A stretch of 64,000 nt of DNA from Pseudomonadota bacterium (lineage in GTDB: Bacteria > Pseudomonadota > Gammaproteobacteria > Steroidobacterales > GCA-2729495): assembly GCA_963204745.1 (NCBI GenBank), contig CAUJHF010000020.1, positions 124,001 through 188,000 of the forward strand. Direction: 5' to 3'. Under the pieces are notes generated by a model. The model searched no databases. It saw nothing but the letters and a program-made list of their open reading frames with translations, and was not told the origin of the DNA. The position numbers were made by a program, and so were the translations under genes. Each line of letters starts with the position of its first letter. The stretch's first letter is position 1. This document shows positions 1-64,000 of this stretch, piece by piece.

Positions 1-255
1 AGGGACGATGTGGTGCGCGCCATCAGCTTTGCCGTCGACCATCACCTGTCGGGGCTCTACAACCTCTTCAATGACATTCCGGAAAACAAGGCAGACTTCT
101 TTGCCCGGGTTGCACAACGTGAAGGTCTGGAACCGGTGATCTGGCTGGGCGTATTCAAGGGCCCGCGCGGTGTGTCCAATGCGAAGCTCAAACAGGCCGG
201 ATTCAGCTTCGCAGATCCGCTCGGCAAGCGAGAGAGCGAAATCCTGCTCGCATGA
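1..255 (+). CDS. NAD-dependent epimerase/dehydratase (SDR) family protein, C-terminal part (5' end outside window)
   Basis: Open frame from window start; C-terminal sequence RAISFAVDHHLSGLYNLFNDIP...GFSFADPLGKRESEILLA fits the substrate-binding end of extended SDRs. Confidence 0.5.
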   Translation, partial: RDDVVRAISFAVDHHLSGLYNLFNDIPENKADFFARVAQREGLEPVIWLGVFKGPRGVSNAKLKQAGFSFADPLGKRESEILLA

Positions 256-276
256 TCCGATCCGCTGTCGTGGTCA

Positions 277-597
277 TCAATCAGACGGCGGCAGTATTCC
301 GGCGAGTTGTGCATGATCATGCCTGAGTCGGCGTATGCCGGCCCACAGGGCCAGTCCGGTACTGATCAACTTTAGTGCCCGTCCGCGGCCTGCTATCGCA
401 AGCGTGACCAGTATGGATCCGACCACCAGCACACCGGGCATCGTCGTCAGCTGCTGCGCAATGCGGATGCCACGCTGAACACCGCCCAGCTGTTCCTCGA
501 TATGGCTGATTTCCCAGCAAAGCTGCTCGCGCTGGCTGGCGCAACGCTGCAACAGCATCGCGCGCCGCTGTTCGGGACTGGAAATACCAGCGTGCAT
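277..597 (-). CDS. YqjK-like small membrane-associated protein
   Basis: 106 aa ORF directly downstream of yqjE-like and yqjD-like ORFs on the same strand; one hydrophobic segment (PGVLVVGSILVTLAIAG). Confidence 0.45.
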   Translation of the reverse strand: MHAGISSPEQRRAMLLQRCASQREQLCWEISHIEEQLGGVQRGIRIAQQLTTMPGVLVVGSILVTLAIAGRGRALKLISTGLALWAGIRRLRHDHAQLAGILPPSD

Positions 598-1097
598 TAT
601 CGGTCTCTCATCCCGCCCCTCAGGCGGTCGCTGTCTTTTTTCAGCTCACCCAGTGTGTCGGCGAGCAGCGGTGGCTTGCGGCGCAGTTGACTGGCCAGTT
701 TCCAGCCTCCCAGGCTTGCCATCAGGAAGAAAAAAGCCGTGACCAGGACAGATACGAGGATTCGCTGGCTGTCCCAAAACGCAAAGATCAGCGACAGGCC
801 GGCCAGCAGGCACCCCATCGCGGCAAAGAAGATCGTGAAAAAGCCGATAGCCAGCAAACCGGCGGCACGGCGAACCTCGACCTGCAGTTCAAGGGTCAGC
901 AGTTCGAGGCGCGTCTGGCCCACATCGATAAGCGACGCCAGGACGTTGCTTATCGACCGAAGCAGTTTGCTGATCGGGCCGCCGGCTGAAGGCGTGCTGT
1001 TTTCCATGACTGGTGCTTCCGCAACAGGTGTCAACGCCGGTTCAGCAGGATCCCGAGCAGCAGGCCGAGACCGGCAGCCATTCCAACCGCCTGCCAC
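597..1097 (-). CDS. YqjE-like phage holin family membrane protein
   Basis: SKLLRSISNVLASLIDVGQTRLELLTLELQVEVRRAAGLL followed by two TM segments, typical of the YqjE/holin-like family. Confidence 0.7.
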   Translation of the reverse strand: MAGGWNGCRSRPAARDPAEPALTPVAEAPVMENSTPSAGGPISKLLRSISNVLASLIDVGQTRLELLTLELQVEVRRAAGLLAIGFFTIFFAAMGCLLAGLSLIFAFWDSQRILVSVLVTAFFFLMASLGGWKLASQLRRKPPLLADTLGELKKDSDRLRGGMRDR

Positions 1098-1342
1098 GGG
1101 TTCTTGTGTACATATTCATCTGCTGATTCTGCAGCCTGCTTTGCCTGATCAGTCGTCTTCTTCTGGATTTCTGACAACCTTGCTTTGGCCTGATTCACCG
1201 AGGCCCTTGCCCGTGCGCGGACAACATCTATTTTTTCACCGGTCTGGCTTGCCGTAGCCTGCAACAGCGCTTCCGCATCTTCGATGACCGTCTGCAAATC
1301 GCTGAACAGCTTGTCTTTCGTTACCCTTTCCATATCCGTCAT
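1031..1342 (-). CDS. DUF883 (YqjD/ElaB) family ribosome/membrane-associated protein
   Basis: DLQTVIEDAEALLQATASQTGEKIDVVRARARASVNQAK...ADEYVHKNPWQAVGMAAGLGLLLGILLNRR is the classic DUF883 pattern with a C-terminal TM. Confidence 0.85.
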   Translation of the reverse strand: MTDMERVTKDKLFSDLQTVIEDAEALLQATASQTGEKIDVVRARARASVNQAKARLSEIQKKTTDQAKQAAESADEYVHKNPWQAVGMAAGLGLLLGILLNRR

Positions 1343-1473
1343 GTTGGTATGCTCCGTAGGTCTGGCTCTTCAGTGTACATGAGATGCAATCGGCACTGCC
1401 CGGACCGGCACTTGTGCTTTGCTGCATACTCCGCAGCGGGATGCGCTTCAGGGATGATGTCCGCGGAGGATTT

Positions 1474-3372
1474 ATGCGATTTTCTCATGTGTTTGGCGCC
1501 CTGGCGGCAGGGTTTCTCGTTGCGCAGAGCGGCATCGCGCAAAGCGCCCCGGATGGCGAAACTGCCCAGCAGCCCCGGCTGTCCGATGCGACGGCGCGCC
1601 TGATCGTCAAACTCAGGCCTGCCGAAGGCACCAGCACCCGCGTTCAGGCACTTGCCCTCAGCGACAGCACAGCGGATCGCGTCAGCGCGCTCGGCCAGCG
1701 TAAAGGTCTTTCACAGCGTGCGGCGCGGAGTCTGGGCGGTGACATGAGCGTGGTCCTTCTGGACAAGCCTCTTGCGGGTACGGAACTGGAGACAACTCTC
1801 CTTTCACTGCGCGCCGATCCGGAAGTTGAGTTTGTCGAGATCGATCAGCGCCGCTACGCACAGGCGGTGCCCACTGATCCGCTGTATGCGGACCAGTGGT
1901 ACCTGCAGGCCGATCAGGTATCAGCCGTAAATTTTACGGCGGCCTGGGATCTGACGACCGGCATCTCCGACACGGTCGTTGCAGTACTCGATACGGGCGT
2001 GCGCTTTGATCATCCTGATCTGGGGCGATATGGCACCGACCCGGGTGGCCGGTTGCTGCCCGGCTATGATTTTGTCTCCGGGGAGTCCGCCAGCAGTTTT
2101 GTCGGTGCAAATGATGGCAACGGATGGGATGCCGATGCTTCTGATCCGGGTGACTGGGTTCGCGATGAAGACCCGGCGGGTCCTTTGGCCGATTGCGATG
2201 AACACGACAGTTCCTGGCACGGTACGCGTGTTGCCGGCATGCTGGGTGCGATTACGGACAACAATACGGGCATTGCGGGTGCCACCTGGAACGCGCGCAT
2301 CCTGCCGGTTCGCGTATTGGGCAAGTGCGGTGGCTATGACTCCGACATCATCGCTGGAATGCGTTGGGCTGCCGGATTGAGTGTTCCGGGTGCACAGGCC
2401 AACCCGACGCCGGCGAAAATCCTGAATCTGAGTCTCGGTGGCACCGGCAACTGCAGCAGCAGCTATCGGCAGACGATAACGGCATTGACCGCAGCTGGCG
2501 TGCTGGTGGTGGCTGCTGCCGGTAACACGGATGGCGAGGCCGTGGAAACGCCGGCAAATTGTGCAGGCGTATTGGCTGTAGCTGGCCTGCGACAGGTTGG
2601 CAGCAAGGTTGGCTATAGCAGTCTGGGCCCGGAAGTCGGCATTGCCGCCCCGGCTGGCAATTGTGTCAACATCGGTGCCGGACAGCCCTGCCTTTTTGCG
2701 CTGACCACGACTTCCAACACCGGGTTGACCTCGCCCGCGCTCTATACCTACAGGGCCAGCATCGGCACGAGTTTTTCGGCACCAATCGTTGCGGCCATCG
2801 CCGGTCTGATGCATGCGGTGAATGGGGAGTTGGCCAACAGCGAGATGATTGCGCGCATCAAGTCGGGCGCCCGGCCCTTTCCAGCGCCTGATCCGGCCAT
2901 TCCAACTTGCCCCGCGCTGGACAGCCTGACAGCGCAGTGCAATTGCACGACCACGACCTGCGGTGCCGGAATGGCTGATGCGCCTGGAGCTGTGAGTGAA
3001 GCCTTGCGACCGATTGCACGCGTTGTTGATCCGGGCAGCGCCAGGGCTGGCGAAACCATAACCCTGGACGGCTCCACCAGTGGCGCGGCCCGCGGACGCA
3101 GTGTGGCCAGCTATGCGTGGAGCGTGTCGGGCGGCATGGCAGAGATCATCGGTACCAGCACTGCTGCGACGGCTACGCTGCAGATTTCGGCAGCGGGGCC
3201 CGTGGGCGTGCTGTTGACGGTTACTGACGACATTGGTGCCGAAGATTATGCCGGGGTCACCGTAAATGCGGCTGCCAGTGGCGGCGGTGGCGGTGGACTG
3301 ATCCACCCGCTGCTGCTTGTTATTCTGCTTGCGGCCGGTCTGCGCCGTCGGCGCCAACCGGTGCACCGCTAG
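1474..3372 (+). CDS. Secreted S8 (subtilisin-like) serine peptidase with C-terminal GlyGly-CTERM-like sorting tail
   Basis: Catalytic motifs VAVLDTG, HGTRVAGM, GTSFSAPIVAAIAG; signal peptide MRFSHVFGALAAGFLVAQSGIAQS; C-terminus SGGGGGGLIHPLLLVILLAAGLRRRRQPVHR. Start at 1474 preferred over ORF start 1384 (upstream cggagga). Confidence 0.9.
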   Translation: MRFSHVFGALAAGFLVAQSGIAQSAPDGETAQQPRLSDATARLIVKLRPAEGTSTRVQALALSDSTADRVSALGQRKGLSQRAARSLGGDMSVVLLDKPLAGTELETTLLSLRADPEVEFVEIDQRRYAQAVPTDPLYADQWYLQADQVSAVNFTAAWDLTTGISDTVVAVLDTGVRFDHPDLGRYGTDPGGRLLPGYDFVSGESASSFVGANDGNGWDADASDPGDWVRDEDPAGPLADCDEHDSSWHGTRVAGMLGAITDNNTGIAGATWNARILPVRVLGKCGGYDSDIIAGMRWAAGLSVPGAQANPTPAKILNLSLGGTGNCSSSYRQTITALTAAGVLVVAAAGNTDGEAVETPANCAGVLAVAGLRQVGSKVGYSSLGPEVGIAAPAGNCVNIGAGQPCLFALTTTSNTGLTSPALYTYRASIGTSFSAPIVAAIAGLMHAVNGELANSEMIARIKSGARPFPAPDPAIPTCPALDSLTAQCNCTTTTCGAGMADAPGAVSEALRPIARVVDPGSARAGETITLDGSTSGAARGRSVASYAWSVSGGMAEIIGTSTAATATLQISAAGPVGVLLTVTDDIGAEDYAGVTVNAAASGGGGGGLIHPLLLVILLAAGLRRRRQPVHR

Positions 3373-5249
3373 CGATAACCCTGAGCCTGCAGCTGGAACA
3401 GGTGGGCATAGCGGCCATTCATCTCCAGCAGTTCGGCATGGGTGCCATATTCGGTGATGCGGCCATACTCGATAACCGCGATCCGGTCGGCCTGACGCAC
3501 TGTAGAAAACCGGTGTGAGATGAGAATCGACATCCGGCCCGCAGTATGTTCCCGAAAATATTCGAAGAGTTCTGCCTCGGCTGCAGCATCCATCGAGGCC
3601 GTGGGCTCATCCAGTATCAGTACATCCGCCGAAACCCGCATGAAGGCCCGCGACAGGGCAACCTTCTGCCATTGCCCGGTGGAAAGCTCTTTGCCGCCAC
3701 GGAACCAGCTGCCGAGCTGGGTCGCAAAGCCCCGTTCCAGCCGCTCGATGAAACTCATGGCCATACCCTTGCGCGCCGATTCTTCCCAGCGACTTTCATC
3801 TGCGTAGGCTTCTACATCGCCAGCGCCGATATTCTCACCGACGGTGAACTGATAGCGGTTGAAGTCCTGGAAGATCACCGCAATCTGCCTGCGCAGCGCC
3901 TCGCGATCCCATTTGCGGATCTCCAGCCCATGCAAGGAGACGACCCCGGAGTCTGGTTGATAAAGTCCGCATAAGATCTTGATAAGTGTTGATTTGCCAG
4001 CGCCATTCTCGCCCACAAGAGCGAGGCTTTCTCCTGGCCGTATATGCAGGTTGATATCGCTCAGCGTCGGCGCGGTCGCACCCGGGTAGGTGAATGACAC
4101 ATGCTCGAAACGCACCCCATCGCTGCGATCCGGGCCGTGGCTCAGCGTCCCCCAGCGATATACCGGCGCCTGCTCCAGATATTCATACAGATTGGTCAGG
4201 TACAGGTTGTCTTCATACATTCCGCCAATCGATGCAAGGCTGGCGGAGACCGCGCCCTGTCCTTGCTTGAACAGCAGCAAGTACATGGTCATCTCACCGA
4301 TGGTGATCAAGCCCTGAACAGCGCTGACGGCGATCCAGCCATAGGCACCATAGAGCACGCCAGTCCCAAACAGGCTGAGCAGCAGGCCCCAGGTTTCGCG
4401 CTTGAGGGTAAGTGCCTTGTCCTCGCTGTAGATCTTCGTGAAGATCTGCTTGTAGCGCCCGAGCAGTAGCGGGCCGAGCTGGAACAGCTGGACTTCCTTG
4501 GCGTTGTCGTCCCGCGCAAGGACGGTCTCCAGATAGAACTGCAATCGCGATTCAGGGGCGCGGATGCGGAATAACCTGAAGGTATCTCCGGAGAACTTGG
4601 TTTCGGCCACAAATGAAGGCAGTCCCGCGAAGATCAGCAGTGCCATGGCCCATGGCGAGAACTGGGCCAGCAAGAAGCCAAAGCTCACCAGTGACACAAG
4701 CTGCTGGAACAGTCCGAAATTGCGCATCACCAGGCTGAGGGGCCGGCTGGATGCTTCGCGTCGGGCACGGGTCAGCTTGTCGTAAAAACCGGCGTCTTCA
4801 AACTGCGTCAAATCGAGCGTCAGGGCTTTCTCCAGAATCATCTCGTTGACGCGCTGACCAAGTTGCGCCCGCAGGAGCGACTGGCAGGCACTGATGCCGC
4901 GCTGTGCTGCGCCCAGCAGCGCTATGACGGCAGCCTCCAGAACAACCAGTTGCAGAACGTGCACATAGACGGGCGCAGCCCCGGCCTTCACCAGGCCCAT
5001 CTGCAGGACGATTGCATCGATGACCAGCTTGCCGACCCACGCAGCAACAGCCGGCAGTACGCCGCTGGCAATGGTCAGTGCGGCCAGCGCCAGCGCCAGC
5101 TGGCGGTTAGTCTCCCAGACCAGCCGGATGGCTCGCCCGCTGTAGCGGAGTACCGACAGGTTGAGGCCAAGCTTGTTCAGCAGGCCGGGCGGTGGCGGCG
5201 GTGCGGGCCCGGGAGCAGGCCCGTGAGGACTCCATGTGCTGCGGGTCAT
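3369..5249 (-). CDS. ABC transporter, fused permease/ATP-binding exporter
   Basis: N-terminal TM region; Walker A GENGAGKST, signature LSTGQWQ, Walker B VLILDEPTASMD. Confidence 0.9.
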   Translation of the reverse strand: MTRSTWSPHGPAPGPAPPPPPGLLNKLGLNLSVLRYSGRAIRLVWETNRQLALALAALTIASGVLPAVAAWVGKLVIDAIVLQMGLVKAGAAPVYVHVLQLVVLEAAVIALLGAAQRGISACQSLLRAQLGQRVNEMILEKALTLDLTQFEDAGFYDKLTRARREASSRPLSLVMRNFGLFQQLVSLVSFGFLLAQFSPWAMALLIFAGLPSFVAETKFSGDTFRLFRIRAPESRLQFYLETVLARDDNAKEVQLFQLGPLLLGRYKQIFTKIYSEDKALTLKRETWGLLLSLFGTGVLYGAYGWIAVSAVQGLITIGEMTMYLLLFKQGQGAVSASLASIGGMYEDNLYLTNLYEYLEQAPVYRWGTLSHGPDRSDGVRFEHVSFTYPGATAPTLSDINLHIRPGESLALVGENGAGKSTLIKILCGLYQPDSGVVSLHGLEIRKWDREALRRQIAVIFQDFNRYQFTVGENIGAGDVEAYADESRWEESARKGMAMSFIERLERGFATQLGSWFRGGKELSTGQWQKVALSRAFMRVSADVLILDEPTASMDAAAEAELFEYFREHTAGRMSILISHRFSTVRQADRIAVIEYGRITEYGTHAELLEMNGRYAHLFQLQAQGYR

Positions 5250-5291
5250 GGAGGAGCTAAAGCGCGCTCAGAGCCCGCGAAGGCCCCGATT

Positions 5292-7049
5292 TCAGGGCGC
5301 GATTCCGGAAGGTCCGGGAGGCTTGCCGAACAGGGCCTTGAAGCCGGCCAGATCGGCGAAGTTGACGATTCCGCCGCTGCCATTGAGATCGCCATTCGCA
5401 TTCGTGGTTCCAAACATCGCTTTGAAGGCGGCCAGATCGGCAAAATTTACGATTCCGCCGCTGTTATCCAGATCGCCATCGCAGATGTTGCCATAACCAT
5501 CGCCGTCCGTATCGCGCTGACTGTTGCCACCCGCATCCGGCAAGAGCGGACCATTGGCGGCATAGATGCAGTTGTCCTGCTCGTCGTAAGCGCCATCAGC
5601 ATCTGAATCGGCGAGCAGCTGCCAGGCGAGACCGTAATCCCATCTGAATGATCCAACCGGCATCACGCGCAATGCATACTGTGCGCCGGCCGGAACGATC
5701 ATCCAGATATTTTCGGTATTCTCAACGGTACTCTGTGAAGCAACAACGACCGGGCTGCCGTCCCCACCCAGGTCGATGACCTCGATATTCAGATCGTGCA
5801 GCGTCGCGGCAGGATTGAAATTGTTTGCCGATCCACCATTGATATCCAGATTCCAGACCAGTGCAGCAGTCAGCAGACGTGGCTTTGCATCGACGGGCAG
5901 CGGATAGGTGGCGGTCGAGTTGCTGCCTGAAGCACCGCCAAAGGCAGGATCATAGTCAAAACCGCGACTGGCGACGCTGCCGCCGGCATTGCCGTCTTCT
6001 GTGCTGCCCTGTTCACCACCGGCAAGGATCCAGTAGCTGTTGTGGACATTCAGCTGCCCGGCACCATAGCGACGATCCAGGCCATTACCGGTCTGGTCTG
6101 CAATGCTGGACCGGTAATTGAGCAGATCGGTGGAAGTGCTGTCATGCGTGACACGATCGGCGCCCGCCATCAACGCGGCCTTGAGGACTTCTGAACGTTC
6201 GGCATTGCGGACCAGGATCCCGGCCCGGTTCGTCATGCCCGTGCTGACAGGATCATTCGACCATGCCGGGTTGTCGTGCCCTGCCTGCGCCAGCATGCCC
6301 ACGGCTGACGCAATGCGCGGCGCAGCCGTGCTCGTGTAGTCCGACGGATCAACCAGATCCGGACGAGTTCGCCCGGCCGTGTATGTTTCATCCAGCGCAA
6401 CCGAACCGACCTGTGTCTGACCATCTGTACGGCCGGTGGCAATCACGTTGTAGGCCGACCCGAGCATGGCTACATAACTCGTGCCGGCACCATTACCCAG
6501 ACCCACAACCTGAAGATATTCGTCGGTCTCAACCAGCCAGTCCACGCGTCGTAGCACATAGCTCTCGGCGCCCGGTGCGCTGCCAACATAGCTGTGATTG
6601 GCCACACGGCTGGTCGATGACAGCGGCCGGCTGCCACCGCTCCCCAGGATCGTAAGAAGTGCACCACCACCCATCCAGTCGTTTGCGGAGAAGGCCGTGA
6701 TAGTGCTGACGCCCGGCGCGATCGAACGCATGTTGCCGTAAAAACTGCCACCGACACTGGTCGCATGACTGGAATAGAGTCCGGTCGGGGCGCCAGAGGC
6801 ATTGCTGATTGTCTTGCCGACAAACTCTGCATTGGCCGGATCAGGGAACCACGCCTCCTGGCCGTTGACCTGGGTACTGCCCTCCACCTGGGTAACCCGT
6901 ATCCCGGTGCCATCCGGGGTTGCAACACCCAGCTGCTGCTGCAGCTTCGTATAGCCGATATCTGCCCGATAGTCTGCTGCAGCGACTGCGGGAAGCAGCG
7001 CGAGTACGGCAAAGTACAGGAGGATCGGTAACTGGCCATGCTGGTACAT
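5292..7049 (-). CDS. S8-like secreted protein with thrombospondin type-3-like and tandem dockerin-like Ca-binding repeats at C-terminus
   Basis: Signal peptide; SHATSVGG and TSTAAPRIASAVG resemble S8 His and Ser motifs; C-terminus DTDGDGYGNICDGDLDNSGGIVNFADLAAFKAMFG...NGDLNGSGGIVNFADLAGFKALFGKPPGPSG. Confidence 0.75.
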   Translation of the reverse strand: MYQHGQLPILLYFAVLALLPAVAAADYRADIGYTKLQQQLGVATPDGTGIRVTQVEGSTQVNGQEAWFPDPANAEFVGKTISNASGAPTGLYSSHATSVGGSFYGNMRSIAPGVSTITAFSANDWMGGGALLTILGSGGSRPLSSTSRVANHSYVGSAPGAESYVLRRVDWLVETDEYLQVVGLGNGAGTSYVAMLGSAYNVIATGRTDGQTQVGSVALDETYTAGRTRPDLVDPSDYTSTAAPRIASAVGMLAQAGHDNPAWSNDPVSTGMTNRAGILVRNAERSEVLKAALMAGADRVTHDSTSTDLLNYRSSIADQTGNGLDRRYGAGQLNVHNSYWILAGGEQGSTEDGNAGGSVASRGFDYDPAFGGASGSNSTATYPLPVDAKPRLLTAALVWNLDINGGSANNFNPAATLHDLNIEVIDLGGDGSPVVVASQSTVENTENIWMIVPAGAQYALRVMPVGSFRWDYGLAWQLLADSDADGAYDEQDNCIYAANGPLLPDAGGNSQRDTDGDGYGNICDGDLDNSGGIVNFADLAAFKAMFGTTNANGDLNGSGGIVNFADLAGFKALFGKPPGPSGIAP

Positions 7050-7140
7050 GGTCTCGATAGTAGATCAACAGGGCTCCTGTGTGGGAGCCGGAACGCCCAA
7101 TGACAGCAGCTTATGTAACGGCGCGGCATAATCCATTGCC

Positions 7141-8013
7141 ATGGCAATACCCGAAATCACACGCTTTGCGCCAAGTCCCACCGGCGGTCTGCATCTCGGG
7201 CACGCCTATTCGGCGCGGCTGGCGCATGCGGTCGCCCGGGACACCGGCGGCAGTTTCCTGCTGCGCATCGAAGACATCGATACAGTCCGGTGCCGGCCGG
7301 AATACACAGCGCAGATCATCGATGAGCTGAAATGGCTGGGGCTCGACTGGGACGGCCCGGTGCGGCACCAGTCCGAACGCATCGCTGATTATCGCCGCGA
7401 AATTGCCGGCCTCACCGCCCGCGGCCTGACCTATCCCTGCTTCTGCACGCGTCGGGATATCGCCGATGAAATTTCACGCATGCAGTCGGCGCCGCAAGGA
7501 CCTGAGGGTCCGTTGTATCCGGGAATCTGCCGGAAACTCGACGAAAGCGAGCGAGCCATGCGGCTTGCTGCCGGCGAGCCACATGCCATCCGTCTGAATA
7601 TTGCAGCCTGCATCGAGACTCTCGCTGCACCGTTGGATGGCTTTGTGGAAACCGGTCGCGGCGCGGCCGGACAGACCGGACTGATCGCGCCGCAACCAGG
7701 GATACTCGGCGATATCGTGCTCGGACGTCGTGATGTTGGCGTCAGCTATCACCTGGCTGTCGTGATCGACGACCATGATCAGGGCGTGACACTCGTAACC
7801 CGGGGTGATGACCTGTTTATGGCAACCCATGTCCAGCGGCTACTGCAGGCTGTGCTGGGTTTCGCGGCACCACGTTACCGCCATCACCGCCTGATTCGCG
7901 ATGCCAGCGGGCGTCGTCTGGCAAAAAGGGATCAGGCTCAGACGCTCGCTGCATTACGCGCATCCGGGGTCTCGCCTGCAGCAGTACGCGCCTCGCTACG
8001 TCTGAACCAGTAG
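7141..8013 (+). CDS. gluQ: Glutamyl-Q tRNA(Asp) synthetase
   Basis: RFAPSPTGGLHLGHAYSARLAHAVARD, CFCTRRDI, and KRDQAQTL at the KMSKS position; short (about 290 aa) GluRS-like catalytic core. Confidence 0.93.
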   Translation: MAIPEITRFAPSPTGGLHLGHAYSARLAHAVARDTGGSFLLRIEDIDTVRCRPEYTAQIIDELKWLGLDWDGPVRHQSERIADYRREIAGLTARGLTYPCFCTRRDIADEISRMQSAPQGPEGPLYPGICRKLDESERAMRLAAGEPHAIRLNIAACIETLAAPLDGFVETGRGAAGQTGLIAPQPGILGDIVLGRRDVGVSYHLAVVIDDHDQGVTLVTRGDDLFMATHVQRLLQAVLGFAAPRYRHHRLIRDASGRRLAKRDQAQTLAALRASGVSPAAVRASLRLNQ

Positions 8014-8624
8014 CGACCTATCTCGGCACTGCCCCCCATGAACAGCGGCATGCCACGGCTGATTTTGGAGTCGCAGGCGGTCTCCTCGAGTTCAGGCGCG
8101 AAGTAGCGGCCAAGAGTCGTACGACGGATTCGTCGCGGACCAATCGGCCAGCGATCCCACCAGCCACGACGGCCAAAATGCAGCAGTATGTAGTCGCCGT
8201 CCGGGGCCAGCCAGGAGAGGATTTGCCGCTTGTAAGCCGGACGCAGGACATCTGGCAGGCCGTGCAGGCATCCGACATCGAGAATCACCTCGAAGGGCCC
8301 AGGGTGGGCAAGCCGGGTCGCATCAGACGTGACATCGCCCTGGGCCACGGTTACATCAAGACCCGCCCGCTTTGCCCGCTCACTTGCCAGGCGTACCGCC
8401 TGCGGCATGAAGTCGAGAGCCGTCACCTTGTAGCCGCGCTCGGCAAGCCACAGCGAATAGGTGCCGGCACCGCAGCCCAGGTCCAGTGCCCTGCCCGGCG
8501 ACTTCCGCGCCTGCAATGCCCGGCCCAGCAGCGCCGGTGGTTCCACCTCATGCCAGGGCAGATCTTCAGCGCGATGGGCACGCGCATACAGTCGCTCAAA
8601 AATCCGGCGGTCCTGCTGGCTCAT
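7938..8624 (-). CDS. Class I SAM-dependent methyltransferase
   Basis: ALDLGCGAGTYSLWLAERGYKVTALDFMPQAV motif I; VILDVGCLHGL. Confidence 0.85.
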   Translation of the reverse strand: MSQQDRRIFERLYARAHRAEDLPWHEVEPPALLGRALQARKSPGRALDLGCGAGTYSLWLAERGYKVTALDFMPQAVRLASERAKRAGLDVTVAQGDVTSDATRLAHPGPFEVILDVGCLHGLPDVLRPAYKRQILSWLAPDGDYILLHFGRRGWWDRWPIGPRRIRRTTLGRYFAPELEETACDSKISRGMPLFMGGSAEIGRYWFRRSEARTAAGETPDARNAASV

Positions 8625-8752
8625 GTCGTCAGCAACTCCTCATCGGTCACAGCTTGTATACGCACGGCCGTGATCTTGTATTCGGGACACCGGATCGATA
8701 CCGGTCCACTGCCGGAGGTCAGCATCAACTGACCCCGGGCGAGTTGATCGCC
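8621..8752 (-). pseudogene. Possible C-terminal remnant of a molybdopterin oxidoreductase
   Basis: Hand translation of the minus strand between in-frame TAA (8753-8755) and TGA (8621-8623): GDQLARGQLMLTSGSGPVSIRCPEYKITAVRIQAVTDEELLTT. The PVS...PEYK.TAVRI segment resembles C-termini of molybdopterin-dinucleotide-binding domains. Confidence 0.3.
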
Positions 8753-9037
8753 TTACTGTCCATCCCCTGTCGCACCCCTGTGGCAGACTATGCCAGTCCC
8801 ATTATCCCGCGCGAGTCGCTGTGCCACCATGCCCGAAATGCAAACGTCGGATCCAGGCCCCAGGCGGTACCGGGCGCAGATAAAAAGCCGGGCAAGCTTC
8901 GGTTTCGGCCAGCGCGTCAAACGGGACCCCGCACTTCGCCAGCCTCTGCGATCTGATGCTGAACTGCGCTGATGGCGAGTCCGTTAATCTGGTGCGGGAC
9001 TGGCTGAACCGGCGACCACTGGCAGAGAGCTAAACAC

Positions 9038-9574
9038 ATGGCCATACATGAAATTCTGAAAATGGGCGATCCGCGACTGCTCCGGATTGCGCAGCCGGTC
9101 ATTCAGTTCAACGTGTCTGCGCTGGAAGAACTGATCCGTGACATGTTCGAAACGATGACCGCTGCAGACGGGGTTGGCCTGGCCGCCCCGCAGATCGGGG
9201 TGGACCTGGCTGTCGTGGTCATGGGCTTCGACAGCAACGACCGCTATCCGGATGCGCCCGCGGTGCCGGAAACAATCCTCATCAATCCGGTGATCGAGCC
9301 GCTGGGACCGGAGGAGGAAGAGGACTGGGAAGGCTGCCTGTCAGTACCCGGCATGAACGGCGTGGTGCCCCGTTTCAGCCGCATCCGCTACCGGGGTTTC
9401 GATGCGCAGGGCCAGACCATCGATCGCGTCGCAGAGGGCTTTCACGCCCGCGTCGTGCAACACGAGTGCGATCATCTGATCGGCAAACTGTACCCGATGC
9501 GGATTCGCGATTTCAGCCGCTTCGGGTACAGCTCCGCCCTCTTTCCGGATCCGGCCACACAGCCGCGGGACTGA
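9038..9574 (+). CDS. def: Peptide deformylase
   Basis: [18 protein letters not shown] and QHECDHLIG motifs all present. Confidence 0.95.
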
Positions 9575-9588
9575 CCGGCAGCAGCGTC

Positions 9589-10938
9589 TCAGCCGACCTT
9601 GGGCAGATGCGCCAGGGATTCCTTGATCGCTTCCGCAGGATAGTCATAGTCGCGCAGTTCCCCGGCAAAGTAGCGGTCATAGGAACTCATGTCGAAATGG
9701 CCATGACCCGACAGGTTCAGCAACAGCACCTGACTCTGCCCCGTTTCCGCACAGCGCCGCGCTTCACGGATCGTGGCAGCGATGGCGTGCGTGGATTCAG
9801 GCGCTGGCACGATCCCTTCAGTACGCGCAAAGAGCAGGCCCGCTTCAAAGGTTTCCAGCTGCGGAATGGCCACAGCTTCGACCAGCCCCGCGTCGACCAG
9901 TTGGCTGACCAGCGGTGAAGCGCCGTGGTAGCGCAGCCCGCCGGCATGGATACCTGGCGGCACGAAATCGTGGCCGAGAGTATGCATTTTCAGCAGCGGC
10001 GTCAGGCCTGTGGCATCACCGAAGTCATAGGTGTAGATGCCCTTGGTCAACGTCGGACAGGACGTCGGTTCAACAGCCACGAGCCGGACCTCGCGCCCCG
10101 CAGCCTTGTCGGCGAAGAACGGGAAGGCGATACCAGCGAAGTTTGAACCACCACCGCAGCAGCCGAATACCGCATCCGGATAGTCATCCGCAAGGGCCAT
10201 CTGCTGGCGAGCCTCGAGACCGATAACCGTCTGGTGCAGCATCACATGGTTGAGGACCGAGCCCAACGCATAGTTTGTGTCGGACCGCCCGATGGCCTCC
10301 TCGACCGCCTCGGAGATAGCTATCCCCAGCGAACCGGGGGTGTCAGGATTTCTCTGCAGGATCTGTCGGCCCGCAGCCGTGAGATTGGTCGGACTGGCGA
10401 AAACCTCGGCACCCCAGGTTTGCATCATCGAGCGCCGGTATGGTTTCTGCTCATAGCTGATCCTGACCATATAGACGCGGACCTCAAGCCCGAGCAGTTG
10501 ACCGGCAAGTGCCAGCGAACAGCCCCACTGCCCGGCCCCGGTTTCGGTCGCGAGCCGCCGGATGCCGGCGAGCTTGTTGTAATAGGCCTGTGGAATCGAG
10601 GTGTTTGGCTTGTGTGAGCCGGTCGGACTCACCGACTCGTTCTTGTAGTAGATCCGGGCCGGGGTTCCCAGCGCCTGCTCCAGGCGATGTGCCCGATACA
10701 GCGGGCTCGGGCGCCAGAGTTTGTAAATCTCCCGCACCTCGTCCGGAATCTGGATCCAACGTTCGGCACTGACCTCCTGCTCGATCAGTCCGGGCGGGAA
10801 GATCGCCGCAAGGGCATCGAGCGTCGCCGGTTTGCCGTCTGCACCCAGCGGCGGGGGCGGCGGGCTGGGCAGGTCGGCCACCACGTTGTACCAGTGCGTC
10901 GGCATTTCGGATTCCGGCAACAGAAACTTGGTCGTCAT
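9589..10938 (-). CDS. TrpB-like PLP-dependent enzyme (tryptophan synthase beta, TrpB2 type)
   Basis: [23 protein letters not shown] (PLP Lys), [27 protein letters not shown]; length and N-terminal extension fit TrpB2. Confidence 0.9.
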
Positions 10939-11117
10939 CGTCTCACTCCGCGTAGATTGAGGATTTTTGCAGGATGCAGCATATCAGGCCCGGGTCGCAC
11001 CGATTGCGTAAAAGCCCTTATATGGCTCATCCTGCAAGTGAGGCATGTTGTAATCGTCATGGTTGACGCTGCCCCGGTTTGCGCGTCATGCGAACGCAAT
11101 GCCGAGGAGACTGAAAT

Positions 11118-11846
11118 ATGCTGAAACTCACCTCACGCAGCAAGGTTGCAGAGCTGCAGAATGGTCCGCCTGGAATGATGCGGATCCTGGTTTCTACGGG
11201 TATTTTCCGCGATGGCGATGATCCGGAAGTCACCATCGGCGAACTGTGCTGGAACTTCGGCTTCAATCCCGGAATTCTCCTCAATATGCTGCAGTCGGCC
11301 AATATCAGGGAGGAAGCTCCTCCGATCGATATCGCGCCATTCAAGGCCATGCCCCTGCTCGAACTCGTCGAACACATTGAAGACGTTCATCACCGCTACT
11401 TGCGGGAAAACCTCCCGGTTCTGACCGGGCTGACCAGCCAGGTCGCCGCCGAGCATGCCGGCGACGAGCGACTTGCTGTCCTGGATACCGAGATGCAGAA
11501 AATCGCCTTTGAGCTCGAATCACATCTGGCGCACGAGGAAGAGGCCTTGTTCGCGATGGTGCGTGACCTGGCGCTCCGCGGCACGGTCAAAGCCACACGT
11601 TGTGGAGATGCGGTGGGTGGCCCCATCGCTTGCATGGAGACCGAGCACGATGCAGCCACAGAAACCCTGAAGAAGATGCGTGAGCTCACTGACGGCTATA
11701 CGGCCCCGGCCGATGCCGATGAAACCTGGCAACAGATGCTCGCAGGAATTGCACGTTTCGATCAGGACATGATTGAGCACATGTACAAGGAGAACAGGGT
11801 GCTTTTCCCGCGTGCGCTGGATGCACAGCGGGGGAAGAGCAGATGA
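11118..11846 (+). CDS. Hemerythrin-domain protein (RIC/ScdA-like)
   Basis: His/Glu-rich helices LVEHIEDVHHRYL, ESHLAHEEEALFAMV, ETEHDAATETL, EHMYKENRVLFP. Confidence 0.75.
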   Translation: MLKLTSRSKVAELQNGPPGMMRILVSTGIFRDGDDPEVTIGELCWNFGFNPGILLNMLQSANIREEAPPIDIAPFKAMPLLELVEHIEDVHHRYLRENLPVLTGLTSQVAAEHAGDERLAVLDTEMQKIAFELESHLAHEEEALFAMVRDLALRGTVKATRCGDAVGGPIACMETEHDAATETLKKMRELTDGYTAPADADETWQQMLAGIARFDQDMIEHMYKENRVLFPRALDAQRGKSR

Positions 11847-11946
11847 ACCGCCGCCTCGGCTGCCTTGCAGTCGGGCAGGACTGAATGACTTGAAGTGAAG
11901 TGTTGTTAAAGTGAAGTTGAAGTGAAGTTGAAGCGAAGTAAGCGGA

Positions 11947-11962
11947 CCTGATCTAGATCAGG
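11947..11962. promoter_or_regulatory. Perfect 16-bp palindrome with Crp/Fnr-family core (TGAT-N4-ATCA)
   Basis: CCTGATCTAGATCAGG; half-sites match the FNR/ANR-type TTGAT-N4-ATCAA consensus at 8 of 10 positions; 68 bp upstream of the likely GTG start at 12031. Confidence 0.45.
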
Positions 11963-12030
11963 GTGTTTCCGGGTCAGCTAAGCGATAAATAACTCAAGTT
12001 TTGCTGAGATTCTCAAGAGGAGTAAATGGC

Positions 12031-13233
12031 GTGTATATAAATTTCTGGTACCCGATTATTCGCAGTGAAGACCTTGGTGAAGGCAAGCCCGAGAAGGTCA
12101 AGGTCCTTGGTTGCAATCTCGTTGCGTTCCGTGACGACGAGGGCAACGCCCACGTCCTGAGCGATACCTGTACCCACCGTGGTGCATCGCTCGGCGGTGG
12201 CTGGTCGCTGGCCGGCAAGCCGCGCATCGTCAACAACTGCATCGTCTGCCCATACCATGGCTGGGAATTTGGTGGCGACGGCGAATGCAAAAATATTCCG
12301 TCCATTGGCTACGGCACCAAGACGCCGCCGCGTGCCAAGGTCGACTCCTATCCCGTGCAGGAAAAGTACGGCATCGTCTTCGCCTTCCTGGGCGATGAGC
12401 CGGAAGCGACCCGTCCGCCGTTGCTGCAGATCGAAGAATACGGTCAGCCGGGTTGGCGTGCCAACCAGGTGCTGGTTCTCGAAGTCGACTACTACTTCGA
12501 GCGCTCCATCGAGAACGGCCTGGATCCGGCTCACAACGAGTTCGTTCATCCGACCCACGGTCACTCGGCCATCAATCGTGACACCTACAAGGTTCGCCCC
12601 TACGAGACCGAGGATCACCGTCAGGGCTGGGGCTTCTGGTTCATGCACGAGTTCGATTCCCCGCCGCTGCCGCAATCAGACCACATAACCGCAGGTGGAC
12701 AGGCGACGCCGTGGGGCAATACGAAGACCGTAAGCAGCAACATCTTTGCCGGCGGCGGTACCTATGGTCCGAACATCATGCCGACCTATATCACCATCAC
12801 TGACGACAAGATGTTCCGGCAGTACTTCTTTGAGCAGCCGGTGGATGAGAACAAGACCAAGATCTTCTTCCTGAACATGCGGAACTTCCTGCTTGAGCCG
12901 GAGAAGGATGGCCCGATCCACGCGCGCAACAAGGTCATCGCTGGTCAGGACATCACCCTTCTGGTCGACCTTGAGCCCAGACTGACGCCGTTGAGCAACA
13001 CCAAGGAAGTGCTCATGCCGGCCGACAAGGCCATCGTCGCCTACCGCGACTGGCTGGCCAAGTTTGACGACAAAGGCTGGCGTATCGACTGGAATACATT
13101 CAAGGCCCGTCACGGAAAGGACCTGATGTATGCGATCCCGTCGCCGGGTCGTCGCACCAGCGGCAACTGGGTTCTTGAGGCAGTCCCGCTGTTCAAGAAC
13201 CGCGCTGCCCGCAAGGCGGCTGACGAAGCCTAA
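12031..13233 (+). CDS. Rieske [2Fe-2S] non-heme iron aromatic oxygenase, alpha-subunit type
   Basis: CTHRGASL...CPYHGWEF Rieske motif; ENGLDPAHNEFVHPTHGH iron site. GTG at 12031 preferred (AGGAG at 12018-12022, 8-nt spacing) over ORF start 12001. Confidence 0.9.
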   Translation: MYINFWYPIIRSEDLGEGKPEKVKVLGCNLVAFRDDEGNAHVLSDTCTHRGASLGGGWSLAGKPRIVNNCIVCPYHGWEFGGDGECKNIPSIGYGTKTPPRAKVDSYPVQEKYGIVFAFLGDEPEATRPPLLQIEEYGQPGWRANQVLVLEVDYYFERSIENGLDPAHNEFVHPTHGHSAINRDTYKVRPYETEDHRQGWGFWFMHEFDSPPLPQSDHITAGGQATPWGNTKTVSSNIFAGGGTYGPNIMPTYITITDDKMFRQYFFEQPVDENKTKIFFLNMRNFLLEPEKDGPIHARNKVIAGQDITLLVDLEPRLTPLSNTKEVLMPADKAIVAYRDWLAKFDDKGWRIDWNTFKARHGKDLMYAIPSPGRRTSGNWVLEAVPLFKNRAARKAADEA

Positions 13234-13260
13234 ATCGGCTGAGTCTGTCTGAAAGGAATC

Positions 13261-13295
13261 GGGGTGCCGGTAGCGATACCGGCACCCCTTTTTTT
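13261..13295 (+). terminator. Rho-independent terminator after Rieske oxygenase gene
   Basis: GGGGTGCCGGTA-GCGA-TACCGGCACCCC followed by a T tract; 12-bp perfect stem. Confidence 0.9.
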
Positions 13296-13317
13296 GCCTT
13301 GCCGATTTGGCCGCGAT

Positions 13318-13797
<480 letters not shown>

Positions 13798-13898
13798 GGC
13801 GCGACTCCAGATGCTTGAAGGGGGTGTGTTTATACCAGATGACCGGGTCCTGCGGGCCGCCGGTGGCGTAAGCTTGCCTGAGCAATCAAGGATGAGAG

Positions 13899-14495
13899 AT
13901 GAGCAAGGCGTTTACCCGGGAACCTGATCCCGATGATGACGAAAACGATGAGGCCGGCATGGGACCAGCTGTGCCGGCACTGCCGGCCGGATCCAGGAAC
14001 TACATAACGCCTGGCGGTCTTCAGCGACTCAAGGACGAGCTTCAGTATTTGCTGCACAAGGAGCGGCCTGCGGTGACCGCTGTCGTTTCCTGGGCTGCTG
14101 GCAACGGCGACCGCAGCGAAAACGCTGACTATCATTACGGCAAGCGGCGGTTACGGGAAATCGACCGTCGTATCCGCTTTCTCGGCAAGCGCATCGACAT
14201 CGCTGAAGTCATTGATCCGGTACAGCCGCGCGGTGAGCGCGCCAGTCAGGTGTTTTTCGGCGCCACGGTCACCTATTCAGGTCGGGCGGGCGAGCAGCAT
14301 ACGATCACCATTGTCGGCGTCGACGAAATCGATCTCGCACTCGGCCGGATCAGCTGGGTCTCACCCCTCGCCCGCGCCCTGCTCAAGGCGCGGGCTGGTG
14401 ACACGCTCGTATTCCATGCACCGGCCGGGAGCGAAGAGCTGACCATCGTTGAAGTGCGGTATGCGCCCATTGATACCAGTGCCTTCCGGCCGTAA
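13899..14495 (+). CDS. greB: Transcription elongation factor GreB
   Basis: [25 protein letters not shown]...[27 protein letters not shown] coiled coil; GreA/GreB C-terminal domain. Confidence 0.9.
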
Positions 14496-14499
14496 AAAG

Positions 14500-15330
14500 C
14501 TAATGGGGAAACAGCTTCACGAAGGCGCGATGGGTATCGATCACATCGTTTCCGGGTTCTGCCAGCTGTGAATGGCGGTACCCGGAACTGATTGCCTCGA
14601 CCAGCACATTCTGCTCGTCCACCTGGAAGCGAACCCGCCACTCCTTCACGGCGAGACGAAATTTCTCGCCATCGGGTCGTATACGCCGATATGGGTGCGG
14701 TGCCGGTCCCGTCGAGAGAATCGCAACGATCCGGTCGCGAATGGCCAGCCCGGTGTGTGCCTCTATCCACCTGGACTGTTCCATCGCCGAAGCTGAAAAG
14801 TGGATCAGATAGCGGCTGACGGGATCGGCAGGTGACATGCCCCGACCCGCCGACGGTAACGCATCTTCCAGCCAACCGCTGCGGGCACCAGGGTAGGCAT
14901 CCGTGTACGGTACATAGGGTTTTATGTCGAGTACTGGTGTTCCGTCCAGCATATCGACGCCCTCCACGTGCAAGGTGAGGCCATCGACTCTTTCCAGCTT
15001 CAGGGCGGACAGTCCGATCGGATTGGGGCGGTAAGGTGCGCGTGTGGCAAACACGCCTTTGCGGCCCGAGGTACTGCGGGGTGGCAGAACCTTCGGACGC
15101 CATGTCCTGTTCTGATGAAACCAGAACACCACCCAGATGTAGTCCCAGCCCCCGAGATCCTGCAACGCATGCTCGAAGTGTCGCCCCGGAAACAACTCTA
15201 TGCGGCCCCTGACGCCGGCCGCAGCGCCGGGCTGTCGTGGCGCTTCGATACGGGTTCTTGCCTCGGTCCTGACGAAGCCGATGGGACTGACCGTCAGGAT
15301 CTCGCTGCTCTCTGGCTGCTCCGGACGCAT
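14500..15330 (-). CDS. trmO: tRNA (N6-threonylcarbamoyladenosine(37)-N6)-methyltransferase TrmO (YaeB/TsaA)
   Basis: PIGFVRTEARTRIEAPRQPG..., VFATRAPYRPNPIGLSALKLERVDG, DIKPYVPYTDAYP. Confidence 0.9.
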   Translation of the reverse strand: MRPEQPESSEILTVSPIGFVRTEARTRIEAPRQPGAAAGVRGRIELFPGRHFEHALQDLGGWDYIWVVFWFHQNRTWRPKVLPPRSTSGRKGVFATRAPYRPNPIGLSALKLERVDGLTLHVEGVDMLDGTPVLDIKPYVPYTDAYPGARSGWLEDALPSAGRGMSPADPVSRYLIHFSASAMEQSRWIEAHTGLAIRDRIVAILSTGPAPHPYRRIRPDGEKFRLAVKEWRVRFQVDEQNVLVEAISSGYRHSQLAEPGNDVIDTHRAFVKLFPH

Positions 15331-16559
15331 TACCCGGTTGGCGATGTCATCAGGCGCTCCAGGCTGAATTCCCGGATGCCGAGCTGGCTCTTCAACAGCT
15401 CGACTGAAGCTGCGGCAGCGGGATCAGGGCAGTTGCGCCGGACCGCGCGGAGCAGCAAGTTCTTTGGCGTATGCTCAAGATCGATGAATTCAAGGATCTG
15501 GGTCTGATACCCGGCGCGCTCAAGGATGGCCGCACGCAGTGCATCGGTTGCCAGAGCTGCAAATCGCTCCTTGAGGATTCCAAACCCCAGTATCCCGGGC
15601 AGCAGATCATCAGAAAGCAAACCAGCTACTTCATGCTGACAGCAGGGTGCGGCAAGAATGACTCTTGCCTGCCAACGTATGGCCTGGGCAATTGCAGCAT
15701 CGCTGGCTGTATCGCAGGCATGTAATGTGACGACAAGATCTACTGCACCGGAGGGGGCATACCCGGCAATATCGCCCACTTCAAATCGAAGCCCGCTACA
15801 ACCAAGCTTTTCAGCGATATGCTGACAATCGCGCACCACGTCGGCCTTCAGATCGAGTCCGACAATCTCGACGTCGCGCTGACGGATGTTGCAGAGCAGA
15901 TGGTGCAGTGCGAATGTCAGATAACTCTTGCCGCAACCGAAATCGATCACACGCAAGCGCCCGTCCGGCGGCAATTCCGGTAGCGCATCGTCCACCAGTT
16001 CCAGAAACCGGTTCACCTGCCGGAACTTGGCCTGTCTTGCTGCCCGCACCTGGCCCGCGGGCGTCATTACACCGATCGCCTGCATGAAGGCACAGGGCTG
16101 CCCTTCCGGAATGAGGTATTGCTTGCGCCGGTCATGGGCAAGCGCCGGTGCTGTACGTGAAGGTTTTCGACGTGTCAGGCGCGGTTCATGACGCCCGGTC
16201 AGGCGCAGGGAGAGGTCAGCTGAGCTGGTGTACAGATCGGCCCGGGCAAAGTTGACGGGTATTTCAGCAGCTATAAGCTCGCGCAAATCCGCCGCATCGA
16301 GATTGCGATGAAACTCCTGCTGCCCGCGACGTTCGGCCAGCTGATAGCAGCGGCGACCCGCAATTTCGACGGGCCGTACACTGAGCTTGTCGGCCCGGCC
16401 GGAGTTGCCACCGGACGGCCTTGAGCGAGGCTGGTGCAGAACCAGGCCCCAGCACTGATCCCGCTGCAAGGCTTCGGCAAGCCCGGCCATGAACTGCGCC
16501 ATTGCGCCCGCAGGGGCATCTGTCGACGCCCGCGCCGATCCCTGTGTTGCTGCACTCAC
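15330..16559 (-). CDS. SAM-dependent methyltransferase (methyltransferase domain in C-terminal half)
   Basis: RVIDFGCGKSYLTFALHHLL, VDLVVTLHACDTASDAAIAQAI, VILAAPCCQHE. Confidence 0.75.
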   Translation of the reverse strand: MSAATQGSARASTDAPAGAMAQFMAGLAEALQRDQCWGLVLHQPRSRPSGGNSGRADKLSVRPVEIAGRRCYQLAERRGQQEFHRNLDAADLRELIAAEIPVNFARADLYTSSADLSLRLTGRHEPRLTRRKPSRTAPALAHDRRKQYLIPEGQPCAFMQAIGVMTPAGQVRAARQAKFRQVNRFLELVDDALPELPPDGRLRVIDFGCGKSYLTFALHHLLCNIRQRDVEIVGLDLKADVVRDCQHIAEKLGCSGLRFEVGDIAGYAPSGAVDLVVTLHACDTASDAAIAQAIRWQARVILAAPCCQHEVAGLLSDDLLPGILGFGILKERFAALATDALRAAILERAGYQTQILEFIDLEHTPKNLLLRAVRRNCPDPAAAASVELLKSQLGIREFSLERLMTSPTG

Positions 16560-16565
16560 ACCTGA

Positions 16566-16844
16566 TCAGTCATGGGCAAGCGATTTGGTGCTAAAGAGGT
16601 AATCCTTCAACTCTTTGGACATGACGGGATCATTGCGGCGAATCCACTCGATGAGCATGGACGCATGCTCTTTTTCCTCGTCACGGTTATGCGCCAGAAT
16701 CGCCTTCAGCTCTGCATCTGTGCAGACGTCGACGCGCTGGTTGTACCAGTCTATCGCCTCAAGCTCCTCTTTCAGGGACTCGATGGCGCGATGCATGTCC
16801 CGTGTCTTTGCTGACAGCTCATTTCCGGGTTCCTGATAACTCAT
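16566..16844 (-). CDS. Encapsulated-ferritin-like (EncFtn family) ferritin-like protein
   Basis: HRAIESLKEELEAIDWYNQRVDVCTDAELKAILAHNRDEEKEHASMLIEWIRRNDPVMSKELKDYLFS strongly resembles the EncFtn core as I recall it. Start 16844 preferred (aggagag upstream) over ORF start 16910. Confidence 0.8.
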   Translation of the reverse strand: MSYQEPGNELSAKTRDMHRAIESLKEELEAIDWYNQRVDVCTDAELKAILAHNRDEEKEHASMLIEWIRRNDPVMSKELKDYLFSTKSLAHD

Positions 16845-17015
16845 GGCTCTCTCCTGTGCTGTGGGCAGCCCTTTGGGACGCCCGCCGGGAAGATGGTACC
16901 TCCCGCCCACCGGCAGGGACAGTCTGACTGGCGGATACGGCCATCAACCCGGGCAGTAAGCCGGCTACATCCTTTAGAATGGCCTCCCCGAGGGACCGCC
17001 GCAGGAGAGACGTCC

Positions 17016-18419
17016 GTGCTGGATTTCAGAGGACTCATAAGGCTTCTTGAACAACGAGGTGAGCTGTACCGCATCAGCCGGCCGGTCGATCCCGAGTTCG
17101 AGATAGCGGCTGTCATGGAGCAGATCGATCACCAGCGACGCGCATTTCTATTTGAGAACGTCATCGGAGCACGATTCCCGGTCATCGGCGGTCTACTGAA
17201 CCGCATCGAGTGTTTTGGCTGGGCTCTCGGCAGTACACCGGGCGAGCCGTTTGATGCCAACGATCTGGACGCCCGGTTCGAAGCTGCCAAGCAGAATCTC
17301 ATTGCACCCCGTGAAGTGCCCACTGCCCCGGTAAAGGAAGTTGTCCGCCGTGGTGAGCAGATTGATCTCCCGGACCTGCCTGTACCGACATTTTTCGAAC
17401 TCGACAGCGGACCATTCATCACTGCCGCCTGTGGCATCTCGCGTAACCCGGATACCGGGCTGCTGAATGTCGGTGTCTACCGGTCCGTCATTCTCGGACG
17501 GAACACCCTGGCCGTTAATGCCAGTTCCCTGTCCGACCTCCGCAAGTTCTACAAACATGCCGAACAACGTGGCGAGTCGATGCCGCTCGCCCTGGCAATC
17601 GGCGTTGAGCCTGCGCTGCAGATGGCAGCGGCCTGCAAGCTGCCTCCGGACCAGTCCGAACTCGATCTGGCCGGTGGACTGCAGGGCAAGCCCGTCGATC
17701 TGGTCAAGTGTGAAACCAGCGACCTGCTGGTTCCTGCAAACGCGGAGATGATCATCGAACTGAAGGTCAGCTTCACGGACAATATCGACAACAATCTCGG
17801 CGAGTTTGCCGGGCAGTACGGGCTTGAGAGAGCACCCGTTGCGGAAGTCACGGCCATCACCCACCGCAAGGACGCGATGTTCTACTCGATCCTTGCGGGG
17901 AGGAACCCGGAACACAACACCCTGGGGTCCATCGCTACCTTCTCGATCAGGCGTGCGCTGATCGGTGCGCTGCGCAGCCAATTGACGGGGATTATCGATA
18001 TCGATGTGTTCCTCGAACCCCGCATGGGCGCAATGGCGCATATCGTCATGTCGATCCGCAAGCAGAACGATGCGGAACCCATGGCGCTGATCGAGGCAGC
18101 GTTCAAGGCGGCTGGCGGGTTCTTCCCGGTCAGTCGCATCACCAAGCGGATCATTGTGGTCGACGAAGACGTGAATGTGCACGATCTTGGTGATGTGGAA
18201 TGGGCGATGTATACACGCACTGCACGTGCTGACAAATATCGGGTGATCCCCGATGTAAAGAGCTGGGAGCTCGAGCGCTGCGCCAAGGGCGACAGGGGTT
18301 CGCTCCGGCTGGCGATAGATGCAACCAAGGACATCGAGGATCGAGAGGACATGGTGCGTCCGGTCATCCCCGGCGCCCGCAATGTCAAACTCGCGGACTA
18401 CCTGCAGAAGAAGCCATAG
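17016..18419 (+). CDS. UbiD-family decarboxylase
   Basis: LDFRGLIRLLEQRGELYRISRPVDPEFEIAAVMEQ N-terminus; EVTAITHRKDAMFYSILAGRNPEHNTLGSIA; long UbiD-like core. GTG start at 17016 with CAGGAGAG upstream. Confidence 0.88.
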   Translation: MLDFRGLIRLLEQRGELYRISRPVDPEFEIAAVMEQIDHQRRAFLFENVIGARFPVIGGLLNRIECFGWALGSTPGEPFDANDLDARFEAAKQNLIAPREVPTAPVKEVVRRGEQIDLPDLPVPTFFELDSGPFITAACGISRNPDTGLLNVGVYRSVILGRNTLAVNASSLSDLRKFYKHAEQRGESMPLALAIGVEPALQMAAACKLPPDQSELDLAGGLQGKPVDLVKCETSDLLVPANAEMIIELKVSFTDNIDNNLGEFAGQYGLERAPVAEVTAITHRKDAMFYSILAGRNPEHNTLGSIATFSIRRALIGALRSQLTGIIDIDVFLEPRMGAMAHIVMSIRKQNDAEPMALIEAAFKAAGGFFPVSRITKRIIVVDEDVNVHDLGDVEWAMYTRTARADKYRVIPDVKSWELERCAKGDRGSLRLAIDATKDIEDREDMVRPVIPGARNVKLADYLQKKP

Positions 18420-18421
18420 CG

Positions 18422-19465
18422 ATGATAGATCCTTATATCGCTGTCGCCTTGCAGACTACAGTTCGGCACTGCGCAACGCGAAGTGAGACCGAAAAGAACC
18501 TCAGCCATATAGGCAGCATGATTGACCTGGTGTGTCACATCTGTGCACTGGAATTGCCCGTAAGACTGGTCGCCCTCGGTGAGGGCTGTATCCAGGGCTT
18601 CGCCGACGAAATCCTGCATCTCTCTTCGGCTGAATATGCGGCAACGATGGCGGCTGAAATCCCGGGGCCGGAAACCGATCATCTGGCCGCCAAGGCCCGC
18701 CAGCACGGCATTTTCCTGATTGCCCAGCTAAAGGAAAAATTGCCTCAGTATCCGGACCGCTTCTTCAACACGGTCTTCATCATCGATCCTGTCGGCCAGA
18801 TCATCTACAAGCACCGCAAGAACGTGGTTCTTTTTGTGGAGCATTCCACTACCCCGCACGACGTCTACGACCAGTGGCTCAGGGAAAACGGGGATACGCT
18901 TGATGCATTCTTCCCGGTAGCAAAGACAGATATCGGCAATATCGGTGGCAGCGTCGGGGTTGAAGGCGCTTTCCCGGAAAGCTATCGCGGCTTTGCGATG
19001 AATGGTGCAGAAATCATGTATCGCGCGTCACTACCGGAACCCTGGGTATCGCGCGGGATCTGGGATGTGCAGAACCGGGCCCGTGCGGTCGACAACACCG
19101 CGTACGTGCTGGCCCCGAACTGCGGTGCCCTCATCATGCCGGGCAACCCGCCGACAACGATTGGCGGAGCGCTGGGTGGACGGTCGATGATTGTCGGTTA
19201 CAAGGGCGAAGTACTGGCCCAGAGCAGCGTGGTCGATGACTGCTATGTGGCATCCGAGATCAATATCGATGCACTGCGCCATTACCGGGAACATGCCCGG
19301 TTCCAGAACTGGCTTCCCTGCCTGCGCACGGAGATCTACCGCAAGATATATGAACAGCCGGTCTGGCCCAAAAACCTGCCGCCTATGGATGATGCCGCCG
19401 CCGGGAAGGTCCTGGACGCGACCATCAGCCAACTGACCGCCAGGGGCAGTTTCACCAAACGCTGA
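18422..19465 (+). CDS. Nitrilase-fold (carbon-nitrogen hydrolase superfamily) protein lacking the catalytic Cys
   Basis: Clear homology with the ORF at 21820-22956; Glu (ALGEGCIQGF) and Lys (YKHRKN) regions kept; the position aligned with Cys in LICAEGSYPE reads SVGVEGAFPE. Confidence 0.85.
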   Translation: MIDPYIAVALQTTVRHCATRSETEKNLSHIGSMIDLVCHICALELPVRLVALGEGCIQGFADEILHLSSAEYAATMAAEIPGPETDHLAAKARQHGIFLIAQLKEKLPQYPDRFFNTVFIIDPVGQIIYKHRKNVVLFVEHSTTPHDVYDQWLRENGDTLDAFFPVAKTDIGNIGGSVGVEGAFPESYRGFAMNGAEIMYRASLPEPWVSRGIWDVQNRARAVDNTAYVLAPNCGALIMPGNPPTTIGGALGGRSMIVGYKGEVLAQSSVVDDCYVASEINIDALRHYREHARFQNWLPCLRTEIYRKIYEQPVWPKNLPPMDDAAAGKVLDATISQLTARGSFTKR

Positions 19466-19493
19466 TTTCAGCCATCGGCACACGGGGCACGGC

Positions 19494-19525
19494 AAAAAAA
19501 GGCCAGCTTGAAAGCTGGCCTTTTT
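19494..19525. terminator. Bidirectional rho-independent terminator between convergent nitrilase-like gene and EF-G gene
   Basis: AAAAAAAGGCCAGCTTGAAAGCTGGCCTTTTT. Confidence 0.9.
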
Positions 19526-19547
19526 GTGGTCTGGAACCAGGCACAGG

Positions 19548-21677
19548 TCAGCGAACTTCCTTCTCCATGAGTTTGTCCACCAGTCCGGGTGCAACCTCTG
19601 CATAGCGCGCAAATTCCATCGTGAAGGTACCTCGGCCGCTGGTCGCTGAACGCAACCAGTTGATGTAGCCAAACATTTCCGAGAGCGGAATAAAGCCCTG
19701 CACGAAGGCCTGCGGACCCTTCTGTCCCTGCTCGCTGATCTGACCACGCCGCCGGTTGAAGTCACCGATGATTTCACCCAGGTAGTCCGACTCGGTTACC
19801 GTTTCGACAGCCATGATCGGCTCAAGAAGCTTCGGCCGACTCGCCTTGTGCGCCTCACGGAAGCAGGCACGGCCTGCGATCTCGAAGGCCAGCGCAGAGC
19901 TGTCCACATCATGGTACTTGCCATCGATCAGACGAGCCTTGAAGTCTACAACCTCATAGCCGGCGATCTGGCCGCGCTTTGATTCGGTACGAATCGCATG
20001 CTCAACAGCCGGAATATATTCGCGCGGTACCCGGCCACCGACGATTTCGTCAGAAAACTCGATGCCGGTCCCGGCCGGCAGCGGCTCAAAGATCATCTTG
20101 ATCTCGGCATACTGGCCTGAACCACCGGACTGCTTCTTGTGCGTATAGATATGTTCGATGGTCGAGCCGAAAGCTTCACGGAAGCTGACCCGCGGCTTGC
20201 CCATGTTCGCTTCCACGCCCAGTTCGGTACGCATGCGGTCGATTGTCACTTCAAGGTGCAACTCACCCATGCCCTTCAGTACGGTCTGGCCCGTCTCCTT
20301 GTCTACCTCAAGCTGCAGGGATGGATCAGCCTTGGCCATCTTGTAAAGGGCTGCAGACATCTTGTCGATGTCGGTGCGCGTCTTGGGTTCAACCGATACG
20401 CTGATTACCGGATCCGGGAAGCGCATGCGCTCCAGCAAGGCGGGATGTGCCGGATCGCTCAGGGAGTCACCGGTCTCGGTATCCTTCATGGATACAAACG
20501 CACAGATATCGCCGGCGCGTACTTCTTCGATATCCTTGGTCGAGTCTGCCTGTACCTCAACGATCCGCCCTATGCGCTCTTTCTTGCCACGCGTGACATT
20601 CATGAGGGTGTCACCTTTCTTGATAACACCGGAATAGACACGGGCAAAGGTCAGCGTGCCGAACTGGTCATTGATGACCTTGAAGGCCAGTGCACGAGCC
20701 GGGGCATCGTCGCGGACTTCCTGCGTACCGATGACATTACCGTCCGGATCCACCAGCGAAGTACCACCGTTCTCACCCGGGTATGGCAAGTAAGCAACCA
20801 CGGCATCAAGCAGCTGCTGGACTCCCTTGTTCTTGAATGAGGAACCGCAGAAGACCGGCACCAGCTGGCCAGTCACCGTACCTTTGCGGATACATGCCTT
20901 CAGCACGACCGGATCAAATTCACCCGTTTCGACAAAGGTCATGAAGGCATCATCGTCAAGTGCCAGCGCTGTCTCCAGAGCATCCTGACGCAGCTTGGGA
21001 AGCTGATCAATCCAGTCATTGTCGCGACTGGTCGCAAAATTGAATCGGCTCCTGACCTGGTCGAGCGGCACGGTTTCCCACGGGCTGTCCTTGCCTTCCG
21101 CTGTCCAGATATAGGCGACGTTCTCGATGAGATCGCACATACCGACAAACTCATCGTGGCTGCCAACCGGCACTTGGCACAGCAATACGTTGGCGCCAAG
21201 CCGCTCGCGAATACCCTTTACGCAATGGCCGAAATTGGCACCCATGCGATCCATCTTGTTGACGTAACACATGCGGGGAACGTTGTACTGGTTAGCCAGG
21301 CGCCAGTTGGTTTCCGTCTGTGGTTCGACACCGGCTACGCCATCAAAAACCACGACGGCGCCATCGAGGACCCGCAGACTCCGGTTAACCTCGATCGTGA
21401 AATCCACATGTCCCGGCGTGTCGATGACGTTGATCTGATGGCCTTTCCACTCAGTGGATACCGCGGCGCTCTGGATCGTGATGCCACGTTTCCGCTCCTG
21501 CTCCATGTAGTCGGTCGTGGTGCTGCCCTTGCCATCCTTGGTGTCATGCACCTCGACGATCTGGTGTTTCTTGCCCGTGTAGTACAACACGCGCTCGGTA
21601 GTGGTCGTTTTACCTGCATCGATGTGCGCCACGATACCGATGTTGCGGTAGAGCTTGATGTCTTTCTTCCTGGCCAT
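19548..21677 (-). CDS. Elongation factor G-type GTPase (probable second EF-G)
   Basis: GIVAHIDAGKTTTTERVLYYTG, DTPGHVDFTIEVNRSLRVLDGAVVVFDGVAGVEPQTE, NKMDRMGANF; EF-G domains II-V. ATG at 21677 preferred over ORF start 21752. No rpsL/rpsG/tuf neighbours. Confidence 0.93.
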   Translation of the reverse strand: MARKKDIKLYRNIGIVAHIDAGKTTTTERVLYYTGKKHQIVEVHDTKDGKGSTTTDYMEQERKRGITIQSAAVSTEWKGHQINVIDTPGHVDFTIEVNRSLRVLDGAVVVFDGVAGVEPQTETNWRLANQYNVPRMCYVNKMDRMGANFGHCVKGIRERLGANVLLCQVPVGSHDEFVGMCDLIENVAYIWTAEGKDSPWETVPLDQVRSRFNFATSRDNDWIDQLPKLRQDALETALALDDDAFMTFVETGEFDPVVLKACIRKGTVTGQLVPVFCGSSFKNKGVQQLLDAVVAYLPYPGENGGTSLVDPDGNVIGTQEVRDDAPARALAFKVINDQFGTLTFARVYSGVIKKGDTLMNVTRGKKERIGRIVEVQADSTKDIEEVRAGDICAFVSMKDTETGDSLSDPAHPALLERMRFPDPVISVSVEPKTRTDIDKMSAALYKMAKADPSLQLEVDKETGQTVLKGMGELHLEVTIDRMRTELGVEANMGKPRVSFREAFGSTIEHIYTHKKQSGGSGQYAEIKMIFEPLPAGTGIEFSDEIVGGRVPREYIPAVEHAIRTESKRGQIAGYEVVDFKARLIDGKYHDVDSSALAFEIAGRACFREAHKASRPKLLEPIMAVETVTESDYLGEIIGDFNRRRGQISEQGQKGPQAFVQGFIPLSEMFGYINWLRSATSGRGTFTMEFARYAEVAPGLVDKLMEKEVR

Positions 21678-21819
21678 AATTCCGACTTCGTGTTGTGTAC
21701 TGTGGAGGGCAGGCAGCGCCATGGCGCCACCCGGGTCACGATAACCTCGCATTGTAGCCTGTCAGCCGCACTGGCTGCCAACCCCGGATTGGCCAACCAT
21801 GGGGCCCGCCCCTTGCCCC

Positions 21820-22956
21820 TTACAGGGCACCAGCGCGCCGGATCCGCTCTGCGACCTCGGCCTTTACCACATAGGGCGTCCAGTCGGCCGGCGGGGTAAA
21901 TACCCCCCAGTCGACCATCTTGTTGATCTGGTGCTTCACCATCTCGAGCTGGTCAGCCTCCACCAGGGGCGGTTCTTCCATGCACAGGTTTCTCGGGTAG
22001 ATGCCACCCTGCGCCATTGCAGCGTCGTATATGGTCTTGTATTCCTCGACACGCATGTCCTTGATGAGGTTTTGCCACTGGGCGCGCACGCGGAAGTCGC
22101 GCAGCCCGTCTATGTCCAGCAGGGCACTGACCAGGGTCTCTCCCCCGCCGAGATACTGGGACACAACATTGCCGCGATAGTCGATGATCTGGCTCTTGCC
22201 ACAACTCATCTGGTGGCCGCCGCCCGGAAAGTCGATCGCACCGATATTGGGCGACAGCACATAGCAGTTATTGAAAACAGCATGGGCCCGGTTCTGGATC
22301 TCGGCGATACCATTGCCCATCCACGGTTCCGGATACTGGGTGCGCCAGATTATCTCCGCACCGTTCAAAGCCAGGCCGCGGGCAGCTTCCGGATAACTGC
22401 CCTCAGCGCAGATCAGGGTACCGATATTGCCGATCTCGGTCCTGGCAACCGGAAATACTGCCTTGAACAGGCTGAGCGGGTCGTCGCCATATTTCTTCAG
22501 ATAGATATTCCAGATATCGCTCGGCGCAACATTGGGCTCACGCTGGTAAAAGGCCGTCTTGTAATGTTTGTGAATGACTTTGCCCTGCGGATCGATAACG
22601 AAGGCGATGTTGAAAATCCGGTCTTCCATCAATTCGGGGTCTTTTGCCACCATCTGCGCGATGATGTAGATCCCAAGCTCCTTCGCCAGTTCGCCCAGCG
22701 CCTCGGTCTCACGGCCCGGAATTTCCGGCACCACCTCACGGCAGATTCGCAGGTGCTCATCCCCACCACCGAGGCACCAGCCGCCGATTCCGCCTTCGGA
22801 GACGGCCACAAGCTTCACGGGGAGGTCCAGACTGCAATTCCAGACCGCGTAGCGCATGCTGAGCGCCAGCCTGTCGATGTCTTTCATGTAATCGTCCCGG
22901 GAAAGAGCCATCCGGGACACGTTCTGGATACCAACTGCGGTGTAGTGGAGACGCAT
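21820..22956 (-). CDS. Nitrilase/carbon-nitrogen hydrolase family protein
   Basis: Glu (AVSEGGIGGW), Lys (HKHYKT) and Cys (TLICAEGSYPEAARG) motif regions all present. Confidence 0.88.
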   Translation of the reverse strand: MRLHYTAVGIQNVSRMALSRDDYMKDIDRLALSMRYAVWNCSLDLPVKLVAVSEGGIGGWCLGGGDEHLRICREVVPEIPGRETEALGELAKELGIYIIAQMVAKDPELMEDRIFNIAFVIDPQGKVIHKHYKTAFYQREPNVAPSDIWNIYLKKYGDDPLSLFKAVFPVARTEIGNIGTLICAEGSYPEAARGLALNGAEIIWRTQYPEPWMGNGIAEIQNRAHAVFNNCYVLSPNIGAIDFPGGGHQMSCGKSQIIDYRGNVVSQYLGGGETLVSALLDIDGLRDFRVRAQWQNLIKDMRVEEYKTIYDAAMAQGGIYPRNLCMEEPPLVEADQLEMVKHQINKMVDWGVFTPPADWTPYVVKAEVAERIRRAGAL

Positions 22957-23124
22957 GACCAGCCTTCATTGTCGATGGGAGAGCCTTTGACTATAGGTCA
23001 TGGTCATCGGCCCGGCCAAGCAGCGGCCAGATGCCAATGAGCGATTGGTGACCACAGGGCAATCAACGTAGGCTGGAATCGTCGCTCGACGACAGCCGCC
23101 AGCTACCGCCGGGAGAATCGCAGC

Positions 23125-24546
23125 ATGTGGATTCGCAAAAGTGACCGCGACCGCCAAACAGGCAACATGACACCGGTTCCGACCCAGATCGTGGGTAATG
23201 AAGAATTCGAGCCCATGCCGCAGACGCCTGATCAGCGGCAGGTAGAGCAGCGGATATTCGAACTCGCTGATCACTACAGCCGGAAACTCGGCATGTCGCG
23301 CCGCGCATTCCTGCGCACCAGTGGCGGTATGGCGGTGTCTTTCATGGCCATGAATGAAGTCTTCGGTCCGGCATTCATGGTCAGTGAGGCCGAAGCAGCT
23401 GAACCTGCCGCGAGCCGCGAGATGTGGCCAAAGAAGGAGTTCATTCTTGACCTGCAGACACACCATGTGAAAGACAGCATGGTCGGCCCTGCCGTTTTTC
23501 GTTCGCTGACCGGCAGGTTCGGACTAAACCCGGCGCTGAGCGGCGCGGCGCCCACAAAAGACAGCCTTCACCGGGCCAACTATGTGAAGGAGATCTTCTT
23601 TGACAGCGACACGGTGATGTCCTGTCTGACAGGTGCGGCGTTCGGACCACCGGACAAGTACGTACTGTCCGCGGACGACATCGTGGAAACACGCAATCTG
23701 GTTAACGAGGCGGCAGGCTCACGGCGCATGCTGGCACATGGTATCGGTACACCGGCAAATCCGGACTGGCTCGAGGAGGCTGAACGGCAAGTTCGCGACC
23801 TCAGAATTGACGCGTGGAAGTTCTATACCGGCGACCCCATACAGCCATGGCGGCACGATGACGAGAAGCTGGCGTATCCGTTCTATGAAAAGACGCTGAA
23901 GCTTGGCGTAAGGAATATCTGCACGCATAAGGGCCTGCCACTGCCAGGACCCGGCGCCGATTATTTTCGGCCGGATGACGTCCTCAAAGCAGCGAAGGAC
24001 TGGCCGGATCTCAACTTCATCGTCTTTCACTCCGGAATGAAGCACATGATGACGATGCTCCTGCCTGGTGAAAGCGGTATCGACGAAAGCGGGAATATCC
24101 CCTGGACGACCGACTTCTGCGCGCAGATCAAGGCAAACGGTCTGAAGAACATCTATCTCGAACTGGGTGCTGTATTCGGCCACTCCGTTGTTACCCATCC
24201 CGAAGTCTGCGGACATCTGCTCGGCCAGCTCATAGACGCTGTCGGCGCTGATCACGTGATCTGGGGCACGGACAGCATCTGGTGGGGATCTCCACAGTGG
24301 CAGATCGAAGCATTCCGGCGCTTCGACATCCCGGAAGACTTGCAGGCGAAGTTCGGATACAAACCCATCTCCGCGCGCGACCGTGAGCTGATCTTCGGTC
24401 TGAATTCCGCCCGCCTGTTTGGCCTGGATCTGCAGGAAGCCCGCAAGGCGATCCCGGTTGATGCACTGACCAGGATGAAGGTCGCCTATCAGGCCGCAGG
24501 CGCGGAACCGAGCATGACACAGTACGGATGGATTGCTGCAGTCTGA
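23125..24546 (+). CDS. Amidohydrolase_2-type (TIM-barrel) protein with internal twin-arginine-like export motif
   Basis: SRRAFLRTSGGMAVSFMAMNEVFGPAFMVSEAEAAEP at residues about 58-92; ILDLQTHHVKDSM; NFIVFHSGMKH; VIWGTDSIWWGSPQWQIEAFRRF. Confidence 0.8.
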   Translation: MWIRKSDRDRQTGNMTPVPTQIVGNEEFEPMPQTPDQRQVEQRIFELADHYSRKLGMSRRAFLRTSGGMAVSFMAMNEVFGPAFMVSEAEAAEPAASREMWPKKEFILDLQTHHVKDSMVGPAVFRSLTGRFGLNPALSGAAPTKDSLHRANYVKEIFFDSDTVMSCLTGAAFGPPDKYVLSADDIVETRNLVNEAAGSRRMLAHGIGTPANPDWLEEAERQVRDLRIDAWKFYTGDPIQPWRHDDEKLAYPFYEKTLKLGVRNICTHKGLPLPGPGADYFRPDDVLKAAKDWPDLNFIVFHSGMKHMMTMLLPGESGIDESGNIPWTTDFCAQIKANGLKNIYLELGAVFGHSVVTHPEVCGHLLGQLIDAVGADHVIWGTDSIWWGSPQWQIEAFRRFDIPEDLQAKFGYKPISARDRELIFGLNSARLFGLDLQEARKAIPVDALTRMKVAYQAAGAEPSMTQYGWIAAV

Positions 24547-24549
24547 ATC

Positions 24550-24945
24550 ATGCTCCGGTTAATCGCCATTCCAATCGTTGCGCTGTCGGTTGCCGGTATC
24601 GCCCAAGCGGGCGAGAGAGCAGAAGCGGCTGAATCCTGCGCACCTTCCGGCGAGCTGCGGGGCGATGAAAAACGGGGGGCAGCGCTGCATCTTCAGCACT
24701 GCGCCGTATGTCATGGCGTTGACGGCAAAGCCGAGGTGATCGTCATGCATATGGACGAGCCACCGAAAGACCAGAGCGATCCGGCTTATATGAAAACCCT
24801 GCCGGACGAGTATCTCTACCTGGTGATCTGCAAGGGGGGTGCCGCAGTTGGCAAGAACTTCATCATGCCGAAGTTCGGTGACGTGATTTCTGATCAGGAC
24901 ATCCGTGACATCATTGTCTGGATACGGACCTTCTCCGGAACCTGA
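24550..24945 (+). CDS. Periplasmic c-type cytochrome (monoheme)
   Basis: Signal peptide; LHLQHCAVCHGVDGKA heme-binding CXXCH; distal-Met candidate NFIMPKFGD. Confidence 0.85.
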   Translation: MLRLIAIPIVALSVAGIAQAGERAEAAESCAPSGELRGDEKRGAALHLQHCAVCHGVDGKAEVIVMHMDEPPKDQSDPAYMKTLPDEYLYLVICKGGAAVGKNFIMPKFGDVISDQDIRDIIVWIRTFSGT

Positions 24946-24949
24946 AGCT

Positions 24950-26224
24950 GTGCACTCGCCGCCTGTGACTGCTGCCGCAAAGCCGGGCCTCCGGGAGTCT
25001 CTGCAACAGGTTTCCGGACACAGCTGGCGGGTATTTCTGATCTGCCTGATTGGCGTGACCTTCGCCAATCTGGACCACTCCCTGTTCACCTTTGTCCTTA
25101 CCGAACTTTCTGCGGAATTTGGCTGGTCGGAGCTGGAGCGCGGGATCTACATCGCAATCACCTTTGTCGCAGCCGGCGTGCTGATCACCCAGATCGGTGC
25201 ACTGGCGGATCGTATCGGTCGGCGTGCGGTGTTGCTGGCCAGCACCCTGCTGACCCCGGTGTTTGTAGCCGCCCTGGCGTTTGCCCCGACGACGGTCAGC
25301 CTGCTGATCGCACGCACGCTCGGATTTACCACGTCCGGCGTACAGTCGCCGGTAACCGGCACGCTGGTGTTCGAGGAGTCCCCGCCCCGCCTGCGCGGAC
25401 TATTCACCGGTGTACTTCAGATCGGCTTTCCCCTGGGCTTCTTCCTCGCTTCGTTGCTAGTTCCTTTTATTTATGAAACATGGGGTTGGAGGTATATCTT
25501 CCTGTTGAGTCTCCTGTTCCTGCCCTACGCGTGGGTGATCTACCGTCACCTCAAGGACTCGCAACTCTGGCTGGACAGCCGCGCAGCACGCAGCAGGGCA
25601 AGTCGTCCGGCACCGGCAACCCGTGAACTGTTTCAGCCTGCCTATCGACGGCGGACCGTGCTGCTGTTCCTCGGCACTTTTCTCTACGTTTTTGCCTACG
25701 GCGCGACAATCATGCTGACGCCCTACTTTCGTGAAGCTCGCGGCTGGGAGGCGCGCGAGGCGATCGAGCTGGTCGGACTCTCTTTCCTGATTGGTACGTT
25801 TGGCTATGTGCTCGCAGCGTACTTCGGCGAGTTCCTGATCAGCCGCCGGAATACCATCGTCGTCTGGTGCTGGCTCGGCGGGCTGGCCTTCAGCGTCATG
25901 ATCTGGTTTACCCAACGCTGGTGGCCGACTTTCCTGGCGTTCAGTGCGATGACGTTTTTCTTCTACGGCGCCTATGCCGTGATGTTCACATTCATTGCGG
26001 AAAACTATCCTGCCGGGCTGCGCGCGACTGCAGCCAGCTTCGCCAGTTCACTTGCGGTGGAGCTCGGACTCGGCCTCGGGCCGTTTGCCCTCTCATGGGC
26101 GATAGGTGTGGTTGGCTGGGCAGCCGCATTCACGTGGTGTGCCGTGCTGCCGGTGATACTCGCTGGCGCCACGTTTCTCGCCCTGCCCGCTGATGTACCA
26201 GCCGAGCCAGTCATACCAGACTGA
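24950..26224 (+). CDS. MFS transporter
   Basis: Multi-TM; ALADRIGRRAVLLAST between TM2 and TM3 fits the MFS signature. GTG at 24950 is an alternative to ORF start 24905, which overlaps the cytochrome gene. Confidence 0.85.
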   Translation: MHSPPVTAAAKPGLRESLQQVSGHSWRVFLICLIGVTFANLDHSLFTFVLTELSAEFGWSELERGIYIAITFVAAGVLITQIGALADRIGRRAVLLASTLLTPVFVAALAFAPTTVSLLIARTLGFTTSGVQSPVTGTLVFEESPPRLRGLFTGVLQIGFPLGFFLASLLVPFIYETWGWRYIFLLSLLFLPYAWVIYRHLKDSQLWLDSRAARSRASRPAPATRELFQPAYRRRTVLLFLGTFLYVFAYGATIMLTPYFREARGWEAREAIELVGLSFLIGTFGYVLAAYFGEFLISRRNTIVVWCWLGGLAFSVMIWFTQRWWPTFLAFSAMTFFFYGAYAVMFTFIAENYPAGLRATAASFASSLAVELGLGLGPFALSWAIGVVGWAAAFTWCAVLPVILAGATFLALPADVPAEPVIPD

Positions 26225-26229
26225 TGCTT

Positions 26230-29040
26230 TCAGCTGGCGGTCGAAACCGCTGCTTCCACATGCCGTTCAAAGTCACAAGTGAAGTCGTGAAAGGTTGAAT
26301 TCGGTTCAAAGTTCAGTGCCCGGTAAGTGATATGTCCGTAGCCACTGACCAGTGCCGTCGGCTTTATCAGTGCGGAACTGCTCACGACTGCGCCGAAATT
26401 CTGCCGACCATTGCGGAACATCATCGGGTCCCAGCCGTGATACATGAAGATGCTCCCGGGCTGCATGCTTGGCGTCACATGTGCCATGGCGATAAATGAG
26501 CCCAGCGAGTTGAAGACCCGGATCAGCTCGCCATCGCTGACCTTGCGCGACTGCGCATCGTCCGGGCTCACGTAAACATCCGGTTCGCCGCGACGCAGGC
26601 TTAGCAGCAGGGAATCATCGGTCCACATGCTGTGTATGCCGTGTCGCAAGTGACCCATCAGCATCTGCAGCGGATAGCCATCCAGCCGCATTGGATCCTT
26701 GTGCCGCGGCAACTGCTCGTCCTCGGCGATAAACCAGTCATGGTCGATGTAGAACTGCTGCCGGCCAGTCAGCGTCGGGTATGGTTCGCGCTTTTCAACC
26801 GCACGCAACAGTACAGAACCATAGGGTGCATTTTCATCGTAAACGACGCGTGCCGTACCCTCATTGCGCATCAGGCCATGGCTGCGCATTTCATCGAAGG
26901 TCACCTTGGGCACCCCGGGATCCTTGTCGATGAGGAACTGAATCAGGTCACGTGTATCGCTGATCTGGCCATTGAGGGTGAACAGCGCGTGATACCGGGT
27001 GAAATCCCGCGCTATGGGCTGCCCGAAAAAACTGTCCTGGATCGGCGTAATGCCGCGCACCACCGCCCGCTCCGAGATGGCCTTGCTCAACCGGTTGAGT
27101 GCATGCCAGTCGTCCATCGATTCGCCCAGGGGCGCCACTGCCGCATCCATCACCTGCACGTATGGCGTGCGGGCCTCCAGCAGGTAATCCTGCCGTTCGT
27201 AGTGATGAGCGATCGGCAGCACGTAGTCTGAGTACATGGCGGTGATACCCATGTCGGGCGTCAGCGTCACGATGGTTTCCAGGCTCTCGAATGCGGTCTT
27301 GCGCCAGCGGCCAGCGCCGGAGCGCCAACTCGCCGTATTGCTGCCGGCAAAGATACCCATCTTCCACGGCGTAGCCGCATAGTCCGGCCAGGCGCCGGAG
27401 CGTATGGATTCCTGGAAATAGTGGTCGACCTTGTCGGCCACGGCCTTGCCGTAGATCCGCTCGTTGAGATCCCTGCCGTCTGCATGGACATAGTCCCAGC
27501 GGGCCAGTGTTGCGATGTTCAGGGTAGGCGGCAGGCCTGCGAGCATAAATGCGATCTGGCTCGCGGTGCTGCCGAGATTTTCCAGCTGAAAGCCACCGCC
27601 GGCCTTGCCTAGGTTGCCCGTCAGCGACAGCAACAGCATGAACGCCCGCTGCAGGAGATCACCCTGCAGCCATTTGCACATGCGGTAGCCGGTAAAGATC
27701 ATCGCCGGCCGGGTCTTCCCAAAGATCCGCGCGACCTCACGGATATTGTCGGCATGCACACCGCAGATCTTTGCGGCCTGCTCGGGCGTATAGCCGGAGG
27801 CGCGCTGCTTCACCAGTTCAAAGACAGTGGTAACGCGAACGGCGCCCTGCCGGGTTTTTACCGTCCAGCTGCCTTCCAGAGCGGGTTCAAGATCGCCAAG
27901 CGCAAGACTGCCTGCCGGGATGACCGGTACGGGTGAACCGGGCGGTGGCGGCGGATTGCCGGTCGCCGGTGCAGCGACAGCCTTCCCGGTCCGTTCGTCC
28001 CAGACATAAAACAGATTGTCGCGAGCAGTTACTCCATCGATGAAATCGCTCTCACGGAGAAAACGCCCGTTATCGCTGCGCACGAGAAACGGCAGATCTG
28101 TCTGCTCACGGATATAGCTGTGATCGATCAGGTCTTCGGCGAGCAGAACCTGGACCATGGCCATGGCCAGCGCGATGTCCGTTCCCGGCCTCGGATTGAG
28201 CCACTTGTTCGCATGCATCGCACTCGGCGTAAATTCAGGCGAAATCGCGATTACTTCCGTGCCGTTATACCTCGCCTCCCAGAAGAAGTGCGCGTCGGGA
28301 ATACGGGTCACCGCCGGATTGCAGAACCAGACCAGACAGCATCTGGATTTGAAGACGGCCGCCATCGTATCGCCCAGCAGCGGTTCTCCGACCGTCATCT
28401 GCACACCGGTCGGCAGGTCGCCTACCCCGGCAAAAGCTTCGGGCAACTCGATGCCGCTGATGGTCGCAAAACGGCCCAGCGCTGCGAATGAAGCCCGTTT
28501 GAGCACCATCTGCGTACCCAGATCGAAACTGATGGAGCGCGGCCCTGAGGCTATCGAGTGATCGATAAAGCGATCGGCAATATCGCTCATCGCCTGGTCC
28601 CAGCTGACCCGTTGCCACTTGCCCTCGCCACGCTCGCCGACCCGCTTCATCGGATACAGCACCCGCTGCTTGCCGTACATGTATTTGGCGTGGCGCAGAC
28701 CCTTTTGACAGCCTCTGGGCCCGTAGTCCGGGGCATCCTCCGACCGGCCGTATTCGCCCTGCTGCTCTTCGCGCCAGACGATGCCGTTCTTCACGTAGAT
28801 ATTGAATGCACAGGTGCCAGTGCAGTTCGTCCCGTGTGTGCCGTGGGTTACGCGGTCCCAGCTCCACTTCGTGCGCTGCAAGTCTTCCCATGCACCATAT
28901 GGCAGCGTCGCCTGCCCCTGTGCGGCAGCGGGCGCATAACGCAGGCTGAGTGCGAGGCCTAGCGCTCCCGATCCGGCCAGGAATCCCCGCCGTGTCGTCA
29001 TTGCTGATGTGTGCTGTGTAACAGTCATTGCAGGCTCCAC
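26230..29040 (-). CDS. Molybdopterin-dependent oxidoreductase, type II DMSO reductase family catalytic subunit-like
   Basis: Tat-type signal TTRRGFLAGSGALGLALSL; HGTNCTGTCAFNIYVKNGIVWREEQQGEY...PDYGPRGCQKG, a HxxxCxxxC...C FS0-type site as in NarG/ethylbenzene-dehydrogenase-like alpha subunits. Confidence 0.85.
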   Translation of the reverse strand: MEPAMTVTQHTSAMTTRRGFLAGSGALGLALSLRYAPAAAQGQATLPYGAWEDLQRTKWSWDRVTHGTHGTNCTGTCAFNIYVKNGIVWREEQQGEYGRSEDAPDYGPRGCQKGLRHAKYMYGKQRVLYPMKRVGERGEGKWQRVSWDQAMSDIADRFIDHSIASGPRSISFDLGTQMVLKRASFAALGRFATISGIELPEAFAGVGDLPTGVQMTVGEPLLGDTMAAVFKSRCCLVWFCNPAVTRIPDAHFFWEARYNGTEVIAISPEFTPSAMHANKWLNPRPGTDIALAMAMVQVLLAEDLIDHSYIREQTDLPFLVRSDNGRFLRESDFIDGVTARDNLFYVWDERTGKAVAAPATGNPPPPPGSPVPVIPAGSLALGDLEPALEGSWTVKTRQGAVRVTTVFELVKQRASGYTPEQAAKICGVHADNIREVARIFGKTRPAMIFTGYRMCKWLQGDLLQRAFMLLLSLTGNLGKAGGGFQLENLGSTASQIAFMLAGLPPTLNIATLARWDYVHADGRDLNERIYGKAVADKVDHYFQESIRSGAWPDYAATPWKMGIFAGSNTASWRSGAGRWRKTAFESLETIVTLTPDMGITAMYSDYVLPIAHHYERQDYLLEARTPYVQVMDAAVAPLGESMDDWHALNRLSKAISERAVVRGITPIQDSFFGQPIARDFTRYHALFTLNGQISDTRDLIQFLIDKDPGVPKVTFDEMRSHGLMRNEGTARVVYDENAPYGSVLLRAVEKREPYPTLTGRQQFYIDHDWFIAEDEQLPRHKDPMRLDGYPLQMLMGHLRHGIHSMWTDDSLLLSLRRGEPDVYVSPDDAQSRKVSDGELIRVFNSLGSFIAMAHVTPSMQPGSIFMYHGWDPMMFRNGRQNFGAVVSSSALIKPTALVSGYGHITYRALNFEPNSTFHDFTCDFERHVEAAVSTAS

Positions 29041-29053
29041 CTGTGTCCCGGGC

Positions 29054-29719
29054 TCAGCGCCCGTGCTCGCCGGGCATCACGAGGCGCATACCGCCGGCGC
29101 GGGCCAGTGCAATCTCCACCAGTGGCATGCGATCGTTACCGAAATAGAGATCGGTACCCACCAGCATGGTGGGCGTACCAAAGCCGCCATGCTGAAGCAG
29201 GCGCGCTGCGTTCTCGCGAAGCTCGCCCAGTGTGTCCGGTGCGCCAAGCGCGGCGGCGAACCTCTCAGCATCCAGACCGGCACTTTCTGCCACCGCAGTG
29301 ACTTCGCCCGGCTGGCTGATATCACGCTGATCTGCAAACCGGGCCCGATATATGCCATCCAGATAGGCAACCACGCACCCTGCTCTCAGCGCCACAATCG
29401 CTCCCCGCTGCGCCCAGCCGGTTTCCACACACCCGGCATCCGGCTCATGCAGAGCGACACCACAAAATCGCGCCCAGTCCTGCAAATCCTTGCTCCGATA
29501 GCGCTGCCTCGCTGCAGACAGATCATCCTGCGCCTGGCCCGGATGCGTCGCGCCGCGACTGCTGATCTCCGCGAGCCGCACCGGCCGGTAGACGATTCGC
29601 GCTCCGGTGCGGATCGCCGCTTCCTGCAACCGTCCGAAAGCCAGATAACTCCAGGGGCAACTACAGTCGAAAAAGAATTCCACTGTGGCCTGGGCGGAAT
29701 TACCGGCAGACACTGGCAT
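29054..29719 (-). CDS. DsbA-fold 2-hydroxychromene-2-carboxylate isomerase family protein
   Basis: VEFFFDCSCPWSYLAFGRLQEAA N-terminus; C-terminal FGTPTMLVGTDLYFGNDRM. Confidence 0.85.
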   Translation of the reverse strand: MPVSAGNSAQATVEFFFDCSCPWSYLAFGRLQEAAIRTGARIVYRPVRLAEISSRGATHPGQAQDDLSAARQRYRSKDLQDWARFCGVALHEPDAGCVETGWAQRGAIVALRAGCVVAYLDGIYRARFADQRDISQPGEVTAVAESAGLDAERFAAALGAPDTLGELRENAARLLQHGGFGTPTMLVGTDLYFGNDRMPLVEIALARAGGMRLVMPGEHGR

Positions 29720-31255
29720 TCAGCCCCGGGCGCGCAACGCAGTCTTCAGGACCTTGCCGCTTGCGTTACGTGGAATCTGCTCGATAAATTCAACATACTT
29801 TGGCTGTTTCATGCGGGATATCTTTCCTTCCAGAAACGCAGTCAGAGCGGCCTCATCGAGTCCGGAGCCGGAACGCCTGACCACAAAGGCCTTCAGGACT
29901 TCACCCCAGCGTTCATCCGGAACACCAATCAGTGCGACATCAGAAACCTCCGGATTCCGGAAGATAACCTCCTCTACTTCGCGCGGATAGATGTTGATAC
30001 CGCCTGAGATCACCATGTCCTTGATCCGGTCAACGATATACAGATGGCCTTCGGCATCGCGCCGCGCGAGATCGCCGACTGTTACCCAGCCATCACGATA
30101 TGTCCCGGCTGTTTCCTCCGGACGACCCCAATAGCCATTGAAAAGGTAGGGACTGCGGGAGTGGAGCTCGCCGACCTCATCAGCTGCGCAGACGCTGCCA
30201 TCCGGTCGCCGGATTTCAATCAGCGTGCATGGAAATGGCTGACCGACACACTGCTGTTTTCGCAACTGATCCGCTGGCCTCAGGTTGGAAACAATACCGG
30301 CCTCAGTCGATCCGTAGGTGTCGTGCAGCAGACCCGGACCGAGCTGCGCGACCAGTTGTTCTTTCATGGCCTGCGGCATTGCCGCTGCATTGGAAATGAC
30401 CGCACGCAAGCTGCCCTTGCTGCTCGCCGTCTGCAACCCGGAGCCGGCTTCCAGCAGTGCATGGAAATGCGTCGGCACCCCAAAGAATCCAGTGATTGAT
30501 TCTCCGGCCAGACAGTTCAGAACCTCCTCCGGTTCAAACTTGTCCATGATCTCGGCATAGCCACCGAAGAATATCGGTGCCAGGGAAAACACCATGCCAG
30601 CGCCGTGGCACATGGGCGCAATTGCCAGAAAGCGGTCATCCGGCCCGTAACAGCCATACTCGACCGCCATGGCAAACAGGGTAAGTATCCGTGAGCGGTG
30701 CGGTACAAGCACCCCCTTGGGTTTGCCGGTAGTGCCTGATGTATAGGGAATTGTAAAAACATCCCATTCACTGACTGTCGGCAGGCCGGTCGCCGGACCT
30801 GCTTTGGCAAGCCATGCCTCGAAAGCCGGACCGATCTCGATGATGACGGGCGCGGACGCCAGTTTCGCGTCGCGCAGCAAGGCAACCACTTCGCGATCAG
30901 CAAACACAACCGCGGCCCCGGCATCCTCACAGATACTGACCATTTCGCCGACAGACAGGCGCGGATTGACCGTCGCCAGTGCAATACCCGCCTGCGAAGC
31001 ACCGATGACGATCTCCATGTATTCGATGGAGTTCCTGGCGATGATCGCACCGTGCATGCCGGGCTGCAGTCCGAGGCCACTACCCAGCGCAGCGCTGACC
31101 TTGTCAATGCGCGACATGAGCTCTGCATAACTTCGCGTGCGATCGCGATGCCGATAGGCAATCTTGCCCGGGCTGCGATGCATCGCCGCACGCACACCCG
31201 CTGCCAGCGACAGATGCTGAAAGGAAAACGGCAGGCTGGCGCTCGGTGAAGACAT
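29720..31255 (-). CDS. AMP-dependent acyl-CoA synthetase/ligase
   Basis: IPYTSGTTGKPKGVLVPHRS; LLHDTYGSTEAG; YRDGWVTVGDLARRD; PRNASGKVLKTALR. Start at MSSPSASL preferred. Confidence 0.93.
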   Translation of the reverse strand: MSSPSASLPFSFQHLSLAAGVRAAMHRSPGKIAYRHRDRTRSYAELMSRIDKVSAALGSGLGLQPGMHGAIIARNSIEYMEIVIGASQAGIALATVNPRLSVGEMVSICEDAGAAVVFADREVVALLRDAKLASAPVIIEIGPAFEAWLAKAGPATGLPTVSEWDVFTIPYTSGTTGKPKGVLVPHRSRILTLFAMAVEYGCYGPDDRFLAIAPMCHGAGMVFSLAPIFFGGYAEIMDKFEPEEVLNCLAGESITGFFGVPTHFHALLEAGSGLQTASSKGSLRAVISNAAAMPQAMKEQLVAQLGPGLLHDTYGSTEAGIVSNLRPADQLRKQQCVGQPFPCTLIEIRRPDGSVCAADEVGELHSRSPYLFNGYWGRPEETAGTYRDGWVTVGDLARRDAEGHLYIVDRIKDMVISGGINIYPREVEEVIFRNPEVSDVALIGVPDERWGEVLKAFVVRRSGSGLDEAALTAFLEGKISRMKQPKYVEFIEQIPRNASGKVLKTALRARG

Positions 31256-31262
31256 TGTCAGA

Positions 31263-32135
31263 TCAGACCGGACCACCGGGCAACCTGAATACACGCAATG
31301 CATTGTCACGCATCAACAAGCGTCTGGATTCCTCAAGCAAGTTCAGTTCATCGACCTCGCGTACCGCACGCTCCGGGTCAATCACCGGCCAGTCTGTGCC
31401 AAACATGACCTTGTGGCGTCCGTAGGTATTCGCGTAATGCACGAAAGCGGGCGGCCAGTACTTCGGCGCATAGGCATCGCCAGCGGTATAGACGTTCTCA
31501 TGCTTCCAGCACATGGAAATCATCTCATCGGTCCAAGGAATGCCGATATGAATTCCGATCAGGCGCAGTTCCGGAAAATCGATGGCGACCTGATCCAGAC
31601 AGATGGGCCTGCCAACTGAAGGCAGACGGCGTTCGCGTGAATAGACGAGATTATGGCCGACCTGCATCATGATCGGGATGTCGAGTTCACAGCACTTCGC
31701 GTAGTACGGATAGTACTTCGCATGATCAGGCGCCAGTCCACACCAATGCGGATATAGATGTGCACCGACAAAGCCGTATTCGCGCACGCCCTGCTCAAGA
31801 TCCCTGAGCCCTTGCATGCCGCGAAAGGGATCGATACCCGCAAGTCCGGAGAAGCGCTGGGGATACTCCTGGCAGACCTCATGGACCCGTTCATAGGGCA
31901 GTTCAAACCCACCCTTCACATTGATGTCGCCCGCCCGCACTGCGATCAGCAGCGAGCGCTCGATACCAGCCCGGTCCATGCGCTGCAGGTAATTCCCGAT
32001 GCTGACCCCGCCGCGAATTTCCTCGGGCATACGCACCTGGGCCTTGAATGCATCATCAAGACCGGTATGCCCGTCCGCAACCTCACGCGGCGTAAAGAGA
32101 TTGCAGACGATATCTATTGCACCCGGCACTGGCAT
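31263..32135 (-). CDS. Amidohydrolase_2 (ACMSD-like) superfamily protein with altered N-terminal metal motif
   Basis: PGAIDIVCNLFTP; GFVGAHLYPHWCGLAP; PIMMQVGH; LIGIHIGIPWTDEM; VMFGTDWPVIDPERAVREVDEL. Confidence 0.82.
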   Translation of the reverse strand: MPVPGAIDIVCNLFTPREVADGHTGLDDAFKAQVRMPEEIRGGVSIGNYLQRMDRAGIERSLLIAVRAGDINVKGGFELPYERVHEVCQEYPQRFSGLAGIDPFRGMQGLRDLEQGVREYGFVGAHLYPHWCGLAPDHAKYYPYYAKCCELDIPIMMQVGHNLVYSRERRLPSVGRPICLDQVAIDFPELRLIGIHIGIPWTDEMISMCWKHENVYTAGDAYAPKYWPPAFVHYANTYGRHKVMFGTDWPVIDPERAVREVDELNLLEESRRLLMRDNALRVFRLPGGPV

Positions 32136-32322
32136 GCTGAAGCTCTCCGGTCAGCCGTAAAAACCCTGATCGGCAGGGTAACAAGGAACTGATGACCTCA
32201 GTAGCCGCGCGGGGTACCGGCGACCGGCAAAGGGCCACCATGCGGTCAATGCGGACACACCCGGAGCGACGTCAATGCAGGCTGTGGGGTAGAGTCCCCC
32301 GCAGGACAGCAGGGGTTGAAGA

Positions 32323-32997
32323 ATGTCGAGCTATCTCGTCTGGAAGTATGCGCACATCCTGATGTTTGTCTTCTGGGTAGGGACGGACATGGGCGTCTTT
32401 CTCGCTGCGCGCCGCTGCACCGACCCGAAGCTCTCCTTCGCAAGCCGCGTTACGCTGTTGCATATGGCCTTGCGTATCGAGTTGCTGCCGCGAACGATGT
32501 GGAAAGCCGCCCTGCCCTTCGGTGTGATGCTCTCGCGGGATATGGGTCTGCTACCGATATCGGCAGGTGCCCTGACTGCCGTCTGGATATTCAGCTTCGG
32601 CTGGTGGGCGATCAGCATGACCGGCGCATGGTTCTACGACAAACCGCTTGGCCATCGCCTGGGGCGCCTCACGAACCTGCTGACGCTGCTCACGGGCATC
32701 TGCCTGATTCTGCTGGCGCTGTCCTCCTGGGCCGGCTACGGACCCATCGTTTCCGATGCAGGCTGGCTGCAGCTCAAGGTCGGGCTTTATGGCCTCATCA
32801 ATCTGTTCGTCATATGGATGCTCGTGGCATTCGACCCGTTGGGTGCGGCTTTCGGTCAGCTTGCGGTCGAGGGCTCAAAACCGGAGATAGAGGCCATCAT
32901 CAGCCGGACCATGAACCGCTCTACCGTGATTATCTGGGCGACCTATCTGCTCATCGTACTGACCGGGTTCATCGGCACAACGAAACTCGCTGCTTAA
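32323..32997 (+). CDS. Multi-pass integral membrane protein (DUF2269/CopD-like)
   Basis: MSSYLVWKYAHILMFVFWVGTDMGVFLAARR...; several TM segments; conserved HILMFVFWVG start. Confidence 0.6.
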   Translation: MSSYLVWKYAHILMFVFWVGTDMGVFLAARRCTDPKLSFASRVTLLHMALRIELLPRTMWKAALPFGVMLSRDMGLLPISAGALTAVWIFSFGWWAISMTGAWFYDKPLGHRLGRLTNLLTLLTGICLILLALSSWAGYGPIVSDAGWLQLKVGLYGLINLFVIWMLVAFDPLGAAFGQLAVEGSKPEIEAIISRTMNRSTVIIWATYLLIVLTGFIGTTKLAA

Positions 32998-33032
32998 AAA
33001 AACGCCCCGGATGCAATCAGGCATCCGGGGCG
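32996..33032 (-). terminator. Rho-independent terminator of the TonB receptor gene
   Basis: Minus strand CGCCCCGGATGC-CTGATT-GCATCCGGGGCG followed by TTTTTTT; 12-bp stem. Confidence 0.85.
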
Positions 33033-33066
33033 CATCGGGCGAAAGGTTCGTTCCCGGAGTCGGCCC

Positions 33067-36000
33067 CTAGCGGCCACCCCCGAAACGATAGCCGGCCCGG
33101 ATTCCGAAGACGCGCGGATCAGGCATGCTGGCGAAATAGTGTGTGGTGCCGAGGCCGGCCGTAAAACCGAGGTCGGTAACCTGGTCGCCGAAGTCCGGAC
33201 CGCTGCCACCCGTCTTGAAGGTGTCATCGTCCAGCAGGTTGTCCACGTAGGCAATGACCTCCCATTTATCGGAGACCAGGCCAAGACGAACATCCATGAG
33301 GGCATAGGAATCGAGCTCGACCAGGTTCTCCGGCTCCGCCCAACGCTTGTCCTGCCAGCTGCCACTCAGCTCGAAGAGATACTCGTAGGGCGTATCGAGA
33401 AATGGCCGCTGAATCCGCATCGAGGCCGCGTAGGCTTGCTTTGGCGTGCGCTCAAGTTCATTACCGGCGTAGTCCAGCCGGCAGAATGGCGTGGGCTGGG
33501 GATCATTGGCATCGATACCGTCGTTTGCATAACTCCCGTTCTGCAATTTGTTTGTATCCTCGATCGTGATATCGGCCGGGTCCTCCGCTTGCTGCTCCAC
33601 TCCATCGCGCCCGGTGTACTTGTAGATCAGTGGGCAGGAGCCATAGGCAGCAGCCTTGACCAGGTTCCGGGTATCGTCCGTCCAGTTCGTGTACGAGGTA
33701 TCCAGAAGTGTGCCGCTCAGACTGAACAGCAAGCCCTCCATGAACTCCGGCTGCCAGATCGCCTCAAACTCCAGGCCCCAGACTTCTGCGCCGGACGCAT
33801 TGACCACCCGCGGTTGGGCGATACCGGCATCATCCAGCACCTGGATGCTCACTTGCTTGGACGCATAGTCCTGATAAAAGAGCGAGGTATTCAGCTGCCA
33901 GTATCCAGCCGCCTGGAACTGGGTCTTCAGCCCCAGTTCGTAGGCTTTCAGCTTCTCCGGGTCGAACCGCTCGTTCTCGATGGTCGGCGGTGCCGTGCCA
34001 CCGCCACCGATCAGGGCATTGATGCCACCCGGTTTCTGTGCAAAGGCGTAGGAGAAGAACAGCTTGGTACCGTCGACCGGGCTCCAGTCGAGGGTCAGCT
34101 TCGGGGTGTTGTATCGCGAAGTCGTCGATCCCTCGATATAGCGCCAGGTCAGCTCAACCGGCAGCGTGACCGGCGGCGTCAGAATTTCATTGTTGACGTA
34201 TCCGAACATGACCCGTTCGTTGTCGCACAGCGTGCGGGTCTGATCCAGCCATGCCAGCGCCCGGTTTGCAGCGCCCGGATTCAGCGAATTCACCGAACCC
34301 GGTATGAACGCAAGCTCGGTGCAACTGGAGCCACCAGGCTTGGTCATGCTGGATTCTTCATTGACAAACCGGTCCTCAATACTGAGGTTCAGCTCGTCGG
34401 TGAGTGCCCAGTCGACCCGCGCATAGAAAGACCAGTGGCGGGTGGTTGCATCCCAGGTTGACGCGGTTTGGCCAGGCGACGCATTCGGGTACTGGACCGA
34501 ATCATAGACACCGAGCTGACGATACAAATCCTGGTACGAAGTCAGGCTCGCGGGGTAAGCGGTGCTGCCATCGCAAAGCCCGGCTACCTGGGTCATGCTC
34601 CCGGTAGCAGGGTCCGAAACGGGATTACCCAGGGAATCGAGAACCGGGTTTCCGGCACCATCAAGCAGCGGCGATGTGGTGGCCTGGTCCCGCGAGAAGG
34701 GCGCGCAGCCAATGATCCAGTTACGATCCCAAAGCAACCGGTGATCCTGCCAGTACAGCGCGCCACCGGTCAGCTTCCAGGGACCGTCCCACTGGGTCTC
34801 GAAACGGAATTCCTGGCTGAACTGCGTGGTCTTGGTGTCCTGATCCGAGCCCTGTGCACCCAGCAGGGTATCGCGGCGGCCCCCCAGTACATTCCCGTTG
34901 GCATCAAAGGTATAGGGGACCTGTCCGTTGCCGTTGAAATCGAGCCCTGAGCTGGCCTGATAGTCCTGGTCATAGCGGTCGCTGGAATTGAAATTCGTCC
35001 ATCCCGTATAGGACGAGAGCAGCCCATAACCCAGATCAATACTGGCCAGCAGGCTGGCGCGGAACGTTTCGGTATGCGTACCAGGAAATTCGCCGCCCGT
35101 GGCGGGATCTTCGCTGAGAGACACTACGTGACCATCGGCGCTGCCCAGATTAAGGGGCAGGCAGAAGCCCGGTGCGCCTGAAATATCAGTGAGCGGATCG
35201 AAATTACCGCCCGGAGAGTTCTTCGGGCAGTAGGTGCCGAAGTTGTAGAGGTTGGTTCCGCCGCTGGATGACTTTTGCAGTGTCGGGTCGCCATAGACAT
35301 CACCGGTGATGATCGGCCTGACGATTTCCAGTGCGCGCGGATCGTTGAGGTAGACGGGGGTATCACCCTGCAGCTTCACCACGGCACGCGGATCGTAATT
35401 CTCTTCACTGTACTCCATGCGTCCCTTGAGCTTGACAGCATCCGCCGGTTTCCATACCGCAGTCAGCGCACCGCCATATCCGTGCGAACCACCGACATCG
35501 GCTCCCGACTGGCTGTTTGTATAAAAGCCCTCTTCATTAAACTGGACACCCGATATTCCAAGACTGATGGTGTCAGTAAGCGGACCGCTCAAACCACCGT
35601 CAATGGTCCGACGACCATAGTCTCCGATATCCAGGTTGACCCGTCCTTCAAGCTCGTCACCAGGCTCTTTGGTGATATATGACAGCGCGCCCGCAAACGC
35701 AGACCGGCCAAACAGCGCACTCTGGGGGCCCTTGACCACCTCGATCCGCTCGACATCGCTGAGCAGGCGCCGATTGGCCAGCAGACCGGAACCAGCGGAA
35801 ATGAGGTTCTCGGTGGTGACGTCGATGCCGTCGATAAGGAATGCGACGTTTGAACGGCCACGGGTATTCGACAGGCCGCGAACCGTGATGCGGTTGTCGG
35901 CCGGTCCGTAAGACTGGTCGAACTGCACGCTCGGCTGGTTCTGGACCACATCGTTCAGACTGCTGATTCCCTGACGCTGTATCTGCTCCGCAGAGATGGC

Positions 36001-36162
36001 GGAAACAGCCAGCGGGATATCCTGCAGATTCTCTTCACGTTTGCGAGTAGTGACCACGACCTCTTCAATCTGTGCCCAGGCCGCGATCGGCACTGCCGAC
36101 CCAATGGCAACTGCGATCCATGCGGACGCAACCAGACTATTGGCTCTATTGGTGGTGAACAT
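33067..36162 (-). CDS. TonB-dependent outer membrane receptor
   Basis: Signal peptide; TonB-box-like IEEVVVTTRKREENLQDIPLAVSAIS; plug KGPQSALFGRSAFAGALSYITKEP; C-terminal beta-barrel strand ending in GYRFGGGR. Confidence 0.95.
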   Translation of the reverse strand: MFTTNRANSLVASAWIAVAIGSAVPIAAWAQIEEVVVTTRKREENLQDIPLAVSAISAEQIQRQGISSLNDVVQNQPSVQFDQSYGPADNRITVRGLSNTRGRSNVAFLIDGIDVTTENLISAGSGLLANRRLLSDVERIEVVKGPQSALFGRSAFAGALSYITKEPGDELEGRVNLDIGDYGRRTIDGGLSGPLTDTISLGISGVQFNEEGFYTNSQSGADVGGSHGYGGALTAVWKPADAVKLKGRMEYSEENYDPRAVVKLQGDTPVYLNDPRALEIVRPIITGDVYGDPTLQKSSSGGTNLYNFGTYCPKNSPGGNFDPLTDISGAPGFCLPLNLGSADGHVVSLSEDPATGGEFPGTHTETFRASLLASIDLGYGLLSSYTGWTNFNSSDRYDQDYQASSGLDFNGNGQVPYTFDANGNVLGGRRDTLLGAQGSDQDTKTTQFSQEFRFETQWDGPWKLTGGALYWQDHRLLWDRNWIIGCAPFSRDQATTSPLLDGAGNPVLDSLGNPVSDPATGSMTQVAGLCDGSTAYPASLTSYQDLYRQLGVYDSVQYPNASPGQTASTWDATTRHWSFYARVDWALTDELNLSIEDRFVNEESSMTKPGGSSCTELAFIPGSVNSLNPGAANRALAWLDQTRTLCDNERVMFGYVNNEILTPPVTLPVELTWRYIEGSTTSRYNTPKLTLDWSPVDGTKLFFSYAFAQKPGGINALIGGGGTAPPTIENERFDPEKLKAYELGLKTQFQAAGYWQLNTSLFYQDYASKQVSIQVLDDAGIAQPRVVNASGAEVWGLEFEAIWQPEFMEGLLFSLSGTLLDTSYTNWTDDTRNLVKAAAYGSCPLIYKYTGRDGVEQQAEDPADITIEDTNKLQNGSYANDGIDANDPQPTPFCRLDYAGNELERTPKQAYAASMRIQRPFLDTPYEYLFELSGSWQDKRWAEPENLVELDSYALMDVRLGLVSDKWEVIAYVDNLLDDDTFKTGGSGPDFGDQVTDLGFTAGLGTTHYFASMPDPRVFGIRAGYRFGGGR

Positions 36163-36308
36163 TCGGATTCCCCTGGAAGGCAACGGGCGCATGATAGCAA
36201 ACCGTATTCCTGTCGCTGCAACTGATCAGATCGGCAACTAGCCAGCCCTGAATCGATTGGTTATAGTCGCTCGCGTTTTCCGCCGTCCGCATCGATTACT
36301 CCGAGGAG

Positions 36309-36989
36309 ATGTCCATGAATGCCAGGCAGGTCCGGTTGCTGACGATTGCTGCTCTGCCACTGTGTGCGGGCGGCTGGGTTGCCACGGCTTCAGCTGAAAG
36401 CCCCCAATACACCTATTTTGATGCCGGCTATCAGTGGATGGACAGCAACGCGGCCATCAAGATGGATGGTGGCCAGCACGAGGGCATCAAATTGAATGCT
36501 TCTCTCGGGCTGACGGAGTTTGGCCCGGTGGGTCTGCACCTTTTTGGTGAATACTTTGACGGGGACTTCAGCGGCGCCAGTGACGGCTGCGGAGACCGGG
36601 ACTCGAAGTCATATACAGCCGGGCTGGGCGCGCATTACAGACTGACGGAATCCACCCACCTGGTGGCGAACCTCGGCTATGTCGACACGGATTTTGATGT
36701 CGCCGACAGCAACTGTGCAAAGACCAGCGTCAGCGACGATGGATACCAGGTCGAGGGTCTGATCCGCAGTTCGCTTTCCGACAAGATAGAACTTGAAGCC
36801 GGATATCGCTACACGGAGCTGAGTGATTCCGAGATCGACAATCGCGATACGATTATCGGGCTGGGCTATCAGGTCAATGACATGCTGGCACTGCGGGTAC
36901 GCGGCGTCGTATTCGACCAGGATACGGGCATCGAACTCAGCGCCCGGTTCAAATTCGCCAGCCTGATGGGACGCGACAATCTGTTCTGA
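36309..36989 (+). CDS. Outer-membrane beta-barrel protein
   Basis: Signal peptide; alternating amphipathic strands (YFDAGYQWMDS, HLVANLGYVDTDFDV, LEAGYRYTELSDSE). Confidence 0.75.
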   Translation: MSMNARQVRLLTIAALPLCAGGWVATASAESPQYTYFDAGYQWMDSNAAIKMDGGQHEGIKLNASLGLTEFGPVGLHLFGEYFDGDFSGASDGCGDRDSKSYTAGLGAHYRLTESTHLVANLGYVDTDFDVADSNCAKTSVSDDGYQVEGLIRSSLSDKIELEAGYRYTELSDSEIDNRDTIIGLGYQVNDMLALRVRGVVFDQDTGIELSARFKFASLMGRDNLF

Positions 36990-37033
36990 GCAGATACGGA
37001 CAAGGAAACTTCAACAAATTTCGGGGGCAGGCT

Positions 37034-37738
37034 ATGAACAGGATTCTCGCCACGACCATCGCGGTGATGTTGTGCACACCGTCGATTGCAGCAGCAGGCG
37101 CCTATCTGGGGATAGGCATCGGCGGCAACCGCACAGAGTCATCGCTGGCAGATCTGGGTCTGGTTCCGGTGTGCGAATCGACCACCTCAGGCTGCTACCA
37201 GGACACGCAACCACCGCCGGTCGGCGTGGGCAGCGATCCCGACTTTTCGGGTTCCGATATCAGCTTCAACTTCGTGGCTGGCTGGATGTTCAACCGGAAT
37301 ATTGGTCTTGAAATCGGCTATATCGATTTTGGGACAGCCACGGACGATCTGGGCTTGCCGGAGAGTTGCGCCACGTTCGGCTGCTCCAGCCGGCAGTGGA
37401 CCAGCGAGGTCGAGCGGGATGGCTGGCAGCTGTTTCTGATCGGCAACCTGCCACTGAATGACAGCTTTGACCTGTTCGGCAAGCTTGGCGTAATAGACTG
37501 GAACGCTGACTATGCGGGCTATGAGCGGAGTGCGGTTTACGCTTCCGGCCCGCCACTGGGCGAACAGAATGCGAGGATCAGGACCTCTGATGACGGCACG
37601 GATCTCGCTGCAGGCTTCGGCATCAACATGCATACCGACTCGCCCTTCAGCCTCCGGGCAGATTTCACCTACTACGACATGGATAACACGGACTTGGTAT
37701 ACGTCCTGCAGTTCATGGCGCTTTATCACTTCGAGTAG
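37034..37738 (+). CDS. Outer-membrane beta-barrel (OmpA/OmpW-like fold) protein
   Basis: Signal peptide MNRILATTIAVMLCTPSIAAAGAYLGIGIGGN; C-terminal strand YVLQFMALYHFE. Confidence 0.75.
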   Translation: MNRILATTIAVMLCTPSIAAAGAYLGIGIGGNRTESSLADLGLVPVCESTTSGCYQDTQPPPVGVGSDPDFSGSDISFNFVAGWMFNRNIGLEIGYIDFGTATDDLGLPESCATFGCSSRQWTSEVERDGWQLFLIGNLPLNDSFDLFGKLGVIDWNADYAGYERSAVYASGPPLGEQNARIRTSDDGTDLAAGFGINMHTDSPFSLRADFTYYDMDNTDLVYVLQFMALYHFE

Positions 37739-37769
37739 CCTCCGGGCTGCCGGATCCATGCCTGATCAC

Positions 37770-37801
37770 GGGCCCCGCTCTTTGCGGGGCCCGCTTTTTT
37801 C
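37770..37801 (+). terminator. Rho-independent terminator
   Basis: GGGCCCCGC-TCTTT-GCGGGGCCC-GC-TTTTTT. Confidence 0.9.
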
Positions 37802-37831
37802 TGCTGTCCGGATCAGCGATGATCCGCGCCC

Positions 37832-39319
37832 ATGAATCCGTTGCGCATCCTGATGATCACCGCCGAGTATGCCCCGTTCGCCAAGACCGGAGGCCTTGCC
37901 GATATGGTTGCCGGTCTCTGTGGCCAGCTGGCCGCGTCTGGTCATGATGTACGGGTAGTCATGCCACGATATCGTGGCCTTGAGGAGGCCGCTGATACTG
38001 CAGCGGCACTGAAGTTTCACGCTCATGCCGCCAGCGGAATATCGCCGGTAGCGCTGAATGGTACGCATCCTCCATATGACTTCCTCTGCAGTGGAACGGA
38101 TACGGGACCAGTTATCTATCAGGTCGATGCGCCGGCCTTTTTTTCGGGCAGCACGATCTACGGAGGCGGCGATACGGAAGCCCTCCGCTTTGCACTGCTG
38201 TCCCATGCGGCGCTTAAGCTTTGCCCACTGCTCGGCTGGGCACCACACATCGTTCATTGTCACGACTGGCATGCATCGCTTGCACCACTGCTGCTAAAAA
38301 CCCATCAGCTGCACGAGCCGGTATTCCGTCCCGCAAACTCCATTCTCACGATTCACAATATCGGCTATCAGGGTGTATTTTCCGCTGCGCTCGCCGACAA
38401 GCTGGGGCTGGTTGAAACCACCGGGCTCATCTCAGCCGATGAACCGGCGCCACGGACACTGAACTTTCTGCGTACAGGTATCACCACCGCAGATGCCCTG
38501 ACCACGGTAAGCCCTACACACGCCAGTGAAATTCTCACCCCGGCCTACGGCAAGGGTCTGGATGCCCTGTTGCGACAACGGCGGAACCGGCTGGTGGGGA
38601 TACTGAATGGCGTCGACTACGGTCGCTGGAGTCCCGAATCGGATCCTCTGCTGCCCCGCAATTACAGTGCGAGGGATACCGCGGGAAAACTGCTGTGCCG
38701 AACCGAACTGATCAGACGCTCAGGACTCAGCGCAGCTCCGGATTTGCCGATACTCGGCATGGTCTCGCGGCTGGCTGAACAGAAAGGCATTGAACTCGTA
38801 CTTGAAGCCTTGCCTCCATTCCTGCGTAGCAGCTCTTGTCGGGCTGTCATTCTCGGCGAGGGTGACAAACCCTATGCAGATGCCCTGCAGGAACTGGCGA
38901 ATGACATGCCCGACCGGTTCGCCTTTATCCCGGCACACAACGAAGCGCTTGCCCGACTTGTTTTTGCCGGCAGTGATGCCTTTCTGGTTCCGTCGCTGTA
39001 CGAACCCTGCGGGCTGACGCAGATGTATGCCCTGCGCTACGGCTCTGTACCCATCGTTCGTGATACCGGCGGACTGCACGATACGGTCAGTCACTTTGAC
39101 CAGTACAGTGGAACCGGAACCGGAAGCGTCTTTCGCGATGCGGATACCGGCGGGCTGATGTGGGCAATCAACCAGGTTCTGACCTGGTACCAGCAGCCTT
39201 CGGCATGGCAACAGTTGCGCCACAACGGCATGACACAGGACTTTTCATGGGCGCACCAGACGCCCCAGTACCTCGCGCTCTACCGGCGCCTCGCCGGACT
39301 TGATCCGGTGCCGGCCTGA
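37832..39319 (+). CDS. glgA: Glycogen synthase (ADP-glucose)
   Basis: FAKTGGLADMVAGLCGQLAASGHDVRVVMPRY; VPSLYEPCGLTQMYALRYGSVPIVRDTGGLHDTV. Confidence 0.95.
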   Translation: MNPLRILMITAEYAPFAKTGGLADMVAGLCGQLAASGHDVRVVMPRYRGLEEAADTAAALKFHAHAASGISPVALNGTHPPYDFLCSGTDTGPVIYQVDAPAFFSGSTIYGGGDTEALRFALLSHAALKLCPLLGWAPHIVHCHDWHASLAPLLLKTHQLHEPVFRPANSILTIHNIGYQGVFSAALADKLGLVETTGLISADEPAPRTLNFLRTGITTADALTTVSPTHASEILTPAYGKGLDALLRQRRNRLVGILNGVDYGRWSPESDPLLPRNYSARDTAGKLLCRTELIRRSGLSAAPDLPILGMVSRLAEQKGIELVLEALPPFLRSSSCRAVILGEGDKPYADALQELANDMPDRFAFIPAHNEALARLVFAGSDAFLVPSLYEPCGLTQMYALRYGSVPIVRDTGGLHDTVSHFDQYSGTGTGSVFRDADTGGLMWAINQVLTWYQQPSAWQQLRHNGMTQDFSWAHQTPQYLALYRRLAGLDPVPA

Positions 39320-40774
39320 GGCTACAGCATGCGCCCGCCACCCCGTGGCGAAATCTGCCGGCACCTGGGACCATTCGAAACGCCAGGTCCAGTTACCCTG
39401 GGTGGTGCCGGGTATATTCATCCGCGCTTCGGCACCCAGGCCAAGCAGGTCCTGGAGTGGCAGCATCGCGACGCGTGCCGGCGAATGCCAGACTGCATCG
39501 ATGAGTGCCGCCGGCATATCGGCCGCACTGCAGTGCAGAACCTCATGAACGTAATGCCGCGTTTCCTCACCGAGTCCGGCATACCAGCCAACAAGCGTGT
39601 CATTGTCATGCGTGCCGGTATAGATCACGGCTTCTTCAATCTGGTTGTCGGGCAGATAGGGATTGTCCGCCGAGCCGTCGAACGCAAACTGCATGACCAG
39701 CATACCCGGCAGGCCAAACTGCCTCCGGAGCTGATGGACCTCCGCGGTGATCGTTCCCAGGTCTTCAGCGACGAAGTGGTGCCCCTCTTCACCCGCACCC
39801 AGTGCCCTCAGTAACGCAGCGCCCGGCGCATCCCGCCATGACCCTTCACGCGCCGATTGCGCACCAACCGGAACCTCCCAGTACGCCTGCAGACCCCGAA
39901 AGTGGTCGATCCGCAGGCAATCAAAGCGCCGCAACTGGTTGGCCACTCTGGCCCGCCACCAGCGGAAGCCGTCCGCTTCCATCCGCTCCCAGTCATAAAG
40001 GGGATTCCCCCAAACCTGCCCCTCCGCGCTGAAGTAGTCGGGTGGCACGCCCGCCACGGCTTCGGGGGTCCCCTCCTGATCCACGCGAAACATCGTCCGG
40101 TGCCACCAGACGTCGGCGCTGTCCAGATCGACGTAAATGGGCAGATCGCCCATCAGCTGGATACCGCGGCTCGCAGCGTAATGCCGGAGACCGACCCACT
40201 GCCGGTCAAAGATCCACTGCTCGAACGCCACTTCGCGTATACGCGCATCAGCCTCTTTGAGCAGACCGGAAACGGCCGCAGGAACCCGATGCCGGATAGC
40301 TTCAGGCCAGGTCCACCAGGCTGACTCTCCATGCTGCTCACGGGCAACCCTGAACAACGCATAGGGCAGCAGCCAGTCGCGCTGTGCTTGCCAGAACGCT
40401 GCAAATTCGCTGCGTTCTGCGTGACTTGCCGCCCGCCGGAACCCGTCCCACGCCTGTCGCAGAAGTCCGGCACGCTGCATCCAGTCCCCCTCCGCAACGG
40501 ATGCCTCGGGGGCCAACCACCCGGCTGCCTTGAGCGGTGCCGGATCGATCAGACGTGAATTGCCGGCAAACGCCGAAGTCAGCTGGTACGGTGAAAGTGA
40601 GCCGCCAACCGGGCCCACCGGAAGCATCTGCCACAGACTGAATCCGGCTTCCGCAAGCAAGTCGGCAAACTGCCACGCATCTTTGCCCAGCACACCACTC
40701 TCCCAGTTTCCGGGGAGCGAGGTCGGGTGCAGCAGTACACCGGCACTGCGACCCTCTGCAAGCAGGTCAGTCAA
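39245..40774 (-). CDS. malQ: 4-alpha-glucanotransferase (amylomaltase)
   Basis: GVLLHPTSLPG; DLPIYVDLDSADVW; LRIDHFRGLQAYWEVP; AEDLGTIT; YTGTHDNDTL. TTG at 40774 preferred (GGAGG, 8-nt spacing); ORF extends to 40828. Confidence 0.93.
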   Translation of the reverse strand: MTDLLAEGRSAGVLLHPTSLPGNWESGVLGKDAWQFADLLAEAGFSLWQMLPVGPVGGSLSPYQLTSAFAGNSRLIDPAPLKAAGWLAPEASVAEGDWMQRAGLLRQAWDGFRRAASHAERSEFAAFWQAQRDWLLPYALFRVAREQHGESAWWTWPEAIRHRVPAAVSGLLKEADARIREVAFEQWIFDRQWVGLRHYAASRGIQLMGDLPIYVDLDSADVWWHRTMFRVDQEGTPEAVAGVPPDYFSAEGQVWGNPLYDWERMEADGFRWWRARVANQLRRFDCLRIDHFRGLQAYWEVPVGAQSAREGSWRDAPGAALLRALGAGEEGHHFVAEDLGTITAEVHQLRRQFGLPGMLVMQFAFDGSADNPYLPDNQIEEAVIYTGTHDNDTLVGWYAGLGEETRHYVHEVLHCSAADMPAALIDAVWHSPARVAMLPLQDLLGLGAEARMNIPGTTQGNWTWRFEWSQVPADFATGWRAHAVASGRHRIKSGEAPVEREVLGRLVRP

Positions 40775-40790
40775 TAATCTGTCCTCCCGC

Positions 40791-42137
40791 TCAGCCCGCA
40801 GTATGAGGCGGCGCGACGGGAGGTCCATTCGGAGCCAGACCGGGCGTGGATACCCCGCAGTTCTTCAGCATGTCCTGGGTTACCAGAACCACACCCTGGT
40901 CGGTCACATGGAAACGCCGCCGGTCCAGTGCGCTGTCTTCGCCGATCATCATGCCATCAGGTATCGAGCAGCCTTCATCCACGATCGCCCGGCTGATGCG
41001 GCAACCTCGCCCAATCGTGACATCCGGCAATATGACCGCGCGAAACACCTCACTGCGCTCATTAACGGTGACGTTGAAAAACAGCAGGGACTCGCGGACC
41101 AGCGCCCCGGAAACGATACAGCCTCCCGCAACCATTGAATTGATCGCAACCCCTCGCCTGCCATCCTCATCGAGTACAAACTTTGCGCAGGGTGTCTGCT
41201 CCTGATAAGTCCATATCGGCCACTCGGAATCGTAAAGATTCAACTCGGGGCTGACGAAGATAAGCTCCATGTTTGCCGCGTAAAACGCGTCTACCGTACC
41301 CACATCGCGCCAATAAGCCTGCGCCTCGGTTTCAACGCTCTCAAAGGGATAAGCAAATATCCTGCTGCCGCCGGCAATCGCGGCCGGGATAATGTTTTTG
41401 CCGAAATCATGCGCCGAGACTGAATCCTCCGCATCGCGATTCAGCGCTGCACGCAGATAATCGACGCTGAATACGTAGATACCCATCGATGCAAGTGCGA
41501 CATCATTGCGGCCTGGCATCGGCTCGGGATTACGGGGTTTTTCACTGAACTTCACGATACGCTGATCCGCATCAAGCGTCGCAATACCGAATTCATGCGC
41601 CTGGTTAACGGGTACCTGCACCATGCCGAGCGTCACGTCTGCTGCACGGGCCACATGAAAGGCAATCATCGGACCGTAGTCCATCTTGTAGACGTGGTCG
41701 CCCGCGAGGACCAGCACCAGTTCGGGGTCATGCGCCTGGATGATGTCAAGATTCTGGTATACACAATCGGCGGTACCGCGGTACCAGAGCTCGCCGAGTT
41801 TCTGCTGGGCGGGAACCAGCTGGACGAACTCACCCAGTTCGCCGCGCAAATAACCCCAGCCGCGCTGGATATGCTGGGTAAGAGAATGTGACTTGTACTG
41901 GGTCATGACCAGAATCTGCCGGATCCCGGAATTGACGCAATTGGAAAGACTGAAATCGATAATGCGGTACTTCCCGCCAAATGGAGTTGCCGGCTTGGCA
42001 CGGTGCTCGGTCAACTGGCGCAGGCGCTCGCCGCGCCCACCTGCCATTACGATGGCCATGGTGCTCTTCGTAAGCTGGCTTACAAAACGCCCCGAACGCA
42101 TTGGCTTTGCGGTACTGCCCGGATAAAAGATGCTCAT
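40791..42137 (-). CDS. glgC: Glucose-1-phosphate adenylyltransferase
   Basis: AIVMAGGRGERLRQLTEHRAKPATPFGGKYRIIDFSLSNCVNSGI; left-handed beta-helix C-terminus. ATG at 42137 preferred. Confidence 0.95.
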   Translation of the reverse strand: MSIFYPGSTAKPMRSGRFVSQLTKSTMAIVMAGGRGERLRQLTEHRAKPATPFGGKYRIIDFSLSNCVNSGIRQILVMTQYKSHSLTQHIQRGWGYLRGELGEFVQLVPAQQKLGELWYRGTADCVYQNLDIIQAHDPELVLVLAGDHVYKMDYGPMIAFHVARAADVTLGMVQVPVNQAHEFGIATLDADQRIVKFSEKPRNPEPMPGRNDVALASMGIYVFSVDYLRAALNRDAEDSVSAHDFGKNIIPAAIAGGSRIFAYPFESVETEAQAYWRDVGTVDAFYAANMELIFVSPELNLYDSEWPIWTYQEQTPCAKFVLDEDGRRGVAINSMVAGGCIVSGALVRESLLFFNVTVNERSEVFRAVILPDVTIGRGCRISRAIVDEGCSIPDGMMIGEDSALDRRRFHVTDQGVVLVTQDMLKNCGVSTPGLAPNGPPVAPPHTAG

Positions 42138-42229
42138 GACCGCCCCGTCGCCCGATGTGTCACACTGCCAATGAATGTAACACCATACGGCTACTTGTTC
42201 ACCCGGATTGACAAGGCTTGAAGCTGACC

Positions 42230-44434
42230 ATGCGGCCAACATACCCACAGACCACGGCGCCACCCGCTGCCATCACCGATAACTCCCTGCAGCGCATCAT
42301 GGAGGCCCGGCATCACGATCCCTTTGAAGTACTCGGCCGGCACCCCGTGGGGTCTGATGAGGTCGTGGTACGGGCGCTTCTGCCCCACACTGCGGCAGTC
42401 AGCATCGCAGAAACCGATATCGCGCTGACCCGGGTTGGTGATACCGACCTGTTCGAGTGGCGTGGCCCGGCGAGGCTGGTCCCGACACGCTATCGCCTGC
42501 GGACTCGTGCAGGCGATGGAACAGGCGACGAGCGCTTTGATCCCTATTGCTTCCCCCCGCTGCTGGCCGATGCGGATCTGAACCTGTTCAACGCCGGCCT
42601 GCACAGCTCGGCTTATCGATTCATGGGCAATCACCAGGTCTCGGCCGATGGCATTCCCGGGATTCACTTTGCAGTCTGGGCACCTGAGGCCGAGCGGGTC
42701 AGCGTCGTGGGCGATTTCAATCAGTGGGATGGCCGCTGCCACCCGATGCGGGTGCGCGGAAGCTCGGGCGTCTGGGAGCTCTTCATACCGGGCCTCCAGG
42801 GCACCATCTACAAGTACGAGATTCGCAATCGCGAGAGCGGTGAGCTGCTGCTGAAAAGCGATCCATGGGCCCGTGAGTCGGAACTGCGCCCGGCGACCGC
42901 ATCCATCGCACGGCCGGCATCGGCATACCGCTGGCAGGATGGAGAGTGGATGACGGCCCGTGCCGGCTGGCAGTGGCTGCATGCGCCGGTCTCGATTTAT
43001 GAAGTCCATCTGGGCTCCTGGCGACACGGACCTGGTCCGCTGCCACTCAGCTATCGTGCTGCAGCCGACCTGCTGGTGCCTTATGCCGCAGAGCTTGGAT
43101 TTACCCATATCGAACTGATGCCGCTAACAGAGCATCCGCTGGACGAGTCCTGGGGTTACCAGCCCGTGGGCTATTTTGCCGCAACGTGCCGGTTCGGCTC
43201 ACCGGATGATCTGCGCTATCTGATCGATAGCTGCCATCGTGCAGGTCTGGGAGTGATCCTCGACTGGGTGCCCGGACATTTTCCCCGCGACAGCCATGGA
43301 CTGGCCAGCTTCGACGGGTCACCGCTGTATGAATACAGCGACCCCAGAAAGGGCAGCCACCCTGACTGGGGGACGCTGGTTTTCAATTACGATCGTTGTG
43401 AAGTGCGCAGCTTTCTGCTGTCCAGCGCCCGCTTCTGGCTGGAGGAATTTCATGTCGATGGTCTGCGGGTCGATGCAGTCGCCTCGATGCTGTATCTGGA
43501 TTACTCGCGCCGCCCCGGTCAGTGGCTGCCTAACAGGCACGGCGGCAACGAAAATCTGGAAGCCGTATCTTTCTTGCGCGAACTGAATGCCATGACGCAC
43601 CGGGACTTTCCGGGTTCGATCACCATCGCTGAAGAATCAACTGCCTGGCCTGGCGTGAGCCGGCCGGTTGATCTGGGTGGTCTCGGCTTCAGCATGAAAT
43701 GGAACATGGGCTGGATGCACGACACGCTGAAGTACCTGTCGCTGGATCCTGTCCATCGCAAACATCACCATGACCTGCTGACTTTTGGCCCGATTTACGC
43801 GTTCAGCGAGAATTTTGTGCTGCCCCTCTCCCACGACGAGGTCGTACACCTGAAGCGCTCCATGCTGGGCAAAATGCCCGGCGATGACTGGCAGCGCCTG
43901 GCCAATCTGCGCCTCGCCTATACCTACCAATGGACTTATCCGGGCAAAAAACTGCTGTTCATGGGCAGCGAACTTGCACAGCCCTCTGAATGGAACGTGC
44001 GGGAGTCGCTGCCCTGGCACCTGCTGGATGACCCGCGTCATGGCGGCATGCAGCGACTGGTCCGCGACCTGAACCACGTCTACGTGGCACACACCGCGCT
44101 GCACGCGCTTGATTTTGACGCCAGCGGCTTTCAGTGGCTCAGCTGGGAGGATGCCGAAAACTCGGTGTTGAGCTACCTGCGCCGGAGCAGAGATGAATGT
44201 CTGTTGGTCGCGCTCAATTTTACTCCGGTGGCCCGCACCGGCTACCGGATCGGTGTTCCACGCGCGGGCCAGTATCGCGAGATCCTGAACTCGGACTCGC
44301 GATTCTACGGAGGCAGTGATCTGGGCAACCCGGTCCCGCTGACGGCCGAAGCCGTACCATGCATGCATCAGCCCTGGTCTGTGCTGATCAGCCTGCCGCC
44401 CCTTGCCGGAGTGATTCTGGCGCCGACAAGCTGA
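42230..44434 (+). CDS. glgB: 1,4-alpha-glucan branching enzyme
   Basis: [72 protein letters not shown] at 42230 preferred over TTG at 42218. Confidence 0.95.
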
Positions 44435-44446
44435 GCGGCACCTGCG

Positions 44447-47071
44447 CTACACCCAGCGCATGAGTCCCATTTCATAAGGGTGCGCTAGGTACACATGCCA
44501 GGGAACCGCCCTGATTTGCAGATTCAGTGCCCCGCACCACGGCGGACGAAAAACCACCCGATATCGCTGGACGCCTTCACTGTCGGCTGCACCCACCGGC
44601 GCAAAGATCTCAACGTAGGCATGGTCATTGCCCACGATCCGCGTGCCACGCTCTGCGGCATCGCGCTCCGCAAAACGTTTCACTGAAACCGTCAGTTCGG
44701 AGCAGAGTTCCCGGGTCAGCAGACATTCAAGGCGCAAATCTTCCGGCACCAGGCCATTAAGCGTTACATCCACTTCAACGGTAACCGGCTCATTGAAATC
44801 CATACGCTGCCCGACTGCAGCTGCCAGCCGCAGACTGACGCCAGGCCAGGCTTCGTGCACGCGCTGCTTCCAGCCAGCCAGCGTCAGTGCCGCCGCATAA
44901 CCATCTGCACTCATCTGCTTTCCGCGCCTCGCTGCGGGTGCATAGAAGAGCCCGGCGTAATCGTGAACGACACGATTCATATTGAAATTGGGCAGAATGG
45001 TCGACATTGAACGCTTGCACTTGCGTACCCAGCCTGGCGAATAACCCAGCCGCTCGTCACGCGCATAGTAGAGTGGTATCACTTCATCCTGGAGGATTTC
45101 ATACAGCGTCCGGGCATCGTGCCAGTCTCGCTCGACCGTATCATCGGAGCGTGGCGAGGGAGGAATCGCCCAGCCGTTTTCTCCGTCGTAGGCTTCGGCC
45201 CACCAGCCATCCAGTACGCTGACATTGATGGTCCCGTTGATCGCGGCTTTCATGCCGGAAGTGCCGCTGGCCTCCATCGGATAGACCGGTGTGTTCAGCC
45301 ACACATCCACACCGGAAGTCAGCATTCTTCCGAGTCCCATGTCATAGCCTTCGACAATGAGCAGCTTTCCAGAGAACTCGGGCAGCTGACTGACACGGTG
45401 CAGCTCCTTCAGGAGTTGCTGCGCCGGTATATCGGCCGGGTGCGCCTTGCCTGCAAAAACAAACACTACCGGACGCTCATCGGTGTCAACAATCTGTTTG
45501 AGCCAGCCAAGATCCTGCAACAGCAGGGTTGCACGCTTGTAAGTGGCAAAACGCCTGCCAAAGCCGATGGTAAGCACATCCGGGCGCTCCGGATCCAGGT
45601 ATTTCAGCAGCCGGTGCACATGCGCTTCGGACAGCTGATTGCGGCTGTGCTGGCGGCGCAGACGCTCGCGAAGACCATAGAGCATCGCCGCTTTGACCTG
45701 CTGGTTGACATACCAGAACCGCCCGTCGGGAATGTCGTCTATCTTGCTGAGCAGTTCGCGATCCGTGATCTGGTATCGCCATGATGGTCCGAGATTCTGC
45801 TCCAGCAGATCTGACCATTCCTTCTGCATGAAAGTCGGAACGTGAACACCGTTAGTCACATAGCCGACAGGATTCTCCGCTGCCGGTACTTCCGGCCACG
45901 CCCCTGCGCAGATATTCGATGTCACCCGGCCATGCAACCGACTGACGCCATTGACGTGCCGCGATCCGCGCAATGCAAGCCTGGTCATGTTAAAACCGGG
46001 ATGCTCACTGTTTTCCCGGGCCAGAGCCAGGAATGCCTCTTCGGTGATACCCAGCTCCGGCACCAGCGTACGAAAGTGGTTCAGTACCGGCTCAGGACCA
46101 AATACGTCATGCCCGGCCGATACCGGCGTGTGCGTCGTGAATACCGTATTTGCCGCCACGACTTCAATCGCAGCGTCAAACACCAGACCGCCAACTACCA
46201 GTTCGCGCGCCCGTTCAATGATCTGGAATGCAGCATGTCCCTCATTGATATGCCAGACCTGTGGAGCCAATCCGGCTGCCCGCAGGGCACGCACACCACC
46301 GATACCCAGAATGATCTCCTGCTGCAGCCGGAGCTGGCTGTCGCCACCATAGAGCTGCCGGGTGATTTGCCGGTCGGCCGGCTCATTCTGCACAAGGTCC
46401 GTGTCGAGCAGCAGAACATTGATTCGCCCCACTCCCGCCTGCCAGACCTTGACTGCAACCTTCCGGCCGTCGATCTGGCAGTGAATAATGATTTCGTTGC
46501 CCGCCGCATCGCGGGTTGCCTGAACCGGTGCGTCATAGGCCTCTATACAGCCATACTCGGCAATCTGCTGACCATGCTCGTCGATCCGCTGGTTGAAGTA
46601 ACCCTGGCGATAAAGCAGGCCAACCGCGACGAAAGGCAGGCGCAGATCACTCGCCGTCTTGCAATGATCGCCGGCCAGAATCCCGAGACCGCCGGAATAG
46701 ATCGGAAAACTCTCGTGGTAACCGAACTCGGCACAGAAATAGGCGATGAGATTATCCTGATCCAGGCCGGCCGGCTCGTAGCCTTCGACTTTCTGTTCCA
46801 GGTACGAGTCATACTCGGCAACAGCGCGACGATAAGAGCCCAGGAAGGTGTCATTTCTGGCGGCCAGTTCCAGTATCGACTGGTCAACACAGCGCAGAAA
46901 TACTTTCGGATTCCGGCCTGTCCTCCACCACAGGCTCCGGTCGAGAGTATCGAAAAGCTGGCGCGTTGGCCGATGCCAGCTGAACCAGAGATTGGAGGCC
47001 AGGTCATTCAGGCGCTCGATGCGCTCCGGCAATCGGGCCTGTACATGCAAAGGGAACTGTTGTCCGGTCAT
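44447..47071 (-). CDS. glgP: Alpha-glucan/glycogen phosphorylase family protein
   Basis: FCAEFGYHESFPIYSGGLGILAGDHCKTASDL; VWHINEGHAAF; GTSGMKAAINGTINVSVLDGWWAEAYDGENGW. Confidence 0.9.
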   Translation of the reverse strand: MTGQQFPLHVQARLPERIERLNDLASNLWFSWHRPTRQLFDTLDRSLWWRTGRNPKVFLRCVDQSILELAARNDTFLGSYRRAVAEYDSYLEQKVEGYEPAGLDQDNLIAYFCAEFGYHESFPIYSGGLGILAGDHCKTASDLRLPFVAVGLLYRQGYFNQRIDEHGQQIAEYGCIEAYDAPVQATRDAAGNEIIIHCQIDGRKVAVKVWQAGVGRINVLLLDTDLVQNEPADRQITRQLYGGDSQLRLQQEIILGIGGVRALRAAGLAPQVWHINEGHAAFQIIERARELVVGGLVFDAAIEVVAANTVFTTHTPVSAGHDVFGPEPVLNHFRTLVPELGITEEAFLALARENSEHPGFNMTRLALRGSRHVNGVSRLHGRVTSNICAGAWPEVPAAENPVGYVTNGVHVPTFMQKEWSDLLEQNLGPSWRYQITDRELLSKIDDIPDGRFWYVNQQVKAAMLYGLRERLRRQHSRNQLSEAHVHRLLKYLDPERPDVLTIGFGRRFATYKRATLLLQDLGWLKQIVDTDERPVVFVFAGKAHPADIPAQQLLKELHRVSQLPEFSGKLLIVEGYDMGLGRMLTSGVDVWLNTPVYPMEASGTSGMKAAINGTINVSVLDGWWAEAYDGENGWAIPPSPRSDDTVERDWHDARTLYEILQDEVIPLYYARDERLGYSPGWVRKCKRSMSTILPNFNMNRVVHDYAGLFYAPAARRGKQMSADGYAAALTLAGWKQRVHEAWPGVSLRLAAAVGQRMDFNEPVTVEVDVTLNGLVPEDLRLECLLTRELCSELTVSVKRFAERDAAERGTRIVGNDHAYVEIFAPVGAADSEGVQRYRVVFRPPWCGALNLQIRAVPWHVYLAHPYEMGLMRWV

Positions 47072-47192
47072 GAAATGCTTTTCTGCTCTGCGCGGCGGAT
47101 CCATCGCCAGTCCGGGGATTATGCAGCGTCCCCTACACTACCGGCAATTTGCAGTTCCGACTTTGTGAACTGCAGCTTCCCCGCGCCATCGG

Positions 47193-49863
<2,671 letters not shown>

Positions 49864-49872
49864 GATCAGCCC

Positions 49873-52800
49873 TCAACTGGCTGCAAGCTTGACTGCCTCA
49901 TCGATATCCACCGCTACCAGACGGGAAACGCCCGGTTCATTCATGGTAACGCCGGTCAACTGCCTGAGCATTTCCATCGTCGTCTTGTTGTGCGTAATCA
50001 CGATGAACTGCACGGTACCGGACATTTCGCGAACGATATCGCAGAAGCGATTTACGTTGGCCTCGTCCAGCGGCGCATCGACCTCATCCAGCAGGCAGAA
50101 CGGCGCCGGATTCAACTCGAAAATCGAGAAGATAAGCGACACCGCAGTCAGCGCCTTTTCACCGCCGGAGAGCAGGTGAATATGGCTGTTGCGCTTGCCC
50201 GGCGGTCGGGCCATGACGGTCACACCCGAACTGAGCAGGTCGTCCCCATCCAGACTGAGATAGGCGTGCCCGCCGCCGAAGAGACGGGGGAACAGCCGCT
50301 TCAGACCAGTATTGATGTTGTCAAAAGTCTCCTGAAACCGGGTCCGGGTTTCACGGTCTATACGCCGGATGGCATGCTCAAGTGTCTCGAGCGCAGCGCT
50401 GAGGTCGGCATGCTGTGAATCCAGATAGGTTTTACGCTCAGACTGTTCGGAAAACTCACTGATAGCGGCGAGATTGATGGGCCCGAGCCGCTCTACAGAC
50501 GCACGAACCGCCTGCAATCGCTGATCCCACTCCCCGGCATCAGCATTCTCCGGAAGCTGGCCCTCCATATCGGCCATCGCAATTCCGGTCGCAGCAAAGC
50601 GCTCAGCAAGTGTTTCGCGGCGCACTTCCAGTTCGCGGACACTGACGCGGAGACCCTCAACCAGCTCGCGAGATACCTCAACCTGTTTTTCCAGTTCATG
50701 TCTGCGCAGTTCGGCTGTCTTGACCTCGGACTCAACGGCTGACAGCTCGTCCCGCTGCTGGTTGAGCTCTTGCTGGATCTCAAGTTGACGCACCAGATAC
50801 CCGTCCAGCTCCTGCTGGAACTCCTGCAGTGGAGCCTCGCTCGCACTGATGTTTTCATTCAGCATCGCCATCCGCTGATCGAGTTGACGTTGCTGGGCAA
50901 CCAGTCGCTCGAGGGCTGCAATCGCAGCACCGTGAGCTGTTCTGCGACCTTCATAGTCGATCTGGATTTGCGCAACCGCAGCGCGGCGATCTTCAGTCCG
51001 CTCCCGGAGACTATTGTAGGCAAGCAGCAAGTCATCCTGTTCCTGCCGCAAGGCCGGCCGACGTTCCTCGAGTGCAGCAAGCGCTGCTTCCGCGGCGACA
51101 AGTCGCTCACGAGCCCCGTCGATCGCGGCGCCGACAGAAACCAGCTCGTCCTGTACCGTGCTGCTGTCCTGCTGCAGGGTCTCCAGTCTCTGGCGTGCGC
51201 GGTCAAGCTCAGTCTGCAGCCCGGCAACGAACGCTGTAGCCTCAAGACTCTGACGATTTGCCTCAGTCAGCCGGCTCTGTGCCTCCAGCCGCTGCCGCTC
51301 AAGTCTTTCGATTTCCTGGCGCAGCTCGATCCGGTTACCGGAAAGCAATTCTGCACGCACTTCATGCTCAGCTACCGCATCGGACAGAGCACGAATCTCC
51401 TGCTCACGCGCCATCATGCCAACATGACGCTGCCCGCGACTGATACGCACCCAGTGCGCACCAAGCCATACACCATCGGGGGTAATAACAGATTCGCCGG
51501 ATTTCAGCGCCCCACGAAGCTGCAGCGCTTCATCCAGGGTATTCGCACAGCGCACCGCCGACAGCACTCGCTGCAACTCACCCGCATTCGTGACACAGGC
51601 CGCCAGGGTTCCTGAGGTGGCTCCCGCATCGCCGTCCGGAGACCTTGAATCCAGCAGCACCAGACTCGTGTCCGGCAAGGCTGACAAGTGCCGGGCTGAG
51701 TCCTCTACACAGATTGCCTGGAGAAAATCTCCCAGCACGGTCTCGATCGCACGCGTCCATCGGTCTTCGGCGACGAGTTCCTGAACCAACCGGCGTCGGC
51801 GCGCAAGCCCGGTACTGGCAAGCCACTCGCCCAGCACCGCTTCCTCGTTACCAAAAGCCGTGTTCTGGATTGCGCGCAAGGTGTCCAGGCGCCCACGCCG
51901 CGACTCCAGCTCACCGCGAAGCTGCAGGACATCCGCTCCCAGCTGCCGCTCTGCCTCGCGCTGCGCCACGAGCCGGCGCTCCACCTCTTCCAGATTGCGG
52001 GTCTCGGACTCAAGACTTGCCAGCGTATCCGCCTGATTCTGCAACAGCACCTGCAGCCTGGCTTCCAGATCAACTACAGAAATCGATGATCTTTCGCCCT
52101 CTACCGAATCCAGCTGCCGGGACAGACGGTCGCGATGCGCACCGATGTGCTCAAGCCGCGTCTGCTCAAGTTGGCGGAGCTGCTGCTGCTCTTTTACGTC
52201 AAGATTGAAGCCGTGCCAGCGCTGTTGCCAGTCTGTCAGCGCAGCCTCACTGCTACGCAGTTCCTCGCCTGCCTGTTCGGCTTCGTAGCGGACTGCTTCA
52301 AGCCGCGGCTCAAAATCAGCAAGCTCAAGATCAAGGCCTTCTACCAGAGCCGTGTCGCGCCCGACCTCTGTGTTGATGCTCTCCAGTTCGGTCTGCGCAC
52401 CGACTAGTTCCCTCAACTGGCGTTCCCGCGATTCACGGCCATGTGCAATCGTCTGTTCGAGCCGCGCAATCTCGCCCTGCACCGAATAGTAGTTTGCCTG
52501 GACCGCAGTAAACCGGTCGCTTACCTCGACGTGCCGCGCCCGCGCCCGCTCGATATCCGCCTCTACCTGGCGCTGCCCTGCGATCGCCGCCTCCAGCCCG
52601 GTCTGTCGCGCGGACAGCTCACCTCGCTGTGCACCCAGGCCCTGATCGAGTTCAGCGAGGCGCATCGAGAGCAGTTCTGCTTCAAGCTGCCGCTCCTGCT
52701 GCTTCAGAGTCTTGTAACGTTCAGCCACCTGTGCCTGTCGCTGCAGGTGCCTGATCTGCTTCTCGACCTCGGTACGCAGGTCTGCAAGGCGCGCCAGATT

Positions 52801-53367
52801 TTCACGCGTATTGTGGATACGGGTTTCCGTCTCCCGACGCCGCTCCTTGTACTTGGATATCCCCGCTGCTTCCTCAATGTAGCTGCGCATTTCCTCCGGC
52901 TTCGCATCGACAAGGCGGGACACCATGCCCTGCTCGATGATGGCGTAGCTGCGCGGCCCGAGACCGGTACCCATGAAAAGGCTGGTGATATCCTTGCGCC
53001 GGCATCGCGTATTGTTCAGAAAGTACTGCGATATGCCGTCACGACTGACCATGCGGCGGATCGAGATCTCTGCATAACTTGCGTATTGACCGCCAAGCGC
53101 ACCGTCGGAGTTATCGAAGAACAGTTCGATGGATGCTGAACCGACCGGCTTCCGTGAGTTTGACCCGCTGAATATGACGTCCTCCATGGAGTCGCCACGC
53201 AGGTGCCGGGCGGAAGTCTCACCCATGACCCAGCGGATCGCATCGATGACGTTCGACTTCCCGCAGCCATTCGGGCCGACTACACCGACCAGATTACTGG
53301 GAAAGTGAACCGTGGTCGGGTCCACAAAGGACTTAAAACCCGCAAGCTTTATCTTGCTGAGTCGCAT
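49873..53367 (-). CDS. smc: Chromosome segregation protein SMC
   Basis: [50 protein letters not shown]; long coiled coils and hinge; [36 protein letters not shown]. Confidence 0.97.
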   Translation of the reverse strand: [1164 protein letters not shown]

Positions 53368-53501
53368 AATTTCAGACGCCCAGGATGAGTAACAACACTA
53401 ACGGGTGCGGCAGACCTAGTGTAAATTAAATCCCGGCCTTGCACACCCAAAGCCGGGAGATCAGCGATCATCTACAAGCACATACAAACGAGCCAGCTAT
53501 T

Positions 53502-53918
53502 GTGAACAGCAACGATCCGAATCAGCCTGTACTGGAGACCTTCCAGAACCCGGAAACCGCGAGACCCTACACTATTCGCATGCGCCTTCCGGAATTTACC
53601 TGCCTCTGTCCGCGCACGGGGCAGCCGGATTTCGCTGTTCTTTATCTGGAGTACATTCCTGATAAGCTGTGTATCGAACTGAAGTCCCTGAAAAACTACA
53701 TCTGGTCTTTCCGTGACCGGGGTGTTTTTCACGAGGCGGTGACCAACCATATCCTGAATGAACTGGTAAGCGCGGTGGCGCCCCAATTCATGCGCCTGAG
53801 CGCAGATTTCAATGTCCGGGGCGGGATTTATACATCGGTCGTCGCCGAACACCGGCAGACCGGCTGGCAAGCCGAGGTACCGGTCCAGCTGCCGACACGC
53901 GAAACAGATCAAGTGTAG
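53502..53918 (+). CDS. queF: NADPH-dependent 7-cyano-7-deazaguanine reductase (short QueF type)
   Basis: [60 protein letters not shown] at 53502 is the likely start. Confidence 0.95.
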
Positions 53919-54025
53919 CTACCAGCACCCCGGGCGGCTCGGTCAGGGAACCCGCTACGGGTCTTTGCGCCCAGCCCGGGCTATGTATAATTCGGCGGTT
54001 TACCGAGCCCTTTGGGATTTATTAC

Positions 54026-54814
54026 ATGCCTGCAGCAAAGCGACCGGCCCGCAAAGCCAAGCCTTCCGCAAAGACCAAAACAGCCTCTGCTACCGCCAAA
54101 ACACGTAGCGGCGCCCGCAGGACTGGCGTCAAGGCGGCAGCGGCAGCCAGAGTCAAGGCCAAGCCGGCAGCAAAAACAGCCGCAAAATCGGCCGCAAAGC
54201 CCGCGAAAAAGAAAGCCGCTGCGAAGCCGGCCAAACGCGCCGCGACCGGCCGGGTGTCCGCAAAAAGCGGACCCAGGACCGCGGCGCGACCTTCAGCCGG
54301 AACCACCCCACACAAGGTGGCCAGCAAGGGACGCACAAAGCCATCGGCGCTGAAGTCCGAGACTTACGAATACGACCCGAATGCCTTGATTCATGGAATC
54401 CGGCCTTATAAGCCCAAGGCCAGCGAGAGCTACATGAACGATGCCCAGCTTGAACACTTCCGCGAGGTCCTTTTGGCCTGGAAGCGGGAACTGATGGAGG
54501 AGGTAGATCGCACCGTTCACCATATGCAGGATGAGGCCAGCAATTTTCCTGATCCGAATGACCGGGCCACGCAGGAATCCGAGTTCGGACTGGAACTGCG
54601 CACCAGGGACCGCGAACGCAAGCTCCTGAAGAAGATCGCGTCGGCACTGGCACGTATCGATGACAAGAGTTATGGATATTGTGAAGAGACGGGCGAGGAA
54701 ATCGGCCTGAAGCGCTTGGAGGCCCGCCCGGTCGCAACCTTGTGCCTTGAGGCTCAGGAACGGCGGGAACTTGCCGAACGACAATATGGCGAGCGCGATG
54801 ACCGGCACCGGTAA
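54026..54814 (+). CDS. dksA: DksA/TraR family RNA polymerase-binding factor with Lys/Ala/Pro-rich N-terminal extension
   Basis: DksA core YMNDAQLEHFREVLLAWKRELMEEVDRTVHHMQDEASNFPDPNDRATQESEFGLELRTRDRERKLLKKIASALARIDDKSYGYCEETGEEIGLKRLEARPVATLCLEAQERRE; about 110-residue basic N-terminal tail. Confidence 0.88.
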   Translation: MPAAKRPARKAKPSAKTKTASATAKTRSGARRTGVKAAAAARVKAKPAAKTAAKSAAKPAKKKAAAKPAKRAATGRVSAKSGPRTAARPSAGTTPHKVASKGRTKPSALKSETYEYDPNALIHGIRPYKPKASESYMNDAQLEHFREVLLAWKRELMEEVDRTVHHMQDEASNFPDPNDRATQESEFGLELRTRDRERKLLKKIASALARIDDKSYGYCEETGEEIGLKRLEARPVATLCLEAQERRELAERQYGERDDRHR

Positions 54815-55001
54815 AAGTCGAGAAACAGCCTGTAAGCTGATGATTTCCAGACGATAATAAAATAAAAACAAGCACGCCGATTCAGTTGAGCTGCAGCGCG
54901 AACTAAATTCGACTGGAACAGGTCTATAAGTGGTAGTTGGAACTGTCCAACATGGGATGACTGGCGTAAAGCCTGTCCCTGAAACCACGGAGGGACCTAC
55001 G

Positions 55002-55388
55002 ATGGGCGAGCAGAGACTGATTCGAAAATACGTTAATCGCCGACTCTACGACACGACTCAAAGCCGCTACGTAAATCTGGACGATCTGCGGGAGCTGATT
55101 ACCAAAGGCTCCCAGGTCAAGGTCGTCGAACAGGCCACAGGTGCCGATATCACCACGCCCGTGCTGCTGCAGATCATCGCTGAAACCCAGCGTGGCAATA
55201 CCCCTTTGCTGTCGGCTGAGTTTCTGGCCACCATGATCAGGCTCGGCGCACTGGATCGTGATCCGGAACTTCCTGCCCGTCTTGACCGTGCGCTGAAGAA
55301 CCTGCTGGACAAGCAATCGCCTGTCGCGGCCGGCTCCGGAAGCAGCGGAAATGCATCAATGGCGGCTACAGCGGGTTACACCGTCTGA
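55002..55388 (+). CDS. PhaR-like polyhydroxyalkanoate synthesis regulator
   Basis: RLIRKYVNRRLYDTTQSRYVNLDDLRELITKGSQVKVVEQATGADITTPVLLQIIAE is the PHB/PHA accumulation regulator DNA-binding domain. Confidence 0.9.
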   Translation: MGEQRLIRKYVNRRLYDTTQSRYVNLDDLRELITKGSQVKVVEQATGADITTPVLLQIIAETQRGNTPLLSAEFLATMIRLGALDRDPELPARLDRALKNLLDKQSPVAAGSGSSGNASMAATAGYTV

Positions 55389-55432
55389 GCCGCCACCGAT
55401 AGCGGCAGCTTTGTGAGGGAAGAGGCTGGACG

Positions 55433-57514
55433 TCAGGCGGCGTCCAGTCCCCGCATGCTCAGGCGAACCCTGCCCTGCCGGTCGACTTCAAGCACCTTGA
55501 CGCGTACGACATCGCCTTCGTTCAGCTTGTCGCCGACACGCTCTACGCGTTCATCCGAAATTTGCGAGATATGGACCAGGCCGTCCCGGCCCGGGAGAAT
55601 CGTGACGAAGGCGCCAAAGTCCATCAACCTGGCGACTTTACCCTCGTAGATCCGGCCGACCTCGACATCTGCAGTTATCAGTTCAATGCGCTGTTTGGCC
55701 TCACGTCCGGCGGCAGCCTGAACCGAGGCGATCTTTACCGTACCATCGTTGTCGATATCGATGGTTGCGCCGGTTTCCTCAGTGATCGCGCGGATAACCG
55801 AGCCGCCCTTCCCGATCACATCCCGGATTTTTTCCGGATCAATCCGCATCATGATGATGGTCGGCGCCCAGTCAGACATCTGCTGACGGTGTGACGACAG
55901 AACGCTGTTCATCTGCTCGAGAATGTACAGGCGGCCTTCGCGCGCCTGCGCAAGTGCATCCTGCATGATTTCGCGCGTAATGCCATCAATCTTGATGTCC
56001 ATCTGCAGTGCTGTCACGCCGGTGGCGCTGCCTGCAACCTTGAAGTCCATGTCACCCAGATGATCTTCATCACCCAGAATATCGGTGAGCACCTGATAAC
56101 GGTCCTCGTCCTTGATAAGGCCCATGGCGACACCAGCAACAGGAGCCGCCAGCGGAACACCTGCATCCATCAGGGCAAGGCTGGTACCGCAAACGGTAGC
56201 CATTGAACTGGAGCCGTTTGATTCGGTGATTTCTGAAACCACGCGCACCACGTAGGGGAATGTCTGCATATCCGGCAGCACGGCCTGGATACCGCGCCTG
56301 GCGAGACGCCCATGACCGATTTCGCGCCGCTTGGGAGACCCGACGCGGCCCGTTTCATTCACGCTATAGGGAGGAAAGTTGTAGTGCAACATGAAACGGT
56401 CGCGGTACTCGCCGGTAATGGCATCGATGATCTGGGCGTCGCGGTCCGTACCCAGCGTGGCGACAACCAGCGCCTGTGTCTCACCGCGGGTAAACAACGC
56501 AGAGCCATGTGTCCTGGGGAGAACACCTGTTCGCACGGCAATGGGCCGAACTGTACGGGTGTCGCGACCGTCGATACGCGGCTGACCCGCGAGAATCTGC
56601 CCCCTCACAATCTTCTTCTCAAGCCGCGAAAGTTCAGCAACGATAGCGTCCTTGGTCGGACCCCCATCCACAAGCAGCGCCGCAATCGTCTGCTCCTTGA
56701 TCTTGCCTACTTCTGCAGTACGGAGCTGCTTGTCCTGGACCTTGTATGCTGCGGAAAACTGCTCGCCAACCGCCGCTGCCACCGCGGCAGCCAGGTTGGG
56801 GTCACCGGCCGGTGGCTGCCAGTCCCAGACCGGCTTGCCCGCTTCAGCAGCGAGCTCTCGAATTGCCTCGATAGCGACCTGCATCTGTGCATGTCCAAAC
56901 ATTACCGCATCGAGCATGACGGTTTCGGAGAGCTGCTGGGCAGATGATTCCACCATCAGCACTGCTTTCGATGTTCCGGCAACAACGAGGTCGAGCTTCG
57001 ATGTGGCCAGCTGCGCGGCCGAAGGATTCAGGACGAATTTTTCATCGACGTATCCGACCCGTGCCGCACCAATTGGACCGAGAAACGGTGCGCCGGTGAG
57101 CGCAACTGCAGCCGAGGCACCAAGCATCGCAGGGATGTCGGAATCGATCTGGGGATCCACCGACACAACGGTGGCGATCACCTGTACTTCGTTGAGGAAC
57201 CCCTTGGGAAACAGCGGGCGGAGCGGTCGGTCAATCAGGCGGCAGACCAGGGTTTCCTTCTCGCTTGGCCGTCCTTCACGACGGAAAAAGCCGCCAGGGA
57301 TACGACCGGCTGCAAAGGTCTTTTCCTGATAATCGATAGTCAGCGGAAAGAAGTCCCGGCCCGGCGACGCTTCCTTTTTTGCGACCGCTGTAACCAGCAC
57401 GATGGTATCGCCCATGCTGACGACCACAGCACCACCGGCCTGCCTGGCGATTTCGCCGGTCTCGATGCTTACCTGATGTTCGCCGTAGGGAAAAGACTTC
57501 TTGACTATAGCCAC
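55433..57514 (-). CDS. pnp: Polyribonucleotide nucleotidyltransferase
   Basis: Two RNase PH domains, KH ([24 protein letters not shown]) and S1 ([18 protein letters not shown]); follows rpsO. Confidence 0.97.
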
Positions 57515-57554
57515 AATGAATTCCTCAAATTTTCTGGCAAGGCAATGGAGAGAG

Positions 57555-57585
57555 GGACCAGTCGCCGTTCAGGGCTGACTGGTCC
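57555..57585 (-). terminator. rpsO-pnp intercistronic hairpin
   Basis: 9-bp perfect stem GGACCAGTC...GACTGGTCC between rpsO stop and pnp start; no clear T tract immediately after it. Confidence 0.5.
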
Positions 57586-57622
57586 AATAAAATCCGGAGC
57601 GGTACGTGAACCCGACGCCCGA

Positions 57623-57892
57623 CTAACGACGCAGACCAAGCTTCTCGATCAGGCTCTTGTAGCGTGCGACATCCGTCGAACGCAGATAATCCAGCAGCTT
57701 GCGCCGCTGATTAACAAGACGAAGCAGACCCTGACGGGAATGATGGTCTTTCTGGTGGCGGGTAAAGTGATCAGTCAACTCTGTGATGCGCGCCGACATC
57801 AGTGCAACCTGCACCTCAGGCGAACCCGTATCAGCCGCGCCGCGGCGGTACTCACCAACAATCTTGCTCTTCGCTTCAGCCGTGTGGGGCAT
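57623..57892 (-). CDS. rpsO: 30S ribosomal protein S15
   Basis: [50 protein letters not shown]. Confidence 0.97.
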
Positions 57893-57965
57893 TCCAGCCT
57901 TCTCCTGTTGCCAAACTTTTATAAATCAGCCCATGTAATCCGGCGCTATTCTAACCATGTATCGG

Positions 57966-58961
57966 TCACAGGGATAGCTGAGTGAGCGGGATATCGCCGC
58001 CCTGGGCAGCTGAGTCATGAGCCAGCAGGCGCCGCGGCAAGAGTCGGCCGTCCGCCATTACCTCGCCCATACCGAAGAAGCTGTCACCGTCCGTATAGAG
58101 GCGAGCCATGCCGGCGGACAGTCCATTCGGCGCAGCGATCTCACTGCCGCGCAGCAGGAGTCTTGCCTCTTGCGACTTCAGCCTGACCAGCGGCCATTGC
58201 CCAACCACTTCATCGAGCGGCAGGAGCAGCGCATCCAGCGCTTCTGTCCCTTCCTCTGCGGCGACCATGGTCTGTTCAAGCGTGATCATCGCCGCCTCGT
58301 CAAAAGCACCGACCGAGGTTCGGCGCAGCTCGATAACATGCGCAAGCGACCCTATTTCTCTGGCAACATCTTCAATTAAAACACGTATATACGTGCCCTT
58401 ACTGCAGCGAACTCTAAATAGAGGTGTCACGGGGTCGAAATGCTCGATCTCAAAGCTGTAGATCTCTACCGGTCGCGCCGCACGCTCCACTTCGCGACCC
58501 GCCCTTGCGATTTCGTAGAGGCGCTGCCCATGGTGTTTCAATGCCGAATACATGGGTGGGACCTGCATGATCGGACCGGTTAAACACTGCACCGCTCGCC
58601 TGAGCGTCGCCTCATCGGAAATCCGGATTTCCGTGCTTTCGACAACGGTCCCGTCAGAGTCGGCGGTATCGGTACGGACTCCAAATCGGGCCCGCACGAG
58701 ATATGTCTTGTCGGCCCCGAGCAGGTACTGTGAGAACTTCGTCGCCTCACCAAAACACAGCGGCAACATACCGCTTGCTAGCGGATCCAGACTGCCGGTA
58801 TGACCTGCCTTGCGCGCTGCGTACAGCCACTTCAGCTTTTGTAGCGCACCATTCGAGGTCACGCCGGACGGCTTGTCCAGCAACAGCAGTCCATCGACTT
58901 TCCGGCGCCCTCTGCCCGACTTTCCTCCACCAGACCGTATTCCCGAACTGGTGCCGGTCAC
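57966..58961 (-). CDS. truB: tRNA pseudouridine(55) synthase TruB
   Basis: GLLLLDKPSGVTSNGALQKLKWLYAARKAGHTGSLDPLASGMLPLCFGEATKFSQ. Confidence 0.96.
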   Translation of the reverse strand: MTGTSSGIRSGGGKSGRGRRKVDGLLLLDKPSGVTSNGALQKLKWLYAARKAGHTGSLDPLASGMLPLCFGEATKFSQYLLGADKTYLVRARFGVRTDTADSDGTVVESTEIRISDEATLRRAVQCLTGPIMQVPPMYSALKHHGQRLYEIARAGREVERAARPVEIYSFEIEHFDPVTPLFRVRCSKGTYIRVLIEDVAREIGSLAHVIELRRTSVGAFDEAAMITLEQTMVAAEEGTEALDALLLPLDEVVGQWPLVRLKSQEARLLLRGSEIAAPNGLSAGMARLYTDGDSFFGMGEVMADGRLLPRRLLAHDSAAQGGDIPLTQLSL

Positions 58962-59383
58962 GTCTTTTCAGCCTTGCCGGACGGTCCTTCAGTCACCTCC
59001 GGATTCTGCCCGGGGGACAGATCCGACTTCGATGTGCCGACCGCTGTATCAATCAGGCGATCAAGTTCCCGGCTCTTTTCACCCAGATCATCAAAGCGAA
59101 AACGTATCTCCGGAACTGTGCGGGTATTGAGTTCTCGCGCGAGATGCGAACGGAGAAAACCACTCGCCCGGTCAAGACCAGCCTGAAGTTCAGTATTCAG
59201 CTGGCCATCGCCTTCATAGCTCGTGTAGTAAACCCAGGCGACACCCAGATCACGCGATACCCGCACGTGGGTGATAACGACACCTTCAACGCGCGGATCG
59301 CGCAGCTGGGTGCGGATTACATCAGACAACAGTCGCTGGATCCGTTCCTCAATGCGGCGGCTCCGCTGAAATTCACGGGCCAT
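58958..59383 (-). CDS. rbfA: Ribosome-binding factor A
   Basis: SRRIEERIQRLLSDVIRTQLRDPRVEGVVITHVRVSRDLGVAWVYY; 4-bp overlap with truB. Confidence 0.95.
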   Translation of the reverse strand: MAREFQRSRRIEERIQRLLSDVIRTQLRDPRVEGVVITHVRVSRDLGVAWVYYTSYEGDGQLNTELQAGLDRASGFLRSHLARELNTRTVPEIRFRFDDLGEKSRELDRLIDTAVGTSKSDLSPGQNPEVTEGPSGKAEKT

Positions 59384-59413
59384 AACGGTCAGCTACCCTG
59401 CGGAAAGCCGGAC

Positions 59414-61978
59414 TCAGGCTGTCCGTTCAACCGTAATCCGCTCATAGCACTCAATCTGGTCACCGGGCTTCACGTCGTTGTAATTGCGAACACCGATACC
59501 GCACTCGGTACCCGCACGGACCTCGTTCACATCATCCTTGAAGCGCCGCAGCGACTCGAGTTCACCTTCGTAGATAACAGCATTATTTCTGAGCACCCGA
59601 AGCGGGTTATTGCGCCGTACATAACCGTCGACGACGAGGCACCCGGCGATATCGCCGAATTTCGGTGACTTGAAGACATCCCGAACCTCTGCCAGACCGA
59701 CGATCTGCTCCCGAATAACCGGGGACAACATGCCCGTGATCGCTGCGCGTACATCGTCGATGGCCTGGTAGATGATGCTGTAATAGCGAACATCTACGCC
59801 GGTATCCTTGATAGCCTGGCGACCGGCTCCATCCGCCCGGATATTGAACGCGATGATGATGGCCTTCGAGGCTGCGGCAAGCGTGATGTCCGAGGCACTC
59901 AGACCACCGACCCCCGTGCTGATAACCTTTACCTGCACCTCGTCATGCGACAATTTGCTCATCGCATCGCTGAGGGCTTCTGCACTCCCCTGAACATCAG
60001 CCTTGATCAGCAACTGCAGTGTCTTGGGCTGCGAGGCATCGAACTGACTGAACACATCGTCAAGCTTCGTAGCCTGCTGCTGGGCAAGCTTCACATCACG
60101 GGTGCGCGCAAGCCGGAACTGCGCAAGCTCGCGGGCCTTGCGTTCGTCTTCGAGCACCAGGACGTCATCACCGGCATTCGGTGTACCGGACAGCCCAAGA
60201 ACAGATACCGGCTGTGAGGGACCAACTTCTGTAACCGGCTCACCACGCTCATTGGTCATTGCACGTACCCGACCGTACTCATGCCCCGCCAGCAACGCAT
60301 CGCCGAGCTTCAGCTGCCCACGGGTGACCAGTACAGTGGCAACCGCTCCCCGGCCCTTCTCAAGACTGGATTCGATAACCACACCCGCTGCACGCCCCTC
60401 GGCTACAGCAGCCAGTTCCAGAACTTCAGCCTGCAGCAAAATGGCGCTGAGCAGATCATCGATACCCTGTCCGGTCTTTGCCGAGACATTGACGAACATC
60501 GTATCGCCACCCCACTCTTCGGGCACAACTTCCCTGGCAACCAGCTCCTGCCGGACCCGATCCAGATCGGCATCGCTCTTGTCGACCTTGTTGACGGCCA
60601 CGACAATCGGGACGCCTGCCGCACGCGCATGCACGATGGCTTCTTCGGTCTGCGGCATCACACCGTCGTCTGCTGCAACGACCAGCACGATGATGTCGGT
60701 AACTTTGGCACCACGTGCACGCATGGACGTAAATGCGGCGTGGCCGGGCGTATCCAGGAAGGTCACCGGGCCTTTGGCCGTTTCCACATGATAAGCACCG
60801 ATGTGCTGGGTGATCCCGCCTGCTTCGCCTGAAGCAACCTTGGTGCGGCGAATATAGTCCAAGAGTGAAGTCTTTCCATGGTCCACATGTCCCATCACCG
60901 TCACCACCGGGGAGCGTGGCTTCTTTTCTCCGGTATCGTCTTCAGCCGGATTGATCGAATCCTCCAGATCCTCGATCTTTACGGGTTTGGCGATGTGCCC
61001 ATACTCTTCAACCACGAGAGTGGCGGCATCCTGATCGATGGCCTGGTTGATCGTTGCCATCACACCCAGCTTCATCAACGAACGGATAACGTCGGTAGAC
61101 TTGACCGCCAGACGCTGCGCCAGATCACCCACCTTGATGGTCTCCGGAATCGCAACCTCACGGATTACCGGCGCGGTCGGCCGCTCAAAGCCATGCCGAC
61201 CGCTGTCCACAGATACCGCCACCGTTCGTCGGCGTGTTTTCTTCTTCTTGCGCCGCCCGCTGGCATCGGCAGCAACATGCAGCTCCTGACGACCAAAAAG
61301 TGTGCCCTTGTCATCCGGAAGATCTTCTTCCGGACTTGCGGCAAGCACTTCAACGACCTCGCGGCGCACCTCGCGCTTGCCGATTGCCTCACGTCGCTGA
61401 CGGGCCTCGACATCACGTTTTCGCGTTTCTTCCTCGGTCCGGGCCCTAGTCTTTTCAGTTTCCTGCAGCGCAGTCTCTTCGCTGACCCGGCGGGCTTCTT
61501 CCTCGGCTTTCTGTCTTGCCTCAGCTTCGGCCTGCTCCTTCTCGCGCTGGACGCGCTCAAGCTCACGCTGCTTGAGTTCACGCTCCTGCTCGGCCTGGGC
61601 CTGCTCCTCCGCGCGCTGCCGGTCAAGTTCTTCCTGCTGTTTCCGGGCATCCTGCTCAAGAACGTCCCGGTTGACATAGGTACGCTTTCTGCGAACTTCA
61701 ACGGTTACAGTCTTGGCCCGCCCCTGTCCGGCACCCACCTTGATCTCGGTCGAGGTGCGCCGGTTCAAGGTGATCTTGCGGGGCGCGGCTGCGGCCGCGC
61801 TGCTGTCATCATGGCCGTGCGTACGACGCAGATACGTAAGCAGGTTCTGCTTGGCATCGTCACTGATTACCGCATCCGCACCTTCCACGGAAATCCCTGC
61901 CTCACCCAGCTGGGCCAGGAGCTTCTCCACGGGAATCTTCAGGGCATCTGCAAACTGCGTGACCGTCACTTCCGACAT
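59414..61978 (-). CDS. infB: Translation initiation factor IF-2
   Basis: [67 protein letters not shown]2 N-domains. Confidence 0.97.
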
Positions 61979-62012
61979 AGGCTTACCCCGCGTACTGGCA
62001 GGTCAATAAAAA

Positions 62013-63518
62013 TCAACCGGCCGACTCCTGTTCGAACCAATGCGCACGCGCCGCCATGATCAGCTTCGCGGAACGCTCGTCATCAAGCCCCTCAATACCC
62101 TCCAGATCGTCCACTGCCTGTTCAGCCAGATCATCCCGCGTACAGATACCGCGCCCTGCAAGCTGACCCGCAAGTGCCGGATCCATCCCTTCCAGGCTCA
62201 GCAGATCCTGTGCCGGAGGCGCCTTGTCGATCTTTTCCTCATTCTGGATAGCGAGGGTAATCAGCACGTCGCGGGCACGGTTACGCAGCTCATCAACCAT
62301 GTCCTGATCGAATTCCTCGATGCCGAGCAACTCATTGGCAGGCACGTAGGCAATCTCCTCGATACTCGAAAAGCCTTCCTGCACAAGGATCAATGCCACT
62401 TCCTCGTCCACGTCCAGCTTTTCCTTGAACAGGTCCAGCAGCACCCGGGACTCCTTCTCGCTCTTCTCCTCGGCCGCTGCCTCGGTCATGACATTGAGCT
62501 CCCAGCCAGTCAGTTCGCTCGCCAGACGGATATTCTGGCCGCCACGGCCGATGGCCTGGGAGAGCTTGTCCTCCTGAACCGCGAGATCCATGCTGTGGCT
62601 TTCCTCATCGACCACGATGGAGCTGACATCAGCAGGCGACATGGCATTGATCACGTACTGGGCCGGACTCTCGTTCCAGAGAATGATGTCCACACGCTCG
62701 CCGGCCAGCTCATTGGAGACAGCCTGTACGCGCGAACCGCGCATACCGACACAGGCACCAACCGGATCAATGCGGCGGTCATTGCTCTTGACCGCGATCT
62801 TCGCCCGCAGGCCGGGATCACGCGCTGCACCAAGGATTTCAATCAGCCCCTGGCCAACCTCCGGAACCTCGATCTTGAACAGCTCAAGCAGAAACTGCGG
62901 TGAAGTTCTGGTCAAAAACAGCTGCGGACCACGCGGCTCAGAACGAACTTCGCGCAGCAGCGCCTTGATACGGTCCTGCGGCCTGGCCGGCTCCCGGGGC
63001 ATCATGTGTTCGCGCGGAATAAAGCCCTCGGCATTGCCACCCAGATCGACATAGACACCATTACGGTCAACGCGCTTCACGACGCCCGACAACAGCTGGC
63101 CAACGCGCCCCTCAAACTCCTCGACCACCTTCTTGCGTTCTGCTTCCCGTACTTTCTGCACGATGACCTGCTTCGCCGTCTGTGCAGCAATGCGGCCAAA
63201 CTCTACCGAGGGAATAAGTTGCTCCACGTATCCGCCTGGCTCCGCTGCCGGATCTATATCGACCGCATCGATCATGCGCAGCTCGCGTTCTGGAGTTTCA
63301 AGCTCCGTAGAGTCATCCGCGAAGACCTTCCAGCGGCGGAAGGTGTCATATTCACCGGTGACACGATTGATATTGACGCGCACATCGACATCATCGTCGC
63401 CATAACGCTTGCGGGTCGCCGAAGCCAGCGCGGCCTCCAGCGCCTCAAAAATGATTTCGCGGTCAACTGCCTTCTCGTTTGAGACGGCTTCGGCCACCAG
63501 CAGTATTTCCTTGCTCAT
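62013..63518 (-). CDS. nusA: Transcription termination/antitermination protein NusA
   Basis: MSKEILLVAEAVSNEKAVDREIIFEALEAALASATRKRYG; S1, KH (RVQAVSNELAGERVDII) and acidic C-terminal repeats. Confidence 0.97.
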   Translation of the reverse strand: MSKEILLVAEAVSNEKAVDREIIFEALEAALASATRKRYGDDDVDVRVNINRVTGEYDTFRRWKVFADDSTELETPERELRMIDAVDIDPAAEPGGYVEQLIPSVEFGRIAAQTAKQVIVQKVREAERKKVVEEFEGRVGQLLSGVVKRVDRNGVYVDLGGNAEGFIPREHMMPREPARPQDRIKALLREVRSEPRGPQLFLTRTSPQFLLELFKIEVPEVGQGLIEILGAARDPGLRAKIAVKSNDRRIDPVGACVGMRGSRVQAVSNELAGERVDIILWNESPAQYVINAMSPADVSSIVVDEESHSMDLAVQEDKLSQAIGRGGQNIRLASELTGWELNVMTEAAAEEKSEKESRVLLDLFKEKLDVDEEVALILVQEGFSSIEEIAYVPANELLGIEEFDQDMVDELRNRARDVLITLAIQNEEKIDKAPPAQDLLSLEGMDPALAGQLAGRGICTRDDLAEQAVDDLEGIEGLDDERSAKLIMAARAHWFEQESAG

Positions 63519-63564
63519 ATTCGGTACACCTGCGCGCAGTTTCTTCGCTTCATGTCAAGACTGG

Positions 63565-64000
63565 TCAGAATTCCGGAACCAGCCGTATCAGTTCAATGTC
63601 CTCAATCGGTACCATCAGCTCGGCACCGTCAAGCTCAAGCCTGGCCTTGTCGCCATCGCGGCCAATCAGCACCCCGGCAAACCGGCGGCGCCCGGCAATC
63701 CTCGCCCGGAACCGTCCCTTGACCGGCTGGCCAGCAAACCGGTCAAAGTGCGCCGGCTTCACCAGCTTCCGGTCCATACCCGGAGATGAGACTTCAAGGT
63801 CGTAATCACCCTGAATCGGGTCTTCAACGTCCAGCAAGCCGCTCAGTTGCCGGCTTACTGCTTCGCAATCCTCGACACGAATTCCCTCGGGCCGGTCGAT
63901 ATACAGGCGAAGAACCCTGCGCCCTCCGCCAACACTGAACTCCAGGTCAGTCAGCTCATAGCCCAGCGCTTCTACCGGCGGCTCCAGCAGGGCAATCAGT
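63565..64000 (-). CDS. rimP: Ribosome maturation factor RimP (5' end outside window)
   Basis: Frame stays open to the window edge: LIALLEPPVEALGYELTDLEFSVGGGRRVLRLYIDRPEGIRVEDCEAVSRQLSGLLDVEDPIQGDYDLEVSSPGMDRKL. Confidence 0.93.
   Translation of the reverse strand, partial: LIALLEPPVEALGYELTDLEFSVGGGRRVLRLYIDRPEGIRVEDCEAVSRQLSGLLDVEDPIQGDYDLEVSSPGMDRKLVKPAHFDRFAGQPVKGRFRARIAGRRRFAGVLIGRDGDKARLELDGAELMVPIEDIELIRLVPEF

What the first reader, a model, noticed from the sequence alone, without database searches (positions are those of the whole stretch)
17016..19465. UbiD-type decarboxylase coupled to a nitrilase-fold protein that has lost its catalytic cysteine
The two ORFs are separated by 2 nt and are probably translationally coupled. 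Against the paralog at 21820-22956, the catalytic segment TLICAEGSYPE reads GSVGVEGAFPE. The Cys codon is replaced by Gly (GGG, 18956-18958), at least two substitutions from TGC/TGT, so one sequencing error cannot explain it. The Glu (ALGEGC) and Lys (YKHRK) regions, frame and length are intact, which suggests selection on a pseudoenzyme or a changed chemistry. The UbiD partner also looks divergent: NNLGEFAG where many UbiDs have EGPFGEF/Y. Inference: the Cys-less protein could be a substrate-binding or structural partner of the decarboxylase, or a regulatory subunit for the active nitrilase.
Basis: partly seen in the sequence, partly recalled or inferred. Interest (0 to 1): 0.68.

Follow-up and report, generated by a model that had tools for sequence, protein, structure and literature searches.

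The report
Conserved cysteine-less amidase-fold partner of UbiD
A protein that looks like an amidase but has lost its essential cysteine has been kept for a long time in dozens of aquatic bacteria, always directly behind a decarboxylase gene and in a gene cluster that, in related genera, also carries relatives of the plant enzyme that breaks down chlorophyll, so it probably does a real but unknown job there.

Summary
ORF 18422-19465 is a nitrilase-superfamily protein (Pfam CN_hydrolase 9e-30; AF2 pLDDT 94.6; nearest folds formamidase and aliphatic amidase). The catalytic Cys column is Gly179, at the strand-helix elbow, while Glu54, Lys133 and Glu140 are intact. All 39 homologs of its clade with a readable column have Gly, using all four Gly codons. 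dN/dS is about 0.03-0.07. The clade is monophyletic (100/100) and its closest outgroups have Cys. All 40 orthologous loci sit directly 3' of a UbiD gene (-8 to +53 nt); none of the assessable Cys-type homologs does. The UbiD's unusual first-Glu motif is a subfamily trait, not specific to the pair. The nearby Cys paralog is distant and missing in some genomes that keep the pair. The partner-of-UbiD idea is therefore favoured over a regulator of the active nitrilase, but physical contact is untested. Unexpectedly, related clusters carry red-chlorophyll-catabolite-reductase and bilin-reductase homologs without heme oxygenase, which suggests linear-tetrapyrrole catabolism. At least three other conserved Cys-less nitrilase-fold lineages were seen. 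No characterised Cys-less nitrilase was found in the literature held.

The parts
17016..18419 (+). UbiD-family decarboxylase (467 aa, GTG start); the upstream ATG at 16893 is not supported by homologs
   Evidence: Pfam UbiD 6.9e-56, UbiD_N and UbiD_C; TIGR00148 above cut-off; homologs start at the same point
17481..17483 (+). UbiD Arg156, the conserved Arg of the E-R-E triad
17787..17804 (+). UbiD DNNLGE: Asp258 in place of the first Glu, Glu263 = invariant second Glu
18422..19465 (+). Cys-less nitrilase/amidase-fold protein (347 aa)
   Evidence: Pfam CN_hydrolase 9e-30; AF2 pLDDT 94.6; Foldseek to AmiF/AmiE E about 1e-23
18581..18583 (+). Glu54, catalytic Glu, kept
   Evidence: invariant in 50 of 50 sequences
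18818..18820 (+). Lys133, catalytic Lys, kept
   Evidence: invariant in 50 of 50
18839..18841 (+). Glu140, matching the second active-site Glu of amidases (Glu142 in the Geobacillus amidase), kept
   Evidence: invariant in 50 of 50; equivalence to Glu142 inferred from family knowledge
18956..18958 (+). Gly179 (GGG) in the catalytic-Cys column
   Evidence: Gly in 39 of 39 clade members with a readable column
21820..22956 (-). Cys-containing amidase-fold paralog (Cys183 codon 22408-22410), conserved neighbour
23125..24546 (+). Amidohydrolase_2 protein with a Tat-like signal, conserved neighbour
   Evidence: Pfam PF04909 3.7e-19; conserved in cluster
24550..24945 (+). small cytochrome c, conserved neighbour
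24905..26224 (+). MFS transporter, conserved neighbour
26230..29040 (-). type II DMSO-reductase-like molybdoenzyme alpha subunit with a Tat-like signal
   Evidence: TIGR03479 E 1e-259, below its curated cut-off
29054..29719 (-). DsbA-fold (HCCA-isomerase-like) protein
   Evidence: ORF; cluster homolog matches Pfam DSBA
29720..31309 (-). AMP-forming acyl-CoA ligase
   Evidence: conserved
31263..32135 (-). second Amidohydrolase_2 protein
   Evidence: Pfam 2.6e-40; PDB neighbours include carboxyvanillate decarboxylase and oxalomesaconate hydratase

Best explanation
The two genes are a conserved functional pair in a catabolic cluster. The downstream protein is an amidase-fold pseudoenzyme. It has given up acyl-enzyme (Cys) chemistry but keeps the Glu-Lys-Glu pocket, and it acts as a ligand-binding accessory subunit of the UbiD decarboxylase. 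It would hold an amide- or carboxylate-bearing heteroaromatic substrate, or stabilise the UbiD active-site loops, as the unrelated small subunit VdcD does for VdcC. Shown: loss of Cys, retention of the other catalytic residues, selection, universal operonic linkage. Inferred: the shared reaction step, the complex, and the ligand.
For: 40 of 40 loci have the gene directly 3' of UbiD on the same strand, gap -8 to +53 nt, median 17.5. Across 37 family genomes, 28 have both, 1 has UbiD only, none has the Cys-less gene only (a few of the 28 are read from contig-edge fragments). The Gly clade is monophyletic, 100/100, with Cys-type sister groups. dN/dS is about 0.03-0.07 by NG86, with synonymous sites near saturation; all four Gly codons are used. 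Glu54, Lys133 and Glu140 are invariant, and elbow or pocket positions are remodelled and then fixed (176 G, 179 G, 180 V, 204 L, 211 R). A precedent exists for an accessory subunit of UbiD acting on its E-R-E loops (PMC8379154). UbiX, needed for the UbiD cofactor, is found in nearly all family genomes searched, though not in this incomplete MAG.
Against: No interaction data. Gene adjacency also fits two consecutive but separate enzymes. One genome (G036) has the UbiD without the Cys-less gene. The partner UbiD motif also occurs in UbiDs that lack the neighbour. Strict retention of Glu-Lys-Glu is more than a pure scaffold would need. The partner has no resemblance to VdcD.
Confidence: 0.42

Rival explanations
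1. It is still an enzyme, with nucleophile-free chemistry: Glu-Lys-Glu and a bound water (or plain acid-base catalysis) act on the substrate or product of UbiD as a separate consecutive step.
For: Glu54, Lys133 and Glu140 are invariant in every Gly-type protein. The elbow is remodelled consistently (G176, G179, V180) and pocket-side positions are re-fixed. The neighbourhood is rich in hydrolases.
Against: I know of no catalytically active Cys-less nitrilase-superfamily enzyme, and the library searches found none. The same three residues are also invariant in the Cys-type proteins, so they may be kept for folding or binding.
Confidence: 0.3
2. It is a dead partner subunit (prozyme type) of the Cys-containing amidase at 21820-22956.
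For: The Cys amidase is present in 24 of the 28 family genomes with the pair. Activation of an enzyme by a dead paralog is known, e.g. trypanosomatid deoxyhypusine synthase (PMC3663545).
Against: The active paralog is on the opposite strand, is not the sister group, shares about 40% identity, and is missing (E<=1e-100) in G011, G018, G030 and G031, which keep the pair; some of these are incomplete MAGs.
Confidence: 0.15
3. It is a decaying gene or a sequencing or annotation artefact.
For: A single-residue loss in one MAG could be an error.
Against: Gly in 39 of 39 species, frames intact, dN/dS about 0.03-0.07.
Confidence: 0.01

Closest known systems
Formamidase AmiF / aliphatic amidase AmiE (nitrilase superfamily)
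   Same: Fold over the whole length; Glu, Lys and second Glu of the active site; top Foldseek hits
   Different: Catalytic Cys is Gly; about 20% identity; scores far below the curated AmiF/AmiE cut-offs (45.7 against 406 bits)
NCBI 'nitrilase-related carbon-nitrogen hydrolase' proteins (Haladaptatus, Tsukamurella) and the Variovorax homologs
   Same: Nearest relatives outside the clade, 44-50% identical and full length
   Different: Where the column was read (Variovorax and others) they have Cys in an ICMEG-type motif and no UbiD directly upstream
VdcCD hydroxyarylic acid decarboxylase (UbiD VdcC plus small subunit VdcD)
   Same: A UbiD enzyme with a co-encoded accessory protein; VdcC is among the closest NCBIfam models of the window UbiD
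   Different: VdcD is a 4-Cys zinc ribbon, not an amidase fold
PDB 6h6v/6h6x UbiD-type decarboxylase (HmfF, name from memory)
   Same: Closest solved UbiD by sequence, E 1e-65
   Different: Canonical VEGPFGE motif there; [ED]NxLGE and variants here

Membership tests
Nitrilase superfamily (CN_hydrolase fold) | alpha-beta-beta-alpha nitrilase fold / PF00795 | tested here: met
   Pfam 9e-30, AF2 pLDDT 94.6, Foldseek
Nitrilase superfamily (CN_hydrolase fold) | catalytic Cys nucleophile | tested here: not met
   Gly179 in the window and in 39 of 39 clade members
Nitrilase superfamily (CN_hydrolase fold) | catalytic Glu and Lys | tested here: met
   Glu54, Lys133, Glu140 invariant
Nitrilase superfamily (CN_hydrolase fold) | amide or nitrile hydrolysis | not testable with these tools
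   needs purified protein
AmiF formamidase / AmiE amidase equivalogs | score above the curated cut-off | tested here: not met
   45.7 against 406 and 43.1 against 427 bits
UbiD decarboxylase | UbiD N, central and C domains | tested here: met
   PF20695, PF01977, PF20696
UbiD decarboxylase | E(D)-R-E catalytic triad | tested here: inconclusive
   Arg156 and Glu263 conserved; first position is Asp in the window and E/V/N/Q/S/W in orthologs
UbiD decarboxylase | UbiX (prFMN synthase) available in the cell | tested here: inconclusive
   Not found in this MAG, 88% complete; present in 6 of 7 congeners searched
VdcCD-type two-subunit UbiD | zinc-ribbon VdcD subunit | tested here: not met
   the partner is a 347-aa amidase fold
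Pseudoenzyme | catalytic motif lost, protein conserved | tested here: met
Pseudoenzyme | no catalytic activity | not testable with these tools
   assay needed

The most novel reading that the evidence does not exclude
The UbiD / Cys-less amidase pair is part of a bacterial pathway that breaks down exogenous linear tetrapyrroles (chlorophyll catabolites or bilins). RCCR/FDBR-type reductases, imide- and amide-ring hydrolases and the UbiD decarboxylase would take the pyrrole units apart, with the Cys-less protein handling a lactam- or imide-derived carboxylate for UbiD.
Probability: 0.2. Interest if true: 0.85.

Novelty: new variant of a known kind. Interest (0 to 1): 0.62.

Why it matters
The nitrilase superfamily is defined by its Cys nucleophile. 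A long-conserved clade that replaced it with Gly while keeping every other catalytic residue, always tied to a prFMN decarboxylase, would be a new type of UbiD partner or a new chemistry on an old fold. The cluster context gives a concrete hypothesis for how heterotrophic aquatic bacteria may degrade tetrapyrroles. I know of no described bacterial gene cluster for that, and one literature search found none.

Tried and rejected
Sequencing error or gene decay: rejected. Another Cys taking over: rejected. Recent duplicate of the Cys paralog in the window: rejected, it is distant in the tree. UbiD motif divergence as a mark of the pairing: rejected, it also occurs in unpaired UbiDs. Window Rieske oxygenase as a pheophorbide-a-oxygenase homolog: not supported, it matches VanA_C, phthalate-dioxygenase and demethylase families and no PaO domain. 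Literature searches for Cys-less nitrilases or UbiD-nitrilase clusters gave nothing relevant. Direct sequence profile link between the two reductase-like families: not found; only the fold comparison links the RCCR-like one.

Full report
Observation. The window lies in contig 20 of a 2.69 Mb MAG, 88% complete, whose nearest named relatives are gammaproteobacterial MAGs. The ORF at 17016-18419 is a UbiD-family decarboxylase; 2 nt after its stop begins a 347-aa protein of the nitrilase superfamily at 18422-19465. Aligned to the Cys paralog at 21820-22956 and to solved N-carbamoyl amino acid hydrolases, its Cys column is Gly179, codon GGG at 18956-18958. The AF2 model has mean pLDDT 94.6 and puts residue 179 at the strand-helix junction where the nucleophile sits in this fold. 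The closest solved folds are formamidase AmiF and aliphatic amidase AmiE. Glu54, Lys133 and Glu140, the other catalytic positions, are intact.

Not a chance loss. A whole-collection scan with an alignment of orthologs and searches in 60 related genomes found the same protein in dozens of species, mostly gammaproteobacterial MAGs and single cells from water and sediment. Every clade member whose column can be read has Gly (39 of 39; codons GGC 17, GGT 16, GGA 4, GGG 2). NG86 dN/dS against the nearest species is about 0.03-0.07, with synonymous sites near saturation. In the tree the Gly proteins form one group with 100/100 support, and the nearest groups have Cys. The Cys paralog in the window is not the sister group. 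A separate clade in Binatota, Dormibacterota and Solirubrobacterales has Ala in the column.

Linkage. In 40 of 40 Gly-type loci the gene follows a UbiD gene on the same strand, gap -8 to +53 nt, median 17.5. None of the assessable Cys-type or Ala-type homologs from the same scan has a UbiD in that place. One (L099) has a convergent UbiD next door but too little upstream sequence to judge. Two other Cys-type paralog loci in related genomes have UbiD genes within about 3 kb, in other arrangements (L167, L169), so a looser UbiD-amidase association is not limited to the Gly clade. Among 37 family genomes, 28 have both genes, one (G036) has UbiD only in an unrelated context, and none has the Cys-less gene alone. 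Fisher values ignore relatedness and are not used as evidence here. The Cys amidase is also a frequent neighbour (24 of 28) but is missing in four genomes that keep the pair.

The UbiD. The conserved Arg and second Glu of the E-R-E triad are kept. The first position is Asp in the window and Glu, Val, Asn, Gln, Ser or Trp in orthologs. The N-x-[LM]-G-E motif also occurs in UbiD paralogs without the partner, so it marks the subfamily, not the pairing. UbiX was not found in this incomplete MAG, but congeners and nearly all other family genomes searched have it.

Mechanism. Strict retention of Glu-Lys-Glu, together with clade-specific fixed changes around the elbow and pocket (176 G, 179 G, 180 V, 204 L, 211 R), says that the pocket still matters, while covalent amide hydrolysis through Cys is excluded by sequence. 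I judge an accessory or substrate-holding subunit of UbiD most likely (0.42), then an enzyme with nucleophile-free chemistry acting next to UbiD (0.30), then a dead partner of the Cys amidase (0.15). The precedent for an accessory protein stabilising UbiD active-site loops is VdcD (PMC8379154), but VdcD is an unrelated zinc ribbon. Contact, ligand and activity are all inferred.

Pathway context. The conserved cluster holds the Cys amidase, Amidohydrolase_2 proteins, a cytochrome c, an MFS transporter, a type II DMSO-reductase-like molybdoenzyme, a DsbA-fold protein and an acyl-CoA ligase; in related genera also an isochorismatase-fold and a polysaccharide-deacetylase-fold hydrolase. The last fold includes the ring-amide hydrolase PuuE (PMC9863593). 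Related clusters also carry two reductase-like proteins. One is a clear ferredoxin-dependent bilin reductase homolog (Pfam 1.7e-17; profile hit to a bilin reductase structure, 5.6e-15). The other gives sub-threshold hits to red chlorophyll catabolite reductase in 4 of 5 members, and its AF2 model (pLDDT 73) has that enzyme and bilin reductases as its top 28 Foldseek hits. The window's own genome has two bilin-reductase-family genes elsewhere, one in a row with an esterase and a Rieske oxygenase. No heme oxygenase was found in this genome or, above cut-off, in the family genomes searched, so these reductases are unlikely to make bilins from the cell's own heme by the known route. Catabolism of exogenous linear tetrapyrroles is a concrete but unproven reading (0.2). 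Not every genome with the pair has a bilin-reductase gene (21 of 28).

Verdict. The protein belongs to an apparently undescribed, conserved, Cys-less amidase-fold clade that is always found paired with UbiD; its function is inferred only.

Noticed in passing
L043:3755-4465; L044:2578-3294; L142:9185-9835 (own genome C7:76184-76834): Ferredoxin-dependent bilin reductase family genes, in some genera directly beside the molybdoenzyme gene of the UbiD cluster, in genomes without a recognised heme oxygenase.
   Followed up: partly
L076:3086-3856 and orthologs in L089, L093, L068, L090: Small protein upstream of the UbiD pair with red-chlorophyll-catabolite-reductase fold by Foldseek and weak Pfam RCC_reductase hits.
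   Followed up: yes
own genome C57:18652-19752 (L056:8653-9756): Second conserved Cys-less nitrilase-fold family: Ser in the Cys column (TIASEEILYPE) and Arg for Lys, beside a molybdoenzyme and a 4Fe-4S protein; hits in 41 of 60 relatives; Ser fixed in the 20 read.
   Followed up: partly
own genome C47:20713-21768 (L121:6714-7772) and C17:42686-43699 (L120:6537-7703, Tat-like signal): Third conserved Cys-less nitrilase-fold family: nucleophile elbow shortened by two residues (IAMSAVQ--FEPE), Glu and Lys kept; hits in 38 of 60 relatives; motif nearly unchanged in the 20 read.
   Followed up: partly
L103-L107: Binatota, Dormibacterota and Solirubrobacterales homologs with Ala in the Cys column (GIMMANE), a separate clade in the tree.
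   Followed up: partly
window 19548-21752: A full-length elongation factor G gene lies between the UbiD pair and the Cys amidase in this genus but not in most other genera.
   Followed up: no
L143:9046-9954 (own genome C41): Bilin-reductase-like domain followed by a weak, sub-threshold match to the protochlorophyllide-reductase PCP_red domain.
   Followed up: no
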